64,000 bases of DNA. Origin: Barnesiella sp. WM24. Lineage in GTDB: Bacteria > Bacteroidota > Bacteroidia > Bacteroidales > Muribaculaceae. Below the pieces are notes generated by a model, which was given only the letters and a program-made list of their open reading frames with translations, was not told the DNA's origin and did no database searches. Position 1 is the stretch's first letter. Every line of letters begins with the position of its first letter. Where the stretch lies: assembly GCF_004570975.1 (NCBI RefSeq), contig NZ_SPPC01000012.1, positions 1 through 64,000 of the forward strand. The letters are read 5' to 3'. Positions 1-64,000 of the stretch are shown here, piece after piece. The translations under genes were made by a program, and so were the position numbers.

Positions 1-105
<105 letters not shown>

Positions 106-286
106 TGTATTTAACTTAGTTTGTTTTTATACTGTATACGAAGCCCCCGACTCGTCGCTCGACTTATTTGGACTTGAATTGACTTGAGGCATTATTTCAT
201 TAATGCTCTTGTACTGTTTCTTGTCTATTTAATCATTTCAATGTTCTTGCGCTTTCGTTGCTAAATTTATTAGCGGAAAGGTTTTG

Positions 287-317
287 CAAAGTTATGTCAA
301 ATTTTTGAACTAGCAAA
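287..317 (-). promoter_or_regulatory. rRNA promoter P2 (proximal)
   Basis: On the minus strand a -33 TTTG (317-314) is followed after 19 nt by -7 TAACTTTG (294-287). This matches the Bacteroidetes primary sigma consensus TTTG-N19-21-TAnnTTTG. Transcription would run left into 16S. Confidence 0.75.
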
Positions 318-402
318 ATTTTTAACATCTTTTTAATTTCAGTTCCGATTTTTCATCAGCTGCAAACTCTTTTGCATTTCGTTGCTTTCCCAAAAGCGAG
401 TG

Positions 403-434
403 CAAAGTTATGCACCTTTTCCGAAACTTCCAAA
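403..434 (-). promoter_or_regulatory. rRNA promoter P1 (distal)
   Basis: A second exact match on the minus strand has TTTG at 434-431, a 20-nt spacer and TAACTTTG at 410-403. It lies about 117 nt upstream of P2. Tandem promoters are common for rRNA operons. Confidence 0.72.
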
Positions 435-565
435 TATTCCAGGAAGTTTTTTCATAATATTTTTCGCCATTTTTAATATTTCGCTAATTTACAATAACTT
501 ATCAATAAAAGATTTTTACAGCAAAAAATCACAACAATCGGTATTCCCCACCAAGTTGATTTAAA

Positions 566-597
566 TTTGGGTATGTGGTGCTATTTTCGTATCTTTG
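566..597 (+). promoter_or_regulatory. Promoter of the DUF1460 gene
   Basis: TTTG at 566-569, a 20-nt spacer and TATCTTTG at 590-597 form a full Bacteroidetes promoter. The predicted transcript starts near 604. The ATG at 575 would lie inside the promoter, so translation must start at 620. Confidence 0.78.
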
Positions 598-619
598 TTA
601 TTATCGTAAAGCAATAATT

Positions 620-1489
620 ATGATTAAACACTTTTTAACCGGATTTTTTATCACAACCGCTGTTACATGCAATTGTGCCAACCTGCATGACATAAGGTTT
701 CATGATGAAAATGCCGACACAACAAAAATAGGCGCATTGCTTATTGAAGCGACTGCCGCCACCGAGGGCATGTCCCCGGAAGCGAGAGTGGCATATATAG
801 GTAAAGAATTTCTCGGGACACCATATGTTGCAGGGACGCTTGAAAGCGACGAGGGCGAACGGCTTACCATAAACATGGAGGAGATGGACTGCACAACATA
901 CGTGGAAACGGTGATGGCTCTCGCATATACAATAGGTGAAGGAAGGACATCGTGGCGTGATTTCGCATATAATCTTGAGCGGCTCCGCTACCGTTCAGGC
1001 GAACAGAAAGACTTCGGGTCGCGCCTTCACTATCCGAGCGACTGGATTGTGGACAATGTACACCGCGGGAATTTCAAGGAAGTGACCGGCTCGCTTGCCG
1101 GCAGCGAACATCAGGTGAAATCGCTTGACTTTATAAGCCGTAACAGGGATAAGTATCCCGCCCTCTCCGATTCGATAAGCTATGACCGCATACGCAATAC
1201 GGAGCTGGGATATCGCAACCACCGTTTTCCTTATATAAAGGCGCCGAAACTAACAATGAAGGACATCACGGCCCAGCTTCGCGAAGGTGACATAGTGCTC
1301 ATCACGACTAAAACCCCGGGGCTCGACGTACAGCACATGGGAATAATTGTCATCGAAGACGGGACTCCAAAACTGATGCACGCCTCTTCAGCCGCCGGAA
1401 AGGTAATCATAGACAAGATGCCGCTGTCAGAATACGTAAGACGCAACCGCACCGCCACCGGCATCAGAATCCTGCGTCTTAACGAGTGA
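620..1489 (+). CDS. Secreted DUF1460 (amidase-like) protein
   Basis: This 289-residue protein belongs to the DUF1460 family, described as N-acetylmuramoyl-L-alanine amidase-like with a papain-type fold. It probably acts on cell-wall peptides in the periplasm. A hydrophobic signal segment covers residues 1-20. The likely catalytic Cys is in MDCTTYVE (Cys91), and the partner His is in QHMGIIV, with LMHASS nearby; all key motifs are intact. I chose the ATG at 620 because the upstream in-frame ATG at 575 falls inside a perfect promoter. The gene is monocistronic and convergent with enolase. The family assignment is firm; the substrate is not shown by the sequence. Confidence 0.88.
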   Translation: MIKHFLTGFFITTAVTCNCANLHDIRFHDENADTTKIGALLIEATAATEGMSPEARVAYIGKEFLGTPYVAGTLESDEGERLTINMEEMDCTTYVETVMALAYTIGEGRTSWRDFAYNLERLRYRSGEQKDFGSRLHYPSDWIVDNVHRGNFKEVTGSLAGSEHQVKSLDFISRNRDKYPALSDSISYDRIRNTELGYRNHRFPYIKAPKLTMKDITAQLREGDIVLITTKTPGLDVQHMGIIVIEDGTPKLMHASSAAGKVIIDKMPLSEYVRRNRTATGIRILRLNE

Positions 1490-1513
1490 GCCACGCAGGA
1501 GCGCTTTAAAATA

Positions 1514-1550
1514 AAAAAAGTTGCTGACCCGAAGGTCGGCAACTTTTTTT
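1514..1550. terminator. Bidirectional terminator, DUF1460/eno
   Basis: A 17-bp stem (AAAAAAAGTTGCTGACC paired with GGTCGGCAACTTTTTTT, one G-U pair) closes a CGAA tetraloop. A-run and T-run flanks let it act on both strands for the two convergent genes. Confidence 0.9.
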
Positions 1551-1569
1551 ATTATTGTTCAATGAACTA

Positions 1570-2904
<1,335 letters not shown>

Positions 2905-2919
2905 TCATTTAATTGCTGA

Positions 2920-2927
2920 CAAAGATA
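2920..2927 (-). promoter_or_regulatory. Probable -7 element for eno
   Basis: TATCTTTG lies on the minus strand 55 nt upstream of the enolase ATG and fits TAnnTTTG. The nearest TTTG-like -33 element is about 25 nt further upstream, longer than usual, so only the -7 part is well supported. Confidence 0.45.
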
Positions 2928-3054
2928 CAAAAAAAATTTGCTCTGTCATTAACAAAAACAGTTAATAAAAATCATAAAGTCAATAATATCACGCCGACGC
3001 GGAGAAATAGCCGCTTTCTTAATCGACACGCCGTGACAATACTTTCTGAACAAA

Positions 3055-3093
3055 GCAAAATGCCGCCACCGGATAGTTTTTCCAGTGGCGGCA
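3055..3093 (-). terminator. Terminator of the ribosomal super-operon
   Basis: TGCCGCCACCGG and CCAGTGGCGGCA form a stem with one internal mismatch just past rplQ. On the minus strand it is followed by TTTTGCTTTG. It ends the long rpsL-to-rplQ transcript. Confidence 0.8.
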
Positions 3094-3119
3094 TGTAAGG
3101 TAAAAGTATCTTAAAGATA

Positions 3120-3617
3120 TTACTCAGCTGCGGGAGCCTCGCTTGCGGGAGCCTCGGTTGCAGGAGCTTCTGCAGCGGGGGCAGCCTTCTCGGCGCTGCT
3201 CTTGCGAGAGCGACGGGTGCGGGTTGTCTTCTTGGCAGCTGTATCCTTCATCATGTTTTCATCGTAGTCAACGAGCTCGATGAAGCAAGTCTGCGCGTTG
3301 TCACCAAGACGGTTGCCGGTCTTGATAATGCGGGTGTAGCCGCCGTTGCGCTCAGCTATCTTCTGTGCTACCTCGCGGAAAAGCTCAGTGACAGCATACT
3401 TGTTCTGAAGGTGGCTGAATACAAGACGGCGGTTAGGAGTGTTGTCCTCCTTAGCGCGGTTGATCAGCGGCTCGGCATACATGCGTAGAGCTTTAGCCTT
3501 TGCAAGCGTGGTGAAAATACGCTTGTGCATGATGAGCGAGATAGTCATGTTAGCGAGCAAGGCATCGCGGTGAGCCTTCTTGCGGCCAAGATGGTTGAAT
3601 TTTTTATTATGTCTCAT
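3120..3617 (-). CDS. rplQ: 50S ribosomal protein L17
   Basis: The first 120 or so residues ([17 protein letters not shown] onwards) are a normal L17 core, which lies near the peptide exit tunnel. The protein is 165 residues against 127 in E. coli. The excess is a basic stretch ([11 protein letters not shown]) and an Ala/Pro/Glu tail of repeated EAPA units, a low-complexity extension probably disordered on the ribosome surface. It is the last gene of the alpha operon, 6 nt after rpoA, and precedes a strong hairpin. Confidence 0.97.
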
Positions 3618-3623
3618 CGTTTA

Positions 3624-4616
3624 TTACTCTTTATCTAATTTATACTTTGAAATATCCATTCCGAACGACAGGTTAAGATTAGCAAGAAGCTCGTCAAGCT
3701 CAGTGAGCGACTTCTTACCGAAGTTACGGAATTTCAAGAGGTCAGTCTTGTTGAACACTACCAACTCGCCAAGAGTCTCGACCTCGGCGCTCTTGAGGCA
3801 GTTGAGTGCACGCACGGAAAGATCCATGTCCACTAGCTTAGACTTGAGAAGCTGGCGCATGCGCAGAACTTCTTCGTCAAATTCCTCGTTGCTATCGGTC
3901 TCGGTAGTCTCGAGGGTGATCTTCTCGTCAGAGAAGAGCATAAAGTGGTAGATAAGAATCTTTGCGGCTTCTTTAAGAGCATCCTTGGGGAGGATAGAGC
4001 CGTTGGTAGTTATCTCAATAATCAATTTTTCGTAGTCGGTCTTTTGGTCGACGCGGAAGTTTTCAACAGTGTACTTCACATTCTTAATCGGCGTGTAAAT
4101 CGAGTCGATAGCGATTACGTCGATAGCATCGGCGGGATTGGCATTTTCCTCGGCGGGAACCCAACCGCGACCTTTGTTGATAGTGATGTCAAGCTGAAAA
4201 CTTGCACCGGGATCCAAATGACAAATGACCTGGTCGGGATTGAGAACCTCAAATCCGGTAAGAACCTTGCCTATGTCACCGGCCTTGAACACCTCCTGAC
4301 CTGACACTGTGATTGTAGCCTTCTCAGTTTCGGCATCTTCGACAACTTGCTTGAGGTCAACCTTCTTGAGGTTAAGGATGATATTGGTGACATCTTCCTT
4401 AACACCGGGGATTGTGTCGAACTCATGCTTTACGCCATCGATGCGAATCGAAGATATGGCATAGCCTTCAAGAGAAGAGAGCAGGATGCGGCGGAGCGCG
4501 TTACCTACAGTTATACCATATCCGGGCTCCAATGGCTTGAACTCGAATTTACCGAAAAAATTATCGGCTTCCAACATGACAACTTTGTCAGGTTTCTGAA
4601 ATGCTAAAATAGCCAT
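3624..4616 (-). CDS. rpoA: RNA polymerase alpha subunit
   Basis: The 330-residue alpha subunit nucleates RNA polymerase assembly and contacts promoter DNA and activators. The N-terminal dimerisation domain (about 1-235) contains [20 protein letters not shown]. An acidic linker ([10 protein letters not shown]) leads to the helical C-terminal domain (about 255-320) with [19 protein letters not shown] and [16 protein letters not shown]. It sits between rpsD and rplQ as in most bacteria. Confidence 0.98.
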
Positions 4617-4636
4617 GGATCTACGTGTTAAAATGA

Positions 4637-5242
4637 TTATTTAGAATACAACTCAACGATAAGCTGCTCCTTGATGTTTTCGGGGATATCCTCGCGTGTA
4701 GGCACATGAAGCATCTTGCCGGCCTTAGCTGACTCATCCCATTCAAGCCAGGGATACTTGCTGTGGTTAAATCCGGCAAGCGCGTCGGCGATTACTTCAA
4801 GAGACTTGGAACGCTCACGTACACCGATTACATCACCGGGCTGTACATGATAGGAAGCGATGTTAACAACGCCGCCGTTGACAGTGATGTGACGGTGAAG
4901 CACGAGCTGACGGGCAGCTGCGCGTGTAGGAGCGATGCCAAGACGATAAACGATGTTGTCAAGGCGTGATTCGAGAAGCTGGAGAAGCACCTCACCGGTG
5001 ATACCCTTAGTGCGAGACGCACGATCAAAAAGATTGTGGAACTGCTTTTCGAGTACACCGTAAGTGTATTTAGCTTTCTGCTTTTCGCGGAGCTGAACGC
5101 CATACTCCGAAGACTTGCGACGCTTGTTTACGCCGTGCTGTCCCGGGGGATAGTTCTTCTTAGCAAGAACTTTGTCAGCACCGAAGATAGGCTCGCCAAA
5201 CTTACGAGCGATCTTTGTTTTAGGACCGGTATATCTAGCCAT
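4637..5242 (-). CDS. rpsD: 30S ribosomal protein S4
   Basis: S4 initiates assembly of the 30S body and in many bacteria represses its own operon. At 201 residues it has the S4 N-terminal domain and the S4 RNA-binding fold (about 90-155, [20 protein letters not shown]). The N-terminal zinc cysteines of some S4 proteins are absent, so this is the zinc-free form. It is preceded by an unusually long 165-nt gap from rpsK that contains a hairpin. Confidence 0.97.
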
Positions 5243-5299
5243 TTTTGTAAAATCTTAAATTTTGGGATTGACTATGGTTCGTCATCTTAGTGCAGCCGC

Positions 5300-5329
5300 G
5301 ACCACAGAGAGGTGATAAAAATTGTGGTC
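5300..5329 (-). promoter_or_regulatory. Hairpin in the rpsK-rpsD spacer
   Basis: GACCACA (5300-5306) pairs with TGTGGTC (5323-5329) about 60 nt before the rpsD ATG. The spacer is 165 nt, while most gaps in this operon are under 60 nt. It could be a translational control site for S4 or a processing site; this is an inference from position and pairing only. Confidence 0.35.
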
Positions 5330-5407
5330 TATTCACATTCAATGCCGCTTCACAATCAAAAGCCTCAGTTGATAGATAAGTGAAAGTAACTTTAAATAAA
5401 GATCTTA

Positions 5408-5797
5408 TTATACGCGACGACGCTTGGGAGGACGGCATCCGTTGTGGGGCAGCGGAGTAACGTCGATAATCTCGGTCACTTCGATTCCTGCACCGTGGAT
5501 TGTACGGATAGCTGACTCACGGCCGTTGCCGGGGCCTTTAACATAGGCTTTCACTTTGCGCAGACCGAGGTCGTAAGCGACCTTTGCGCAATCCTGTGCC
5601 GCCATCTGGGCTGCATAGGGGGTGTTCTTCTTTGAGCCACGGAAGCCCATCTTACCTGCGCTTGACCAGGAGATGACTTGACCCTCCGAATTTGCCAGGC
5701 ACACGATAATGTTGTTGAAAGACGAGTGTACATGAAGCTGACCGTTTGCGTCAACCTTGACATTTCTCTTCTTTGCTGCGACTGTCTTTTTTGCCAT
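5408..5797 (-). CDS. rpsK: 30S ribosomal protein S11
   Basis: S11 forms part of the 30S platform near the mRNA exit and the Shine-Dalgarno helix. The 129-residue protein has an alkaline N-terminus ([16 protein letters not shown]), the core HSSFNNIIV and the conserved end [18 protein letters not shown]. It begins 9 nt after rpsM ends. Confidence 0.98.
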
Positions 5798-5806
5798 ACT
5801 AATTTA

Positions 5807-6187
5807 TTATTTTGTAGCTTTCTTCTTGTTAGCAACTGTTTTCTTGCGACCCTTGCGAGTACGTGCATTGTTCTTTGTGCTCTGACCACGCACGGGCAGA
5901 CCGATACGGTGACGGATACCACGGTAGCAACCGATGTCCATCAGACGCTTGATGTTGAGCTGGATTTCGCTGCGGAGGTCACCCTCTACCTTGTAGTTGG
6001 CACCGATTACCTCACGGACAGCGGCAGCCTGAGCGTCGGTCCAGTCTTTAACTTTGATGTTTTTGTCAACTCCGGCTTTCTCAAGGATAGAGTTAGCGGC
6101 GCTACGTCCGATGCCGAATATATAAGTCAAGGCGATTTCACCTCTTTTGTTTTGGGGGAGATCCACTCCCACGATTCTAACTGCCAT
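5807..6187 (-). CDS. rpsM: 30S ribosomal protein S13
   Basis: S13 lies in the 30S head and contacts 16S rRNA, the P-site tRNA and the 50S subunit. It is 126 residues. Typical segments are [23 protein letters not shown] shortened here to its start, the helix-hairpin-helix region around [10 protein letters not shown], and the basic tail [15 protein letters not shown] that reaches the tRNA. It follows rpmJ by 36 nt. Confidence 0.97.
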
Positions 6188-6223
6188 ATTGATTGACTAA
6201 ATTTTCTGCAAAAATACTAAAAA

Positions 6224-6340
6224 TTATCCTTGGCGCTGTTTATACTTCGGATTTTTCTTATTAATCACGTAAAGGCGACCCTTGCGACGCACGATTTTGC
6301 TGTCGGGAGTACGCTTCTTAATTGAGGCTCTTACTTTCAT
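6224..6340 (-). CDS. rpmJ: 50S ribosomal protein L36 (zinc-free)
   Basis: A 38-codon frame reads [20 protein letters not shown], then [18 protein letters not shown] and a stop. This is L36, the smallest 50S protein, in its usual place between infA and rpsM. The zinc-binding Cys residues of classical L36 are replaced (Thr and Ser at the first pair), so it is the C-minus form. It begins 20 nt after infA. Confidence 0.96.
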
Positions 6341-6360
6341 ATCTTATTGTTTTTTTCTTA

Positions 6361-6579
6361 TTATTTGTATCTAAATGCAATTCTGCCCTTTGACAAGTCA
6401 TAGGGAGACATCTCCACTCTCACCTTGTCGCCGGGAAGAATACGGATATAATGCATGCGCATCTTTCCGGAGATGTGAGCAGTGATTTCGTGTCCGTTTT
6501 CAAGTTCCACACGGAACATTGCGTTGCTCAACGCCTCCACTATAGTACCGTCTTGTTCGATTGCAGCCTGTTTTGCCAT
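6361..6579 (-). CDS. infA: Translation initiation factor IF-1
   Basis: IF-1 is a single OB-fold protein that occupies the ribosomal A site during initiation. At 72 residues it is full length. Visible are [20 protein letters not shown], the RNA-binding face [20 protein letters not shown] and the end [11 protein letters not shown]. It is 9 nt downstream of map. Confidence 0.97.
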
Positions 6580-6588
6580 AAAATAAGT

Positions 6589-7371
6589 TTAAATTGCTTT
6601 ATTACCTAATACCTGATCCACATAGTCAAAGGTGGTAAGGATCTCTGTTTCTCCTCCTATGACAGCCACTGTGTGTTCGTAATGAGCCGAAGGCTTGCCG
6701 TCACGAGTGCGGCATGTCCATCCGTCCTTTCCGATCACGATGTTTCGCTTGCCAAGATTTACCATAGGCTCGATTGCGAGACACATGCCATTTTTGATAA
6801 TCGCACCCATGCCCTTGCGTCCGTAGTTAGGCACCTCGGGGTCTTCATGCATGCTCTTACCGATACCATGTCCACACATCTCTCTCACGATAGAATAGCC
6901 GTGGCGCTCGCAGTAAGTCTGCACCGCGTTGGCTATATCGCCTATTCTGTTTCCCTCCTTACATGCCGCGATGCCCTTGTAAAGCGACTCCTTGGTCGTC
7001 TTCATGAGAGCGAGCACTTCAGGCGCAACCTCCCCTACCGGGAATGTGTAACACTGGTCACCGTTGTAGCCGTTAAGCTCGACCACACAGTCAAGACCAA
7101 CGATGTCGCCTTCACGGAGAGCGTAATTGGAAGGGAAGCCATGAACCACTACCTCGTTGACCTCAATACACAGAGTACCGGGAAAGCCGCCATAGCCAAG
7201 ACACGCAGGCTTGCCTCCATTGTCCTGGATGAACTCACGGGCAATGGTGTCAAGTCTAAATGTCGTAACACCGGGAGTCACCCACTTGGCAACTTCACCA
7301 AGTGTGCGACTCACGAGATTACAGGCTTCGCGCATAAGCGCTATTTCTTCCGATGTCTTGAGATAGATCAT
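6589..7371 (-). CDS. map: Methionine aminopeptidase, type I
   Basis: This enzyme removes the initiator Met from nascent proteins, using two divalent metal ions. It is 260 residues with the pita-bread fold. Metal-ligand segments are visible: the first Asp in GLDCVVELNG and the second in NGDQCYTF, the His in CGHGIGKSMHEDP, the Glu in AIEPMVNLG, and HYEHTVAV near the end. It lies between secY and infA, the usual Bacteroidetes order. The ATG is 33 nt from the secY stop. Confidence 0.97.
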   Translation of the reverse strand: MIYLKTSEEIALMREACNLVSRTLGEVAKWVTPGVTTFRLDTIAREFIQDNGGKPACLGYGGFPGTLCIEVNEVVVHGFPSNYALREGDIVGLDCVVELNGYNGDQCYTFPVGEVAPEVLALMKTTKESLYKGIAACKEGNRIGDIANAVQTYCERHGYSIVREMCGHGIGKSMHEDPEVPNYGRKGMGAIIKNGMCLAIEPMVNLGKRNIVIGKDGWTCRTRDGKPSAHYEHTVAVIGGETEILTTFDYVDQVLGNKAI

Positions 7372-7404
7372 TTATTGATGATAAATATCAAAAATTCAAC
7401 TTAA

Positions 7405-8748
7405 TCAATAAGCACTGCCGGTTGTACGACCCTTAATCTTGCCATCCTTCATGAGACCATCGTAGTGGTGCATCATAAGATGTGACTCAATCTGCTGGAG
7501 AGTGTCAAGCACTACACCGACAAGGATGAGCAGCGATGTTCCACCGAAGAACTGTGCAAAATTCTGGCTTACGCCAAACAGACGTGCAAATGCAGGCATT
7601 ACAGCCACAATACCGAGGAAAAGCGAGCCTGGCAAAGTGATTCTCGACATGATCGAGTCAAGATACTCGACAGTCTTCTTGCCGGGCTTAACGCCGGGGA
7701 TAAATCCATTGTTGCGCTTCATATTGTCAGCCATCTCGGTAGGACGTACCGTGATTGCAGTATAGAAATATGTGAATGCGACAATAAGGATGAAGTATGT
7801 GATATTATATGCCAGACCATTTATGTCGGAGAACTTGACAAAAATCGAGTTTTCCTTGGCTCCGAATCCTGCAAGAGTGATAGGGATAAACATGATAGCC
7901 TGGGCAAAGATAATCGGCATCACACCGGCGGCGTTTACCTTCAACGGGATATACTGACGTGCGCCGCCATACTGCTTGTTGCCGACAATGCGCTTAGCAT
8001 ACTGCACGGGCACCTTACGTGTACCCTGTACAAGAAGCACGGCACCTACGGTAACTGCAAACAGCAACACAAGCTCGACGATAAACATGACAAGTCCGCC
8101 CTCAGAGCCGGTAGAACCGGGGAGACGGCTGACAAATTCATAATACAGAGCCTGCGGCAGACGGGCGATAATACCCACAAGGATAATGAAAGAAATACCG
8201 TTACCGATACCACGGTCAGTTATACGCTCACCGAGCCACATGATAAACATGGAGCCAGCAGCAAGAATGACTGTGAGGTAAAGGATGGTCCAGAAACCCA
8301 TTGACGCGTGACCGCCGGCACCATTCACCTGATATTGCAGGTTCATCAGATAGGCAGGACCCTGAAGCAACAGGATAATCACTGTAAGGTAACGGGTATA
8401 CTGATTTAACTTCTGGCGACCGCTCTCTCCTTCCCGCTGCATCTTCTGGAACGAGGGGAGCACCATGCCGAGCAGCTGTATCACGATCGATGCAGTAATG
8501 TAAGGCATGATACCAAGCGCGAAAATCGACGCCTGTGAGAACGCACCACCCGAGAACATATCGAGGAGCTGCATAAGACCGCTTCCCGAAGTGAACTTTG
8601 CCAATGCATCAAGATCATCGGGGTGGATACCCGGAAGCACCACGTAACATCCCAACCGGTAAACGAATACCAGAAGGAATGTCACGAGGAGACGCTTGCG
8701 GAGCTCTTCGATTGTCCAAATGTTTTTGATGGTTTGAACAAATCTCAT
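7405..8748 (-). CDS. secY: Protein translocase subunit SecY
   Basis: SecY forms the channel for export and membrane insertion of proteins with SecE and SecG. The 447-residue sequence shows ten expected membrane spans. The plug and early spans contain VFVYRLGCYVVLPGI and FSGGAFSQASIFALGIMPYI. The cytosolic loops used for ribosome and SecA contact contain RIVGNKQYGGARQYIPLKV and RNNGFIPGVKPGKKT. It begins 5 nt after rplO ends. Confidence 0.98.
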   Translation of the reverse strand: MRFVQTIKNIWTIEELRKRLLVTFLLVFVYRLGCYVVLPGIHPDDLDALAKFTSGSGLMQLLDMFSGGAFSQASIFALGIMPYITASIVIQLLGMVLPSFQKMQREGESGRQKLNQYTRYLTVIILLLQGPAYLMNLQYQVNGAGGHASMGFWTILYLTVILAAGSMFIMWLGERITDRGIGNGISFIILVGIIARLPQALYYEFVSRLPGSTGSEGGLVMFIVELVLLFAVTVGAVLLVQGTRKVPVQYAKRIVGNKQYGGARQYIPLKVNAAGVMPIIFAQAIMFIPITLAGFGAKENSIFVKFSDINGLAYNITYFILIVAFTYFYTAITVRPTEMADNMKRNNGFIPGVKPGKKTVEYLDSIMSRITLPGSLFLGIVAVMPAFARLFGVSQNFAQFFGGTSLLILVGVVLDTLQQIESHLMMHHYDGLMKDGKIKGRTTGSAY

Positions 8749-8753
8749 TATAA

Positions 8754-9200
8754 TTAAACTTTAGCAATTGAACCACCGGCTGCCTCGATAGCCTTCTGAG
8801 CGGCTTCTGAGAAAGCATTAGCTTCAACAGCGATTGCACGTGTGATAGTTCCGGTAGCAAGAATCTTGACCAATTGCTTGCGTGAGATGAAACCGGCTGC
8901 GCGGAGTTCTTCAAGACCGATCTTCTCAAGACCCTTCGCTGCTGCGAGAGTTTCAAGGTCACCTACATTGATAGCCTTGTACTCTACACGGTTGATGTTC
9001 TTGAAGCCAAACTTCGGAAGACGGCGCTGAAGCGGCATCTGACCACCTTCAAAACCAATCTTGCGAGAATAGCCTGAACGAGACTTGGCACCCTTGTGTC
9101 CGCGGGTAGATGTACCTCCCTTACCGGAACCGGGACCACGACCAATACGCTTTTTCTTCTTATTTGACCCTACGGCGGGCTGGATAGTATTTAATTCCAT
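8754..9200 (-). CDS. rplO: 50S ribosomal protein L15
   Basis: L15 stabilises 23S rRNA domains near the base of the 50S. It is 148 residues: a Gly/Arg/Lys-rich extended N-terminus (RIGRGPGSGKGGTSTRGHKG) that penetrates rRNA, then a globular C-terminal domain. It lies between rpmD and secY in spc-operon order. Confidence 0.97.
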   Translation of the reverse strand: MELNTIQPAVGSNKKKKRIGRGPGSGKGGTSTRGHKGAKSRSGYSRKIGFEGGQMPLQRRLPKFGFKNINRVEYKAINVGDLETLAAAKGLEKIGLEELRAAGFISRKQLVKILATGTITRAIAVEANAFSEAAQKAIEAAGGSIAKV

Positions 9201-9216
9201 AACTTAAAGTCCTGAA

Positions 9217-9396
9217 TTATGCGTTGGTCACTTCTACGAGGTGACGAACACGGTTAACCATTCCCATCACGTCGGGGGTGTCTTCCTTAACCACCGAATG
9301 ATGCATTTTCTTCAAGCCAAGCGCGTCAAGAGTCAGTTTCTGAACCTTAGGCGCATTGATACGGCTCTTAATCTGAGTTATTTTAATTTTTGCCAT
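9217..9396 (-). CDS. rpmD: 50S ribosomal protein L30
   Basis: A 59-codon frame reads MAKIKITQIKSRINAPKVQK, then LTLDALGLKKMHHSVVKEDT and PDVMGMVNRVRHLVEVTNA. This is L30, with the typical IKSRI and LGLKKMHHSVV segments and the MVNRVRHLV C-terminus. It fits exactly between rpsE and rplO, with spacers of 13 and 16 nt. Confidence 0.97.
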   Translation of the reverse strand: MAKIKITQIKSRINAPKVQKLTLDALGLKKMHHSVVKEDTPDVMGMVNRVRHLVEVTNA

Positions 9397-9409
9397 TGTT
9401 CAAGTTGAT

Positions 9410-9928
9410 TTAACCGTTATACACTTTTTCGAGCGAAACGCCACGATTCTGTGCCACTTGAAGCGGGCTACGCATCTCACCGAGAGCCTCGATAGTCGCC
9501 TTCACAAGGTTGTGAGGGTTGGATGAACCCTTAGACTTGGCAAGCACGTCGGTAACGCCTACACTCTCAAGCACAGCACGCATCGCACCACCGGCCTTTA
9601 CTCCGGTACCGTGAGAAGCAGGCTTGAGGATTACGCGTGAACCGCCAAACTTTGCCTCCTGCTCGTGAGGGATAGTGCCTTTGTGAACCGGAACACGGAT
9701 AAGGTTCTTCTTAGCAGCTTCAACGCCCTTTGCGATGGCAGCTGTAACTTCATTTGCCTTTCCGAGACCCCAGCCAACAATACCGTTTTCGTTACCTACT
9801 ACAACGATAGCGGCGAAAGTGAATGTACGACCACCCTTTGTAACCTTGGTAACGCGGTTGATGGCAACGAGACGATCCTTGAGCTCAAGGTCGTTGGTAG
9901 ATTTAACTCTATTATTCTTATTTGCCAT
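9410..9928 (-). CDS. rpsE: 30S ribosomal protein S5
   Basis: S5 influences decoding accuracy and helicase activity at the mRNA entry channel. The 172-residue protein has the N-terminal double-stranded RNA-binding-like domain ([19 protein letters not shown]) and the C-terminal GHMP-like fold with [15 protein letters not shown]. The start [10 protein letters not shown] follows rplR by 5 nt. Confidence 0.98.
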
Positions 9929-9933
9929 GATTC

Positions 9934-10275
9934 TTAAAATTTAAGTCCGCCTTCGCGAGCCGCGTCAGCCAATGATTTAACACGACCATGGAACAGATAG
10001 CCATTACGGTCGAAAACTACCTCAGTGATGCCGGCAGCAAGCGCCTTCTCAGCGATAGCCTTGCCAACCTTTGCGGCAACCTCAGTCTTGGTGCCGCCTT
10101 CGAGACCCTTTGAAGAGCAGGCAACGATTGTGTTGCCGGCAAGGTCGTCGATCACCTGTACATAAATCTGCTTGTTGCTGCGGAACACCGTCATACGGGG
10201 ACGAGCGGCGGTGCCAGACACTTTACCACGGATACGTGTCTTGATTTTATTTCTTCTTTGTATCTTGGATATCAT
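9934..10275 (-). CDS. rplR: 50S ribosomal protein L18
   Basis: L18 binds 5S rRNA together with L5. The 113-residue sequence has the basic start [18 protein letters not shown], the core [19 protein letters not shown] and the end [19 protein letters not shown]. It lies between rplF and rpsE. Confidence 0.97.
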
Positions 10276-10292
10276 GATTCTGTCTACTTTAA

Positions 10293-10847
10293 TTATTTAG
10301 CACCTGCCGATTTACCAGACTTGCGACGGATTACCTCACCGACAAACTTGATACCCTTACCCTTGTAAGGCTCAGGCTTGCGGAGCGAGCGGATCTTGGC
10401 ACATACCTGACCAAGCAGCTGCTTGTCATCGCTTTCGAGAATAATAAGAGGGTTCTTGTTACGCTCGGTCTTCGCTTCAACCTTGACTTCCTTGGGAAGC
10501 TTGATAAATATAGCGTGGGAAAATCCGAGTGACAGCTCAAGCACCTGACCTTCAGAAGTAGCACGATAACCTACACCGACGAGCTCCATCTCCTTGCGGT
10601 AGCCCTGAGATACACCGACAACCATGTTGTGGATCAAGGCACGGTAGAGACCGTGCTGCGCACGATGCTCGCGGTCATCAGAAGGACGGGTGAGAGTCAC
10701 ATGTCCGTCTTCAACCTTTATTGTAAGTTCAGGATTGATTTTCTGTGAGAGTTCACCTTTCGGGCCCTTAACAGTAACTACGTCACCGTTTACAGTGACA
10801 GTCACGCCTGCAGGGATTTCAATGGGGGCTTTACCTATTCTTGACAT
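10293..10847 (-). CDS. rplF: 50S ribosomal protein L6
   Basis: L6 sits near the sarcin-ricin loop and the factor-binding site. It is 184 residues with two repeated alpha-beta domains. The start is [17 protein letters not shown], and the signature near the C-terminus is [19 protein letters not shown]. It is 18 nt downstream of rpsH. Confidence 0.98.
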
Positions 10848-10865
10848 TGCTGTTTCCTCCTATTA

Positions 10866-11264
10866 TTAGTAAACATAACACAATACCTCACCGCCTACCT
10901 TGAGCTCACGAGCCTTCTTATTGGTCATGACACCCTTTGAGGTAGAAAGTATGGCAATACCTAACCCGTTCAAAACTCTCGGCATATCTTTGTAGCCGGT
11001 ATACTGACGAAGACCGGGACGTGAAACACGCTTCAAGCTCTTGATAGCGTTTACCTTGTCGACCGGATCATACTTCAAGGCAATCTTGATGATGCCTGCG
11101 GGATTTTCACCATCTACAAACTTATAGTTAAGGATGTAGCCCTGTTCAAAAAGAATCTTGGTGATTTCTTTTTTCAAGTTTGAGGCAGGAATCTCTACTA
11201 CTCTGTGCTGAGCCTTGATTGCGTTCCTCAATCTTGTTAAATAATCTGCTATTGGATCAGTCAT
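10866..11264 (-). CDS. rpsH: 30S ribosomal protein S8
   Basis: S8 binds the central domain of 16S rRNA and is the known translational repressor of the spc operon in E. coli. It is 132 residues, starting [15 protein letters not shown], with the C-terminal rRNA-binding segment [21 protein letters not shown] shortened here to its signature STSKGVMT. A 79-nt spacer separates it from rpsN. Confidence 0.97.
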
Positions 11265-11343
11265 TTTATTGATTTGTTTAAATTGATTCGGGATTATCCG
11301 AACAATATTTAATACTCGCGTTTATCTGGATCTCGTGATTTTT

Positions 11344-11613
11344 TTACCAGCTTGCTTTCTTAACTCCGGGGATAAGTCCGGCAGATGCCATTTCACGGAA
11401 CTGTATACGTGAAATGCCAAACTGACGCATGTAACCCTTCGGGCGTCCAGTGATGCTGCAACGGTTGTGCAGACGCACTGAAGAAGCATTCTTGGGAAGT
11501 TTCTGGAGGCCTTCGTAGTCGCCGGCAGCCTTGAGGGCTGCCTTCTTCTCGGCATACTTCGCTACGAGCTTGGCTCTCTTAACTTCACGAGCCTTCATTG
11601 ATTCTTTAGCCAT
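11344..11613 (-). CDS. rpsN: 30S ribosomal protein S14, zinc-free type
   Basis: S14 is a 30S head protein needed for late assembly. The 89-residue form lacks the CxxC pairs of the short zinc type and keeps only one Cys ([17 protein letters not shown]). It ends [13 protein letters not shown], the common terminus. It follows rplE by 8 nt. Confidence 0.97.
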
Positions 11614-11621
11614 AGTATATC

Positions 11622-12176
11622 TTAGTTGTTTTTAGCGTTCTTGAACGGTAGACCAAATTGCTTCAAAAGAGCATATCCTTCCTCGTCAGTCTTGGCGGTA
11701 GTCACGAAAGTGATGTTCATACCCATCATCTTCGAGATTGAATCGATGTTAATCTCAGGGAAGATAATCTGCTCGGTGATACCGAGGGTATAGTTGCCAC
11801 GGCCGTCAAGCTTGCTCTCGATACCCTTGAAGTCGCGGATACGGGGAAGAGCAACGCGGATAAGACGCTCAAGGAACTCATACATCTTCTCGCGACGCAG
11901 AGTCACGCGTGCGCCGATAGGATTCTTCTTACGCACCTTGAAGTTAGAGATATCCTTCTTTGAAAGAGTTGCAACCGCCTTCTGGCCGGTGATGGCTGTA
12001 AGCTCGTTGATTGCAGTCTCGATAATCTTCTTGTCCTGAGTTGCAGCGCCGAGGCCCTGATTGATGACAATCTTCTCAAGGCGGGGCACCTGCATTACTG
12101 TCGAGTAGTTAAACTCCTTCTCAAGAGCGGGGACAATGCGCTCCTTATAGTCTTTCTTAAGTGTCGCTGTGCTCAT
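11622..12176 (-). CDS. rplE: 50S ribosomal protein L5
   Basis: L5 binds 5S rRNA and contacts the P-site tRNA. It is 184 residues, starting [18 protein letters not shown]. The conserved [28 protein letters not shown] and [14 protein letters not shown] are present. Its start codon overlaps the end of rplX by 1 nt, so the two are probably translationally coupled. Confidence 0.98.
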
Positions 12177-12496
12177 TACTTAATCTCCTCTCCTGATTTT
12201 TTAGAATAACGTACTGACTTTCCTTCCTCGTTCTTGCGACGGCCGACACGGCAGGGCTTGCCGGTCTTGGGGTCGAGAAGCGCGAGATTGGAAATATGCA
12301 CCGGAGCTTCAATCTTGATGATTCCGCCCTGGGGATGCTTAGCATTTGGCTTGGTACTCTTAGATACCATGTTGATACCTTCAACGATAGCGCGATCTTT
12401 GCTTACCTGCACGGTGAGCACGCGGCCGGTCTTGCCGCGGTCCTCGCCTGAGAGCACATAAACTGTATCGCCCTTTTTAATATTTAATTTGCTCAT
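12176..12496 (-). CDS. rplX: 50S ribosomal protein L24
   Basis: L24 starts 50S assembly and lies at the tunnel exit. At 106 residues it contains an N-terminal KOW motif ([20 protein letters not shown]), followed by [18 protein letters not shown]. It ends at the first base of rplE's start region. Confidence 0.97.
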
Positions 12497-12521
12497 TGTG
12501 GTTTACTTCTTTTACTATGGA

Positions 12522-12887
12522 TTAAAGTACTTCGGGGGCGAGTGAAACAATCTTCATGTTGGTAGCGCGGAGTTCGCGGGCAACCGGTCCGAAGATACGA
12601 GTTCCGCGAAGCTCGCCTGCGTTGTTCAACAACACACACGCGTTGTCATCGAAGCGGATATAAGAACCGTCGGGGCGACGCACCTCTTTCTTTGTGCGTA
12701 CAACGACAGCCTTTGATACAGTACCCTTCTTTACGTCAGACGAGGGGATGACATTCTTCACCGACACTACGATGATGTCACCTACCGACGCGTAACGACG
12801 ACCTGTACCACCAAGTACATGGATGCAAAGAGCTTCCTTTGCGCCACTGTTGTCTGCAACAGTCAAACGTGATTCAGTCTGTATCAT
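12522..12887 (-). CDS. rplN: 50S ribosomal protein L14
   Basis: L14 lies at the subunit interface and contacts 16S helix 14. It is 121 residues, starting [20 protein letters not shown]. The signature [19 protein letters not shown] and the [14 protein letters not shown] segment are intact. It is 2 nt after rpsQ. Confidence 0.98.
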
Positions 12888-12889
12888 AA

Positions 12890-13150
12890 TTACTTAACTT
12901 TTTCGATTATTTCAACTAATCTCCATCTCTTAGTCTTGCTCAGAGGACGGGTCTCCATAAGTCTAACGGTGTCGCCGATGCTGCACTCATTATTTTCGTC
13001 GTGAGCGTGATATTTCTTTGTCTTGTTGACAAATTTACCGTAGATGGGGTGCTTTTCCTTCCACTTCACCATAACGGTGATGGTCTTGTCACCCTTGTTG
13101 GACGATACAACCCCAATACGCTCTTTTCTTAAATTTCTCTTTTCTTCCAT
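12890..13150 (-). CDS. rpsQ: 30S ribosomal protein S17
   Basis: S17 is an OB-fold primary binder of the 16S 5' domain. The 86 residues include [16 protein letters not shown] and [20 protein letters not shown], the family signature. It follows rpmC by 9 nt. Confidence 0.97.
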
Positions 13151-13159
13151 TTCTTGGGA

Positions 13160-13357
13160 TTATTTATTGTTTAGTTCACGCTGACGCAACTCAGTCTTCA
13201 TGCGTGCAATCATTTTACGGTCACGTGTAATGGCTGCAGGATTATCGACCGGAGAAACGGCATGATTGATCTTCATCTGAAGATAATCTTTCTGTGCCTG
13301 CTCAAGACGATCCTTGAGGTCCTGAGTGCTGAGTTCCTTAATTTCTTCTTTCTTCAT
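13160..13357 (-). CDS. rpmC: 50S ribosomal protein L29
   Basis: L29 is a two-helix protein at the tunnel exit and part of the docking site for trigger factor and SRP. It is 65 residues: MKKEEIKELSTQDLKDRLEQ and the C-terminal basic helix RKMIARMKTELRQRE. It is 6 nt after rplP. Confidence 0.97.
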   Translation of the reverse strand: MKKEEIKELSTQDLKDRLEQAQKDYLQMKINHAVSPVDNPAAITRDRKMIARMKTELRQRELNNK

Positions 13358-13363
13358 AATCTT

Positions 13364-13795
13364 TTACACGTTTTGAGTTGGGTCATAATCGCGGCGAACG
13401 ATAAACTTGGTGGTCACAGGGAGCTTCTGTGCTGCAAGGCGAAGTGCCTCCTTAGCTACATCGAAGGGCACGCCTTCAAGCTCGATGAGGATACGTCCCG
13501 GAGTAACGGGCGCCACGAATCCTTCAGGGTTACCTTTACCTTTACCCATACGCACCTCGGCAGGCTTCTTGGTAATAGGCTTATCTGGGAATATGCGGAT
13601 CCACACCTGACCCTGACGCTGCATGTAACGTGTCACAGCGATACGGGCTGCCTCGATCTGACGACCGGTGATCCACTTTGATTCCAAAGTCTTAATGCCA
13701 AACGAACCGAAGGCAAGCTGATTGCCACGCTGCGCGTTGCCCTTCATGCGGCCTTTCTGTTGACGGCGAAATCTGGTTTTCTTTGGTTGTAACAT
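13364..13795 (-). CDS. rplP: 50S ribosomal protein L16
   Basis: L16 organises the A-site region of the peptidyl-transferase centre. It is 143 residues, starting [19 protein letters not shown]. Signatures [20 protein letters not shown] and [12 protein letters not shown] are visible. It is 20 nt downstream of rpsC. Confidence 0.98.
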
Positions 13796-13815
13796 TGTTG
13801 TCTTGTTTCAATTCG

Positions 13816-14547
13816 TTAACGATTGTTTTTAGGTTTGCGGAAACGGTTTCCACGGGGAGCGCCGTTATTGCCGCCACGGCCTTCTTTGCCTGAGTTGGTG
13901 AACACGGGAGCAAGCTCGCGCTTTCCGTATACCTCACCACGGCAAATCCAAACCTTAACACCAATCACACCTACCTTGGTGTGTGCCTCTACAAGCGCGT
14001 AGTCGATGTCGGCGCGAAGTGTGTGGAGCGGAGTACGTCCTTCCTTGAACATTTCGCTGCGAGCCATTTCAGCGCCGTTAAGACGACCGCTGATCTGAAT
14101 CTTGACACCTTCCGCACCACTGCGCATTGTACCCTGGATTGCCATCTTCACCGCACGGCGGTAAGCAATCTTGCCCTCAATCTGGCGGGCGATGTTGGCA
14201 GCTACAATCTGCGCGTCAAGCTCGGGACGCTTTACCTCGAAGATGTTGATCTGAACATCCTTGTCGGTAATCTTCATAAGCTCCTTCTTCAGCTTGTCTA
14301 CATCAGCGCCGCCCTTACCGATGATAAGACCGGGACGTGAAGTGCAGATTGTGATAGTGATGAGCTTGAGTGTACGCTCGATAACGATGCGAGAAACACT
14401 TGACTTGGCGAGACGGACTTCAAGATATTTGCGGAGCTTGGAATCCTCGAGCAAATTATCACCGTACTTCTTGCCACCATACCAGTTAGAGTCCCAACCA
14501 CGGATGACGCCTAAGCGGTTGCTTATTGGATTTACTTTCTGTCCCAT
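13816..14547 (-). CDS. rpsC: 30S ribosomal protein S3
   Basis: S3 lines the mRNA entry tunnel in the 30S head. The 243-residue protein has the KH domain with [17 protein letters not shown] and the C-terminal domain with [20 protein letters not shown] shortened here to its signature. A basic low-complexity tail ends [12 protein letters not shown]. It begins 3 nt after rplV. Confidence 0.98.
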
Positions 14548-14550
14548 CTC

Positions 14551-14964
14551 TTATTCTTTAGTAGTTTTAGTTTTATCAATTGTGTCCACATACAATGTCA
14601 CGTGATTGGCACGCTTACGGATTCTGTAGCCACGGCCCTGGGGAGCGGGACGAAGTCGCTTCAACATAGGAGCGGGTCCTACGAAGATTGTGCTTACATA
14701 GAGCTCGCCGCTCTCTGCCTTACGGTCATTTTTCGCTTCCCAGTTTGCAACTGCCGAACGGAGACACTTCTCCAGGCGTGCAGCTGCTTCTTTATTAGAG
14801 AATTTGAGGATACCAAGCGCACGGAACACTTCCTTGCCACGAATCATATCGACCACAAGGCGCATCTTGCGAGGCGACGAGGGCACATCGAGAAGCTTGG
14901 CAAATGCCTGTGACTTACGGGCATCCTTCTTCAATTCGGCTGATTGTCTTTTTCTTACACCCAT
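14551..14964 (-). CDS. rplV: 50S ribosomal protein L22
   Basis: L22 contacts all 23S domains, and its hairpin lines the exit tunnel near the macrolide site. It is 137 residues. The core [20 protein letters not shown] and the hairpin segment [18 protein letters not shown] are intact. The N-terminus has a short basic extension ([19 protein letters not shown]). It is 49 nt from rpsS. Confidence 0.97.
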
Positions 14965-15013
14965 TGTATTTAATTTCTTTTCTTGTCAAAAATTTTTATA
15001 TCAATGGCCCTTA

Positions 15014-15283
15014 TTATTTTTTCTTATTACCGCCGTGTCCACGGAAATTACGGGTCGGTGCAAACTCGCCGAGCTTGTGTCCTACCATATTTTCTGTAAC
15101 ATATACGGGAATAAACTTATTACCATTGTGCACTGCAAAAGTGTGGCCGACGAAATCGGGAGATATCATGGAAGCACGGCTCCAGGTCTTGATGACCGAC
15201 TTCTTGCCGCTTTCTTCCATAGCAGCCACCTTCTTCTCCAGCTTTACGCTGATATATGGGCCTTTTTTTAATGAACGACTCAT
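15014..15283 (-). CDS. rpsS: 30S ribosomal protein S19
   Basis: S19 forms a head complex with S13 near the A site. It is 89 residues: [19 protein letters not shown], the signature [19 protein letters not shown], and [18 protein letters not shown]. It is 19 nt after rplB. Confidence 0.98.
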
Positions 15284-15302
15284 AATTACTTAATTAATCA
15301 GA

Positions 15303-16178
15303 TTACTTCTTTCTTCTTTCAATAATGTACTTTGAAGAATGCTTCTTCGGTGCACGTGTCTTAAGACCCTTTGAGTAAAGACCCTTGCGTGAACGAGGAT
15401 GTCCTCCTGAGGCACGTCCTTCACCACCACCCATCGGGTGATCAACAGGGTTCATTACAACACCGCGGTTGCGGGGACGACGGCCAAGCCAGCGAGAACG
15501 TCCGGCTTTTCCTGAACGCTCAAGTGAATGCTCGCTGTTGCCGACAACTCCTACAGTCGCCTTGCATGCTGACAACACTTTGCGTGTTTCGCCCGAAGGT
15601 AATTTGATAATTGCGTAATCGCCTTCACGTGACACAAGCTGTGCGAATGTGCCGGCTGAGCGTGCCATGAAAGCACCTTGTCCGGGACGCAGCTCGATGT
15701 TGTGAATCACAGTACCGACAGGGATTGAGCTCAGGGGAAGGGCGTTTCCTACCTCGGGAGCTGCATCGGCACCGCTGACTACAGTCGTTCCGACCTCAAG
15801 GCCGTTGGGTGCAATTATGTAAGCTTTTTCTCCGTCTGCATAGTAAAGAAGCGCTACACGGGCTGAACGGTTGGGATCATACTCGATAGCCTTTACTACA
15901 GCGGGAACACCGTCTTTATTTCTCTTGAAGTCGATCAAACGGTAGGCACGCTTGTGACCGCCACCCATGTAACGGTTGGTCAGATGTCCTTCTGCGTTGC
16001 GGCCACCGGTAGATTTCTTACCGACCACAAGAGATTTCTCTGGTGCGTTTGCAGTAGTGGTGCGTACGATTGGCTTCTTGGTCTCCTTGTCGAAGCCTAC
16101 CAATTCAGTGCGCTTGAACACACCAATAACTTTGTGTCTTTGCCCCGGTGTTGTGGGCTTGAATTTTCTTACTGCCAT
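15303..16178 (-). CDS. rplB: 50S ribosomal protein L2, with N-terminal insertion
   Basis: L2 is needed for subunit association and peptidyl-transferase assembly. The core is canonical, including [15 protein letters not shown] and the signature around [17 protein letters not shown] with the essential His. It is 291 residues rather than about 274. The extra 17 or so residues lie near positions 26-43 ([18 protein letters not shown]), between VIGVFKR and APEKSLV. The insertion is in frame and charged, with no sign of a sequencing fault, so it looks like a surface loop. Confidence 0.97.
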
Positions 16179-16184
16179 TTCTTA

Positions 16185-16475
16185 TTATATATTGCTATAG
16201 AAGTCAATGGTTTCGCCATCAGCTACAGTGATGATGGCTTTCTTATAGTCCGATGTGCCGCCTTTGATGATGCCGCTACGGGTGTAACGTGACTTGTTCT
16301 TGCCACGAACGATCATAGTGTTCACCTTAACAACATGAACGCCGTAAAGCTTCTCAACAAGATCCTGAATCTGATACTTGTTAGCTTCGGGGGAAACACG
16401 GAAGGTGTAGCGATTCAGCTTTTCTGTAAGCATGGTCGCTTTTTCAGTGACGATAGGTGTTATTTCAAATTCCAT
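16185..16475 (-). CDS. rplW: 50S ribosomal protein L23
   Basis: L23 lies at the tunnel exit and docks trigger factor and SRP. It is 96 residues, starting MEFEITPIVTEKATMLTEK, with the typical YTFRVSPEANKYQIQDLVEK and the late segment VNTMIVRGKNKSRY. It is 6 nt upstream of rplB. Confidence 0.96.
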   Translation of the reverse strand: MEFEITPIVTEKATMLTEKLNRYTFRVSPEANKYQIQDLVEKLYGVHVVKVNTMIVRGKNKSRYTRSGIIKGGTSDYKKAIITVADGETIDFYSNI

Positions 16476-16501
16476 TGTCGTAAAAATTTCCTCCTACGTT
16501 T

Positions 16502-17122
16502 TTAAATATTGTTAATTACATCAAGGCTACCCTCGGTCAAGATGATAGCTTTATTGTTGAGCAAAGTATAAGTGTTTACATCGCAAGCACTTATTACCTG
16601 AGCTCCGGGCACGTTTCGAGCCGACAAATATACGTTTTTATTTTGGTCTTTTAAAACCAAAAGCACCTTTTGTTCAGCTACTTTAAGATTTTTAGCAAAA
16701 TTTACGAAATCTTTAGTTTTCGGAGCCTCGAAGTTGAAGTCTTCCACGACGATAATCTGATTGTCCTGAGCCTTATAAGTCAATGCAGAGCGACGTGCAA
16801 GAGCTTTTAGCTTCTTGTTAAGCTTGAAGCGATAGTCGCGGGGACGGGGACCGAATACACGACCTCCACCGACAAGCACGGGTGAGTTGATATCACCGAT
16901 ACGGCTACCGCCGCCACCCTTCTGCTTGTGCAACTTGCGGGTTGAACCCGACACTTCACTTCTTTCCTTTGACTTATGAGTACCCTGACGCTGGTTAGCG
17001 AGGTATTGCTTCACGTCGAGATAAACGGCCTGCTCGTTAGCTTCGATGGCAAACACTGCGTCGTTAAGCTGTGCCTTACGACCGGTGTCTTCTCCTTTGA
17101 TGTTGTATATTGCGAGTTCCAT
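16502..17122 (-). CDS. rplD: 50S ribosomal protein L4
   Basis: L4 has a globular domain and a long loop that lines the exit tunnel; in E. coli it represses the S10 operon. It is 206 residues. The tunnel loop is visible as [20 protein letters not shown] and [20 protein letters not shown]. Its first base overlaps the last base of rplC, so the two are tightly coupled. Confidence 0.97.
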
Positions 17123-17739
17123 TATTTCTCAATTAATACGATTGAACCTTTAGCTCCGGGAACAGAGCCTTTTATCAGCAATAGGTTGTGGTCAGCGATC
17201 ACCTTCAGCACCTGAAGATTCTGCACGGTAACGCGCTCGTTACCCATTTGACCTGCCATGCGCATACCCTTGAACACCTTAGCGGGGTAAGAACAAGCAC
17301 CGATTGAACCGGGCTTGCGGAGACGGTTGTGCTGACCGTGGGTAGCCTGACCTACTCCACCGAATCCGTGACGCTTTACAACGCCCTGGAATCCTTTACC
17401 CTTTGATGTGCCCACGATGTCGACGAAATCACTTTCAGTGAAGAAGTCTACATTGATGGTGTCACCAAGCTTGTACTCTCCGTCAAATCCTTTGAACTCG
17501 GCCAAGTGTCTCTTGGGAGTAACTCCGGCTTTCTTGAAGTGACCCTGTTCGGGACGGGTCGTGTGCTTCTCCTTCTTGTCTTCAAATCCAAGCTGGAGTG
17601 CATCGTAACCGTCAGTCTCAACGGTCTTCACCTGAGTAACTACACAAGGACCTACTTCGATAACAGTGCACGGTACATTCTTACCGTCGGCACTGAATAC
17701 GGATGTCATTCCGATTTTCTTTCCTAATAATCCTGGCAT
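17122..17739 (-). CDS. rplC: 50S ribosomal protein L3
   Basis: L3 initiates 50S assembly and reaches the peptidyl-transferase centre. It is 205 residues, starting [19 protein letters not shown]. The signature [19 protein letters not shown] and the loop [20 protein letters not shown] are intact. It is 46 nt from rpsJ. Confidence 0.98.
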
Positions 17740-17785
17740 TTCTCTTGATTGTTTAATAATGTTGATTTACTTTCTTTCTAAAATC

Positions 17786-18091
17786 TTACACTTTCACCTC
17801 TACCTGTACTCCGCTCGGAAGCTCAAGCTTCATGAGAGCGTCAACGGTCTTGGCGCTTGAGTTGTAAATGTCGATAAGGCGCTTGAATGATGACAGCTGG
17901 AACTGCTCGCGTGACTTCTTGTTGACAAAAGTCGAGCGGTTAACTGTGAAAATACGCTTGTGGGTGGGCAGAGGTATAGGTCCGCTTATCACCGCACCGG
18001 TAGCCTTTACAGTCTTTACAATCTTCTCTGCCGACTTGTCGAGCAGGTTGTGATCGTAAGATTTTAACTTGATTCTGATTTTTTGGCTCAT
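17786..18091 (-). CDS. rpsJ: 30S ribosomal protein S10
   Basis: S10 is a 30S head protein that also serves as NusE in antitermination. It is 101 residues, starting [20 protein letters not shown]. The signature [20 protein letters not shown] is visible. It is first of the S10 group, here directly behind fusA (18 nt) with no separate tuf gene. Confidence 0.98.
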
Positions 18092-18109
18092 ATTCTTTTT
18101 GATAAACTG

Positions 18110-20236
18110 TTATTTCAATAAGTCAACGCGACCCTGACACTCGGTAAGCACATTCTTTGCGATTGAGCTGCTCACCTCTGCATAGTGAGAGAAGGTCATT
18201 GTGCTGGTTGCACGTCCTGAAGTAATCGTACGGAGAGCGGTTACATAACCGAACATCTCTGCAAGAGGAGCCTTAGCCTTTACTACACGTGCACCGCTGC
18301 GGCTTGTTTCCATGCCTTCTACCTGACCGCGACGCTTGTTCAAGTCACCGATCACGTCACCCATGCTCTCCTCGGGAGTAACGACCTCAATCTTCATGAT
18401 AGGCTCGAGAAGCACGGGATGTGCCTTTTCTGAAGCCTTCTTGAACGCCTGGATAGCACAAAGCTCAAATGAAAGCTGGTCGGAGTCAACCGGGTGGAAT
18501 GAACCGTCGATTACGGTAACCTTGAGGTGCTCTACGGGATAGCCGGCAAGCACACCGTTCTTCATCGCGGTCTGGAAGCCCTTCTGGATAGAGGGGATGA
18601 ATTCCTTAGGAATGTTACCGCCCTTAACCTCGTCAACAAACTGGAGGTTGCCCTCGAAGCCTTCGTCAACGGGTTCAACGCGTACGATGATGTCGGCAAA
18701 CTTACCGCGACCACCGGTCTGCTTCTTGAATACCTCGCGGAGTTCAACGGGCTCGGTGATTGCTTCCTTGTAAGTAACCTGAGGACGGCCCTGGTTACAC
18801 TCTACTTTGAACTCACGACGAAGACGGTCGATAATAATGTCAAGGTGAAGCTCACCCATACCTGAGATGACAGTCTGACCGGTCTCCTCGTTAGTCTCAA
18901 CACGGAAGGTGGGGTCCTCTTCAGCAAGTTTCTGAAGACCTACGCCAAGCTTGTCAAGGTCCTTCTGAGTCTTAGGCTCAACTGCGATACCAATCACGGG
19001 ATCGGGGAATTCCATTGCCTCAAGCACGATGGGTGCATCTTCGGCACAGAGGGTGTCACCGGTACGGATATCCTTGAAACCTACACCTGCACCTATATCG
19101 CCACACTCGATTTCCTCTTTCGGGTTCTGCTTGTTAGAGTGCATCTGGAAAAGACGTGACACACGCTCCTTCTTGCCTGAACGGCTGTTGAGAACATATG
19201 AACCTGCCTCTACGTTACCTGAGTAAACGCGGAAGAAGCAAAGACGTCCTACATAGGGGTCAGTTGCAATCTTGAACGCAAGAGCACACATGGGTGCGTC
19301 GCTTGACGGCTCGCGGGTAAGGATCTCATCAGGATTGTCAACAGCGTGTCCTTCTACCGCACCGGCATCAGTCGGGCTGGGAAGATAAGCACATACGCTG
19401 TCAAGAAGACACTGAACACCCTTGTTCTTGAACGAGCTACCGCAGATCATCGGAACGACGTTCATGCTGAGAGTAGCCGAACGGAGAGCCTTGCGGATCT
19501 CATCCTCGGTGATTGTGCTGGGATCGTCAAAATATTTAGCCATGAGATCATCGTCATATTCTGCGATTTTCTCAAGCATCTTGTCGCGCCACTCTTCTGC
19601 TTCAGCAAGAAGGCTTGCGGGGATTTCCTCTACAGTGTAGTCGGCACCCATTGACTCGTCATGCCAGTAGATAGCCTTCATGATTACAAGGTCAACTACT
19701 CCCTTGAAAGTCTCCTCAGCACCGATAGGTATCTGGATGGGGCAAGGGTTAGCGCCAAGAATCTCCTTGAGCTGACGCACTACCTCGAAGAAGTTTGCGC
19801 CTGAACGGTCCATCTTGTTGACATAACCGATACGGGGTACATTGTACTTGTCAGCCTGACGCCATACAGTCTCTGACTGAGGCTCTACACCACCTACAGC
19901 GCAGAATGTTGCCACAGCGCCGTCAAGCACACGGAGTGAACGCTCTACCTCTACGGTAAAGTCAACGTGTCCCGGAGTGTCAATCAAGTTGATTTTGTAC
20001 TTCTCGCCGGCATACTTCCAGAAAGTGGTGGTAGCGGCAGAGGTGATGGTGATACCACGCTCCTGCTCCTGCTCCATCCAGTCCATGGTAGCGGCGCCGT
20101 CGTGTACTTCACCGATTTTGTGGGTAAGACCGGTATAGAAAAGAATACGCTCTGATGTAGTTGTTTTACCTGCATCAATGTGCGCCATAATACCGATGTT
20201 ACGGGTATATTTTAAGTTTGCGTCTTTAGTTGCCAT
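18110..20236 (-). CDS. fusA: Elongation factor G
   Basis: EF-G is the GTPase that drives translocation and, with RRF, ribosome recycling. It is 708 residues. G1 is [16 protein letters not shown], the switch region [15 protein letters not shown]3 IDTPGHVDF, and G4 [11 protein letters not shown]. Domains II to V follow, with [16 protein letters not shown] and the C-terminal [20 protein letters not shown]. It lies between rpsG and rpsJ in the str arrangement. Its length and motifs fit the canonical factor and not a tetracycline-resistance paralogue. Confidence 0.98.
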
Positions 20237-20268
20237 TATCGGATGATAATTAATAGTGAATCATATTT

Positions 20269-20745
20269 TTAGAAACGGAAATGGGCGAATGCGCGGTTAG
20301 CCTCTGCCATCTTGTGCATATCTTCCTTACGCTTGAACGCACCGCCTTGCTCGTTATATGCGTCTACAATTTCAGCTGCAAGCTTGTCGGCCATGGTCTT
20401 GCCACCGCGCTTGCGTGCATAGATGATAAGATTCTTCATCGAGATAGACTCTTTGCGGTCGGGGCGGATCTCAGTAGGAACCTGGAATGTGGCACCACCC
20501 ACACGACGTGATTTAACCTCTACCTGGGGAGTCACATTCTCAAGTGCCTTCTTCCAGATTTCGAGGGCGGTCTTCTCTTCGTTAGGCAATTTTGACTTCA
20601 CAGTCTCAAGTGCGGTATAGAATATTGTGTAAGAAGTGTTCTTCTTTCCGTCATACATCAAGTGGTTCACGAACTTTGACACTCTTACGTCATGAAAAAC
20701 GGGATCGGGCAATACAATCCGTTTTTTAGGCTTTGCTTTTCTCAT
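20269..20745 (-). CDS. rpsG: 30S ribosomal protein S7
   Basis: S7 nucleates the 30S head and binds the 3' major domain of 16S rRNA. It is 158 residues, starting [20 protein letters not shown]. Typical segments are [16 protein letters not shown] and [19 protein letters not shown], plus the C-terminal helix around [14 protein letters not shown] long 163-nt spacer separates it from rpsL. Confidence 0.98.
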
Positions 20746-20908
20746 TGTTTAATTAAGTTGTGTTTTTGGTTGCTTGGCTGCGTTTTATTCTTCAACTCGG
20801 CTCTCTTGCCTCGTTTACTCAACCTAAATTGCTGTCCAATAAATCAAAAACGAAGTTGTAATTAACTGGGTTTTGTTTTATCTCTGCTGCTCTTTGAGCG
20901 GGGGTTTA

Positions 20909-21313
20909 TTACTTCTTACCCTTTGCTGCGGGGGCTGCTCCCGGTTTCGGACGCTTAGCTCCATACTTGGAACGACGCTGTGTGCGGTCCTTCACGCCAC
21001 TGGTATCAAGTGTACCGCGTACGATGTGGTAGCGTACACCGGGGAGGTCCTTAACACGACCACCGCGAACAAGCACGATTGAGTGCTCCTGAAGGTTGTG
21101 ACCTTCGCCGGGGATGTAAGAGTTAACCTCTTTTCCGTTGGTGAGACGAACACGAGCGACTTTACGCATTGCAGAGTTAGGCTTCTTGGGGGTAGTGGTG
21201 TAAACCCTCACACACACGCCACGACGCTGCGGACAGCTGTCAAGCGCAGGCGACTTACTCTTATCCTCAAGAGCTACACGTCCTTTTCTTACTAATTGCT
21301 GAATTGTAGGCAT
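20909..21313 (-). CDS. rpsL: 30S ribosomal protein S12
   Basis: S12 monitors codon-anticodon pairing. It is 134 residues, starting [20 protein letters not shown]. The streptomycin-determining segments [14 protein letters not shown] and [16 protein letters not shown] carry the usual drug-sensitive residues (both Lys intact). A Lys/Pro/Ala tail closes it. It is the first gene of the long operon, about 140 nt downstream of its promoter. Confidence 0.98.
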
Positions 21314-21452
21314 CTTAGTTGTTGTTTTTACTTAAATGTTTATTATCGTTGTTTCTATTCGTTTATCCTCAGCATAACGACACAAGCCACCTATCATCTT
21401 GAATTTCAAATCCATAGACAGGACAACTTGCGCTACACGCTCAAAATCTCCG

Positions 21453-21484
21453 CAAAGTTACTCACTAAATTGCTATTTTCCAAA
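21453..21484 (-). promoter_or_regulatory. Promoter of the rpsL-to-rplQ super-operon
   Basis: Minus-strand TTTG (21484-21481), a 20-nt spacer and TAACTTTG (21460-21453) form a full Bacteroidetes promoter. The predicted leader to the rpsL ATG is about 130 nt. I found no equally good promoter inside the operon. The rest of the cbiO-rpsL gap (21485-21665) shows no further signal. Confidence 0.78.
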
Positions 21485-21665
21485 TATTTCAGTGTCAAAT
21501 TCACGCTTTTTCATGATATTTATATCTCGCCATGATTTCGCCACACCTTTTCTGCCTTTTTAACAGATTTCAAAAGCTTTAATATATTTTAACTGCATCC
21601 GCTCCCCCCTCTACAACTTCTCGGACACACCTTACACACGAAAAAAACAATGACAGAACGTCCAC

Positions 21666-22376
21666 CTAAACCAGACCGCCCCGCTCAAGCAAATTCCTGT
21701 CAGCAAAAATCTCATCAGTCCTGCCGTCGGCGACCACGCGCCCGCGCGACATCACGATTGTGCGCGGACACAGCTCCTTGACCATCTCCATATCATGCGT
21801 GGCAATAATGCATGTGTGCCTGAATCCTGCGACACGGTCAATCATCAGCCGGCGTGCATGGGGGTCGAGATTGCTTGACGGCTCGTCAAGCACAAGTACG
21901 TCAGGCTCCATCGCGAGCACTCCCGCTATAGCCACACTGCGTTTCTGACCGCCCGACAGCTCATACGTAGGGCGCGACCTGAGATCATATGCGCCTACCG
22001 CCTTCAAAGCCTCCCCGACACGACGCCTCACCTCTTCCTCAGGAAGCTTCATATTGAGCGGGCCGAATGCCACATCTTCCTCTACAGTAGGCATAAAAAG
22101 CTGGTCATCCGGATTTTGAAACACAAGCCCCACCGTGCGCCTTATTATCGGCAGCGTCTCTTTAGTAATCGGGACATCGCCTATCACCACACCGCCTTTT
22201 TGCGGCATAAGCAGCCCGTTGGCATGCAATATCACCGTCGACTTTCCGGCGCCGTTCGCACCGACAAGTCCCACCTTCTCCCCATGAGTGATGAGAAACG
22301 ACACATCATCAAGCGCCTTGAATCCGTTAGGATAATCATACGACACATGGTCAAATTTCACATAGTGATGGCTCAT
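21666..22376 (-). CDS. cbiO: Cobalt/nickel ECF transporter, ATPase subunit
   Basis: This ATP-binding subunit powers uptake of Co2+ or Ni2+ through an energy-coupling-factor transporter. In its 236 residues are Walker A GANGAGKST, Q-loop VFQNPDDQLF, ABC signature YELSGGQKRSVAIAG, Walker B VLVLDEPSSNLDP and the His switch CIIATHDME. Its start overlaps the end of cbiQ by 4 nt, so they are translationally coupled. Only one ATPase gene is present, which suggests a homodimeric ATPase pair. Whether the ion is cobalt or nickel cannot be decided from the sequence. Confidence 0.92.
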   Translation of the reverse strand: MSHHYVKFDHVSYDYPNGFKALDDVSFLITHGEKVGLVGANGAGKSTVILHANGLLMPQKGGVVIGDVPITKETLPIIRRTVGLVFQNPDDQLFMPTVEEDVAFGPLNMKLPEEEVRRRVGEALKAVGAYDLRSRPTYELSGGQKRSVAIAGVLAMEPDVLVLDEPSSNLDPHARRLMIDRVAGFRHTCIIATHDMEMVKELCPRTIVMSRGRVVADGRTDEIFADRNLLERGGLV

Positions 22377-23173
22377 ATCCGCATATGGTTAAATATCAGG
22401 TTTACATCGAGCAGCCGGCACGCGGCAAAGAGCAGCACTCCCGCCGCCACAAACACAGTATCGGAGAGGCGCCAGCGCATGCTCCCCATCGACGGCAGCC
22501 CTCCGCTGAATCCGCGCGACAACATGGCGAGATGTATGCGCTGCGCCCTGTTCACGGTCCTTATCAGCAGCTGCCCCACAAAAGTCCCCCACATCTTTAG
22601 AGAATACCCTTTCCTGCCATAACTGCGCGACTTACGCGCGCGATCCATGTCAATCGCCTCCTCGACAAGCACATATATATATCTATATACAAGGAGCAGC
22701 TGCGTAGTAAAGACCGCCGGCATTTTCATCTTACCAAGCCCCCGGCACACACGGTAAAACCCGGTTGTCATTATAAGCACGAGCACCATCTGAACCGAAA
22801 GCAGCCCCCTCACCAGTATCGACACAAATTCAACCCACCCCCTGGATATAGCCACGCTGCCTACATACAGCTCCGGCTCTCGCTGAAAGAGAGGGTTGAA
22901 TACCCCGATAAACGCTATAAACGGCAGCGTGTAAAGCGACTTCTTCAGAACCTCGCCATAGCTTATGCCTCCCATCGCACAGCCCACGATAGGAAACACC
23001 CAGAAGAGCAATATCCCCTGAAGAGCGTCAAGCCCGACCGACAGTACGGCAATAATGTAAAGGAACACGACGACGGTCTTTGCCCGAGCGTCAACCGAGT
23101 GCAACAGGCTTTTCCCCTGTGCAGCATGTTCAACCTCCTTGAACTCAGTCAATGCCTTCTCCAGAGCCGTCAT
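22373..23173 (-). CDS. cbiQ: Cobalt/nickel ECF transporter, T component
   Basis: The transmembrane coupling protein links the ATPase to the substrate-specific CbiM. It is 266 residues with several hydrophobic spans. The two coupling-helix motifs are visible: ARKSRSYGRKG and AMLSRGFSGG, both of the Ala-Arg-x or x-Arg-Gly type that docks into the ATPase grooves. It is 35 nt after cbiM. Confidence 0.9.
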   Translation of the reverse strand: MTALEKALTEFKEVEHAAQGKSLLHSVDARAKTVVVFLYIIAVLSVGLDALQGILLFWVFPIVGCAMGGISYGEVLKKSLYTLPFIAFIGVFNPLFQREPELYVGSVAISRGWVEFVSILVRGLLSVQMVLVLIMTTGFYRVCRGLGKMKMPAVFTTQLLLVYRYIYVLVEEAIDMDRARKSRSYGRKGYSLKMWGTFVGQLLIRTVNRAQRIHLAMLSRGFSGGLPSMGSMRWRLSDTVFVAAGVLLFAACRLLDVNLIFNHMRI

Positions 23174-23208
23174 GGCAATACCTAATTATATACTATTATA
23201 TACAGAAG

Positions 23209-24171
23209 TTATGCTGCATGTTTTTTAGTAAACAACGCGCACACCACCCACACGAGCGCCACGACAATCGCACACCCGATTATACCCGACCATGTGCTTT
23301 CATAGTCAGGAAGGAGCGAAGTTGACTTCTGGACGGAAGCAATCGTATGGGCTACAGCAGCCCCGGTCGCCGGAAGGTCGGTAGCTCCGGTAATTTTGGA
23401 AATAGACCATTCGAGCCCGTCAGGATAGGAGGAGGCAATCCAGGCAAAAGCTACTCCGAGCACCACAGCAATGCCGAGAAACACCAGAGCCGCCTTCTTA
23501 TAATTACCCGCGCCAAGCCCTTTCTCAATCCTGTATCCCGAGAGCAATGCGGGCTGATAGAGCCTGACAAAATAAAGCACGGCAGCCGTGGCAATGCCCT
23601 CCCCTATTCCTATAAAGAAATGTATTGATGTCATCAAGCCCAGGAATTCCTTGGCGGGAAGCGCCGTCACACCCGACAGTTCTGTTTCAGCCGTCACCAG
23701 GAGAGCCCCAAGCTCAAGCCCTACTATAGACGCAGCTATCGCACCGGCAACTATCCGCCACGCCTTCTGTCCGCCACCGGCTATCGGACGATAGACAAGC
23801 GGATAGGCAATCAGCGTCGAGCAGACTCCCATGTTGAGAAGATTACACCCGAGCGCCATCAACCCGCCGTCGGCAAATATCAGGCATTGCACCACCAGCA
23901 CCGACGCAAGCGTAAGAAACGCCGCCCACGGACCGAGAAGAGCACCAAGCAGAATACCCCCCACGATATGTCCGCTCGAGCCAGTGCCGGGTATCGTAAA
24001 GTTTATCATCTGGGCGGCAAAGACAAAAGCGCCCATCACACCCATCAGAGGCACAAGATTTTCATTAGCGGACTTTTTTACTTTCCGAGCAGAAACCACG
24101 AGCAGCGTCACTGACACCGCGGCGGCGACTCCCGCCACTCCGGGCGAGACAAGAGCATCAGCCATGTGCAT
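23209..24171 (-). CDS. cbiM: CbiM-PDGLE fusion, metal-binding component
   Basis: This is the substrate-binding membrane subunit of the Co/Ni ECF transporter. It starts MHMADALVSPG; in this family Met1-His2 take part in metal binding, which fixes the start. Six or more hydrophobic spans cover residues 1-215, with the conserved GTGSSGHIVGGILLGALLGP and IHFFIGIGEGI. A C-terminal part (about 225-320) has two more spans and the motif SSYPDGLEWS of the PDGLE/CbiN-like domain, so the small CbiN-type subunit is fused on. I saw no cobalamin riboswitch box upstream. Confidence 0.9.
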   Translation of the reverse strand: MHMADALVSPGVAGVAAAVSVTLLVVSARKVKKSANENLVPLMGVMGAFVFAAQMINFTIPGTGSSGHIVGGILLGALLGPWAAFLTLASVLVVQCLIFADGGLMALGCNLLNMGVCSTLIAYPLVYRPIAGGGQKAWRIVAGAIAASIVGLELGALLVTAETELSGVTALPAKEFLGLMTSIHFFIGIGEGIATAAVLYFVRLYQPALLSGYRIEKGLGAGNYKKAALVFLGIAVVLGVAFAWIASSYPDGLEWSISKITGATDLPATGAAVAHTIASVQKSTSLLPDYESTWSGIIGCAIVVALVWVVCALFTKKHAA

Positions 24172-24443
24172 ATAACCTGTATTTTTTCAGTTAAACGATA
24201 TAGCTACTTAACACATTAGCCGGCAATTCAGTTTACGACCACCCCAAGCATGTCAGGTTCACTCATAAAAACACTCCATGTTACAACTTCCCAACACCCA
24301 TTCTGTTAGAAGAAAAGCCAATGTCACACGATTCGCATTTATATGTAACAAGAATGTAATCAAAGTTTAAAAAATCTAAATGTTGATTATCAAATGTTTA
24401 CATATTTACAAATGTTAAAAATAAAAAATTATCTAAATTTTTA

Positions 24444-24473
24444 TTTGTATTATAAAATTAATGCGTACATTTG
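24444..24473 (+). promoter_or_regulatory. Promoter of the ECF sigma factor gene
   Basis: TTTG (24444-24447), an 18-nt spacer and TACATTTG (24466-24473) precede the gene by about 87 nt. The spacer is one base short of the usual range. The rest of the 388-nt cbiM-sigma gap is AT-rich and shows nothing else I can name. Confidence 0.6.
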
Positions 24474-24559
24474 CATCGTAATCGTTTTGTAACACAATCG
24501 CAAAATGATTGCAACAACCAAAAAAACATAATAAAACCAACAAAAAACATTTATCGATT

Positions 24560-25066
24560 ATGGGTACTTCTTCAAACTTCCAGACAAAGCTTATCGGACT
24601 GCAAAGCAACCTGCTTAACTTTGCCTACATGCTCACCTCAAACCGTGATGACGCCTACGACCTTTTGCAGGACACCACGCTTAAAGCACTCGATAATCAA
24701 GACAAATATGTCGACAATACTAACTTCAAGGGATGGGTATTTACCATAATGCGCAATATATTCATAAACAATTACCGCAAGATTTCCCGTGCAGCAACAG
24801 TTGTTGACCAGACAGAAGATCTCTACCACCTCAACCTACCGCAGGATTCAGGATTCGAGACTCCCGAAGGCTCAATCGCCGCTAAAGACATAACAGCAGC
24901 AATCAACTCATTCAGCGACGAGTATCGCATACCGTTCTCAATGCATGTTGCCGGTTACAAATACAACGAAATCGCGGAACACATGAACCTGCCGCTCGGC
25001 ACAGTGAAGAGCCGAATATTCTTCGCCCGCCAGCGCCTCCAGGAAACACTAAAGGACTATCGCTAA
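24560..25066 (+). CDS. Sigma-70 family (ECF) RNA polymerase sigma factor
   Basis: This 168-residue protein has region 2 (about 10-75), with NLLNFAYMLTSNRDDAYDLL and NFKGWVFTIMRNIFINNYRK, and region 4 (about 105-160), with FSMHVAGYKYNEIAEHMN and GTVKSRIFFARQRLQ. The layout is that of an extracytoplasmic-function sigma. I chose the ATG at 24560 (MGTSSNF) over the upstream one at 24509 because the preceding 17 residues are Asn/Lys-rich leader and the family starts near this point. No anti-sigma gene is adjacent, and a terminator follows at once. Its regulon cannot be read from the sequence. Confidence 0.9.
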   Translation: MGTSSNFQTKLIGLQSNLLNFAYMLTSNRDDAYDLLQDTTLKALDNQDKYVDNTNFKGWVFTIMRNIFINNYRKISRAATVVDQTEDLYHLNLPQDSGFETPEGSIAAKDITAAINSFSDEYRIPFSMHVAGYKYNEIAEHMNLPLGTVKSRIFFARQRLQETLKDYR

Positions 25067-25112
25067 AACTGATTTGTGATTCTTAATTGAAATACCCTAT
25101 AAACGAGTCAGC

Positions 25113-25152
25113 GAAGGCGGTCAAAAATAAATCGACCGCCTTCACTGTTTTT
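25113..25152 (+). terminator. Terminator of the sigma factor gene
   Basis: GAAGGCGGTC pairs with GACCGCCTTC across an A-rich 11-nt loop, followed by ACTGTTTTT. It is a typical rho-independent terminator for the rightward transcript. Confidence 0.85.
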
Positions 25153-25187
25153 CTCCGTTAAACCTACATACCGTAAAAAAAGACAAT

Positions 25188-25220
25188 TAGCCCCTGACAG
25201 CAACTTGCCGTCAGGGGCTG
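25188..25220 (-). terminator. Terminator of rnr
   Basis: AGCCCCTGAC and GTCAGGGGCT form a strong stem just beyond the RNase R stop. On the minus strand it is followed by AATTGTCTTTTTTT. Confidence 0.85.
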
Positions 25221-25242
25221 ACCACTTTAAATATCTTAGCTG

Positions 25243-27516
25243 TCAACGTCTGCCACGACGCGGCGGACGCGGCGACCTGCGTTGACGCGCAGGCTTTTTG
25301 CCCTTCTTGCCTGAAGTTGACAACGCCTCTTTCACCGAGACATCATTGCCGGCGACATCTTCCTTAGGGCGCCCCTTGTCGTCAATAAGTGCAAAGTCGA
25401 CCATCTTACGCTCAACGTTGGCACGCGCTACCTGAACCCTAACGCGGTCACCGAGCGTATAGCGTGTCTTGTTTCGCCTGCCGACAAGGCAGTAGTTGCG
25501 CTCGTCGAAGTCATAATAATCATCGGCAAGGTCACGGACCGGCACAAGCCCTTCACACTTGTTCTCATCAAGCTCGACATAGAGCCCCCACTCCGTAACA
25601 CCGGAGATAACGCCGTCATACATCTCTCCAAGCCTGTCGGCAAGATACTCACACTGCTTGTACTTTATCGATGCGCGCTCGGCGTTTGCCGCGAGCTGCT
25701 CCATGCTGCTTGAATGTTTACACTGCTCTTCAAGCTTCTCGACATTGACACTCCTGCCTCCTGCAAGATAACGCTCAAGTAGCCTGTGGACCATCATGTC
25801 AGGAAAACGTCGTATCGGCGACGTGAAATGAGTGTAATACTGGAATCCAAGCCCATAATGACCGATGTTGTCAGTCGAATAAATCGCCTTAGCCATCGAG
25901 CGTATAGCAAGCACCGACAGGAGATTCTCTTCTCCCTTTCCTTTGACATCGGCAAGCATCTTGTTAATGGAGCGGTTAATCTCCGCCGCCGAGCCCGAGG
26001 TTTTTATTTTATAACCGAAAGTACGGGCTATTGACGCGAGGTCGGCAAGCTTGGTGACATCAGGCTGGTCGTGTATACGATATACAAACGCCTTCGGCTT
26101 CTTCTTCCCGACAGGCACCCCTATCGTCGCGGCGACAGTACGGTTGGCAAGGAGCATGAACTCCTCTATAAGCTTATTGGAATCCTTAGACTCCTTGAAG
26201 TAAACCTTAACGGGATGTCCGGTCTCGTCGATTTCAAATCTCACCTCTTCCCTGTCAAAGTCCACAGAACCGTTTTCATAACGGCGCTTGCGGAGTATCT
26301 TTGCCAGACGGTCGAGCGTCAGGATTTCATCGGCATAGTCGCCCTTTCCGGTCTCAATGACCTCCTGCGCCTCCTCATAGGTAAACCGGCGGTCAGATTT
26401 AGTCACCGTCCGGCATATCTGCGACTTTATCACATGCGCCTCGTCATCCATTTCAAAGACGCAGGAAAATGTAAGCTTTTCCTCGTCGGGACGAAGCGAG
26501 CATATACCGTTGCTCAGATGCTCTGGAAGCATCGGAACCACCCTGTCCACAAGATAGACAGAAGTGGCGCGGCGCTGCGCCTCCTTGTCTATTATAGTGT
26601 CAGGGCGCACGTAGTGGGTCACGTCAGCGATATGCACGCCCGCCTCCCAGTTGCCGTTAGGCAACTTGCGGAGCGACAGCGCGTCGTCAAAGTCCTTGGC
26701 GTCACGCGGGTCAATGGTAAAAGTGGTGACATCGCGCATGTCGACGCGCTTAGCCACCTCCTCGGGTGTTATACCGGCACCAATCTTATCTGCCGCCGCC
26801 TCCACCGAAGCCGGATAGCGGTAGGGCAATCCGAACTCGGCAAGTATGGCATGCATCTCTGCATTGTTTTCGCCATTCTTTCCAAGCACGTCAACGACTT
26901 CTCCTGTAGGATTTTTTGCATCCTCGGGCCAGTCGGTGATGCTGACAATCGCCTTGTCGCCCGTTTTACCTCCGTGGAGCTTGTTTTTAGGAATGAATAT
27001 GTCGGTGGCAAGAAATTTGGAATCGGTCGACAACGTTGCAAAATGCTTGTCGACAGTAAGAGTGCCTATAAACACCTGATCGTTGGGTTCAAGAATTTCA
27101 AGCACCTTACATTCAGGCTCGACACCCTTGCGGCGCGCGGCGACAAGCACCTTTACCTTGTCGCCGTTAAGCGCGTGCATCGAGTTGCGTTCCGCAACAA
27201 AAATGGACTCATCGTCACCGTCAAGGATAACACTGTTCTTACCGTTGCTACGACGGGTGAACACTCCCGTAGCCACCGAGCCTCGGCTCGGAGACTTATA
27301 CTTGCCGGGCGAGACCTCTATAATCTCGCCGTCATACTCCAGCTCCGCAAGACGCATGGCGACAGCCTTCAACGCCTGCGGGTCGTCTACGCCTACACCG
27401 TGGGCAACCTGCTTATAATTAAATGTCTTGTTTCCCTGGCTGAGTATATACTCATCTATAGCCGGAAACAACTCTTTCTTGACTTGGCGTTTGCCTTTCT
27501 TTGACGGAGCTGCCAT
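25243..27516 (-). CDS. rnr: Ribonuclease R
   Basis: RNase R is a processive 3'-to-5' exoribonuclease that degrades structured RNA. It is 757 residues. The order is an N-terminal helix-turn-helix (about 1-65), two cold-shock OB domains (about 70-220), the RNB catalytic domain with TIDPRDAKDFDDALS (the metal-binding Asp cluster), HYGLGFQYYTHFTSPIRRF shortened here to its hallmark HFTSPIRRFPD, an S1 domain (about 640-720) and a Lys/Arg-rich tail ending RSPRPPRRGRR. It is 54 nt from gyrB on the same strand and may share its transcript. Confidence 0.96.
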   Translation of the reverse strand: MAAPSKKGKRQVKKELFPAIDEYILSQGNKTFNYKQVAHGVGVDDPQALKAVAMRLAELEYDGEIIEVSPGKYKSPSRGSVATGVFTRRSNGKNSVILDGDDESIFVAERNSMHALNGDKVKVLVAARRKGVEPECKVLEILEPNDQVFIGTLTVDKHFATLSTDSKFLATDIFIPKNKLHGGKTGDKAIVSITDWPEDAKNPTGEVVDVLGKNGENNAEMHAILAEFGLPYRYPASVEAAADKIGAGITPEEVAKRVDMRDVTTFTIDPRDAKDFDDALSLRKLPNGNWEAGVHIADVTHYVRPDTIIDKEAQRRATSVYLVDRVVPMLPEHLSNGICSLRPDEEKLTFSCVFEMDDEAHVIKSQICRTVTKSDRRFTYEEAQEVIETGKGDYADEILTLDRLAKILRKRRYENGSVDFDREEVRFEIDETGHPVKVYFKESKDSNKLIEEFMLLANRTVAATIGVPVGKKKPKAFVYRIHDQPDVTKLADLASIARTFGYKIKTSGSAAEINRSINKMLADVKGKGEENLLSVLAIRSMAKAIYSTDNIGHYGLGFQYYTHFTSPIRRFPDMMVHRLLERYLAGGRSVNVEKLEEQCKHSSSMEQLAANAERASIKYKQCEYLADRLGEMYDGVISGVTEWGLYVELDENKCEGLVPVRDLADDYYDFDERNYCLVGRRNKTRYTLGDRVRVQVARANVERKMVDFALIDDKGRPKEDVAGNDVSVKEALSTSGKKGKKPARQRRSPRPPRRGRR

Positions 27517-27570
27517 ATACTGATATTTTGGTTATACGTTTCTAATTCTTTATGCAACATTAACGCGCAA

Positions 27571-29505
<1,935 letters not shown>

Positions 29506-29603
29506 AATTATAAATTGTACTTTTTCTTTCTTCTTGTTTCTCAGCACTCAGCCACAGGTGCTATTTGCCTCGACCGCTTGCTGACACCGCCTTTTAGGGC
29601 AAA

Positions 29604-29635
29604 CAAAATTACTAATTTTTTGCGTCATATACAAA
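29604..29635 (-). promoter_or_regulatory. Promoter of gyrB
   Basis: Minus-strand TTTG (29635-29632), a 20-nt spacer and TAATTTTG (29611-29604) match the consensus. The ATG is about 100 nt downstream. This also supports the 29505 start. Confidence 0.72.
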
Positions 29636-29764
29636 TAATTAAGACTGTCGTTTTCTCCTTTGTCCACTCTCCCGAAAATAGGCGCGTGACAACTGAACGA
29701 TTACCGGAAAACACCGCCCCATTTTGTTAATATTTGTAAAATATGTCGTATTTTTACCGATATG

Positions 29765-29796
29765 CTTGCAAGTGTCAAAAATTACACCTACCTTTG
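29765..29796 (+). promoter_or_regulatory. Promoter of tRNA-Pro
   Basis: CTTG (29765-29768), a 20-nt spacer and TACCTTTG (29789-29796) lie 18 nt before the tRNA. The -33 element differs by one base from TTTG; the same CTTG variant is used by the tRNA-Gln promoter. Confidence 0.65.
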
Positions 29797-29813
29797 CAAC
29801 GCATTTCCAAAAT

Positions 29814-29888
29814 CGGGGTGTAGCTCAGCCAGGTTAGAGTACGCGTCTGGGGGGCGTGTGGTCGGAAGTTCGAATCTTCTCACCCCGA
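29814..29888 (+). tRNA. tRNA-Pro (anticodon GGG)
   Basis: A full cloverleaf can be folded. The acceptor stem is CGGGGTG with CACCCCG, the D stem GCTC/GAGT, and the anticodon stem CGCGT/GCGTG with loop CTGGGGG, giving anticodon GGG. The T arm is GGAAG-TTCGAAT-CTTCT, and the discriminator base is A. The 3' CCA is not encoded. Confidence 0.95.
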
Positions 29889-29902
29889 CAAAATTGCAAC
29901 AA

Positions 29903-29935
29903 AAAAGGGTTTAACTCAACGAGTTAGACCCTTTT
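29903..29935. terminator. Bidirectional terminator, tRNA-Pro/histidine kinase
   Basis: AAAAGGGTTTAACTC pairs with GAGTTAGACCCTTTT (one G-U pair) around a short loop. It ends both the tRNA transcript and the convergent kinase gene. Confidence 0.88.
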
Positions 29936-29937
29936 AC

Positions 29938-31410
29938 TTATTTAAGAGCCTCCGAGTCATTGCGCCGGGGCAGCGTGAATACATAATTCAGTCCACCTGT
30001 GGCAAGATTCTCAACACTGATTTCACCGCCCATCGCCTTGATAATCCTGTGGACGAGCGTCAGTCCCAGTCCGGAACCGCCATTTTTACGTGACCTGCCG
30101 CTGTCGACCCTGTAAAACAGGTCAAACAACCGTTCGAGATGTTGCTCGTCGACACCCTTACCGTCATCAGCAAAAGAAAACATATGGCTGCCATCCTCCT
30201 CCCCAAGCCACTTCAATGTAATTTTTGTTCCTCCCGAATGTTTCGCCGAGTTATGGACAAGATGCAACAGCGCATTGGCGAGAAGGGATTCATTGCCAAT
30301 GATGACACACCCCTCAGGCACATCATACTCAAATTTCATTTTGCCGGCAATATGCCCCTGCTCTATATCCTCGGCAAGACGCGCGGCAAGATGCCTGAAG
30401 TCAACCGGCTCGACACTGCCTACCCTGCCGTTGTCCTGCAGACGCATCACTGTGCCTATATCCCCGACAAGACCTACAAGCCTGTCGGCATTCTGCTGCA
30501 CTCTCACAAGAAACCGATGCCTCACCTCATCAGGCATTTCAGGGTCATTCAGAATTGTGTCAATGTATCCTTTGATAATCCCTACCGGCGTATTTAGCTC
30601 ATGGCTGACACTGACCCCGACCTGACGCTCGTGAAGCATCTTTTCCTGCTCGGCATGTATCTTGTCACGGTACAACGCGAGAAGGTTTCGCGACACATCG
30701 CCAAGCTCGTCCTGTGAAAACTGCCAATCATCGAGATTATCGGGCATACGGTCGCCGGCTATCGCCTGGGCAAAATCCTTCAGAGCATATACATTACGGC
30801 TTATGGCATGTGCGCCGAAATAAGCGATTGCCGACGACACGACACCGAGCACAATAACCACAATCCACACCATAGGGTCCATGCTGAGAAAATCCAGCAC
30901 CTCCCCTTCATAGGGAAGCGCCGTAAACGAATGTATCCGCCCGTCGTCGCTCATCTTCGAGCTGATCATGCTCATCTTGTTGTTATATGCCATATCACGC
31001 ACCGTAGCATTACCGCTGCTGTCCCACAATTTCGCCAGGTCAGGGTTAAGTCCTCCCGTGCTGTCACGCAACAGTATTGTTGCCGCAGGATTGTCGGCTA
31101 TCATATCCCCCTTCTCGTCATATACGGTTATCCTCAGCGGGTCAAGTGTGGTGTTCACCGTGAAAAGCATTATGAAATCCACCGTTTTCTGCATGTCGAC
31201 ACCGCGCTCATAGGCGTCTATGATCGTATTATTCACGTTAATCAACCTGTTTTCAAGGTTTTCTTTCAGCCTCTGCCTCTCGTGCATGACAAAATAAGTG
31301 ATTGTTATGCCGATTATAAGCCACAACATCCCCACCAACGGAAAGAATATCCGCCAATGAAGCCTCATGATATGTCCCGAAGCCATTCCTCTCAATTTAT
31401 ATTCACGCAA
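29938..31410 (-). CDS. Orphan sensor histidine kinase
   Basis: This 490-residue membrane kinase has a first membrane span (about 18-42), a periplasmic sensor region (about 45-185), a second span (about 187-208) and a HAMP-type linker. The dimerisation domain carries the phosphoacceptor His in SVSHELNTPVGIIKGYI. The ATPase domain has the N box LLHLVHNSAKH, G1 FSFADDGKGVD and G2 NGGSGLGLTLVHRI. No response regulator is encoded next to it, so the partner is elsewhere. The signal it senses is unknown. Confidence 0.9.
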   Translation of the reverse strand: MREYKLRGMASGHIMRLHWRIFFPLVGMLWLIIGITITYFVMHERQRLKENLENRLINVNNTIIDAYERGVDMQKTVDFIMLFTVNTTLDPLRITVYDEKGDMIADNPAATILLRDSTGGLNPDLAKLWDSSGNATVRDMAYNNKMSMISSKMSDDGRIHSFTALPYEGEVLDFLSMDPMVWIVVIVLGVVSSAIAYFGAHAISRNVYALKDFAQAIAGDRMPDNLDDWQFSQDELGDVSRNLLALYRDKIHAEQEKMLHERQVGVSVSHELNTPVGIIKGYIDTILNDPEMPDEVRHRFLVRVQQNADRLVGLVGDIGTVMRLQDNGRVGSVEPVDFRHLAARLAEDIEQGHIAGKMKFEYDVPEGCVIIGNESLLANALLHLVHNSAKHSGGTKITLKWLGEEDGSHMFSFADDGKGVDEQHLERLFDLFYRVDSGRSRKNGGSGLGLTLVHRIIKAMGGEISVENLATGGLNYVFTLPRRNDSEALK

Positions 31411-31551
31411 AAAATTATTTATTCCATTTACACATCAACGTTTTATCCCGCCCCATCGTTCACCTGACAACGGCCGCCACTGCAAAATATTCATCAATAA
31501 CATAAATTATACTCAATTTTGATGCGCATAGCCCAGAAAATCACACACCCG

Positions 31552-31583
31552 CTTGCACACATCAAAAAAACTCCTTAACTTTG
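31552..31583 (+). promoter_or_regulatory. Promoter of tRNA-Gln
   Basis: CTTG (31552-31555), a 20-nt spacer and TAACTTTG (31576-31583) precede the tRNA by 36 nt. Confidence 0.65.
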
Positions 31584-31619
31584 CACTGCTTTAGGGCTTG
31601 GACCCTGGGCAATGAGGAT

Positions 31620-31690
31620 TGTCTTATGGTGTAATGGTAGCACTGCAGTTTTTGGTTCTGCCTGTCTAGGTTCGAATCCTGGTAAGACAA
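31620..31690 (+). tRNA. tRNA-Gln (anticodon TTG)
   Basis: Acceptor stem TGTCTTA pairs with TAAGACA, and D stem GTGT with GCAC. The anticodon arm GCAGT-TTTTGGT-TCTGC gives anticodon TTG, with a T-T mismatch at the loop-closing position. The T arm is CTAGG-TTCGAAT-CCTGG, and the discriminator is A. CCA is not encoded. Confidence 0.93.
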
Positions 31691-31698
31691 CACCGGCA

Positions 31699-31736
31699 AA
31701 GGAGTCAGGTATTTAATACTTGGCTCCTTAACTTTT
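31699..31736 (+). terminator. Terminator of tRNA-Gln
   Basis: AAGGAGTCAGGTAT pairs with ATACTTGGCTCCTT (two G-U pairs) and is followed by AACTTTT. Confidence 0.75.
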
Positions 31737-31829
31737 ATATCAACGGCTACAATACCTGCACCACCTTAACCGGCAAGAGGCTTGCCTCGGCATAATCCGG
31801 AACTAAACAAAAAATTGCATATTGCCGGT

Positions 31830-31860
31830 TTTGCCATATATATTCTATTTTTTAACTTTG
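31830..31860 (+). promoter_or_regulatory. Promoter of the MFS transporter/kinase operon
   Basis: TTTG (31830-31833), a 19-nt spacer and TAACTTTG (31853-31860) match the consensus exactly. It lies downstream of the first in-frame ATG (31822), so that ATG cannot be on the main transcript. Confidence 0.72.
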
Positions 31861-31887
31861 AAACGATTAACCAAACGACACAATACC

Positions 31888-33159
31888 TTGACTACCGATT
31901 CCGGACTCGATAATAATAAGAAACGGCTTACAGCCCTGATTCTCGTTTCGCTTTTATTCCTGCTGTGGGGCGTGGCAAACAACATGAACGACACCTTGCT
32001 TGCCGCCTTCAAGCGCATAATGTCAATGAGCGACTTGCAGACATCGCTCGTGCAATTTTCCTTCTATGGCGCATATTTCTGTTTTGCGCTGCCGGCAGCG
32101 ATATTCATAAGCCGTCACACCTACAAGGCAGGGATACTTCTCGGACTTGCATTTTATGCCGCCGGATGCATGTTGTTTTATCCGGCAGCCGCTACGGCGT
32201 CATATGGATTTTTCCTGTTTGCCATATATGTAATGGCAGGAGGATGTGCCATACTTGAAACAACAGCCAACCCCTACATTCTTTCCATGGGACCCGCAGC
32301 AACTGCAACGCGTCGCCTCAACATCGCGCAGACACTTAATCCGCTTGGCGCCATATGCGGCATACTCGCAAGCAGGCATTTCATACTGTCGGAACTTAAT
32401 GCCGCCGATGCAGCAGAGCGCGGAAACATGGACACTCAGGCACTCGCCGCCATACAGAGCCATGAGCTATTTTCGATTTCCCGCACATATATGCTGATAG
32501 GAGGATTGCTGCTCGCCCTCTTTATCGTGATTGCCTTGACCCGTATGCCGGTCGACAAGGGGAGTGCCCACTCCGGGATAGCAGGCTCATTCAGGCGTCT
32601 CGCCCATAACAAGCGCTGGAGCTACGGGGTAATCGCCCAGTTCTTCTATGTCGGGGCACAGACCGGAGTCTGGTCGTTTACCATACGCCTTGTAATGTCA
32701 GAACTCGGAATGAATGAAAGCGACTCCTCTCTCATATTTCTATACTCGATAATCGCCTTCACCGGATTCCGATTTATTTTCACATGGCTGATGGGCTACG
32801 TCAGCCCTGCAATACTCCTTGCCGTGTCATCAATCACGGCGATCATATGCACTGCATGTGTAATACTCTGCGACGGCACTGCCGCGATTATCGCCCTCGT
32901 CGCGATATCAGGGTGCATGTCCCTGATGTTCCCTACCATCTACGGCATAGCCCTTGACGGCATAAGCGGCGACGACGCAAAGATTGCGGCTTCAGGGTTA
33001 ATCATGGCGATACTCGGCGGTGCGCTTATCACTCCCGTCCAGGCAGCCGTGTCTGACGCAGCCGGCATATCCCTGTCATTTATCGTGCCTCTCGCATGCT
33101 TCATAATCATAACTATCTATATAACCGGAATAATCAGAAAAAATAATGCGACAAGATAA
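31888..33159 (+). CDS. MFS sugar transporter, FucP-like
   Basis: This is a 12-span permease of the L-fucose:H+ symporter (FucP) group of the major facilitator superfamily. Early hallmarks are SLLFLLWGVANNMNDTLL in span 1 and ILETTANPYILSMGP in the first half; NIAQTLNPLGAICG is also typical of the family. I place the start at TTG 31888 (MTTDSGLDNNKK), because the ATG at 31822 lies upstream of a perfect promoter and the next ATG falls inside span 1. Using 31822 would add 22 residues. Its stop overlaps the next gene by 14 nt, which suggests that the substrate is handled by that enzyme. The sugar is not known. Confidence 0.85.
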   Translation: MTTDSGLDNNKKRLTALILVSLLFLLWGVANNMNDTLLAAFKRIMSMSDLQTSLVQFSFYGAYFCFALPAAIFISRHTYKAGILLGLAFYAAGCMLFYPAAATASYGFFLFAIYVMAGGCAILETTANPYILSMGPAATATRRLNIAQTLNPLGAICGILASRHFILSELNAADAAERGNMDTQALAAIQSHELFSISRTYMLIGGLLLALFIVIALTRMPVDKGSAHSGIAGSFRRLAHNKRWSYGVIAQFFYVGAQTGVWSFTIRLVMSELGMNESDSSLIFLYSIIAFTGFRFIFTWLMGYVSPAILLAVSSITAIICTACVILCDGTAAIIALVAISGCMSLMFPTIYGIALDGISGDDAKIAASGLIMAILGGALITPVQAAVSDAAGISLSFIVPLACFIIITIYITGIIRKNNATR

Positions 33160-34312
33160 AAAGAAAGTATTCGTCTCAGGCTGCTACGACATGCTCCACT
33201 CGGGACATGTGGCATTTTTCAAGCAGGCGGCAGCTTATGGCGACCTCTATGTCGGCATAGGCTCCGATGCCACAATCGAGCAGCTCAAACATCGCAAGAC
33301 CGTATATTCGGAGCGCGAGCGTCTATATATGGTCAAGGCTATCCGTTACGTCACTGACGCCTTTATCAACCCGGGCTCGGGAATGATGGATTTTATCGAT
33401 ACCGTCGATAAGGTGAAGCCCGACATATTTGTCGTAAACTCCGATGGCGGAAGCGATGTAAAACGTGAGTTCTGCCGAAAACGCGGGATTGAATATGTAG
33501 TGCTTGAACGCGAACCTGACGCCGGACTGCAGGCACGCTCCACCACATCGCTGCGACAGGGAGTCGCCTCTCACCTCCCCTACCGAATTGACATCGCCGG
33601 CACCTGGATCGACCAGCCATATGTATCGCAATATGGCAACGGATGGGCAATTACCGCCTCTATCGAACCGACTGTCGAGTTTATGGAACGTGGCGGCATG
33701 TCTACTTCTACCCGCAATGCAGCAAAAAAGATATGGCCTTATGAATTGCCCAACTATAACGAGGAGATGCTCGCCAAGCTGCTTTTCTGCATTGAAAATG
33801 ACCCGGAAAACGAGGGTCACATTTCAGGCGCACAAGATGCTATCGGAATCTGCATGTCGGGAGTCACGCGCCATTATTACGACGGTCACTACTGGCCGTC
33901 GCGCATAGAGTCATGCCACGACGAGGCTGTGTTGTCATGGCTTGAGAGCCATGTTTGCATCGTGCCTATGTTTCCCCGCCGTCCGGGATGCTCCGTGATA
34001 GAGGGCAAAGATGTGACACCTGAAAAAGTGAACGCACTCACCTCGGCAGCCGACCGGTGTTGGGAAGCCATGCTTGCCCGCGACCTGAATGATTTCGCTG
34101 CCGCTTTTGCCGATTCGTTTGACGCGCAGGTGGCAATGTTTCCGGCGATGATGCAGCCGGGAGTGCAGGAACACATAGACCGTTGGCGAGACAAAGCGCT
34201 TGCATGGAAAATGCTTGGAGCCGGCGGAGGCGGCCACCTCGCCCTCGTAATGGAGCATATACCGGAAGAAGGTGTGATTCCGATAAAAATACGCCGGAAA
34301 GACTCATTCTGA
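33146..34312 (+). CDS. Cytidylyltransferase-GHMP kinase-like fusion protein
   Basis: The 388-residue protein has two parts. Residues 1-140 form a nucleotidyltransferase of the cytidylyltransferase fold: VFVSGCYDMLHSGH contains the HxGH nucleotide-binding motif (His18, His21), and the segment YSERERLYMVKAI carries the second conserved region. From about 145 the sequence resembles GHMP-type sugar kinases: RIDIAGTWIDQP (the kinase entry motif), HISGAQDAIGICMSG, and a late glycine-rich AGGGGH. The gene overlaps the upstream transporter. A role in phosphorylating and activating an imported sugar is an inference; the true substrate is unknown. It recalls Fkp-type bifunctional enzymes but is much shorter. 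Confidence 0.75.
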   Translation: MRQDKKKVFVSGCYDMLHSGHVAFFKQAAAYGDLYVGIGSDATIEQLKHRKTVYSERERLYMVKAIRYVTDAFINPGSGMMDFIDTVDKVKPDIFVVNSDGGSDVKREFCRKRGIEYVVLEREPDAGLQARSTTSLRQGVASHLPYRIDIAGTWIDQPYVSQYGNGWAITASIEPTVEFMERGGMSTSTRNAAKKIWPYELPNYNEEMLAKLLFCIENDPENEGHISGAQDAIGICMSGVTRHYYDGHYWPSRIESCHDEAVLSWLESHVCIVPMFPRRPGCSVIEGKDVTPEKVNALTSAADRCWEAMLARDLNDFAAAFADSFDAQVAMFPAMMQPGVQEHIDRWRDKALAWKMLGAGGGGHLALVMEHIPEEGVIPIKIRRKDSF

Positions 34313-34345
34313 GCCTGCACCGCGCTATCAAAAAACAGATACACA

Positions 34346-34378
34346 AAACGGCTGCGTCAGAGATAGGCGCAGCCGTTT
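34346..34378. terminator. Bidirectional terminator
   Basis: AAACGGCTGCG pairs with CGCAGCCGTTT over an 11-nt loop between the convergent kinase-like and leucine-rich-repeat genes. Confidence 0.82.
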
Positions 34379-34392
34379 CATTATGGTCTGTG

Positions 34393-36669
34393 TCATAACA
34401 CAATCTTGCGTGTCGCTTCACCTTGCTTTATTATATAGAATCCGCCGGTAAGAGAATTTGTATCAAACGATTCGCTCTTACCTGTATAGACCTTCCGTCC
34501 TGCCGAATCATAGACTTCAATATTTCCATCTGCAGCGTTTTCAACTACTGACTTTATGCCTACGGTCGAAAAATCGTCAGTCTCGATATAGTTTTCAAAC
34601 TGATTCCACACAGCCGCCTTCTGATACGCCTCTAAAGAGCCCGAAGGGATGTAAACCGGCACATCAAAAGGCATCATTGACGGCCTAGCCCAGCTTCCGG
34701 TAATCGGAGGCTCAGGCGAACATGACTTGATATATCTCAGCTTCCCAGTCGGTGCAAAACTATCCGACCCGATTTTGTTTATCGATGCAGGCAAAGTCAA
34801 AGTCTCAAATCGGGTGGCATAAAAAGCACTGGAACCTATTTCTTCAATCCCGTCGGGAAGATTGATTTCCTTTAGGCCGGTATATATAAACACTCCATAC
34901 CCCACTGCTTTCAGCCCTGCCGGAAATGTCGCAGACTCAAGATTACGGCAATGAGAAAACATATTGTCAGGAATCACGGTCATCCACTCCGGGATGGTGA
35001 CCTGCTTCAGCTCATCACAAAATGCAAACACATGGGTCCCAAAAGCTACAGCCGAAGACGGAAAGACGATTTCAGTCAGGAGCCTATTGCCGGAAAAGGC
35101 GTTGTTTCCTATGCTGACTATGCCGTCGCCAATCTCTATTCTCTTCAACTGAGTTGACTCAAAGGCATTTTCACCAATTTCCAACAGCGAAGCCGGGAAG
35201 TCGACATTATCCAATCTCGTAGCGTAGAATGCCCGCTCTCCGATTTTGACAAGTGACTCCGACATACCTATAGTTTCAAGCCGGCTCTTGCCGAACGCCC
35301 ATGCACCGACCGATGTCACTGACGCCGGCAGATCAACGTGACTTATCCCGGTTTCGGCAAATCCATATCTGCCTATCGATTCCAGTTCCTCAGGGAGTAT
35401 AACTTCCGTCAAGCCGGGACATCCGGAGAAGCAGGCATCGGGTATCTCAATAACACCGTCGGCTATTACAATCCGTCCGACCTTAAAATTCGCACATCCT
35501 GCGAAACATGCTTTTCCAAGCGACGGCAACGGTTCCGGCAAATTAATTTGCTCGATACTGTGGTTGCCATAGAACGCCGAGTCGCCTATTTCAACAATAT
35601 CGCCGGGCAAAATCAAGCGCCTTACGTCGGCTCGCTCATATTGAATGTCGCTTCTTTTTGCAAATGCCTTTGCAGGGATTACGCCATTTTCAATCTTTGC
35701 ATCTTTAAGGTCAATGACCCTTATTGTCCCGCGACGATATGCCTCGGTCCACAACGAGTGAATATCCGCTTCGTTAACCGGACCCTTGACTACAAGTGAA
35801 TCTATGGCATAGTCAACTTGCGGGAGCATCGCTCCAAGCTGACCCGCAGCCACAGTAACAACCTCACAGGGATAAGCCTGCTCGATTTCAAGAGGGAAAT
35901 CATCTGTCTCTATATAATTCGTAAGCACATTCCATCCCGCTGCCTCACGATAGCTTGCATCAGCTCCATAGGGTATATAAGCCGGTATGTCGAGGGATGT
36001 AGTTCCGTGAAACAAATCCAAGTCTACATCGACAGTATTGACAATCCTGTTGACAACTCGGGGAGCGACAGAGGGCATAAGATATATCTTCTTTAAATTG
36101 TTTTCGGCAAACGCCCCGTCACCTACCTGTGTCACCGAGGGAGGAACAATAATCGAGTCGAGAGCGCAGCCAAGAAACGCATATTCATATATCGCCCACA
36201 ATCCGGGGTTAAGACTGACTGACCGTAATGACCCGCACCCCTCAAAAGCACGACATTCGATCACTCTTAGCTCAGACTTTATCTCAACGGTAGCAAGACC
36301 GGAACATCCTTTAAATGCATTCCACCCTATAACCCTAAGATTTCCCGGCAATATAACCTTTTTCAATCCGCTTGCCGACTGGAAAGCCTCCGGTGGAATC
36401 TCTTCACTCTCGGGACTCGCATGTTCAAGATTCAGGATTGAAATCCTGCCTTCGGTCACGCCACGGAACATTGTCAGAAAGTCAGAGTCATCAATCGGTC
36501 CGCTTACAGAAAGAGAGTCAATTTCAAACAATCGGTCACCGACCTCGCTCTCAAGCTGACCGGCACCGGTGACTACAGCACCGTAACCTGCATTTCCGGC
36601 ATTAACACTTAATACCATAAAAAGTGCGCACCCGACAGCTAATAAATTTCTAATTACACTCTTTTTCAT
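34393..36669 (-). CDS. Secreted BspA-like leucine-rich-repeat protein
   Basis: This 758-residue protein has a signal peptide (about 1-25, MKKSVIRNLLAVGCALFMVL). Two blocks of LRR_5/BspA-type repeats follow, recognisable by recurring units such as AFKGCSGLATVEI, CFSGCPGLTEVILPE and AFYATRLDNVDFPASL. Each block closes with a similar stretch (PVYIPSGSLEAYQKA and PAYIPYGADASYREA), followed by YIETDDF. The C-terminal 50 residues (IEVYDSAGRKVYTGKS to TRKIVL) look like a type IX sorting domain. Such proteins usually bind host or other surfaces. It lies 17 nt after the C13 protease and is probably cotranscribed with it. Confidence 0.88.
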   Translation of the reverse strand: MKKSVIRNLLAVGCALFMVLSVNAGNAGYGAVVTGAGQLESEVGDRLFEIDSLSVSGPIDDSDFLTMFRGVTEGRISILNLEHASPESEEIPPEAFQSASGLKKVILPGNLRVIGWNAFKGCSGLATVEIKSELRVIECRAFEGCGSLRSVSLNPGLWAIYEYAFLGCALDSIIVPPSVTQVGDGAFAENNLKKIYLMPSVAPRVVNRIVNTVDVDLDLFHGTTSLDIPAYIPYGADASYREAAGWNVLTNYIETDDFPLEIEQAYPCEVVTVAAGQLGAMLPQVDYAIDSLVVKGPVNEADIHSLWTEAYRRGTIRVIDLKDAKIENGVIPAKAFAKRSDIQYERADVRRLILPGDIVEIGDSAFYGNHSIEQINLPEPLPSLGKACFAGCANFKVGRIVIADGVIEIPDACFSGCPGLTEVILPEELESIGRYGFAETGISHVDLPASVTSVGAWAFGKSRLETIGMSESLVKIGERAFYATRLDNVDFPASLLEIGENAFESTQLKRIEIGDGIVSIGNNAFSGNRLLTEIVFPSSAVAFGTHVFAFCDELKQVTIPEWMTVIPDNMFSHCRNLESATFPAGLKAVGYGVFIYTGLKEINLPDGIEEIGSSAFYATRFETLTLPASINKIGSDSFAPTGKLRYIKSCSPEPPITGSWARPSMMPFDVPVYIPSGSLEAYQKAAVWNQFENYIETDDFSTVGIKSVVENAADGNIEVYDSAGRKVYTGKSESFDTNSLTGGFYIIKQGEATRKIVL

Positions 36670-36685
36670 ATCTATTTATTTAATG

Positions 36686-39326
36686 TTACTTTCTAAAAAT
36701 TAAGCTTTCAACAAATTCCCCTCCTACAGAATATGACAGAACATAATATCCGGAAGGTAATGTTGATATCTCAACTCCTATTTTTGTTGTTTCTTCTTGA
36801 ATTATATGTTGTTGATATCCATTTACGCCTGACAATTCAGCAATACCTATAATCGAACACGTTGTAGCATTTTGATTAAACTCAATTTCAATCATAGTTT
36901 TCTCCTCATTTAATGAAATATTCTTAATATAGTTTTCAACTGGATTAAGAATAATTTGTGATTGTCCTATATATCCATCTGTAAATTGAGCCTCAACAAA
37001 AATTTCATTGCCATTTATCTCCGTATCAATCACTATATTCTCACCAGTCCCAATTTCACCTCCATCAGCATCAAACCAACTCAAATATTCAATATCATCG
37101 TCAATGCCAACAGACAGAAGATAACTACTTTGTCCAATCTTTTTTGAGCCAACAACAGGGTTTCTATTGCCGACTATATATGATATTCCACCCACTACTT
37201 CATGATTCGCTTTTACTACAAAATCAAACGAATGGTTTTTCAAACCTAAACCTGCATTATAATTAGCTCCAGGTGTAAAACATATAGATATATTGCCACT
37301 TTGGTGCGCTGGAATTAATATGCTATCAATTACTGCACATAATTTATTTGTATATATAGTGTTACCTATTCTTTTACAATCTTTGCTTTTATACCCGCCC
37401 GTCGACCAAAATTGATACAATTTACTATCAAAAGCTAATTCAGCACAAATGTCTGCCGAGGAATAGGGTTTCTCAGTATTTATTGGTTCAATTGAATACC
37501 ACTTAGGAGCGTCCGAAGTATTTCTAATCGAAATAGAATATTTATTTGTTTTTCCTAACTTATATATTGATCGGTTTTTGTTTGCAATACGTTTGTTTCC
37601 ACTAATGCTGTACAAATTATCTAATTTAAAATATGGCGAATCCGAAATCACAGCCATCAAATTAATATTACCATTCTTTATAGAATTATTTCTTGCATTT
37701 AAATTCAGCATCCATGGTTTAACTATAATTACGGAGTCTCCAGGTGCAATATCTTCTTCGATCCTACCTGACCAAGCAATTCCTCCTATTTTCCCATTTT
37801 CACCTAGCCAATCATCTGCAGTTACAGTAGGAGATGCAATGGTCCAATATACTTTTAGCCATTGGTCACCACTATATGTTTCTATACCTCTATTATGAAT
37901 TGAGATATTTATAAAAGCAATGCTATCAGGCAAAAAATAATCGACTGCATTACTGCCATTTTTTGACATACTTAGCCAAATATCTGGACTATTCCAAAAA
38001 TTAATTACAGAATTATTTTGTTCTATTCCATCATCGCTTTCATGGTCTCGTACATAAAGTTCAGGCTTCAAAGATGGGATATCCCCAAACGAAAGTTCAA
38101 AACCAAGCCGACTTGGTATTGATGAATATTGTGGATGTTCAGTCGAAATTGTATTGCACTTCGCGGCATAATTAAATGCTTCTTCCATTGATATTTTACC
38201 ATCATAATTTTTATCAGCATAAATTGTATGCTTTAATTCATCTGCACTATTAATAGCGCATATCCAATTATATACAAATGTATCAAATACATGACCATTC
38301 ATTGCAGAAGACAGTTCATCATCCCGTGTTGCGGTTGCGATGACATAGCCTTCCCCTTGAAGAGAATCAATAAAACCGCCAGAATAGCATTGTCCTAAAA
38401 CAGCACTTTTTACTATTTTCTTTGCATTTATTTGATATAACATTTGGTTTAGTTCATCGCCAAATAATCTGTAATCGCCATAATTCTTTTGGGGGTCATC
38501 CCACAAACAAATATATGAACCTCTAACAACATCAAAACCGCCATGGTCAATGACAAACAAGAAAAAAATGATCATTATCCGCAATATTTTTCCCAATACT
38601 ATCAATTGCATTTCGAAGTCCATCTTTCGTCGCAGTATATCTTGTATCTGGCTGTCCATCAAAGTCAAGGTCGAGAGGAGAAGAGCACATCACCCCATAA
38701 GATGTATCTAAATTCATATCCTTACCTGTTAAATCACTTTCAGCAGTACCATCAGAGATAGCGACGTGTATGTTTTCTTTTGGAATCCCATATCTATTTA
38801 CCAAAGTTTGATATAGGAAAGAACAATCATTCCAATATCTAGAATGATTTGCATTGGCATTTAGACCCCCACTTAAAATTATCGCATAAGTCTTCTTTGC
38901 CATTATTGAATCTTTCCTTGATAGTACACGCTTTTCTACACATGGCTGTGTAATTAATTGGGGAGCACTTCTCACAGGCTTAATAAAATCAACATTGGTA
39001 CTTATTAATGTCATCTTTGATTTAGGAGGGAAACGCAATTCTGTTATTTTTTCAATTATGGCTTCCTCATCAACAAAACGAGAAACCTCAACAAGGCAAC
39101 AATCATGTTCCCATCCAAATCCTGGCGCCAAATCTACGAAAAACGTCCATACATCTTCATCAATAGATTGTTCGACAAGATAAAACAATGCCTCTTCCCT
39201 ATCAGAAAAATGCGATTTCACTGGCTCGAAAGCATCGTCAAAACTGATTTCTTTAGCTAAAAGATTTGAGGATACCAATAATAGATATCCAACGACTAAA
39301 GTCATTTTAATTACACTGTACTTCAT
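36686..39326 (-). pseudogene. Legumain-like C13 cysteine protease, frameshifted
   Basis: Two overlapping frames (39326-38547 and 38668-36686) make one protein if one base is removed from the A7 run at 38562-38568. The first frame gives a signal peptide, a pro-region and KTYAIILSGGLNANANHSRY. The second resumes at FFLFVIDHGG with the catalytic His, then AVLGQCYSGG with the catalytic Cys. An EF-hand-like loop (DKNYDGKISMEEA), beta-rich domains and a C-terminal sorting-like domain (PSGYYVLSYSVGG to SLIFRK) follow. The joined length would be about 879 residues. As it stands, the first frame stops before both catalytic residues. It could be a true mutation, phase variation or a sequencing error. 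Confidence 0.82.
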
Positions 39327-39519
39327 ACGATAACTAAGATTAAAAAAAATCCTCTGTGTACGGGCTGCAAGATATAAACTTATTTTTACAATTCCAAATA
39401 TATATTAATTAAATCCTTGCTATTTTTATCAAAGCAGCAAATTAAAGCAACAATTCAGCACAATACACGCATTGCGGAAACAAAGCATATCCCCACAAGG
39501 GGATACCAATCCATATATC

Positions 39520-39561
39520 ATAGGCACTGCGGGAGAGCTTCCACTCTCCCGCAGTGCCTAT
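39520..39561. terminator. Strong hairpin after the PL9-like gene
   Basis: An 18-bp perfect stem (ATAGGCACTGCGGGAGAG with CTCTCCCGCAGTGCCTAT) has a 6-nt loop. There is no T-tract on either side, so it may act as an RNA-stabilising or rho-assisted end as well as a terminator. Confidence 0.6.
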
Positions 39562-39598
39562 ATAAGCCGTTATTGATAACGCCCCGGGAGTCACCGCG

Positions 39599-42500
39599 TC
39601 AACGGGCGACTTTCATTGTGGCTGACATGCCCGGCGAGGTAACGCGGAGTATCGCCATCGCTCCGCAGTCAGGCATGTAAAACGAAGTTACAGCTCCGGT
39701 GAATTTACGTGTCAGCACTCGTTGCCCTGCCGGGTTATAGATGTCGAGAGTGTACACGTCGGTCGACACAGCACCCTCCACGGTCAGCACAGCAAGCCCG
39801 CAGCGTGCATAAACAATGCTGAGAGATCCCGACTGTCCGGGAGCATACACTTCACCTACGCCGCCGGTTTCACCATCGGTTTCAAAGCAGCCGAGGTCAG
39901 GCGCCTCTCCATTATAGACAATACCTTCCGCCCAATAGCACTCTCCGGCATAAGGGGCAACCTCGGTTCCGGCATCAATCAGTTTCTTATTGTCAGGCTT
40001 TATCTTCATAAAATCAAGCGCCGGGAGTTCACCTTTTTCACTTCTTGGCTCTACCGCGGCAGTCCAGTCAATGCTTACATAGTCGGCCGGGAGAGTATTA
40101 AGGTCAGTGGTGACAAGGGTGCCCGTCACGGAATGTGGGGCATAGGCACTTTTGTTACGGTCAGCGATACCGTCGCTTATGGCAACACAGTTAGTAAGCC
40201 TGATTTCATGTCCCGCCGACACCGGCTCGTCGAGGCGGTAGGTATATCGGCTTTTGCTTGAGATGTCTTTTGACGAGTAGGAGGAGCAATTGTTAAGAAT
40301 CATATTACCCGTATTATGATTCTGGTCGAAGTTCTTGTTAACATTCTCAAAAGCGAGACACCGGTTCATTATCACATTGTTTCTACCCTGGTCGCTACCC
40401 ATCTTAAATCCGTTGCCATTGCCCTTGCTCTTTTCTCCGCTTTCAAGATACCCGTTGCGGAACGCCCAGCAATATTCAAGCGTAGTGGTTATATCGTCGG
40501 GGAAACCGCCCTCTTTCTTAATAAACTGGTCCCAACCGTCGTCACTGTTCTGCCATGCACGGCATCCGTAGAAATAATTGGCGTCACCATGAGATATTTT
40601 CACGGCAAATCCGTCGGCATCACCATGCCCAGGGTCGGTATTGTAATATGCGTCACAGTTTATGACCTTATTGCGTGAAGCAAGATTCTTCATCTGCAGC
40701 CCGGTGTCGGCATTGCGTATAAAGGCGCAATTCTCAATCACATTATCATGACCCTGAGCCACATTCGCGGCGATATCCGAGTAAGAGCCTCCCGAGGGTT
40801 TGTCGCGTTCAATCAGCAGTCCGTTGTCACCGGCATTACAGATGTCAAGCCCATAGAAATGCCAGTAACTGCCGGTAAGGCGTATGCCCTGGTTGGCACC
40901 GTCAATTGCCTGACCGCTGAAATCAAGCACTGCCCTGCCATCGCGCGACGACAGCACAATCATACCGCTGCCCTTCTCCCCGACAACGGGAATATTCACC
41001 CGACGTGAATAATCATACCGTCCCACATTCATATATATCGTATCGCCGGGCTGCACAATGTCGACCGCAAGCTGAAGCGAATAGAATGGCGCCGACGCCG
41101 ACCCGTCGGCAGTGGCATCATCGCCGTGCGGGTCACAGTAATATACATTGTGGGGATATTCGGGAACGACAATAGACCCGGTGGCATAAGCAATCTCGTC
41201 ACCATAAGCCACACCAGCGGCATTGACAGCATAAGAGCGAAGGTAATACTGTGTCTCTGGCTTCAATTTAAGATAGACAGTGAAAGCGCCGTCACTGTCA
41301 AAGGAGGCAGCTTTCATCTTGTCACCGGTCACTGACGGCGACTGCGACTCACCGAAGCACACACCGGCTTCATCTACATTCAAGCCTCCGTTGTCAACCA
41401 CCCGACCGGTCACTTTCAGGCAAAGTGACAATTCATCAGTGCGCTCGGCATCAATCTCGACATCGCCTGTCGTCACCGACGGCCGGGTGGCGGCAAGAGT
41501 CTTGAATCTCACCGTCTCACCATAAGCGACTCCGGCAAGCGACGTGGCAAACGCCCTTGCTGAAATCTCGGTTCCGGCAGGAAGCCCGGTAAGAGTAGAG
41601 GCAAATGCAGCCGACGGCTTTTCTTCAACGGCATTTCCTGTCGCGACAGGCACGCCGTCAACACTCCAGCATACACCTGTCGACAGCAGCCGGCGGTCAC
41701 CGCTGTCGGTCACCTCTCCGGAAATAACAGCCGACGACGGAGTAACCGCTGTCACCGCCCCGGTAACAACCGACGGCAACACACCTTCAGGATATGCCGT
41801 CACTGTGAGATTATCTATATCGGCGTCGCTGCCACTCTCGTTGGCAAGCTTCACCCTGTTTACCGTCTTGTCATTGATAGTGACGGTGTTGTGAACATCG
41901 CTTTCGATGTCGGCGGCATGCTTCCAGGTCACGCCTTCATCAACTGAAGTATACAGCGTCAGCTTACGCTTCCCACGGCCTTCGTCAAAAATCACCTTTA
42001 CCACTCCCTGAGTCAACACCGGAGTGATGACATAAGAACCGCCCTTCAACATGCGAAGCCCCGTTGCCGAACCGTCAGGTATATAGCTTGAATTTGTATT
42101 GCGGTAGGCAAGCATGTAACGCCATTCACCCTGACCGTCAACATTAAAAATCATCTCTTCCGCCGGTTTAGACGAGGGATAGTCGCCGTGAGTCTCGAAG
42201 TCATGAGTGAAATATGGCAACATAAGATTGGACACTATCACATTTCCCTCTCCGTCAGTTCCGTCAGGACGGGTGACGAGGAGATTATCGAGATAGACAC
42301 CCCCGTTGGAAGTGGAGCGTACGCGCAGATAACGTGCAGCAGGGTCATTGATTTCAACCACGTGTCTCGACCAGTCGGAAGTCTCCTTATAAGACTCACA
42401 TACATTCCACGATACATTATCAGTGGAAACCTCTACATATATCTGACGATTGGTAACATTGGCATAATATATGAGACTGCCCGCGCCTTCGGCAAGACGT

Positions 42501-42754
42501 GGAGTCACAATACCGTCCTTTGCCGAGAGATACAGGCTCTTGACGCCCTCCTGAGCCGACTCCGCCGACGAACTGTTTTTATTTGTTGTCCATTTGCCGG
42601 TATCTGACGTCACTGTCACCGGTCTGTCCACACTCCATTCAGCACCCTCAAAGCTTTCGGGCATATAAGAATAATCCTGAGCCGCCACGGCTGCCGGCGA
42701 AAAAGCAGCCAGCAAAGTCAGCACTGTTCCGAAATTCATGATTCTCATCGGCAA
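39599..42754 (-). CDS. Secreted PL9-like polysaccharide lyase
   Basis: This 1051-residue protein has a signal peptide (about 1-25, ending AVAAQDYSY). Beta-sandwich regions of unknown role and two fibronectin-III-like modules (about 330-525; repeated TGVCWSVDG and AGVCFGES) follow. A right-handed parallel beta-helix covers about 535-900. The helix contains NADTGLQ, NCDAYYNTDPGHGDADGFAV, FYGCRAWQNSDDGWD and GNGNGFKMG, which fit polysaccharide lyase family 9 (pectate or rhamnogalacturonan lyases). A sorting-like domain ends the protein (LDIYNPAGQRVLTR to SATMKVAR). No SusC/SusD pair lies nearby. The exact substrate is not determined. Confidence 0.85.
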   Translation of the reverse strand: MPMRIMNFGTVLTLLAAFSPAAVAAQDYSYMPESFEGAEWSVDRPVTVTSDTGKWTTNKNSSSAESAQEGVKSLYLSAKDGIVTPRLAEGAGSLIYYANVTNRQIYVEVSTDNVSWNVCESYKETSDWSRHVVEINDPAARYLRVRSTSNGGVYLDNLLVTRPDGTDGEGNVIVSNLMLPYFTHDFETHGDYPSSKPAEEMIFNVDGQGEWRYMLAYRNTNSSYIPDGSATGLRMLKGGSYVITPVLTQGVVKVIFDEGRGKRKLTLYTSVDEGVTWKHAADIESDVHNTVTINDKTVNRVKLANESGSDADIDNLTVTAYPEGVLPSVVTGAVTAVTPSSAVISGEVTDSGDRRLLSTGVCWSVDGVPVATGNAVEEKPSAAFASTLTGLPAGTEISARAFATSLAGVAYGETVRFKTLAATRPSVTTGDVEIDAERTDELSLCLKVTGRVVDNGGLNVDEAGVCFGESQSPSVTGDKMKAASFDSDGAFTVYLKLKPETQYYLRSYAVNAAGVAYGDEIAYATGSIVVPEYPHNVYYCDPHGDDATADGSASAPFYSLQLAVDIVQPGDTIYMNVGRYDYSRRVNIPVVGEKGSGMIVLSSRDGRAVLDFSGQAIDGANQGIRLTGSYWHFYGLDICNAGDNGLLIERDKPSGGSYSDIAANVAQGHDNVIENCAFIRNADTGLQMKNLASRNKVINCDAYYNTDPGHGDADGFAVKISHGDANYFYGCRAWQNSDDGWDQFIKKEGGFPDDITTTLEYCWAFRNGYLESGEKSKGNGNGFKMGSDQGRNNVIMNRCLAFENVNKNFDQNHNTGNMILNNCSSYSSKDISSKSRYTYRLDEPVSAGHEIRLTNCVAISDGIADRNKSAYAPHSVTGTLVTTDLNTLPADYVSIDWTAAVEPRSEKGELPALDFMKIKPDNKKLIDAGTEVAPYAGECYWAEGIVYNGEAPDLGCFETDGETGGVGEVYAPGQSGSLSIVYARCGLAVLTVEGAVSTDVYTLDIYNPAGQRVLTRKFTGAVTSFYMPDCGAMAILRVTSPGMSATMKVAR

Positions 42755-42815
42755 AAATTGTTATTTAAGGTTATAAACAGGTAAATCAGTGTATTATCAC
42801 ATCACTGCAGTCATG

Positions 42816-42847
42816 CAAATGTAATGGATATTTTTCTTTTTTTCAAG
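42816..42847 (-). promoter_or_regulatory. Promoter of the PL9-like gene
   Basis: Minus-strand CTTG (42847-42844), a 20-nt spacer and TACATTTG (42823-42816) lie about 60 nt before the ATG. The -33 base variant is the one seen at the tRNA promoters. Confidence 0.6.
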
Positions 42848-42857
42848 GAATTTATAA

Positions 42858-44995
<2,138 letters not shown>

Positions 44996-44996
<1 letters not shown>

Positions 44997-45027
44997 GACC
45001 CCGTGTTAACGCTGGGGAACGGGGTCT
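44996..45027 (+). repeat. GTTAAC/GGGGAACGG hairpin element, copy 1
   Basis: AGACCCCG (44996-45003) pairs with CGGGGTCT (45020-45027), enclosing GTTAAC and CTGGGGAA. A similar GTTAAC-then-TGGGGAACGG-GTCTAA string recurs near 58228-58255. I read it as a small dispersed element or a recurrent 3'-end structure; two copies are too few to be sure. Confidence 0.35.
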
Positions 45028-45050
45028 AAGACCGTAGTCTCGTCACAACG

Positions 45051-45095
45051 ACAGAGGGGCACGCGCTTGTTTCGCATGCCCCTCTGTCATTTTCT
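45051..45095 (+). terminator. Terminator of the GH97 gene
   Basis: ACAGAGGGGCA pairs with TGCCCCTCTGT over a 15-nt loop and is followed by CATTTTCTGTT. It lies between convergent genes and may serve both. Confidence 0.75.
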
Positions 45096-45099
45096 GTTA

Positions 45100-45858
45100 T
45101 CAATGAACCTTCGTATAGATATATCGTGCAAGACCATAGATGTATCTTCTGAAACCGGGTCGATAGCCAAGAAGCCGGTCAAACCATCCCATTCTCGGAC
45201 TTAGCATCTTCACCACATATCCCACATAAAACATCGCGAAGAGGGTACCTATTCCGATTATGTTCCATTGCCAGCATCCCCAAAACCAATAGCAGCTGAC
45301 CACGGCAAGCACCACAAGCGTGACATCGACAACTATCTTCACCTTAGGAAACGGGATGCCCGTAATGCGGCTTATCGCCACAGGGAATCCCTCGCCGGGC
45401 ATCGTAACCGACCCGCAGCGTACCTCAAGCGCTATGCCCGCCGCCATGACCGTACAGCCAAGGAACTGCGCGATAAGCTGCGACGGCAGCTCATCACATA
45501 CCATAAACGAAGTGAGATACATGTTGACATCGATCAGCGCACCAAAAACAAAACCGATAAGCAACTGAAACAACTGTACAGCCTCAAAACGCCTGCGCAA
45601 TACAAGAATCTGCCCTACGACAAGAATCATGTTCATTATATTGGTGTATCCTCCGATACTCAGCGGAGGCGCCAAGCCTTCCTGACCTGCGATTGAAAAC
45701 GACATCGGCAAGGATGAAATCACACTGCTTCCGAGATTGGAACGTACACAAAGGGCAACACCGAGGGTCATGATATAGAGCGACACGAGCAGAAGAATGT
45801 GTTGCCAAAGAAATTGAATAACCTGAATTTTAGACGGTAGACTTACTGATTTTATCAT
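45100..45858 (-). CDS. YczE/YitT-like integral membrane protein
   Basis: The 252-residue protein has about five or six hydrophobic spans, with ILLLVSLYIMTLGVALCVRS first, and resembles the YczE/YyaS/YitT group (DUF6198). Conserved features are SNLGSSVISSLPM, a central span with FVFGALIDVNMYL, and the loop RCGSVTMPGEGFP. The function of this family is not established; proposals include transport or export of small molecules. It stands alone with its own weak -7 box (TAATTTTG, 45888-45881). Confidence 0.75.
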   Translation of the reverse strand: MIKSVSLPSKIQVIQFLWQHILLLVSLYIMTLGVALCVRSNLGSSVISSLPMSFSIAGQEGLAPPLSIGGYTNIMNMILVVGQILVLRRRFEAVQLFQLLIGFVFGALIDVNMYLTSFMVCDELPSQLIAQFLGCTVMAAGIALEVRCGSVTMPGEGFPVAISRITGIPFPKVKIVVDVTLVVLAVVSCYWFWGCWQWNIIGIGTLFAMFYVGYVVKMLSPRMGWFDRLLGYRPGFRRYIYGLARYIYTKVH

Positions 45859-46073
45859 TAATATAATTCCTTTCTGAGTGCAAAATTACAAAAAATACCA
45901 TCCTTTGCCAACTCCATCACGGTCATTGACCGAAATCGGCTATCGCGCCTCTATCAGCGCCTCTATCAGTCTACACTGTCTTAAATGTTCATTTATTTGG
46001 CATAATCTTCCTGTGGATATTGCACCGTCGTGTAATTTTGTCTAATTTTAGCGAAATTTACATCTATCAGTCT

Positions 46074-46754
46074 ATGAAAAAGTATCTGTTAATCGCATCT
46101 CTTGCCATAGCGGCAATAGCAGGCAACGCAGCAAAACCATCCTACAAAGTATCTATACTCGGCGACTCCTACTCGACATTTGAACGCCACGTACAACCCG
46201 ATACAAACTATGTGTGGTACTTCGCAAATGAAAACAAGCCTGAACGCACCGATGTCAACGACGTCAACGACACATGGTGGCAGCAATTCATCCACGACAC
46301 CGGTCTTGAACTCATCCAAAACAACTCCTTCTCAGGCTCTACCATATGTCACACCGGCTATAACGGCGAAGACTATTCGGGACGCTCCTTCATAACCCGC
46401 ATGAAATATCTCGGCGACCCCGACATCATACTCGTGTTTGGCGCCACCAACGATTTATGGGCAAACGTGCCGATTGAAGCCGACAGCACCATGACCGACC
46501 CCCTGTATGCCTTTTATCCGGCAATGACTGAACTGACAAGCGGACTGAAGACAACCTATCCTGATGCAAAAGTCTACTTTATCCTCAACGACGAGATAAA
46601 CGGCGAGATAAGGGAGATAATCCTGGAAGAGTGTAACAAGTCCAATATCCCGGTGCTTGAACTTGAAGCGATAGACAAGCGCATGGGGCATCCTTCCAAG
46701 ACGGGCATGGCGGCAATCAACCGCCAGTTAAAAGAATTTTTAAGAATAAACTGA
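46074..46754 (+). CDS. Secreted SGNH/GDSL hydrolase
   Basis: The 226-residue protein has a signal peptide (about 1-20, MKKYLLIASLAIAAIAG). SGNH block I is SILGDSYSTF with the catalytic Ser, block III is VFGATNDLW with the oxyanion Asn, and the late GHPS supplies His. I chose the ATG at 46074 because it begins a classical signal peptide, while the upstream one (46020) adds 18 unlike residues. It is 12 nt upstream of an outer-membrane barrel gene. It may deacetylate or de-esterify a polysaccharide, but the substrate is not shown. Confidence 0.88.
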   Translation: MKKYLLIASLAIAAIAGNAAKPSYKVSILGDSYSTFERHVQPDTNYVWYFANENKPERTDVNDVNDTWWQQFIHDTGLELIQNNSFSGSTICHTGYNGEDYSGRSFITRMKYLGDPDIILVFGATNDLWANVPIEADSTMTDPLYAFYPAMTELTSGLKTTYPDAKVYFILNDEINGEIREIILEECNKSNIPVLELEAIDKRMGHPSKTGMAAINRQLKEFLRIN

Positions 46755-46765
46755 ACAACAAGAAT

Positions 46766-47503
46766 ATGAAAAAATTATTGACATCAACAGTCGCGGTTAT
46801 TACTCTATTTACCGCGACACTGACCTCTCAGGCTCAGACACTGATTGACCACGGCACTCCGGCTAAAGTAGTACAGGCGGGTATTCGCGTAGGTTTCAAC
46901 ACCTCCAACCTCACTACCAACTATGACGAGGCTTTTCCACAGATAGCATGGAACCACACACAGTGGAAACCGGGATTCACTATCGGTGCGGCAGTGGATA
47001 TAAACCTGAAAAATTTCCTCGCCATCCAGTCGGGTGTCTATTTCAAGTCGCGCAACAGTGACTTTCACTATCTGCTCAACGAAAACACCCTGCAGGCGAT
47101 AGACGGACACTGGGGAGCATATTACTTTGAAATCCCCCTGTTGCTGTCATTCCGTCTCGGCGTCGCAGAGCTTGCCCAGGCCCAGATAGACCTCGGACCT
47201 TATTTTGCAACAGGATTCGGGGGAAAATGCAAGTACACGCTTTTTCAATCGGAGTACACCGACAACGGACACGAGGTTGTCGCCTATGAAAGCAAAGGCG
47301 ACTATTTCGGCGACAAAGGATTTGCAAAACGCTCGGACTGGGGTCTGAAATTCGGACTTGGATTTCTTGTAATGCAGCACTATTATATAGGCGCACACTA
47401 CAATTTCAGCTGTAAAAACATCCTCAAGAATGATCCGGAGGCGATAAAGCAGGTAAATGGACACAACAAGGCATGGACTTTCACTCTCGGATATAACTTC
47501 TGA
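46766..47503 (+). CDS. Outer-membrane beta-barrel protein, PorT-like
   Basis: The 245-residue protein has a signal peptide (about 1-23, ending SQAQ). Alternating beta strands run from GIRVGFNTSNLTT to the C-terminal aromatic residue in WTFTLGYNF, typical of outer-membrane proteins assembled by BAM. It fits the OMP_b-brl_2/PorT-like family by pattern. It shares a transcript with the SGNH hydrolase and precedes a strong terminator. The function is unknown. Confidence 0.75.
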   Translation: MKKLLTSTVAVITLFTATLTSQAQTLIDHGTPAKVVQAGIRVGFNTSNLTTNYDEAFPQIAWNHTQWKPGFTIGAAVDINLKNFLAIQSGVYFKSRNSDFHYLLNENTLQAIDGHWGAYYFEIPLLLSFRLGVAELAQAQIDLGPYFATGFGGKCKYTLFQSEYTDNGHEVVAYESKGDYFGDKGFAKRSDWGLKFGLGFLVMQHYYIGAHYNFSCKNILKNDPEAIKQVNGHNKAWTFTLGYNF

Positions 47504-47525
47504 TAATCCGCAAAGCAAGGATAAC

Positions 47526-47573
47526 AACAATCGTGGCTGTGTCAAGATATTCAATGACACAGCCACGATTGTT
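47526..47573. terminator. Bidirectional terminator
   Basis: AACAATCGTGGCTGTGTCA pairs with TGACACAGCCACGATTGTT over 10 nt, a perfect 19-bp stem. It lies between the barrel gene and the convergent tricorn-type protease gene. Confidence 0.88.
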
Positions 47574-47595
47574 ATTTATCGGCTTTGAAAACTTC

Positions 47596-50500
47596 CTACT
47601 TCAACGAGTCAAGCAATTCCTTTACTGCACGGTGAAGCTGAGCATCCTCACCGGCGACAGCATCGGAAGGATCATTTGCCACCTTGATGTCAGGTTCAAG
47701 CTGCGAGTTCTCAAGATAGTTTCCTTCTGCGGTACGGTAACCGATTACAGGCACCCCAAACACAAGCGACGGATCCTGAAGTGTAATCCAGTTTACACTT
47801 GTCATAGTTCCCGGGACAGGCATTCCCACAAGCTTGCCAAGCTTCTTATGCTTGTAGACCCAGGGGGTGCCGTGGGCGTTACTGTAGTTAGCCTCACACT
47901 GTACCATGATACTCGGCTTGTTCCAGCGACGGCTCGGCATGTCACATACGTCGACACCCCTTATCACCTGAGTAAGATACTTGTCGCCGCTGAAAAGCAC
48001 CTCTATATCTTCATGCAGACGGCCGCCGCCGTTCCATCGGGTATCGATAACGATACCCTCCTTGTCGACATACTTGCCGAGCAGGTCAGTGTATATCGTG
48101 CGGTAGCTTTCATCGTCCATCGACTCGATATGAACATATCCGAGCCTGCCGTCAGACCATCGGTCGACATCGGCGGCACGGCGTTTGACCCAGCGCTTAT
48201 ACAGAAGCTCGCTCATGTCACCCGCACCGACGGGCAGCACTACCTCTTCCCAACGCTTGCCGGAAGCAGGATCGGAAATTGATACAAGTGTCTTTTTCCC
48301 ACGCAGGTTATTGAAAAGAGACGTGTAGTCGGCTGAATCTCCAATCTCGGCACCGTTGATTTTTTCAATAATCACCCCGGGGGCGACATCGCTCAGTGCA
48401 TTGTCAAATGGTCCGCCCTCTACTACCTCTGTCACTTTCAGTCCGGGACCCGTATAGGTCCAGTCATACAACAGACCGAGTGAAGCCGTGAGGTCAACCG
48501 CACCAGAACCGCGATAGCGTCCGCCTGTATGTGATGCGTTGAGTTCACCGAGCAGCTCGCTCAGCAGTTCGGCAAAATCATGGTTATTATTAATGTGGGG
48601 AAGGAAACGCCGGTAGGCAGCGGTCATAGCCTCCCAGTCAACACCGTGCATGTCGACTGTATAAAAACGCTCCTTAGCCTCGCGCTTCACGTAATCAAAC
48701 ATGTATTCACGCTCAGCTGCCGGGTTTATGTCCATACGCGCCGAGTAAGTCACCGGCTTGATATTTTTGCTCGAAAAGTTCATTTTCGATAGTTTGTCGG
48801 GGCCTAAGAGGAAGAGGTTGTCGCCCGCATCATCCATCTCAAACCACAACATGCCTGCATCAAGTTTGTCGACAATACCGGGGTCACGTTTGCGAAGATT
48901 CATTGACCAGAGGTCATAGCCCTGTTCAAATGCCGAAAGATAATACAGATCCTCGCCATCCTTTGTGATTACAAAGTCAGCTATATCCGACGAGTTAGGA
49001 GTGACACGCACGATACGGTCGCGAATACCGTCAAGCTCAACCTTTATATCCTTCACGCCTTCCGTGTCATCGTCCTTATTTTTTTCAGCGTCTTTTTTAC
49101 CTTTCTTGTCATTTTTCTTTGTTTCGCTCTTCTGCTTACGCTCTTTCTGCTGCTTCTCGAGTTCCTTACGCAGCTCGTAATCCTCCTTGGAGAGGCAATA
49201 CTTGTCGTAGGCATCCTGATTCATAAAGACAAGCATGACGTCGTTAAGCGAGCCCCATGAAGCATGGCTGCGCATTCCATACCTGTCAGAAAGGAAAGCG
49301 ACTGCATTACCGTCAAGCACCCATCGTGGCTGCATGTCGAAATAGGAAGAGAGCGTGATATTGGTGACCTTGGGAGTGCCGGTCGTGTTGACAACAGCGA
49401 TATCGGAATAAGGCTCGTGACCGTTATTGGTAAGCTCCATGACAATCCATTTTCCGTCAGGCGACCAAGAGTATTCAAAGCCGCCATTGCGTTCAGCGTA
49501 AGTCGAACCGTCGGTAATCTGCCTTACCTTCTTGGTAGCCACATCCATTACCATCAGCTTGTTTCGGTCGGCGATAAAAGCGAGTTCCGAGCCGTCGGGC
49601 GAGTATTGCGGATAAGTGCGCTCAACCGAGTCGAGAGGCAGCAGACGATGCTCGTCAATAACCGTGGCATTAGGGAAATTAAGGTCATCGTCACGCCCTA
49701 TTATCGCACGGTAAAGCGCAGGCAGTCCGTCGCGCTCGCTTACATAGACCAGTGCGCGGTTGCCCGGAGCCCAGGTTATCTGTTTCTCCGCCGCAGGAGT
49801 GTTGGTAATCTGTTTAGTCGTTTTGTAATCCACGGAAGTCACAAACAGCTCGCCGCGGTCAGTAAACGCTATCTGCTTGCCGTCGTGAGAGACAGTGGCG
49901 CCATTGGAGCGGCTTACCGACTTTTTCTGTATGACATTTTCATCGCTGTCAACAATGTCTATCGCCACTTTCTCGGGCTTTGAGCCGCCATCGGTCATGG
50001 TGTATATCTCGCCGTCATAGGTAAAGGCGATACGCCCGTTGGCTCCACGCGACAGAAATCTTACAGGGTGAACCGTAAAATCAGTAAGCTGCCTTACCGA
50101 TGCAGGATTGTCAAGCGACAAAGAATATACATTAAATGTCTTGCCGTCGCGCTCGCTCAGGAAATACACTGTCTTGCCGTCGGTGGAGATTACCGGATTA
50201 AGGTCCTCTCCGGCATGGGATGTGAGATTACGGTGACTTCCCGCAGCGGTGTCATACATCCATATGTCGCGAGTCACGGAAGATGTGTGATGTTTGCGCC
50301 ACTGGTCCTCAAAGCCTTTCTGATCCTGGTAGAGGAAAAACTTCCCGTCGGGCGAGTAGCTGAGGCTCTTTGCCGGAGAAGCGATTACCATCTCCTGACG
50401 ACCGCCATCGACAGGGATACGGTACAATTCCGGCAGACGTCCCGAAGGGAAAAGCACACTCTCGGCAGGGTCCTGCAACGCCGCCGAAAACACCACATAT

Positions 50501-50856
50501 CTGCCGTCGGGTGAAAATGCCTCGGGTGTCTCCGATGCCGAATGAAAAGTGAGACGGCGCAAATCGCCGCCATCCGACGACATGACATATATATCCTGAC
50601 CGCCATTACGGTCGGAGGCAAATGCTATCTTAGAGCCGTCGGGCGACCATACAGGCTCCGATTCAAGCGACGGGGTTGCGGTAAGCCGTACCGCCGTACC
50701 GCCCCCGGCGGCTACCTTATATATGTCACCCTTATAGGTGAAAGCAATATAATTGCCATCGGGCGAAATCTTTACATCACGAAGCCACAACGGATTTACC
50801 GCAGTGGCACTGACAGCTGCAATTGCCGCCAGAGCAGACAAATATACTTTTTTCAT
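47596..50856 (-). CDS. Tricorn-type S41 protease with beta-propeller
   Basis: This is a 1086-residue secreted protein (signal about 1-19). The N-terminal half is a TolB-like/WD propeller with repeated units such as SPDGNYIAFTYKGDIY, SPDGSKIAFASDRNGGQDIY and SPDGRYVVFSA. A Lys/Glu-rich linker (about 555-600) follows. A PDZ domain (about 770-850, GPFDNALSDVAPGVIIEKI) precedes the S41 protease domain (about 880-1070). The nucleophile is probably the Ser in EANYSNAHG, with GMPVPGTMTS after it. In this family tricorn homologues degrade oligopeptides. It is 64 nt downstream of the transglycosylase gene. Confidence 0.9.
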   Translation of the reverse strand: MKKVYLSALAAIAAVSATAVNPLWLRDVKISPDGNYIAFTYKGDIYKVAAGGGTAVRLTATPSLESEPVWSPDGSKIAFASDRNGGQDIYVMSSDGGDLRRLTFHSASETPEAFSPDGRYVVFSAALQDPAESVLFPSGRLPELYRIPVDGGRQEMVIASPAKSLSYSPDGKFFLYQDQKGFEDQWRKHHTSSVTRDIWMYDTAAGSHRNLTSHAGEDLNPVISTDGKTVYFLSERDGKTFNVYSLSLDNPASVRQLTDFTVHPVRFLSRGANGRIAFTYDGEIYTMTDGGSKPEKVAIDIVDSDENVIQKKSVSRSNGATVSHDGKQIAFTDRGELFVTSVDYKTTKQITNTPAAEKQITWAPGNRALVYVSERDGLPALYRAIIGRDDDLNFPNATVIDEHRLLPLDSVERTYPQYSPDGSELAFIADRNKLMVMDVATKKVRQITDGSTYAERNGGFEYSWSPDGKWIVMELTNNGHEPYSDIAVVNTTGTPKVTNITLSSYFDMQPRWVLDGNAVAFLSDRYGMRSHASWGSLNDVMLVFMNQDAYDKYCLSKEDYELRKELEKQQKERKQKSETKKNDKKGKKDAEKNKDDDTEGVKDIKVELDGIRDRIVRVTPNSSDIADFVITKDGEDLYYLSAFEQGYDLWSMNLRKRDPGIVDKLDAGMLWFEMDDAGDNLFLLGPDKLSKMNFSSKNIKPVTYSARMDINPAAEREYMFDYVKREAKERFYTVDMHGVDWEAMTAAYRRFLPHINNNHDFAELLSELLGELNASHTGGRYRGSGAVDLTASLGLLYDWTYTGPGLKVTEVVEGGPFDNALSDVAPGVIIEKINGAEIGDSADYTSLFNNLRGKKTLVSISDPASGKRWEEVVLPVGAGDMSELLYKRWVKRRAADVDRWSDGRLGYVHIESMDDESYRTIYTDLLGKYVDKEGIVIDTRWNGGGRLHEDIEVLFSGDKYLTQVIRGVDVCDMPSRRWNKPSIMVQCEANYSNAHGTPWVYKHKKLGKLVGMPVPGTMTSVNWITLQDPSLVFGVPVIGYRTAEGNYLENSQLEPDIKVANDPSDAVAGEDAQLHRAVKELLDSLK

Positions 50857-50919
50857 CGGTAATTTAAAGTCGAAAATTATGTAGATAATGATTGCGGATC
50901 GGCTGAATCAGCCTATATA

Positions 50920-52536
50920 TCAAATGTGGGGAATCTTGAGTTTTTGCCCCGCACGGATATTGGAACCCTTTATGCTGTTGGCACGCTGGATGTCGGCAAT
51001 CGAGACTCCCTTGTAACGACGCGCAATAGTCGAAAGGCTCTCACCCTTCTTCACAGTGTGATACCTGTATTTTTGCGCAGGCGCCGCCTGCTTTGCCTTG
51101 GGGGCAGCCTTTACCGGCTCCACTTTAGGAGCAGGTGTAGCCGCTACCTCCTTTATCGCTGAAGAATCAGCAGCCACTACAGCAACAGCAGCAGAGTCAG
51201 CTACCTGAGCGACAGCAACGGCTTCGGGCTGTTCCACGGTCTTTTTCTTTCCGGTGGCAACTCTCTGATAAGTATTTATCTTCAACACCTTGCCTCGCGC
51301 GACAGTATTTTTCCTCATTCCGTTCCACTTCTTGATTTCGCCGACCGTCACGCCATATTTAGCGGCAATCTTTGATAAAGTCTCACCTCGCTTCACCTTG
51401 TGACGCTTGACGACAAGCTTGGTGGTGTATTCCATATTAGGGTCGACATAATCGAGCGGAGTAGGCTCGACAACAGTGCGCTGGGCATATAGCGACGCAT
51501 CGTGGCTTATTATGCTGTCCTCGCTCATGATGTAGCTGTAAACCTGCATCGAGGGCAATACAAGTGAATAAGGACGGATGTCACCTGGAATTATATCCTT
51601 ACGATACTGGGGATTCAGCACGCGCAGCTCCTCGACCGGTATATCGAGAACCGACGCCACCTGATTGAAGTGGACACGCTTGTTGACATGTATGGAGTCG
51701 GTTATTATAGGGCGTTTGGCAAGCGCCGGGCTGATATTGTGCTGATTATAATAGGTCATGACATAGTTGGCGGCAATAAACGCCGGCACATATCCGCGTG
51801 TTTCCTGCGGAAGGAAATAATAAATGCTCCAGAAGTCCTTGTTTTCTCCGCCGGCACGCCGCAATGCCTTGTTGACATTGCCGGGACCGCAGTTGTAGGC
51901 GGCTATCGCAAGCGACCAGTCATTGTACATTTCATACAGCTGCTTGAGATACTTTGCCGCAGCCTCCGATGACGCATAGGGGTCACGACGCTCATCGACA
52001 AGCGAGTTGATTTCAAGACCAAGCCCCCTCGCAGTAGGAAGCATGAACTGCCACAATCCGGTAGCGCCCACGCGCGACACCGCATCAGGATTCAGCGCCG
52101 ACTCTATAACGGGAAGATAGCGCAGTTCAAGAGGGAGTCCGTGGCGTTCAAGAGCCTGTTCAAAGATAGGCATATAATACAGGCTCATACCGAGCATACT
52201 TTCTACGAGTTCACGGCGTCGCTGAGTGTACATGTTGATGTAAGAGCGCACAATCTGATTGTAGGGCATCTCGATTACGGTAGGCATCTGACTGAGCCTC
52301 TTGATATACACCTCATCGGAAGCATCTATGACCGGCACCTTTGAATAGTTGGTGTTCAATACCATGTAATTCTGCAGATACCAGTTCTGCATCATCTTAT
52401 GGGTATCGGTCTCGAAGCTTTCCGGATAAATGATTGAATTGTCGGTTATCGACTGTTTGAGAGTAAGTATTGAGGGCGCGGCGACAGCAGCCACTGCCGC
52501 ACATCCTGCAATAAAGAGAGTTACTAATTTTTTCAT
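50920..52536 (-). CDS. mltD: Membrane-bound lytic transglycosylase with LysM
   Basis: The 538-residue protein has a signal segment (about 1-20, MKKLVTLFIAGCAAVAAVAA). An SLT domain (about 120-240) carries the catalytic Glu in VIESALNPDAVSRVG and ATGLWQFMLPTARGLGL. Two LysM domains lie near the end: KVKRGETLSKIAAKYGVTVG and HTVKKGESLSTIARRYKG. They are separated by an Ala/Glu/Val-rich linker. It cleaves peptidoglycan glycan strands in the periplasm. I chose the ATG at 52536 over 52587 because it begins the signal peptide. It follows the DUF5683 gene by 32 nt, the usual Bacteroidetes order after parAB. Confidence 0.92.
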   Translation of the reverse strand: MKKLVTLFIAGCAAVAAVAAPSILTLKQSITDNSIIYPESFETDTHKMMQNWYLQNYMVLNTNYSKVPVIDASDEVYIKRLSQMPTVIEMPYNQIVRSYINMYTQRRRELVESMLGMSLYYMPIFEQALERHGLPLELRYLPVIESALNPDAVSRVGATGLWQFMLPTARGLGLEINSLVDERRDPYASSEAAAKYLKQLYEMYNDWSLAIAAYNCGPGNVNKALRRAGGENKDFWSIYYFLPQETRGYVPAFIAANYVMTYYNQHNISPALAKRPIITDSIHVNKRVHFNQVASVLDIPVEELRVLNPQYRKDIIPGDIRPYSLVLPSMQVYSYIMSEDSIISHDASLYAQRTVVEPTPLDYVDPNMEYTTKLVVKRHKVKRGETLSKIAAKYGVTVGEIKKWNGMRKNTVARGKVLKINTYQRVATGKKKTVEQPEAVAVAQVADSAAVAVVAADSSAIKEVAATPAPKVEPVKAAPKAKQAAPAQKYRYHTVKKGESLSTIARRYKGVSIADIQRANSIKGSNIRAGQKLKIPHI

Positions 52537-52568
52537 TGACCGGTCTATTTTATTAGAGAGAATGAATA

Positions 52569-53534
52569 TTAAAAATTCAGCGCCCACTGAAGCCCTATGC
52601 CGGGATTGCCCGACACTCGTGAATCCTTTATCACTGTCGGATGCACCTCCATCGACAAGTCGGGCGAGATATCAAAATGGGCGAGCGAAGCATCGACATA
52701 AGCGTCGACCATCGCTACAAGATAGACTCCTATCATGCATATGATACAGAGGTCTCGGTTACGTCGGTAAAAGTCTTTTTTTGACTTGAAAGTCTTTTCA
52801 AGCCATGTGCGGTTAAGGCTCTCCTCCTTGGTGTTGGGAGGGTAAAAGTCCATGTAACTGTTAGTTGACGGGTCATTGTCCATCAAGTCCCTGTAAGCCT
52901 GGGTGTAATCGTCAAGCATACGGTTGTTCCAGTCAGTGGCGTAGGCAAGCCCCATGAAACCGCCGATGACGATAGGCAGCTTCCAGTATCGGCGATTATA
53001 TAGCTGTCCCAGACCCGGACATAACGCACTGAGCCATACAGCGCGGGTAGGGTTGGGGTTAAAATCCCTTACCATGTAGTCGGGATCGAAATCGTCACCG
53101 ACAAACACCGTGTCGACATACTGATGCACGACCGTGTCGACAGGCACCTCCCCGACAACAGTAGTCACGATGCTGTCGCCCTTGACTGAAATGGAATCTT
53201 CTGTAACAAAAGCCGGGGTGTCCTCCGGAACCGAAAGATAAATAGAGTCGGGAAATGCATCGAGTGCCGACGGGTCAAGACGGCTCATAACCGCGGCTGA
53301 ATCAGTGGCGGCTGAATCAGCAGCCGCAATGTCGGGTAAAGCAATCAAGGTGCCGTAATCAGGGGGGGGCACAGAACCGTCGGGCACCTCATAGGAGGTA
53401 TATCCGCTTATTGCTGAAAAAATGTTAAAAGGAAACGCGATTACGAATGTAAGCGCTACAATCACGACCCGCGTCGTGAAACTTAAATTAGACGTACTAC
53501 CGTTTTCCTTTGTTCTTTTCATTAGATAATTCAC
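52569..53534 (-). CDS. DUF5683 membrane-associated protein
   Basis: The 321-residue protein has an N-terminal hydrophobic segment (about 24-45), an Asp/Ser/Ala-rich acidic linker to about 150, then the DUF5683 domain. That domain has TRAVWLSALCPGLGQLYNRR, YWKLPIVIGGFMGLAY and a second span in CIICMIGVYLVAMVDAYVDA. Its place between parB and the lytic transglycosylase is conserved in Bacteroidetes and suggests a cell-envelope or division role, which is inferred. The start could be 53534 or the next Met (53522). Confidence 0.85.
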   Translation of the reverse strand: MNYLMKRTKENGSTSNLSFTTRVVIVALTFVIAFPFNIFSAISGYTSYEVPDGSVPPPDYGTLIALPDIAAADSAATDSAAVMSRLDPSALDAFPDSIYLSVPEDTPAFVTEDSISVKGDSIVTTVVGEVPVDTVVHQYVDTVFVGDDFDPDYMVRDFNPNPTRAVWLSALCPGLGQLYNRRYWKLPIVIGGFMGLAYATDWNNRMLDDYTQAYRDLMDNDPSTNSYMDFYPPNTKEESLNRTWLEKTFKSKKDFYRRNRDLCIICMIGVYLVAMVDAYVDASLAHFDISPDLSMEVHPTVIKDSRVSGNPGIGLQWALNF

Positions 53535-53596
53535 TGACTTTCAAAAAGTCACGTTATATTAAACAGCATAAGAAGCCACTCCGTGACCGACGCGTG

Positions 53597-54493
53597 TCAG
53601 CCCTCGGAGTGTTTTATCGTATCAAAGATAGCAATTAATTGGACAAGTTCCTCTTCATTTTTAAACGGGAAGGTGATTTTTCCTTTTCCCTGAGGGTTGC
53701 AGGTAAACTGAACCTTGGTGCGGAACGACGCTGAAAGATGCTTTTTAAGGATGTCAAAATCCTTATTGGTCATCGTCGTAGTCTTGGGCTTTTCAGGTTC
53801 GGTACCGTTTTCAGCCGCAAGCTGGTAAGCTTTTGCCAGCTCCTCGACTTTTCTTACAGAAAGCCCGTGCTTTATAATCTCATTATACAGTTTCAACTGA
53901 AGCGACGGCTGATTTATGGTAAGCAACGCACGTGCATGCCCCATGTCCACACGCTTGTCGCGCAACCCGAGCTGCACCTCGGCAGGAAGCTTCAGCAGGC
54001 GAAGGAAATTTGCCACCGTAGCACGCTTTTTTCCTATGCGCTCGCTCAGGCGTTCCTGAGTAAGATTATACTGGTCAATCAGCTTCTTGAACGTAAGGGC
54101 TATCTCGATTGCATTTAGATCCTCGCGCTGTATATTCTCGATAAGCGCCATCTCGGTAAGCTCGCTGTCATTGGCTGTACGTATATAGGCGGGCACCGAT
54201 GTAAGCCCCGCCCTCAGCGCCGCACGATAGCGTCGCTCTCCGGCGATTATCTGATATGCGTTGTCGCCTGTCTTTCTTAGAGAGAGGGGCTGTATTATAC
54301 CGAGTTCCCTGATTGAGGCGGCAAGCTCGTCAAGAGCCTCCTCGTCAAAAGAGGTACGCGGCTGGTCAGGGTTGGGCGAGATATACTGCAGGTCGATGTC
54401 GTTGATAGCGGAAGAACCACGCGCAGGCACGTCATCCATAGGGATAAGAGAGTCAAGCCCACGACCGAGTGCGTTACGTTTGATAGAAGCCAT
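53597..54493 (-). CDS. parB: Chromosome-partitioning protein ParB
   Basis: ParB is a CTPase clamp that loads at parS sites and organises the origin region. It is 298 residues. The N-terminal nuclease-like domain shows QIIAGERRYRAALRAG (CTP-binding GERR) and ALIENIQREDLNAIE. The central helix-turn-helix has QERLSERIGKKRATVAN, and the C-terminal dimerisation segment ends AIFDTIKHSEG. It is 26 nt downstream of parA. No parS palindrome was evident by eye. Confidence 0.97.
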   Translation of the reverse strand: MASIKRNALGRGLDSLIPMDDVPARGSSAINDIDLQYISPNPDQPRTSFDEEALDELAASIRELGIIQPLSLRKTGDNAYQIIAGERRYRAALRAGLTSVPAYIRTANDSELTEMALIENIQREDLNAIEIALTFKKLIDQYNLTQERLSERIGKKRATVANFLRLLKLPAEVQLGLRDKRVDMGHARALLTINQPSLQLKLYNEIIKHGLSVRKVEELAKAYQLAAENGTEPEKPKTTTMTNKDFDILKKHLSASFRTKVQFTCNPQGKGKITFPFKNEEELVQLIAIFDTIKHSEG

Positions 54494-54519
54494 AGATAGT
54501 TTTTTAGGTTGTTATGAGG

Positions 54520-55305
54520 TTATTCGGCATGAACCGCTGCACGTCTGTGTTTTGCGATAAGCTCCTTGGCAAGCATTGTATGGCTTGTTGCACCGCGGCT
54601 TTCCGGGTCATAAAGCAGCGCCGGCAGTCCGTGGGAGGGCGCCTCGCTGAGCCTGATGTTTCGCGGAATAACAGTGTTGAACACCATGTCGCCGAAGTGA
54701 CCTTTCAGCTCTTCATAAATCTGATTGGCGAGACGCAGGCGCGCGTCATACATCGTGAGGAGAAATCCCTCGATTTCCAGATGGGGGTTGAGCTTCGACT
54801 TTATTATACGTATAGTGTTGAGAAGCTTGCTTATGCCTTCAAGCGCGAAGTATTCAGCCTGGACAGGTATTATCACCGAGTCGGCGGCAGTAAGCGCGTT
54901 TACGGTAATAAGCCCGAGCGAAGGCGAACAGTCGATCAGTATATAGTCATATTTTTCAGCTACCGGAGTGAGCACGTTAAGCAGTATCCTCTCCCTGTCG
55001 GGCTTGCTGACAAGCTCCAGCTCCGCTCCGGCAAGGTCGATGCGCGAGCCGACAAGGTCAAGCCCGTCGACACATGTAGCCACCTGAGAACCGTCGACAG
55101 GGTAATTGTCGACAAGACACTCGTAAATGGACGAAGACATGGAGCGCGGATCGATACCGTATCCTGAAGTGGCGTTTGCCTGAGGGTCGGCATCGATGAT
55201 GAGCACTTTCTTACCTTGATTTGCGAGCGATGCCGCAAGGTTTATGGTAGTAGTCGTCTTACCTACCCCGCCCTTCTGATTGGCTATTGCAATAATTTTA
55301 CCCAT
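54520..55305 (-). CDS. parA: Chromosome-partitioning ATPase ParA (Soj)
   Basis: The 261-residue Walker-type ATPase works with ParB in origin segregation. It starts [19 protein letters not shown], with the deviant Walker A KGGVGKTT. Motif A' is [16 protein letters not shown], and Walker B is [15 protein letters not shown]. It lacks the N-terminal helix-turn-helix of plasmid ParA, consistent with a chromosomal protein. It is first in the leftward parAB-DUF5683-mltD cluster. Confidence 0.97.
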
Positions 55306-55326
55306 AAGCAGTTACAATTGACTACG

Positions 55327-55360
55327 CAAAGATAATTATTAATCTTCAATAACCGCCAAA
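55327..55360 (-). promoter_or_regulatory. Promoter of the parAB cluster
   Basis: Minus-strand TTTG (55360-55357), a 22-nt spacer and TATCTTTG (55334-55327) lie just upstream of parA. The spacer is one base longer than usual. Confidence 0.6.
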
Positions 55361-55476
55361 ATCAAAGGTATCATTTTGCGTTAAATGTTGATAACTGACC
55401 GTTTGTGTTAATAACGCCACGCCGGAATATTCGGTAAAGAGACCGTCGCGACGGAGCGAAAGTCATCTTATTTTCT

Positions 55477-55484
55477 TATCTTTG
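55477..55484 (+). promoter_or_regulatory. -7 element of surE
   Basis: TATCTTTG fits the consensus 44 nt before the ATG; no TTTG is seen at the right distance upstream. Confidence 0.4.
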
Positions 55485-55527
55485 TGACTGTATTCTTTAT
55501 TTAGTAACCACCAAAATCAGATAATTC

Positions 55528-56298
55528 ATGGCAAAGACAGATAAGCCGCTCATATTGATCACCAACGATGACGGCATAGACGCGCCGGGCATCCATGAGC
55601 TTGTCAACTACGTCAGGGAGATGGGTGAAATCGTGGTCGTGGCGCCTGATTCCCCCCACTCGGGACAGTCATCGGCAATATCGGTCAACAAGGTATTGCA
55701 GATAACTTCTCACGCCGACTATAACGGAGCAAAGATGTATTCGGTCAACGGCACGCCCGTTGACTGCATAAAACTCGGCATGCACGCAATCGTCACCCGC
55801 CGCCCCGACCTGATACTCTCGGGCATAAACCACGGGTCAAACTCAGGCAACTCGATAATATATTCCGGCACGATGGGTGCGGTATTGGAAGGATGTATGC
55901 TCGGAATCCCGTCAATCGGTTATTCCTACCACTCCCATGACCAGGGGAGCGACATGACCTGCTGTGATGAGACGGTAAAGACTATAACTTCCCGCGTGAT
56001 TGAGCGGGGACTGCCTGCCGACATATGCCTGAATGTCAACATACCCAAGTGTGAGAAGGTATGTGGCATAAAAGTCGCACGCGCCGCCAGGGGATACTGG
56101 ACCGAGGAATATGCCGACTATACCGACCCCCACGGCAAACCGTTTTACTGGCTGACCGGCAGATTTCATAACGAAGAGCCCGACAACCCCGAGACCGACC
56201 TCTATTGGACCGACCGCGGGTATGTGTCGGTCGTGCCGTGTCATCCCGACCAGTCGGCGACAGCCTCTGTGGCAGAAATCGGCGACCTGCTGAGTTAA
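55528..56298 (+). CDS. surE: 5'-nucleotidase SurE
   Basis: SurE is a metal-dependent 5'/3'-nucleotidase and exopolyphosphatase. The 256-residue protein starts with LILITNDDGIDAPG, which carries the two metal-binding Asp residues. It continues with APDSPHSGQSSAIS, VNGTPVDCIKLG and LILSGINHGSNSGNSIIYSG, the family hallmarks. It is divergent from parA and monocistronic, with a terminator immediately after. Confidence 0.97.
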   Translation: MAKTDKPLILITNDDGIDAPGIHELVNYVREMGEIVVVAPDSPHSGQSSAISVNKVLQITSHADYNGAKMYSVNGTPVDCIKLGMHAIVTRRPDLILSGINHGSNSGNSIIYSGTMGAVLEGCMLGIPSIGYSYHSHDQGSDMTCCDETVKTITSRVIERGLPADICLNVNIPKCEKVCGIKVARAARGYWTEEYADYTDPHGKPFYWLTGRFHNEEPDNPETDLYWTDRGYVSVVPCHPDQSATASVAEIGDLLS

Positions 56299-56319
56299 CG
56301 ACCTACAGTCATAAAGTAA

Positions 56320-56357
56320 TAGCGGCATCACCGGAAGTCAGGCGATGCCGCTATTTT
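56320..56357 (+). terminator. Terminator of surE
   Basis: TAGCGGCATC pairs with GATGCCGCTA over 14 nt, followed by TTTTTTA. It lies between the convergent surE and fumarase genes. Confidence 0.82.
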
Positions 56358-56387
56358 TTATATCAGCGTAAAGCGTTTACGGGATAG

Positions 56388-58037
56388 TTATTTCGCTACG
56401 GGACAGCCGTTGCAACGCTCGGCAATCTGAGTGAAGAAATCATTGCCCTTGTCATCTACGAGGATAAACGCGGGGAAATCCTCAACCTCGATTTTCCAGA
56501 TAGCCTCCATGCCGAGTTCGGGATATTCAAGACACTCGACTTTCTTGATGCTGTTGTAAGCGAGGATTGCTGCGGGACCGCCGATGCTGCCGAGATAGAA
56601 ACCTCCATGCTTGTGGCAAGCGTCGGTAACCTGCTTGCTGCGGTTGCCCTTGGCTATCATCACCATTGAACCGCCTGCTGCCTGGAACTGGTCGACATAA
56701 GAGTCCATACGTCCGGCGGTGGTAGGGCCGAATGAGCCTGAAGGCATGCCCTCCGGAGTCTTTGCCGGTCCTGCATAATAGATAGGATGATCCTTCAGAT
56801 AATCGGGCATTGCCTCTCCGCGGTCAAGGCGCTCTTTAATCTTCGCATGCGCGATGTCACGACCCACCACGATTGTACCGTTAAGCGAGAGACGGGTCGA
56901 CACGGGATACTTGGTCAATTCAGCGAGTATCTCAGGCATCGGGCGGTTAAGGTCAATCTTCACTACATTACCTTCGCCCTGCTTGCGCAGCTCGTCGGGA
57001 ATAAGTTCACCGGGGTTGGTGTCGAGTTTTTCAATCCAGAGTCCGTCCTTGTTAATCTTGGCTTTCACATTACGGTCGGCAGAACAGCTCACACCGAGAC
57101 CGACGGGACACGAAGCACCGTGACGCGGCAGGCGGATGACGCGGATGTCATGGGCAAAATACTTGCCGCCAAACTGTGCGCCAAGACCGATATTCTGCGC
57201 TTCCTTGAGGAGCGTCTTCTCAAGCTCCACGTCACGGAAAGCGCGACCATACTCATTTCCTGTCGTAGGAAGATTGTCATAATACTTAACCGAAGCCTTC
57301 TTGACTGTGGCAAGGTTCATTTCAGCCGATGTTCCGCCGATGACAAACGCAATATGGTAAGGCGGACATGCAGCCGTTCCGAGCGACTTCATCTTCTCAA
57401 CGAGGAAGGGCACGAGCTTCTCAGGATTAAGAAGCGCCTTGGTCTCCTGATAGAGATAAGTCTTGTTTGCCGAGCCGCCACCCTTTGCGACAAAGAGAAA
57501 TTTGTATTCATTGCCGTCTACAGCGTAGAGGTCAATCTGGGCGGGAAGATTGCAGCCGGTGTTAACCTCGTCATACATATTGAGCGGGGCATTCTGCGAA
57601 TAGCGCAGGTTGCAGCCGGTGTAAGTGTCATAGACACCGTGTGACAGCTGCTCCTCGTCACCGCCGCCGGTGTAAACATTCTGACCCTTCTTACCGATGA
57701 CAATCGCAGTACCGGTGTCCTGGCAGAAAGGAAGCTGACCTTTTGCGGCGATTTCCGCGTTGCGGAGCATCGTAAGAGCCACAAACTTGTCATTTTCACT
57801 CGCCTCAGGGTCACTGAGTATCTTTGCCACCATAGCGTTATGCTCACGACGGAGCATGAAAGAGTTGTCGTGGGTAGCCTGGCGGGCAAGCACCCTCAGA
57901 GCCTCCGGATCAACGACAAGCATTTCGTGTCCGTTCCAATTTTCAACCTTCACGTAGTCGGAAGTAAGATGATAATATTCCGTAGTGTCAGCCGACATCG
58001 GAAACGGTTCCTGATATACAAACGGTTTTTGTGCCAT
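56388..58037 (-). CDS. Fumarate hydratase, class I
   Basis: Class I fumarase is an iron-sulfur enzyme that hydrates fumarate to malate. The 549-residue protein has both domains in one chain. The N-terminal alpha domain contains [36 protein letters not shown] and [15 protein letters not shown], with candidate cluster Cys residues. The C-terminal beta domain carries [20 protein letters not shown] and [17 protein letters not shown]. It ends [10 protein letters not shown]. The single-chain layout is that of FumA/FumB. It stands alone. Confidence 0.95.
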
Positions 58038-58068
58038 ATATAGTTAAGTATTTGGTTATGCTATCGTG

Positions 58069-58100
58069 CAAATTTACACAATCCCAACCTACAAAACAAG
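58069..58100 (-). promoter_or_regulatory. Promoter of the fumarase gene
   Basis: Minus-strand CTTG (58100-58097), a 20-nt spacer and TAAATTTG (58076-58069) precede the ATG by about 30 nt. Confidence 0.58.
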
Positions 58101-58227
58101 AATATTACACTTATTTCACAGTAGCGGCAAGAGTAATATTGCGCTCCGCGAGTGTGACCCGCGGATTCCATGACGTCAAGCATCTCGAGCGACAGCGCCG
58201 GAGCTGCTAAAGAGCGTCCGTGGCAGC

Positions 58228-58255
58228 GTTAACAAATATTGGGGAACGGAGTCTA
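58228..58255. repeat. GTTAAC/GGGGAACGG element, copy 2
   Basis: GTTAAC is followed, after a short spacer, by TTGGGGAACGGAGTCTAA. It shares this string with the element at 45006-45029 apart from the spacer and one base. It lies at the 3' end of the secreted-protein gene. The stem of copy 1 is not kept here. Confidence 0.3.
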
Positions 58256-58885
58256 ATATGTGTGGATGAATTTGCGGTAATAACCTGTGTAGCTGTCAAA
58301 ACTGTAACTGTCACGATTCCGGATTATTCGGATAAAGGTGTCACTGTCTTCATCATAGACTTTTCCGAACATTTCCTTGAAATAGTTGTCAAACCTTGTT
58401 TTATCCCAGGAATAAACTAAATCGGATATTATTCTATCACTTGGTTTGCTTTCAAACCATAATGGTTCAATCACGACATATGAATTCTTATAATACCAAT
58501 TGATATTGCGTCTCTCGTAGCGTTCACGGAGCCGTCCGTAAACGTAAGTTGTGTCTTCCTCCAATTTACTCCGATATTCTTTCCCTCCTTTGTGCCACAC
58601 TCCAACGCCACTGATATCACCATCACTGGGCATCGTGAAAGTGATATATAGTGTGTCCGGACGGTTTTTGGTGTCGGCCAGCTCAAGGATATTGGATTTG
58701 GTCAACGCATCATACATCTGGGTGATTCTGACTGTTTTAGGTTTTCCCATTCCAAATTCCTTGACAAAAACCTCCTTGACTATTTCTTTAAGCGGCGGCA
58801 CGGCAGCCTTTGCTCGACGCTGCGCGCTGACACACACCGGCATCATCGCCGCCATAACCAAAATCAATACCAATAATCGTTTCAT
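58253..58885 (-). CDS. Secreted protein of unknown function
   Basis: The 210-residue protein has a signal peptide (about 1-21, MKRLLVLILVMAAMMPVCVS, cleavage near AQR). The mature part is rich in charged and Tyr residues (RLRERYERRNINWYYKNSYV; YSFDSYTGYYRKFIHTY). I do not recognise a family. It lies downstream of the RHS remnant on the same strand, separated by 43 nt, and could belong to that accessory region. Its stop lies inside a short repeat-like string. Confidence 0.6.
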   Translation of the reverse strand: MKRLLVLILVMAAMMPVCVSAQRRAKAAVPPLKEIVKEVFVKEFGMGKPKTVRITQMYDALTKSNILELADTKNRPDTLYITFTMPSDGDISGVGVWHKGGKEYRSKLEEDTTYVYGRLRERYERRNINWYYKNSYVVIEPLWFESKPSDRIISDLVYSWDKTRFDNYFKEMFGKVYDEDSDTFIRIIRNRDSYSFDSYTGYYRKFIHTY

Positions 58886-58928
58886 ATACTACAAATTTAA
58901 ATGATTAGTTATACTAAAATAATTATAA

Positions 58929-59033
58929 TTAAATCACCCGCTTGACCGCCCCGTTCTCGTAGACCACCGGGCAGGATAAGTCGAGTGTGTCACGGCGTAG
59001 CCTGGTATTGAGTATTCGAAAAATATTATCCAT
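58929..59033 (-). pseudogene. RHS-core remnant
   Basis: A 34-codon frame ends LDLSCPVVYENGAVKRVI. The segment YENGAVKRV resembles the RHS core of Bacteroidetes RHS proteins, where this string lies well upstream of the tip. No RHS sequence continues on either side. It is best read as a scrap of a former RHS gene. Its ATG overlaps the end of the lipoprotein gene by 8 nt, but I see no sign that it is functional. Confidence 0.5.
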
Positions 59034-59541
59034 GGCAATCGACGAGATAATATACAAAAGTAAATACATATTGTTTTGCGGCATCAACATAATGGAGGCG
59101 ACCGCTATTTAGTAGAGATAAATTGTTTACATGGTCTAAAATACTGTCAGTAAACTCTTCTTGTGAAGAATATAGCTTTCTATATGTAGGAGTCAATATT
59201 TTATCGTTTTCACAATCTTTTTTCTCCTCATAGCTTTTATAGCGAATAACAAGAGCCTTATTCAAAACATAAAGATTGCTGTCAAGGCAAACTTCGCATA
59301 TAACAGTAATGTTACCATTGATTTCTTCAGGAAAAGAGTCTATACATACATGAAATCTTTTATGCGACATTATTGAATCTGCTGCATTATTATAAATTTC
59401 ATTTAAGTCAGCATGGGAATACATAATTCCGTATTCATTTTGCCCATAATCAGATGTATTATCTGATGGTCTATTCATTGAGCATGAGACATTCAGTAAG
59501 GCACAATGTATTAGAAATATTATTATTTTGAATTTATCCAT
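59026..59541 (-). CDS. Small exported protein, candidate immunity to RHS tip 1
   Basis: The 171-residue protein has an N-terminal hydrophobic segment followed by a Cys at residue 20 (LNVSCSMN), an imperfect lipobox, so it may be a lipoprotein. The mature part is acidic and Tyr-rich, with no family I recognise. Its start overlaps the end of the metallopeptidase tip by 19 nt, the arrangement expected for a toxin-immunity pair. An immunity role is inferred from position only. Compared with the second pair, the sequences share little but have matching length and exported layout. Confidence 0.65.
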   Translation of the reverse strand: MDKFKIIIFLIHCALLNVSCSMNRPSDNTSDYGQNEYGIMYSHADLNEIYNNAADSIMSHKRFHVCIDSFPEEINGNITVICEVCLDSNLYVLNKALVIRYKSYEEKKDCENDKILTPTYRKLYSSQEEFTDSILDHVNNLSLLNSGRLHYVDAAKQYVFTFVYYLVDCHG

Positions 59542-60056
59542 GGTGAGTACTTTGTTAATAATGAGGTCAGTAGTGGCTGGGATTTTAAATAGTCGGGATA
59601 AGAATCATATATCCTGCTATTATTTGCAGCAGCTCCTTCTTTAAAAGAAATAATGCCAAGAATATTCTTATAATAAGAGTATCTTGTGCTGAGTGATGAA
59701 ATTGCATCATGATATAACCTTCCAAAGATATTATTTTCACCTACCATTGCTCCCGATGAAAACATAAGGTTATCGGAAAGTTCATTGGCATTAATGCTGA
59801 TTGCTGCTTCAAACGCGTAGGCTTCTACTTCATTGAATATTGCGCGTCCACCTTGTCCGTTAAGGAACTGTCCGACGTGCATCGATTCGTGGACTATAGC
59901 GGAGATAAAACCATTTCTGTCCAATGCCTGGTTAAGGTATATCTTGGCGTCACCAAAGTATTCACATTCGGGGGTGTACATGAAGTCGTTGAACCATACT
60001 TCCATTCCTGTCGGGTCGGTGTTGTTGACGGGGTCGTTGGCGCAGAATTCATTCAT
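59523..60056 (-). CDS. Orphan RHS tip 1 with HExxH metallopeptidase domain
   Basis: The 177-residue protein begins inside the RHS core: MNEF then CANDPVNNTDPTGMEVW, the usual RHS-repeat-associated end. The tip that follows carries VHESMHVGQF, a zinc-protease HExxH, and 13 residues further FNEVEAY with a possible third ligand (EVEA). A variable tail ends IYDSY and LLTKYSPW. The first 80 or so residues are about 95% identical at DNA level to tip 2. The upstream RHS barrel is missing, so this is an orphan tip. It may be a toxin or a recombination donor; which one is not shown. Confidence 0.72.
   Translation of the reverse strand: MNEFCANDPVNNTDPTGMEVWFNDFMYTPECEYFGDAKIYLNQALDRNGFISAIVHESMHVGQFLNGQGGRAIFNEVEAYAFEAAISINANELSDNLMFSSGAMVGENNIFGRLYHDAISSLSTRYSYYKNILGIISFKEGAAANNSRIYDSYPDYLKSQPLLTSLLTKYSPWINSK
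59803..60047 (-). repeat. Direct repeat in RHS tip 1
   Basis: About 245 bp match 60882-61126 with about 13 differences counted by eye. The repeat covers the end of the RHS core and the HExxH region. Outside it the two tips diverge sharply. Confidence 0.85.
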
Positions 60057-60104
60057 TTTCGCAGTATTGGAGAAAAAAGTTGAACATATAATAACGGTAA
60101 TTTA

Positions 60105-60629
60105 TTAGGGGTGGGTATCATTACAACTGTTTTTTATGGGGACAACGTCATAATAAAAGGATAGCCCAATTACTCCGGCATGTTCAAATTCGTTAAGTGT
60201 GCATTGTGCCCTTTTCTTAATGACGGCTGGTACATTCATCTGTTTACGCCAATTAAGACATCTGGCATACTCACGTGCTACAATAGAATCAATTCTCAGT
60301 TTGGTCTCAGTTGAAATATCCTGTTGGTGGATTGTCGTTTTTTCAAAATTTGTTTTTTCATCATATATATATACCACTCTTATTATTTCATTCATTTTTG
60401 TATAAATAATCAATTTCATATTGGATGCTCCCATCTTGCGTGTTCCCTCCTAATCATAAAATTCCTGCCAAACAACTCGATATATGCTATCGGTAGAATT
60501 CATAGTATCCGTTATCGTTGATTTTTTACCTGCAATTTGCTCACACAATATCGCAGAATCATCTTGTTGGCAATAAGACGCCAAGATACACTTAAATAAT
60601 ATTAATGACACAACTATCAATCTTACCAT
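60105..60629 (-). pseudogene. Candidate immunity gene of tip 2, broken by TAG
   Basis: A start at 60629 overlaps the end of tip 2 by 7 nt. The frame gives a signal-like N-terminus (MVRLIVVSLILFKCILASYC, Cys20) and 59 residues to EFYD, then a TAG at 60452-60450. The same frame continues with EGTRKMGASNMKLIIY to the next stop at 60105. Read through, it would be about 174 residues, like the 171-residue gene of tip 1. A downstream ATG at 60434 opens a 109-residue piece. It could be a nonsense mutation, or two short genes. Confidence 0.6.
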
Positions 60630-61303
60630 GGTGAATATTTTAAAAGTATTGACTTTATATTATTATGATATAATTGACGGCTATTTGGCATAAATGAATA
60701 GGAATCATATATTCCACTATTATTGGCACTTGCTTCTCTCGTAAAGACAAACATGGCATTTGTAAAGTGTTCTTTAGAATAGCCCGACAGTAATTGATTC
60801 ATTGAATTCACGTATCTATTCTCACCCGACAAAGCTCCAGAATTAAAAGGCGTTTCTAAGTCAAAACTTATTAATGACGTAGCTGCTTCAAATGCGTAGG
60901 CTTCTACCTCGTTAAATATTGCGCGTCCACCTTGTCCGTTAAGGAACTGTCCGACGTGCATCGATTCGTGGGCTACAGCGGAGATAAAACCATTTCTGTC
61001 CAATGCCTGGTTAAGGTATATCTTGGCGTCACCGAAGTATTCACATCCGGGAGTGTACATGAAGTCGTTGAACCATACTTCCATTCCGGTTGGGTCGGTG
61101 TTGTTGATGGGGTTGTTGGCGCAGAAGAGGTAGGGTGTCTGGGTGCGTGCATGGAAGTCATATATGTTGAGCCCGTACATGGCGTCCAGCTCCTTGCCCC
61201 CGAACTTGTAGGGCTGCACCGAGGCGCCTTTCCACGCGTCGGCAAACGTCAGTCCGTAAGGGTAACAGTGGTTGTGTCTGGAAGAGAAGAGAGGCGTTTT
61301 CAT
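60623..61303 (-). CDS. Orphan RHS tip 2 with HExxH metallopeptidase domain
   Basis: The 226-residue protein starts inside the RHS core (CYPYGLTFADAWKG, SVQPYKFGGKELDAMYGL, then CANNPINNTDPTG), so it lacks the long barrel and any secretion signal. The tip has AHESMHVGQF (HExxH) and FNEVEAYAFE. The tail differs from tip 1 except for ANNSGIYDSY and the end LLKYSPW. A good promoter lies just upstream, so the fragment could be expressed as it is. It is overlapped by its candidate immunity gene. Toxin activity is inferred. Confidence 0.75.
   Translation of the reverse strand: MKTPLFSSRHNHCYPYGLTFADAWKGASVQPYKFGGKELDAMYGLNIYDFHARTQTPYLFCANNPINNTDPTGMEVWFNDFMYTPGCEYFGDAKIYLNQALDRNGFISAVAHESMHVGQFLNGQGGRAIFNEVEAYAFEAATSLISFDLETPFNSGALSGENRYVNSMNQLLSGYSKEHFTNAMFVFTREASANNSGIYDSYSFMPNSRQLYHNNIKSILLKYSPW
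60882..61126 (-). repeat. Direct repeat in RHS tip 2
   Basis: Partner of 59803-60047, 1079 bp away. The high identity implies recent duplication or gene conversion. Confidence 0.85.
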
Positions 61304-61325
61304 GATGTGATAAGTTGGTTTTTCG

Positions 61326-61357
61326 CAAATATATTGTTTTGTGTATGAATTTGCAAG
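61326..61357 (-). promoter_or_regulatory. Promoter directly upstream of RHS tip 2
   Basis: Minus-strand CTTG (61357-61354), a 20-nt spacer and TATATTTG (61333-61326) end 22 nt before the ATG at 61303. The spacing fits a short leader of about 15 nt. Confidence 0.6.
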
Positions 61358-61533
61358 TTTTTAAAGTAACAAATATCAGATTATTACTTAATCCGGAATG
61401 CGTTGCAATATAAAGCAAGTAATATGTTTTGGCAAAGCACAAAATATAGCCAAAACATACTATTTCGTAGTCTTCGGTGAGTTCCGGCTTGGCATCTTCG
61501 GGGATATGAATAATTCGTGATAACTCGAAGACA

Positions 61534-61565
61534 GTCAACCCCGACATCACTGCCGGGATTGACTG
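61534..61565. terminator. Hairpin after the TonB-receptor gene
   Basis: CAGTCAACCCCG and CGGGATTGACTG form a stem (one G-U pair, one mismatch) 27 nt past the receptor stop. The T-tract is weak. The remaining gap to the RHS tip promoter shows nothing else. Confidence 0.55.
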
Positions 61566-61591
61566 TCTTTGTATGATTAAGCTGTTTTATT

Positions 61592-63676
61592 TTATAGTCG
61601 GTTGATTTCATCTTCTCGCACGGCTTTACCTTTGTACTTACCCTTGGCAGCATTAACTGTATATCGAATAGTAAGCGACACATATTGCGAAGCTCCCTTT
61701 ATGACAGATTTATAGTCTACTGTATTGGAATAAGTATCAAATTTTTGCTTCCACGTTCCGAAGATGTCATTGGCTGAAAGTGTAAAAGTCCAATTTCGAT
61801 AACTTTTGCTTAGTGTCAATGCCATTTGCCATGTCCCGCAGGAATATGTGGTGGATGTATTGCCGGTTCCAAGATAAAACGCTGATAGATAGGCATAGAT
61901 TCCCGCAGGCAAATCGAATCTATTATTCAAGGATAACTGATAGAACGGTTTATTATATTTCCTGATTGGGTTACCGTATTTCAAATTTTGAAGCAATAAC
62001 ACGCCTTGAATAGTCGGATGCCAGAACTTGATATTAAATCCTTGTGAAGCGACAAACTGCCATGTATCATAGTCCGGTAGATTGACATTGGTTCTTACAT
62101 TTGCATTAAGTCCGGCATCATATTGATATACACTTCCGATTGCATTTTCAGAACGTATATATGTCCCTTGAAAGATAAAATTTCGGTAGTATAATGAAAC
62201 ACCTATATTGTGGGTTTTTGAAGCAACTAATTCCGGATTGCCTGTTTCCCATAGTGTTGGTGTGACATATGCAAAATTGTTATCAAGCAATGAATATGAC
62301 GGACGGCTGACTTTAGCTCTGTAATATATTGTTAAATTCACAGGCGATTTGAACTGAAATCCCAAATTGGGAAGAAAATCATGGTATTTCCTTGAAAGAT
62401 TATCGTCAAGAGTCTCATTTCTCCAATAACGCGAATCGATGGCTTCATATCGGACACCTCCGTAAATGTTCCATTTTGGACTTATGCCCCAATCAAACGA
62501 AACAAAATATGCTTGCAGATTCTGACGGACTATATCAGATGAAGACATTGGAAACATATCAGATATTCCATGACTTGTAAAGTATTGGTCATTTTTTGTA
62601 TAGGCATATTCCGCTCCAGCCTCGACCTCGATGTCGCTGAATTTTCTATCTATTCTCAGTTTGGCACCAAAATAATCGTGATTCGACTTATTACTGTTTG
62701 TTATGATTCTTCCGGTTTCTTCCTCCTTTGCATCCCAACATGATATATTTTTTCCGAACAGATAGTCAAAATCTGCGCGCAAACCGATAGACAGTGGCAG
62801 TTTGAAATCGCCAAAGGCATTGATATAATGGTCGAAAGTCTTAGCATCAAGTGATGTTGTCGATGTAATGTCACTTATTGGCAGCGCATCGGTTGAAGAA
62901 TTGCCCTCAGTGGTAAATTTACTTTTAGGTGTGCGGCTGAAGATATACTTTATGCCGGCTGAGTTTTCACCGAAGTCATAGTTTAAGCCACCGTCTGCTG
63001 TCAACGATTTACTACGCTTCTTTGCCGTTTCATCAGAGAGTGTTGTAAAGGTTTCCTCAGCATCTAAGGTTCTTTTGAATATTTCTGCATAATGTCGCTT
63101 CTGCTTAAAGCCATTCCATCCATATGAGATGTCACCAAAAACCGTCAATCCGTTATCGTTATGATATTGAAGATTGGCTTCGGCTGATTCCGACCATTCT
63201 TCTGAGACTGTCACATTTCCTTTGCCGGAAACATATAATCCGGCGAGTGGTTGTTTTGTTTTAATGAGGATTACAGCAGATGCGTCCGGTCCATATTCAG
63301 CGGACGGATTAGTGATGATTTCCACTGATGCGAGGTCAGAAGATTTCAGAATGTTCAATTCAAATGAACTCATCATTTTCCTCCCGTTGATATATATCAC
63401 GGGAGCACCTTTACCGAGAACAGAAATACTACCTGCCGAGCCGTCGATAAGTGGCATCTGCATAATTGCGTCTGTGGCGCTCCCAATTTTTGAAAGAGGA
63501 TTGCCGAACATAGACACTTTCAGACCGCGAGCCGTAGGTTTGGTGAACTTTCTTTGGGCGGTCACAACAACCTCATCAAGACCCATATTTATAAGAAGGG
63601 AATCAAGAGAATCCTGTGCGTAGATGCCTATGGGCATTGCAAGCAGGAACGATATAATCAGTATGATTCTTTCCAT
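61592..63676 (-). CDS. TonB-dependent outer-membrane receptor
   Basis: The 694-residue protein has a signal peptide (about 1-20, ending IGIYAQ). A TonB-box-like DEVVVTAQRK and a plug-like region (GSATDAIMQMPLIDG, VIYINGRKM, VEIITNPSAEYGPDASAVI) follow. A long beta-barrel (about 150-690) of the OMP_b-brl_3 type comes next. It lacks the carboxypeptidase-like N-terminal domain of SusC and has no SusD neighbour, so it is more like the outer-membrane-receptor family of Bacteroidetes. The substrate is unknown. It is downstream of a helix-turn-helix gene on the same strand. Confidence 0.87.
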   Translation of the reverse strand: MERIILIISFLLAMPIGIYAQDSLDSLLINMGLDEVVVTAQRKFTKPTARGLKVSMFGNPLSKIGSATDAIMQMPLIDGSAGSISVLGKGAPVIYINGRKMMSSFELNILKSSDLASVEIITNPSAEYGPDASAVILIKTKQPLAGLYVSGKGNVTVSEEWSESAEANLQYHNDNGLTVFGDISYGWNGFKQKRHYAEIFKRTLDAEETFTTLSDETAKKRSKSLTADGGLNYDFGENSAGIKYIFSRTPKSKFTTEGNSSTDALPISDITSTTSLDAKTFDHYINAFGDFKLPLSIGLRADFDYLFGKNISCWDAKEEETGRIITNSNKSNHDYFGAKLRIDRKFSDIEVEAGAEYAYTKNDQYFTSHGISDMFPMSSSDIVRQNLQAYFVSFDWGISPKWNIYGGVRYEAIDSRYWRNETLDDNLSRKYHDFLPNLGFQFKSPVNLTIYYRAKVSRPSYSLLDNNFAYVTPTLWETGNPELVASKTHNIGVSLYYRNFIFQGTYIRSENAIGSVYQYDAGLNANVRTNVNLPDYDTWQFVASQGFNIKFWHPTIQGVLLLQNLKYGNPIRKYNKPFYQLSLNNRFDLPAGIYAYLSAFYLGTGNTSTTYSCGTWQMALTLSKSYRNWTFTLSANDIFGTWKQKFDTYSNTVDYKSVIKGASQYVSLTIRYTVNAAKGKYKGKAVREDEINRL

Positions 63677-63701
63677 ATATAAACGCTTTTTGTTTCTGCC
63701 G

Positions 63702-63709
63702 CAAAGTTA
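63702..63709 (-). promoter_or_regulatory. -7 element of the receptor gene
   Basis: TAACTTTG on the minus strand fits the consensus 26 nt before the ATG; the -33 region has no clear TTTG. Confidence 0.4.
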
Positions 63710-63770
63710 ACACGGACAGCCATAACCGTCTATATATCAAGTCGGACAATAGTGTGACACAAGTCGAATG

Positions 63771-64000
63771 TCACGCTTTTGTCCCAAAAATGGCATCAAA
63801 AACAGCTTGAGGAAGCTTTTGTTTGATTCTGCTCTTGCGCCGTCGGAGTGCATCCTCGCTTGACCCGAAAGCCACAGATGCTACCTCTTTCGAGAATCCG
63901 ACATAGATTATAGAGCAATACAATACATCATCAGATGTCATGCCCGGATATAGTTGCCGGAGGTTTGAACATACATCTGCAAACTGCCCGATAACTCCTT
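63771..64000 (-). CDS. C-terminal part of a helix-turn-helix regulator
   Basis: The last 75 codons of a gene that starts beyond the right edge. The sequence LYPGMTSDDVLYCSIIYVGF, then KEVASVAFGSSEDALRRRKS and RIKQKLP, is a C-terminal helix-turn-helix of the type at the end of Bacteroidetes TPR or sensor-linked regulators. The N-terminal part is not visible. It may control the receptor gene 95 nt downstream, which is an inference from position. Confidence 0.6.
   Translation of the reverse strand, partial: GVIGQFADVCSNLRQLYPGMTSDDVLYCSIIYVGFSKEVASVAFGSSEDALRRRKSRIKQKLPQAVFDAIFGTKA

What the first reader, a model, noticed from the sequence alone, without database searches (positions are those of the whole stretch)
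58929..61303. Mini-array of orphan RHS metallopeptidase tips, each overlapped by a small exported-protein gene
Two consecutive units have the same layout: a truncated RHS core, an HExxH (HESMH) metallopeptidase tip with a downstream E-V-E-A, and an overlapping gene for an exported protein of about 170 residues. A third RHS scrap lies beyond. No full-length RHS gene is in the window. RHS tips are known polymorphic toxins with immunity genes next to them; here the immunity candidates seem to be exported or lipid-anchored, which would fit a toxin acting in the periplasm. This combination could be an undescribed toxin-immunity class.
Basis: partly seen in the sequence, partly recalled or inferred. 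Interest (0 to 1): 0.78.

Follow-up and report, generated by a model that had tools for sequence, protein, structure and literature searches.

The report
Displaced RHS toxin tips, exported immunity
Two broken copies of the toxic tip of a large secreted bacterial weapon sit side by side, each followed by a gene for a small, apparently exported protein that probably protected the cell from the matching toxin; the layout is known, but exported protectors are rarely described for this kind of toxin.

Summary
The array is real. On the minus strand lie two RHS C-terminal scraps with HESMH tips, each overlapped by a small gene, then a third scrap. The units share 93% over 258 bp with each other and 90-95% (pieces of 98-154 bp) with a tip on a full-length, Sec-signalled RHS gene elsewhere in the same genome (contig C12). 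Corrections: partner 1 is broken by an in-frame stop (59 + 109 codons), and both tips lack about 50 residues of the domain's N-terminal half that eight relatives keep. Relatives place the tip in a divergent branch of Peptidase_M91 (HopH1-like), a known toxin class. The partners resemble immunity genes by position and export signal, but fall into sequence families with no detectable mutual homology; partner 2 has no convincing relative. Exported partners are not specific to this tip: 8 of 9 tip loci, against 22 of 29 Bacteroidales RHS ends. Best reading: displaced toxin-immunity modules of a Sec-exported, T6SS-independent RHS system, now silent donors and/or orphan immunity. A notable feature: the catalytic half is nearly identical between units while the C-terminal half and partner diverge abruptly.

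The parts
60623..61303 (-). Tip 1: RHS core scrap fused to an M91-like HExxH tip (HESMH at 60956-60970); lacks 20 residues of RHS core and about 50 residues of the tip's N-terminal half relative to the C12 copy
   Evidence: model of this tip has low confidence
60450..60629 (-). Partner 1, first piece (59 codons, hydrophobic N-terminus), ending at an in-frame stop; overlaps tip 1 by 7 nt
   Evidence: fails my signal-peptide heuristic, apparently for an internal Lys
60105..60434 (-). Partner 1, second piece (109 codons, same frame); both pieces resemble an intact 164-aa exported protein on contig C36
59523..60056 (-). Tip 2: about 14 residues of RHS core plus an M91-like tip (HESMH at 59877-59891) with the same N-half loss as tip 1
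59026..59541 (-). Partner 2: 171-aa protein with signal peptide, possible lipoprotein; overlaps tip 2 by 19 nt; open
   Evidence: no convincing relative in 294 other genomes
58929..59007 (-). Third RHS scrap; 58933-58997 is 94% identical to the C12 RHS gene
60870..61126 (-). Near-identical block of unit 1 (93% DNA identity with 60047-59790 of unit 2); ends shortly after the NEVEAY codons (60913-60896)
61326..61356 (-). Match to a Bacteroides-type promoter pattern (TTG-N18..22-TAnnTTTG) upstream of tip 1; weak, 18 such matches in the window
   Evidence: the consensus is recalled, not from a call

Best explanation
The array is a row of displaced C-terminal toxin-immunity modules from a Sec-exported RHS polymorphic-toxin system. 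In the working form, a roughly 2000-residue RHS protein with a signal peptide carries an M91-like zinc peptidase at its tip and leaves the cell. In a neighbour that lacks the cognate partner, the tip would cut an envelope or periplasmic protein. The small gene overlapping the tip would encode its immunity protein, exported because the toxin passes through, and acts in, the periplasm. Recombination in the conserved RHS-core and catalytic-half DNA swaps tips and leaves old tip-partner modules behind as scraps. The two units here are such leftovers: they have no signal peptide, their tips are truncated, and one partner is broken. They are probably silent as toxins and useful, if at all, as donors of C-terminal halves and partners, or (partner 2) as orphan immunity. 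Shown: the anatomy, the mosaic, the full-length relative, the signals by a crude rule, no match to T6SS sheath models. Inferred: toxicity, immunity, periplasmic site of action, recombination as the cause of the mosaic, donor role.
Against: No toxicity, protection or binding test exists. The window tips alone give no M91 hit at E up to 1 (only a sub-cut-off DUF6782 match). Partner 2 has no convincing relative, so cognate pairing cannot be checked by co-occurrence of families. L014 and L043 have related partners but only 27% identical C-halves, which does not follow the expected pairing. The core scrap of unit 1 shows 6 nonsynonymous and 4 synonymous changes against C12 in 47 codons, a weaker sign of constraint than the tip. 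The C12 contig ends inside the tip, so the partner of the full-length gene is unseen. The donor role is not shown.
Confidence: 0.66

Rival explanations
1. Graveyard: the units are decaying copies with no function; only chance has kept tip 2 and partner 2 open.
For: In-frame stop in partner 1, shared loss of about 50 residues in both tips, poor model of tip 1, no array upstream of fumarase in the 8 congeners whose stretch was fetched.
Against: Both tips and partner 2 remain open and in frame, and changes between units in the catalytic half are mostly synonymous. Such constraint could however predate displacement.
Confidence: 0.4
2. Orphan immunity: the array is kept because partner 2 (and formerly partner 1) protects against RHS toxins of kin; the tip remnants are passengers.
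For: Partner 2 is open and has an export signal. Contig C36 carries three consecutive exported-protein genes with RHS scraps and no tip match, one of them a relative of partner 1. Orphan immunity is discussed for related systems (PMC8125069, passages).
Against: No toxin with a matching C-half is known, and partner 2 had no convincing match in 294 other genomes.
Confidence: 0.4
3. The tips act inside the producing cell or on the animal host, not on rival bacteria.
For: M91/HopH1-like peptidases include injected effectors of pathogens (PMC3482391, passages), and the orphan ORFs lack a signal peptide.
Against: A small same-strand gene adjoins the tip in all 9 tip loci examined, as expected of self-protection; PMC3482391 takes a lack of immunity genes as a mark of eukaryote-directed toxins (OTU-type passage).
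Confidence: 0.08
4. RHS effectors delivered by a type VI secretion system.
For: Many RHS toxins elsewhere are T6SS effectors (PMC8125069, passages).
Against: No match to sheath models in the genome (with 66 as control) and Sec-type signals on the full-length proteins.
Confidence: 0.04

Closest known systems
Tox-HopH1 / Peptidase_M91 (PF14891) toxins of RHS proteins (PMC3482391, passages)
   Same: HExxH zinc peptidase at the tip of RHS proteins, Bacteroidetes and Sec/T2SS export included in that paper's table; N-terminal half homologous by profile comparison
   Different: Distinct C-terminal half with GQGG-NEVEAY; 1 of 8 complete relatives over the Pfam cut-off; that table lists no immunity protein for Tox-HopH1, whereas here a mostly exported gene follows
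Imm65 with Tox-JAB-1 (PMC3482391, passages)
   Same: Exported, lipobox-bearing immunity protein next to an RHS toxin in Bacteroidetes, called there the only lipoprotein immunity in its collection
   Different: Different toxin; no Pfam family matched partners 1 or 2 above cut-off
C-terminal displacement arrays of orphan RHS 3' ends (PMC8125069, passages)
   Same: Truncated cores with tip plus immunity gene, left by recombination
   Different: There mainly T6SS effectors; here a Sec-signalled RHS, and the array lies on another contig than the full-length gene
TANFOR polymorphic toxins of Bacteroidetes (PMC7073777, passages)
   Same: Large Sec-signalled Bacteroidetes toxins with variable tips and adjacent, sequence-diverse immunity
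   Different: TANFOR N-terminus, while C12 and L013 match RHS models (L013 scanned with NCBIfam only; whether the TANFOR model is in these libraries was not checked)

Membership tests
RHS polymorphic toxin C-terminal module | RHS core remnant with DPxG junction directly upstream of a variable tip | tested here: met
   DPTG in both; Rhs_assc_core 24.5 bits on tip 1 (under the 32.5 cut-off), E 0.36 on tip 2; DNA match to full-length RHS
RHS polymorphic toxin C-terminal module | Same tip on full-length RHS protein | tested here: met
   C12 gene of 2016 codons, open at the contig end; L013 2075 aa
RHS polymorphic toxin C-terminal module | Adjacent gene gives specific immunity | not testable with these tools
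   Only position and export signal seen
Peptidase_M91 (PF14891) / Tox-HopH1 | HExxH zinc motif | tested here: met
   HESMH in both tips
Peptidase_M91 (PF14891) / Tox-HopH1 | Window tips score over the Pfam cut-off | tested here: not met
   No M91 match for either window tip at E up to 1
Peptidase_M91 (PF14891) / Tox-HopH1 | Homology of the wider tip family to M91 members | tested here: met
   L041 25.2 bits vs cut-off 25; L042, L015, L014 below it; L013, L043, L045, C12 no M91 match at E up to 0.1; profile-profile probability 98.5 over the N-half
Peptidase_M91 (PF14891) / Tox-HopH1 | Complete N-terminal half of the domain in the window tips | tested here: not met
   About 50 residues absent in both
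T6SS-delivered RHS effector | T6SS sheath genes in the genome | tested here: not met
   PF05943 and PF17541 not found; PF17541 finds 2 of 60 order members
Known immunity family (e.g. Imm65) | Match to a curated family | tested here: inconclusive
   No match above cut-off in Pfam or NCBIfam; whether Imm65 is in these libraries was not checked
Gluzincin fold | Fold match of the domain | tested here: inconclusive

The most novel reading that the evidence does not exclude
Bacteroidales RHS toxins form a Sec-exported, T6SS-independent kin-competition system whose immunity proteins are, as a rule, themselves exported. Within it, M91-like tips swap only a C-terminal 'specificity' lobe together with the immunity gene, while the catalytic half is kept homogeneous by recombination between copies. 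The recombination joint would lie inside the catalytic domain, just after the zinc site, not at the domain's edge.
Probability: 0.33. Interest if true: 0.62.

Novelty: new variant of a known kind. Interest (0 to 1): 0.42.

Why it matters
The 2012 survey of polymorphic toxins took its immunity proteins to act mainly in the cytoplasm and named one lipoprotein immunity family (PMC3482391, passages). If exported partners are the rule for Bacteroidales RHS toxins (22 of 29 in a small sample), many gut and environmental bacteria would fight in the periplasm by a delivery route that is not T6SS and is not worked out. The sharp change of identity inside the tip makes a testable claim about which part of the toxin the immunity protein reads.

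Tried and rejected
Tried without result: PDB sequence search with tip 1 (0 hits at E up to 1); viral contigs with A1 (0 relatives of 53 pattern matches); phage records (no match); plasmid records (1 record, covering only query 11-84, mostly RHS core); PADLOC (0 of 4 proteins); profile comparison of partner families with the first 20 residues cut off (best E 0.0099, probability 4%, between a tip partner and a control partner). Partner 2 gave 13 other genomes of 294 with weak matches at E 0.004-0.048, which I read as chance. The L016 hit reads antisense to another open frame and was dropped. Of the 12 other order genomes matched, the L050 hit lies in a methylase-like gene, and L046 and L049 hold only partial tips; the nine tip loci counted are those with the catalytic motif, the C-half and downstream DNA.

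Papers: the searches listed none whose title or listed abstract start dealt with this tip and exported immunity; only PMC3482391, PMC8125069 and PMC7073777 were opened, as passages. Open-licence PMC only, so absence from print is not shown.

Rejected: that the exported partner marks this tip (8 of 9 against 22 of 29, p 0.38). That the fold match to clostridial neurotoxin light chains means kinship: all Z are below 8, and thermolysin scores 7.3. The p value counted partner 1 as exported (9 of 9); the heuristic scores it as not, so the 8 of 9 figure replaces it.

Limits of the controls. One search took 33 loci: the 30 listed (best match of each of 30 of 65 genomes with one) plus L010-L012. Four were dropped (L012, L072, L075 run off; L060 too near the end). 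Three of the 29 kept are from the window's own genome (L009, L010, L011). Not passing: L054, L055, L058, L063, L068, L069, and L009 with no gene found; my gene caller is crude. One search took C12, L013 and 17 long-frame genes that I picked from the list. Its signal rule is permissive (best of all Met in the first 110 residues; L085 fails). 9 of its 13 testable genes had an export-signal neighbour; L091, L093, L095 and L098 had not. Two of those genes (L084, L086) are also. Among five weak family-level profile hits, 4 of 5 next genes pass (L125 fails). The background of 11 of 35 comes from this window and eight congener stretches only.

Full report
What is there. All features lie on the minus strand between a gene that looks like an outer-membrane receptor (63676-61592, by eye) and an exported 210-aa protein gene (58885-58253) next to a fumarase-like gene. 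In order: tip 1 (61303-60623), partner 1 in two pieces (60629-60450 and 60434-60105, same frame, in-frame stop between), tip 2 (60056-59523), partner 2 (59541-59026), and RHS scrap 3 (about 59007-58929). The tips share HESMH and NEVEAY. Partner starts overlap tip ends by 7 and 19 nt.

Not chance. Units 1 and 2 match at 93% over 258 bp, and each matches the tip region of a gene on contig C12 of the same genome at 90-95% over pieces of 98-154 bp; unit 1 also matches its end at 73% over 116 bp. That C12 gene is a full-length RHS gene (2016 codons, open at the contig end) with a signal-peptide-like start and the same HESMH tip.

The units are damaged. Against C12 and seven other relatives, both tips lack about 50 residues of the N-terminal half; scrap 1 also lacks 20 residues of RHS core. 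A five-row alignment led by a complete relative gives a confident model (pLDDT 80.4, pTM 0.85), while an alignment of the same five loci led by tip 1 gives 46.0 and 0.39. This is suggestive, not proof. Partner 1 is stopped after 59 codons; an intact relative (164 aa) lies on contig C36 before two other exported-protein genes, with RHS scraps.

What the partners are. In nine tip loci whose downstream DNA is present (both window units, L013, L014, L015, L041, L042, L043, L045) a same-strand gene begins from 19 nt before to 12 nt after the tip's end. My hydropathy heuristic calls a signal peptide in 8 of 9; partner 1 fails. The three clear M91 tips also have export-signal partners (3 of 3). Among close same-strand downstream genes in the window and eight congener stretches, 11 of 35 pass (p 0.003). 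But in a control of Rhs_assc_core ends, 22 of 29 testable loci pass, and the tip family does not differ from that (p 0.38). Exported partners are therefore common at Bacteroidales RHS ends at large. Four partner pairs are related (L015 with L041; L014 with L043; L044 with L048; partner 1 with C36a); otherwise no convincing homology was found between partner groups.

Delivery. Of 19 full-length RHS genes examined, 18 have a Sec-type signal by a permissive rule. The T6SS sheath models PF05943 and PF17541 find nothing in this genome; PF17541 rings in 2 of 60 order members, so it can detect systems in this order. How the protein crosses the outer membrane is unknown; T9SS was not tested here.

The mosaic. 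Between units, the shared 65 codons differ by 6 synonymous and 3 nonsynonymous changes; against C12 (52 codons) unit 1 has 7 and 4, unit 2 has 14 and 1; the core scrap of unit 1 has 4 and 6 in 47 codons. The C-terminal halves drop to 36 of 84 identical residues between units. Overall N-half identity is 96% against 43% for the C-half between units, and 80-82% against 28-49% between each unit and C12. Between genomes the gap is smaller (N-half 27-56%, C-half 12-52%). The DNA match ends at 60870 in unit 1 and 59790 in unit 2, shortly after the zinc-site codons. I read this as recombination homogenising the catalytic half while C-half plus partner vary. Diversifying selection on the C-half is the alternative. 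One check favours pairing (L015-L041 have the most similar C-halves and related partners), one does not (L014-L043 have related partners but 27% C-half identity).

Place. 13 of 14 genus members (own genome included) have the fumarase gene; in the eight others whose upstream stretch (about 8 kb) was fetched, no tip, partner 2, 210-aa protein or receptor match was found there. The array site is variable.

Known and new. Zhang et al. 2012 (PMC3482391; passages) list HopH1-like metallopeptidases among RHS toxins, Bacteroidetes and Sec/T2SS export included, with no immunity protein, and Imm65 as the only lipoprotein immunity. Cassette exchange and orphan arrays are known (PMC3482391; PMC8125069, passages). 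Sec-signalled Bacteroidetes toxins with diverse immunity are known for TANFOR proteins (PMC7073777, passages). What is added: exported candidate immunity for an M91-like RHS tip, its frequency in a small sample, and the break inside the catalytic domain.

Noticed in passing
L019 4271-6100 (contig C36): Three consecutive exported-protein genes (164, 183, 184 aa) with one short RHS scrap before the last and one after it, like an orphan or poly-immunity locus; the first is a relative of the broken partner 1, the other two are 51% identical to each other.
   Followed up: partly
L019 1767-3933: Genes that look phage-tail-like by eye immediately before that row, the last with a C-terminal part resembling variable lectin-type domains; a link of immunity genes to a prophage end was not tested.
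   Followed up: no
window 58253-58885: Exported 210-aa protein just beyond scrap 3; not found upstream of fumarase in the eight congeners fetched. Could be another orphan partner or unrelated.
   Followed up: partly
L018 7506-7589 (contig C22 end): An 84-bp RHS scrap 93% identical to the start of unit 1, near a contig end.
   Followed up: no
L020 and L021 (contigs C6, C10): The same genome has three more RHS ends with a different-looking core, one with a HEFGH tip and no partner found, two followed by export-signal genes.
   Followed up: partly
window 60434-60452: The stop in partner 1 overlaps an AGGAGG run ahead of the next in-frame ATG, so restart of the second piece is conceivable.
   Followed up: no
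L013: Record labelled Phoenicibacter (recalled as an actinobacterial name) carries a Bacteroidales-like RHS locus; probably mis-binned.
   Followed up: no
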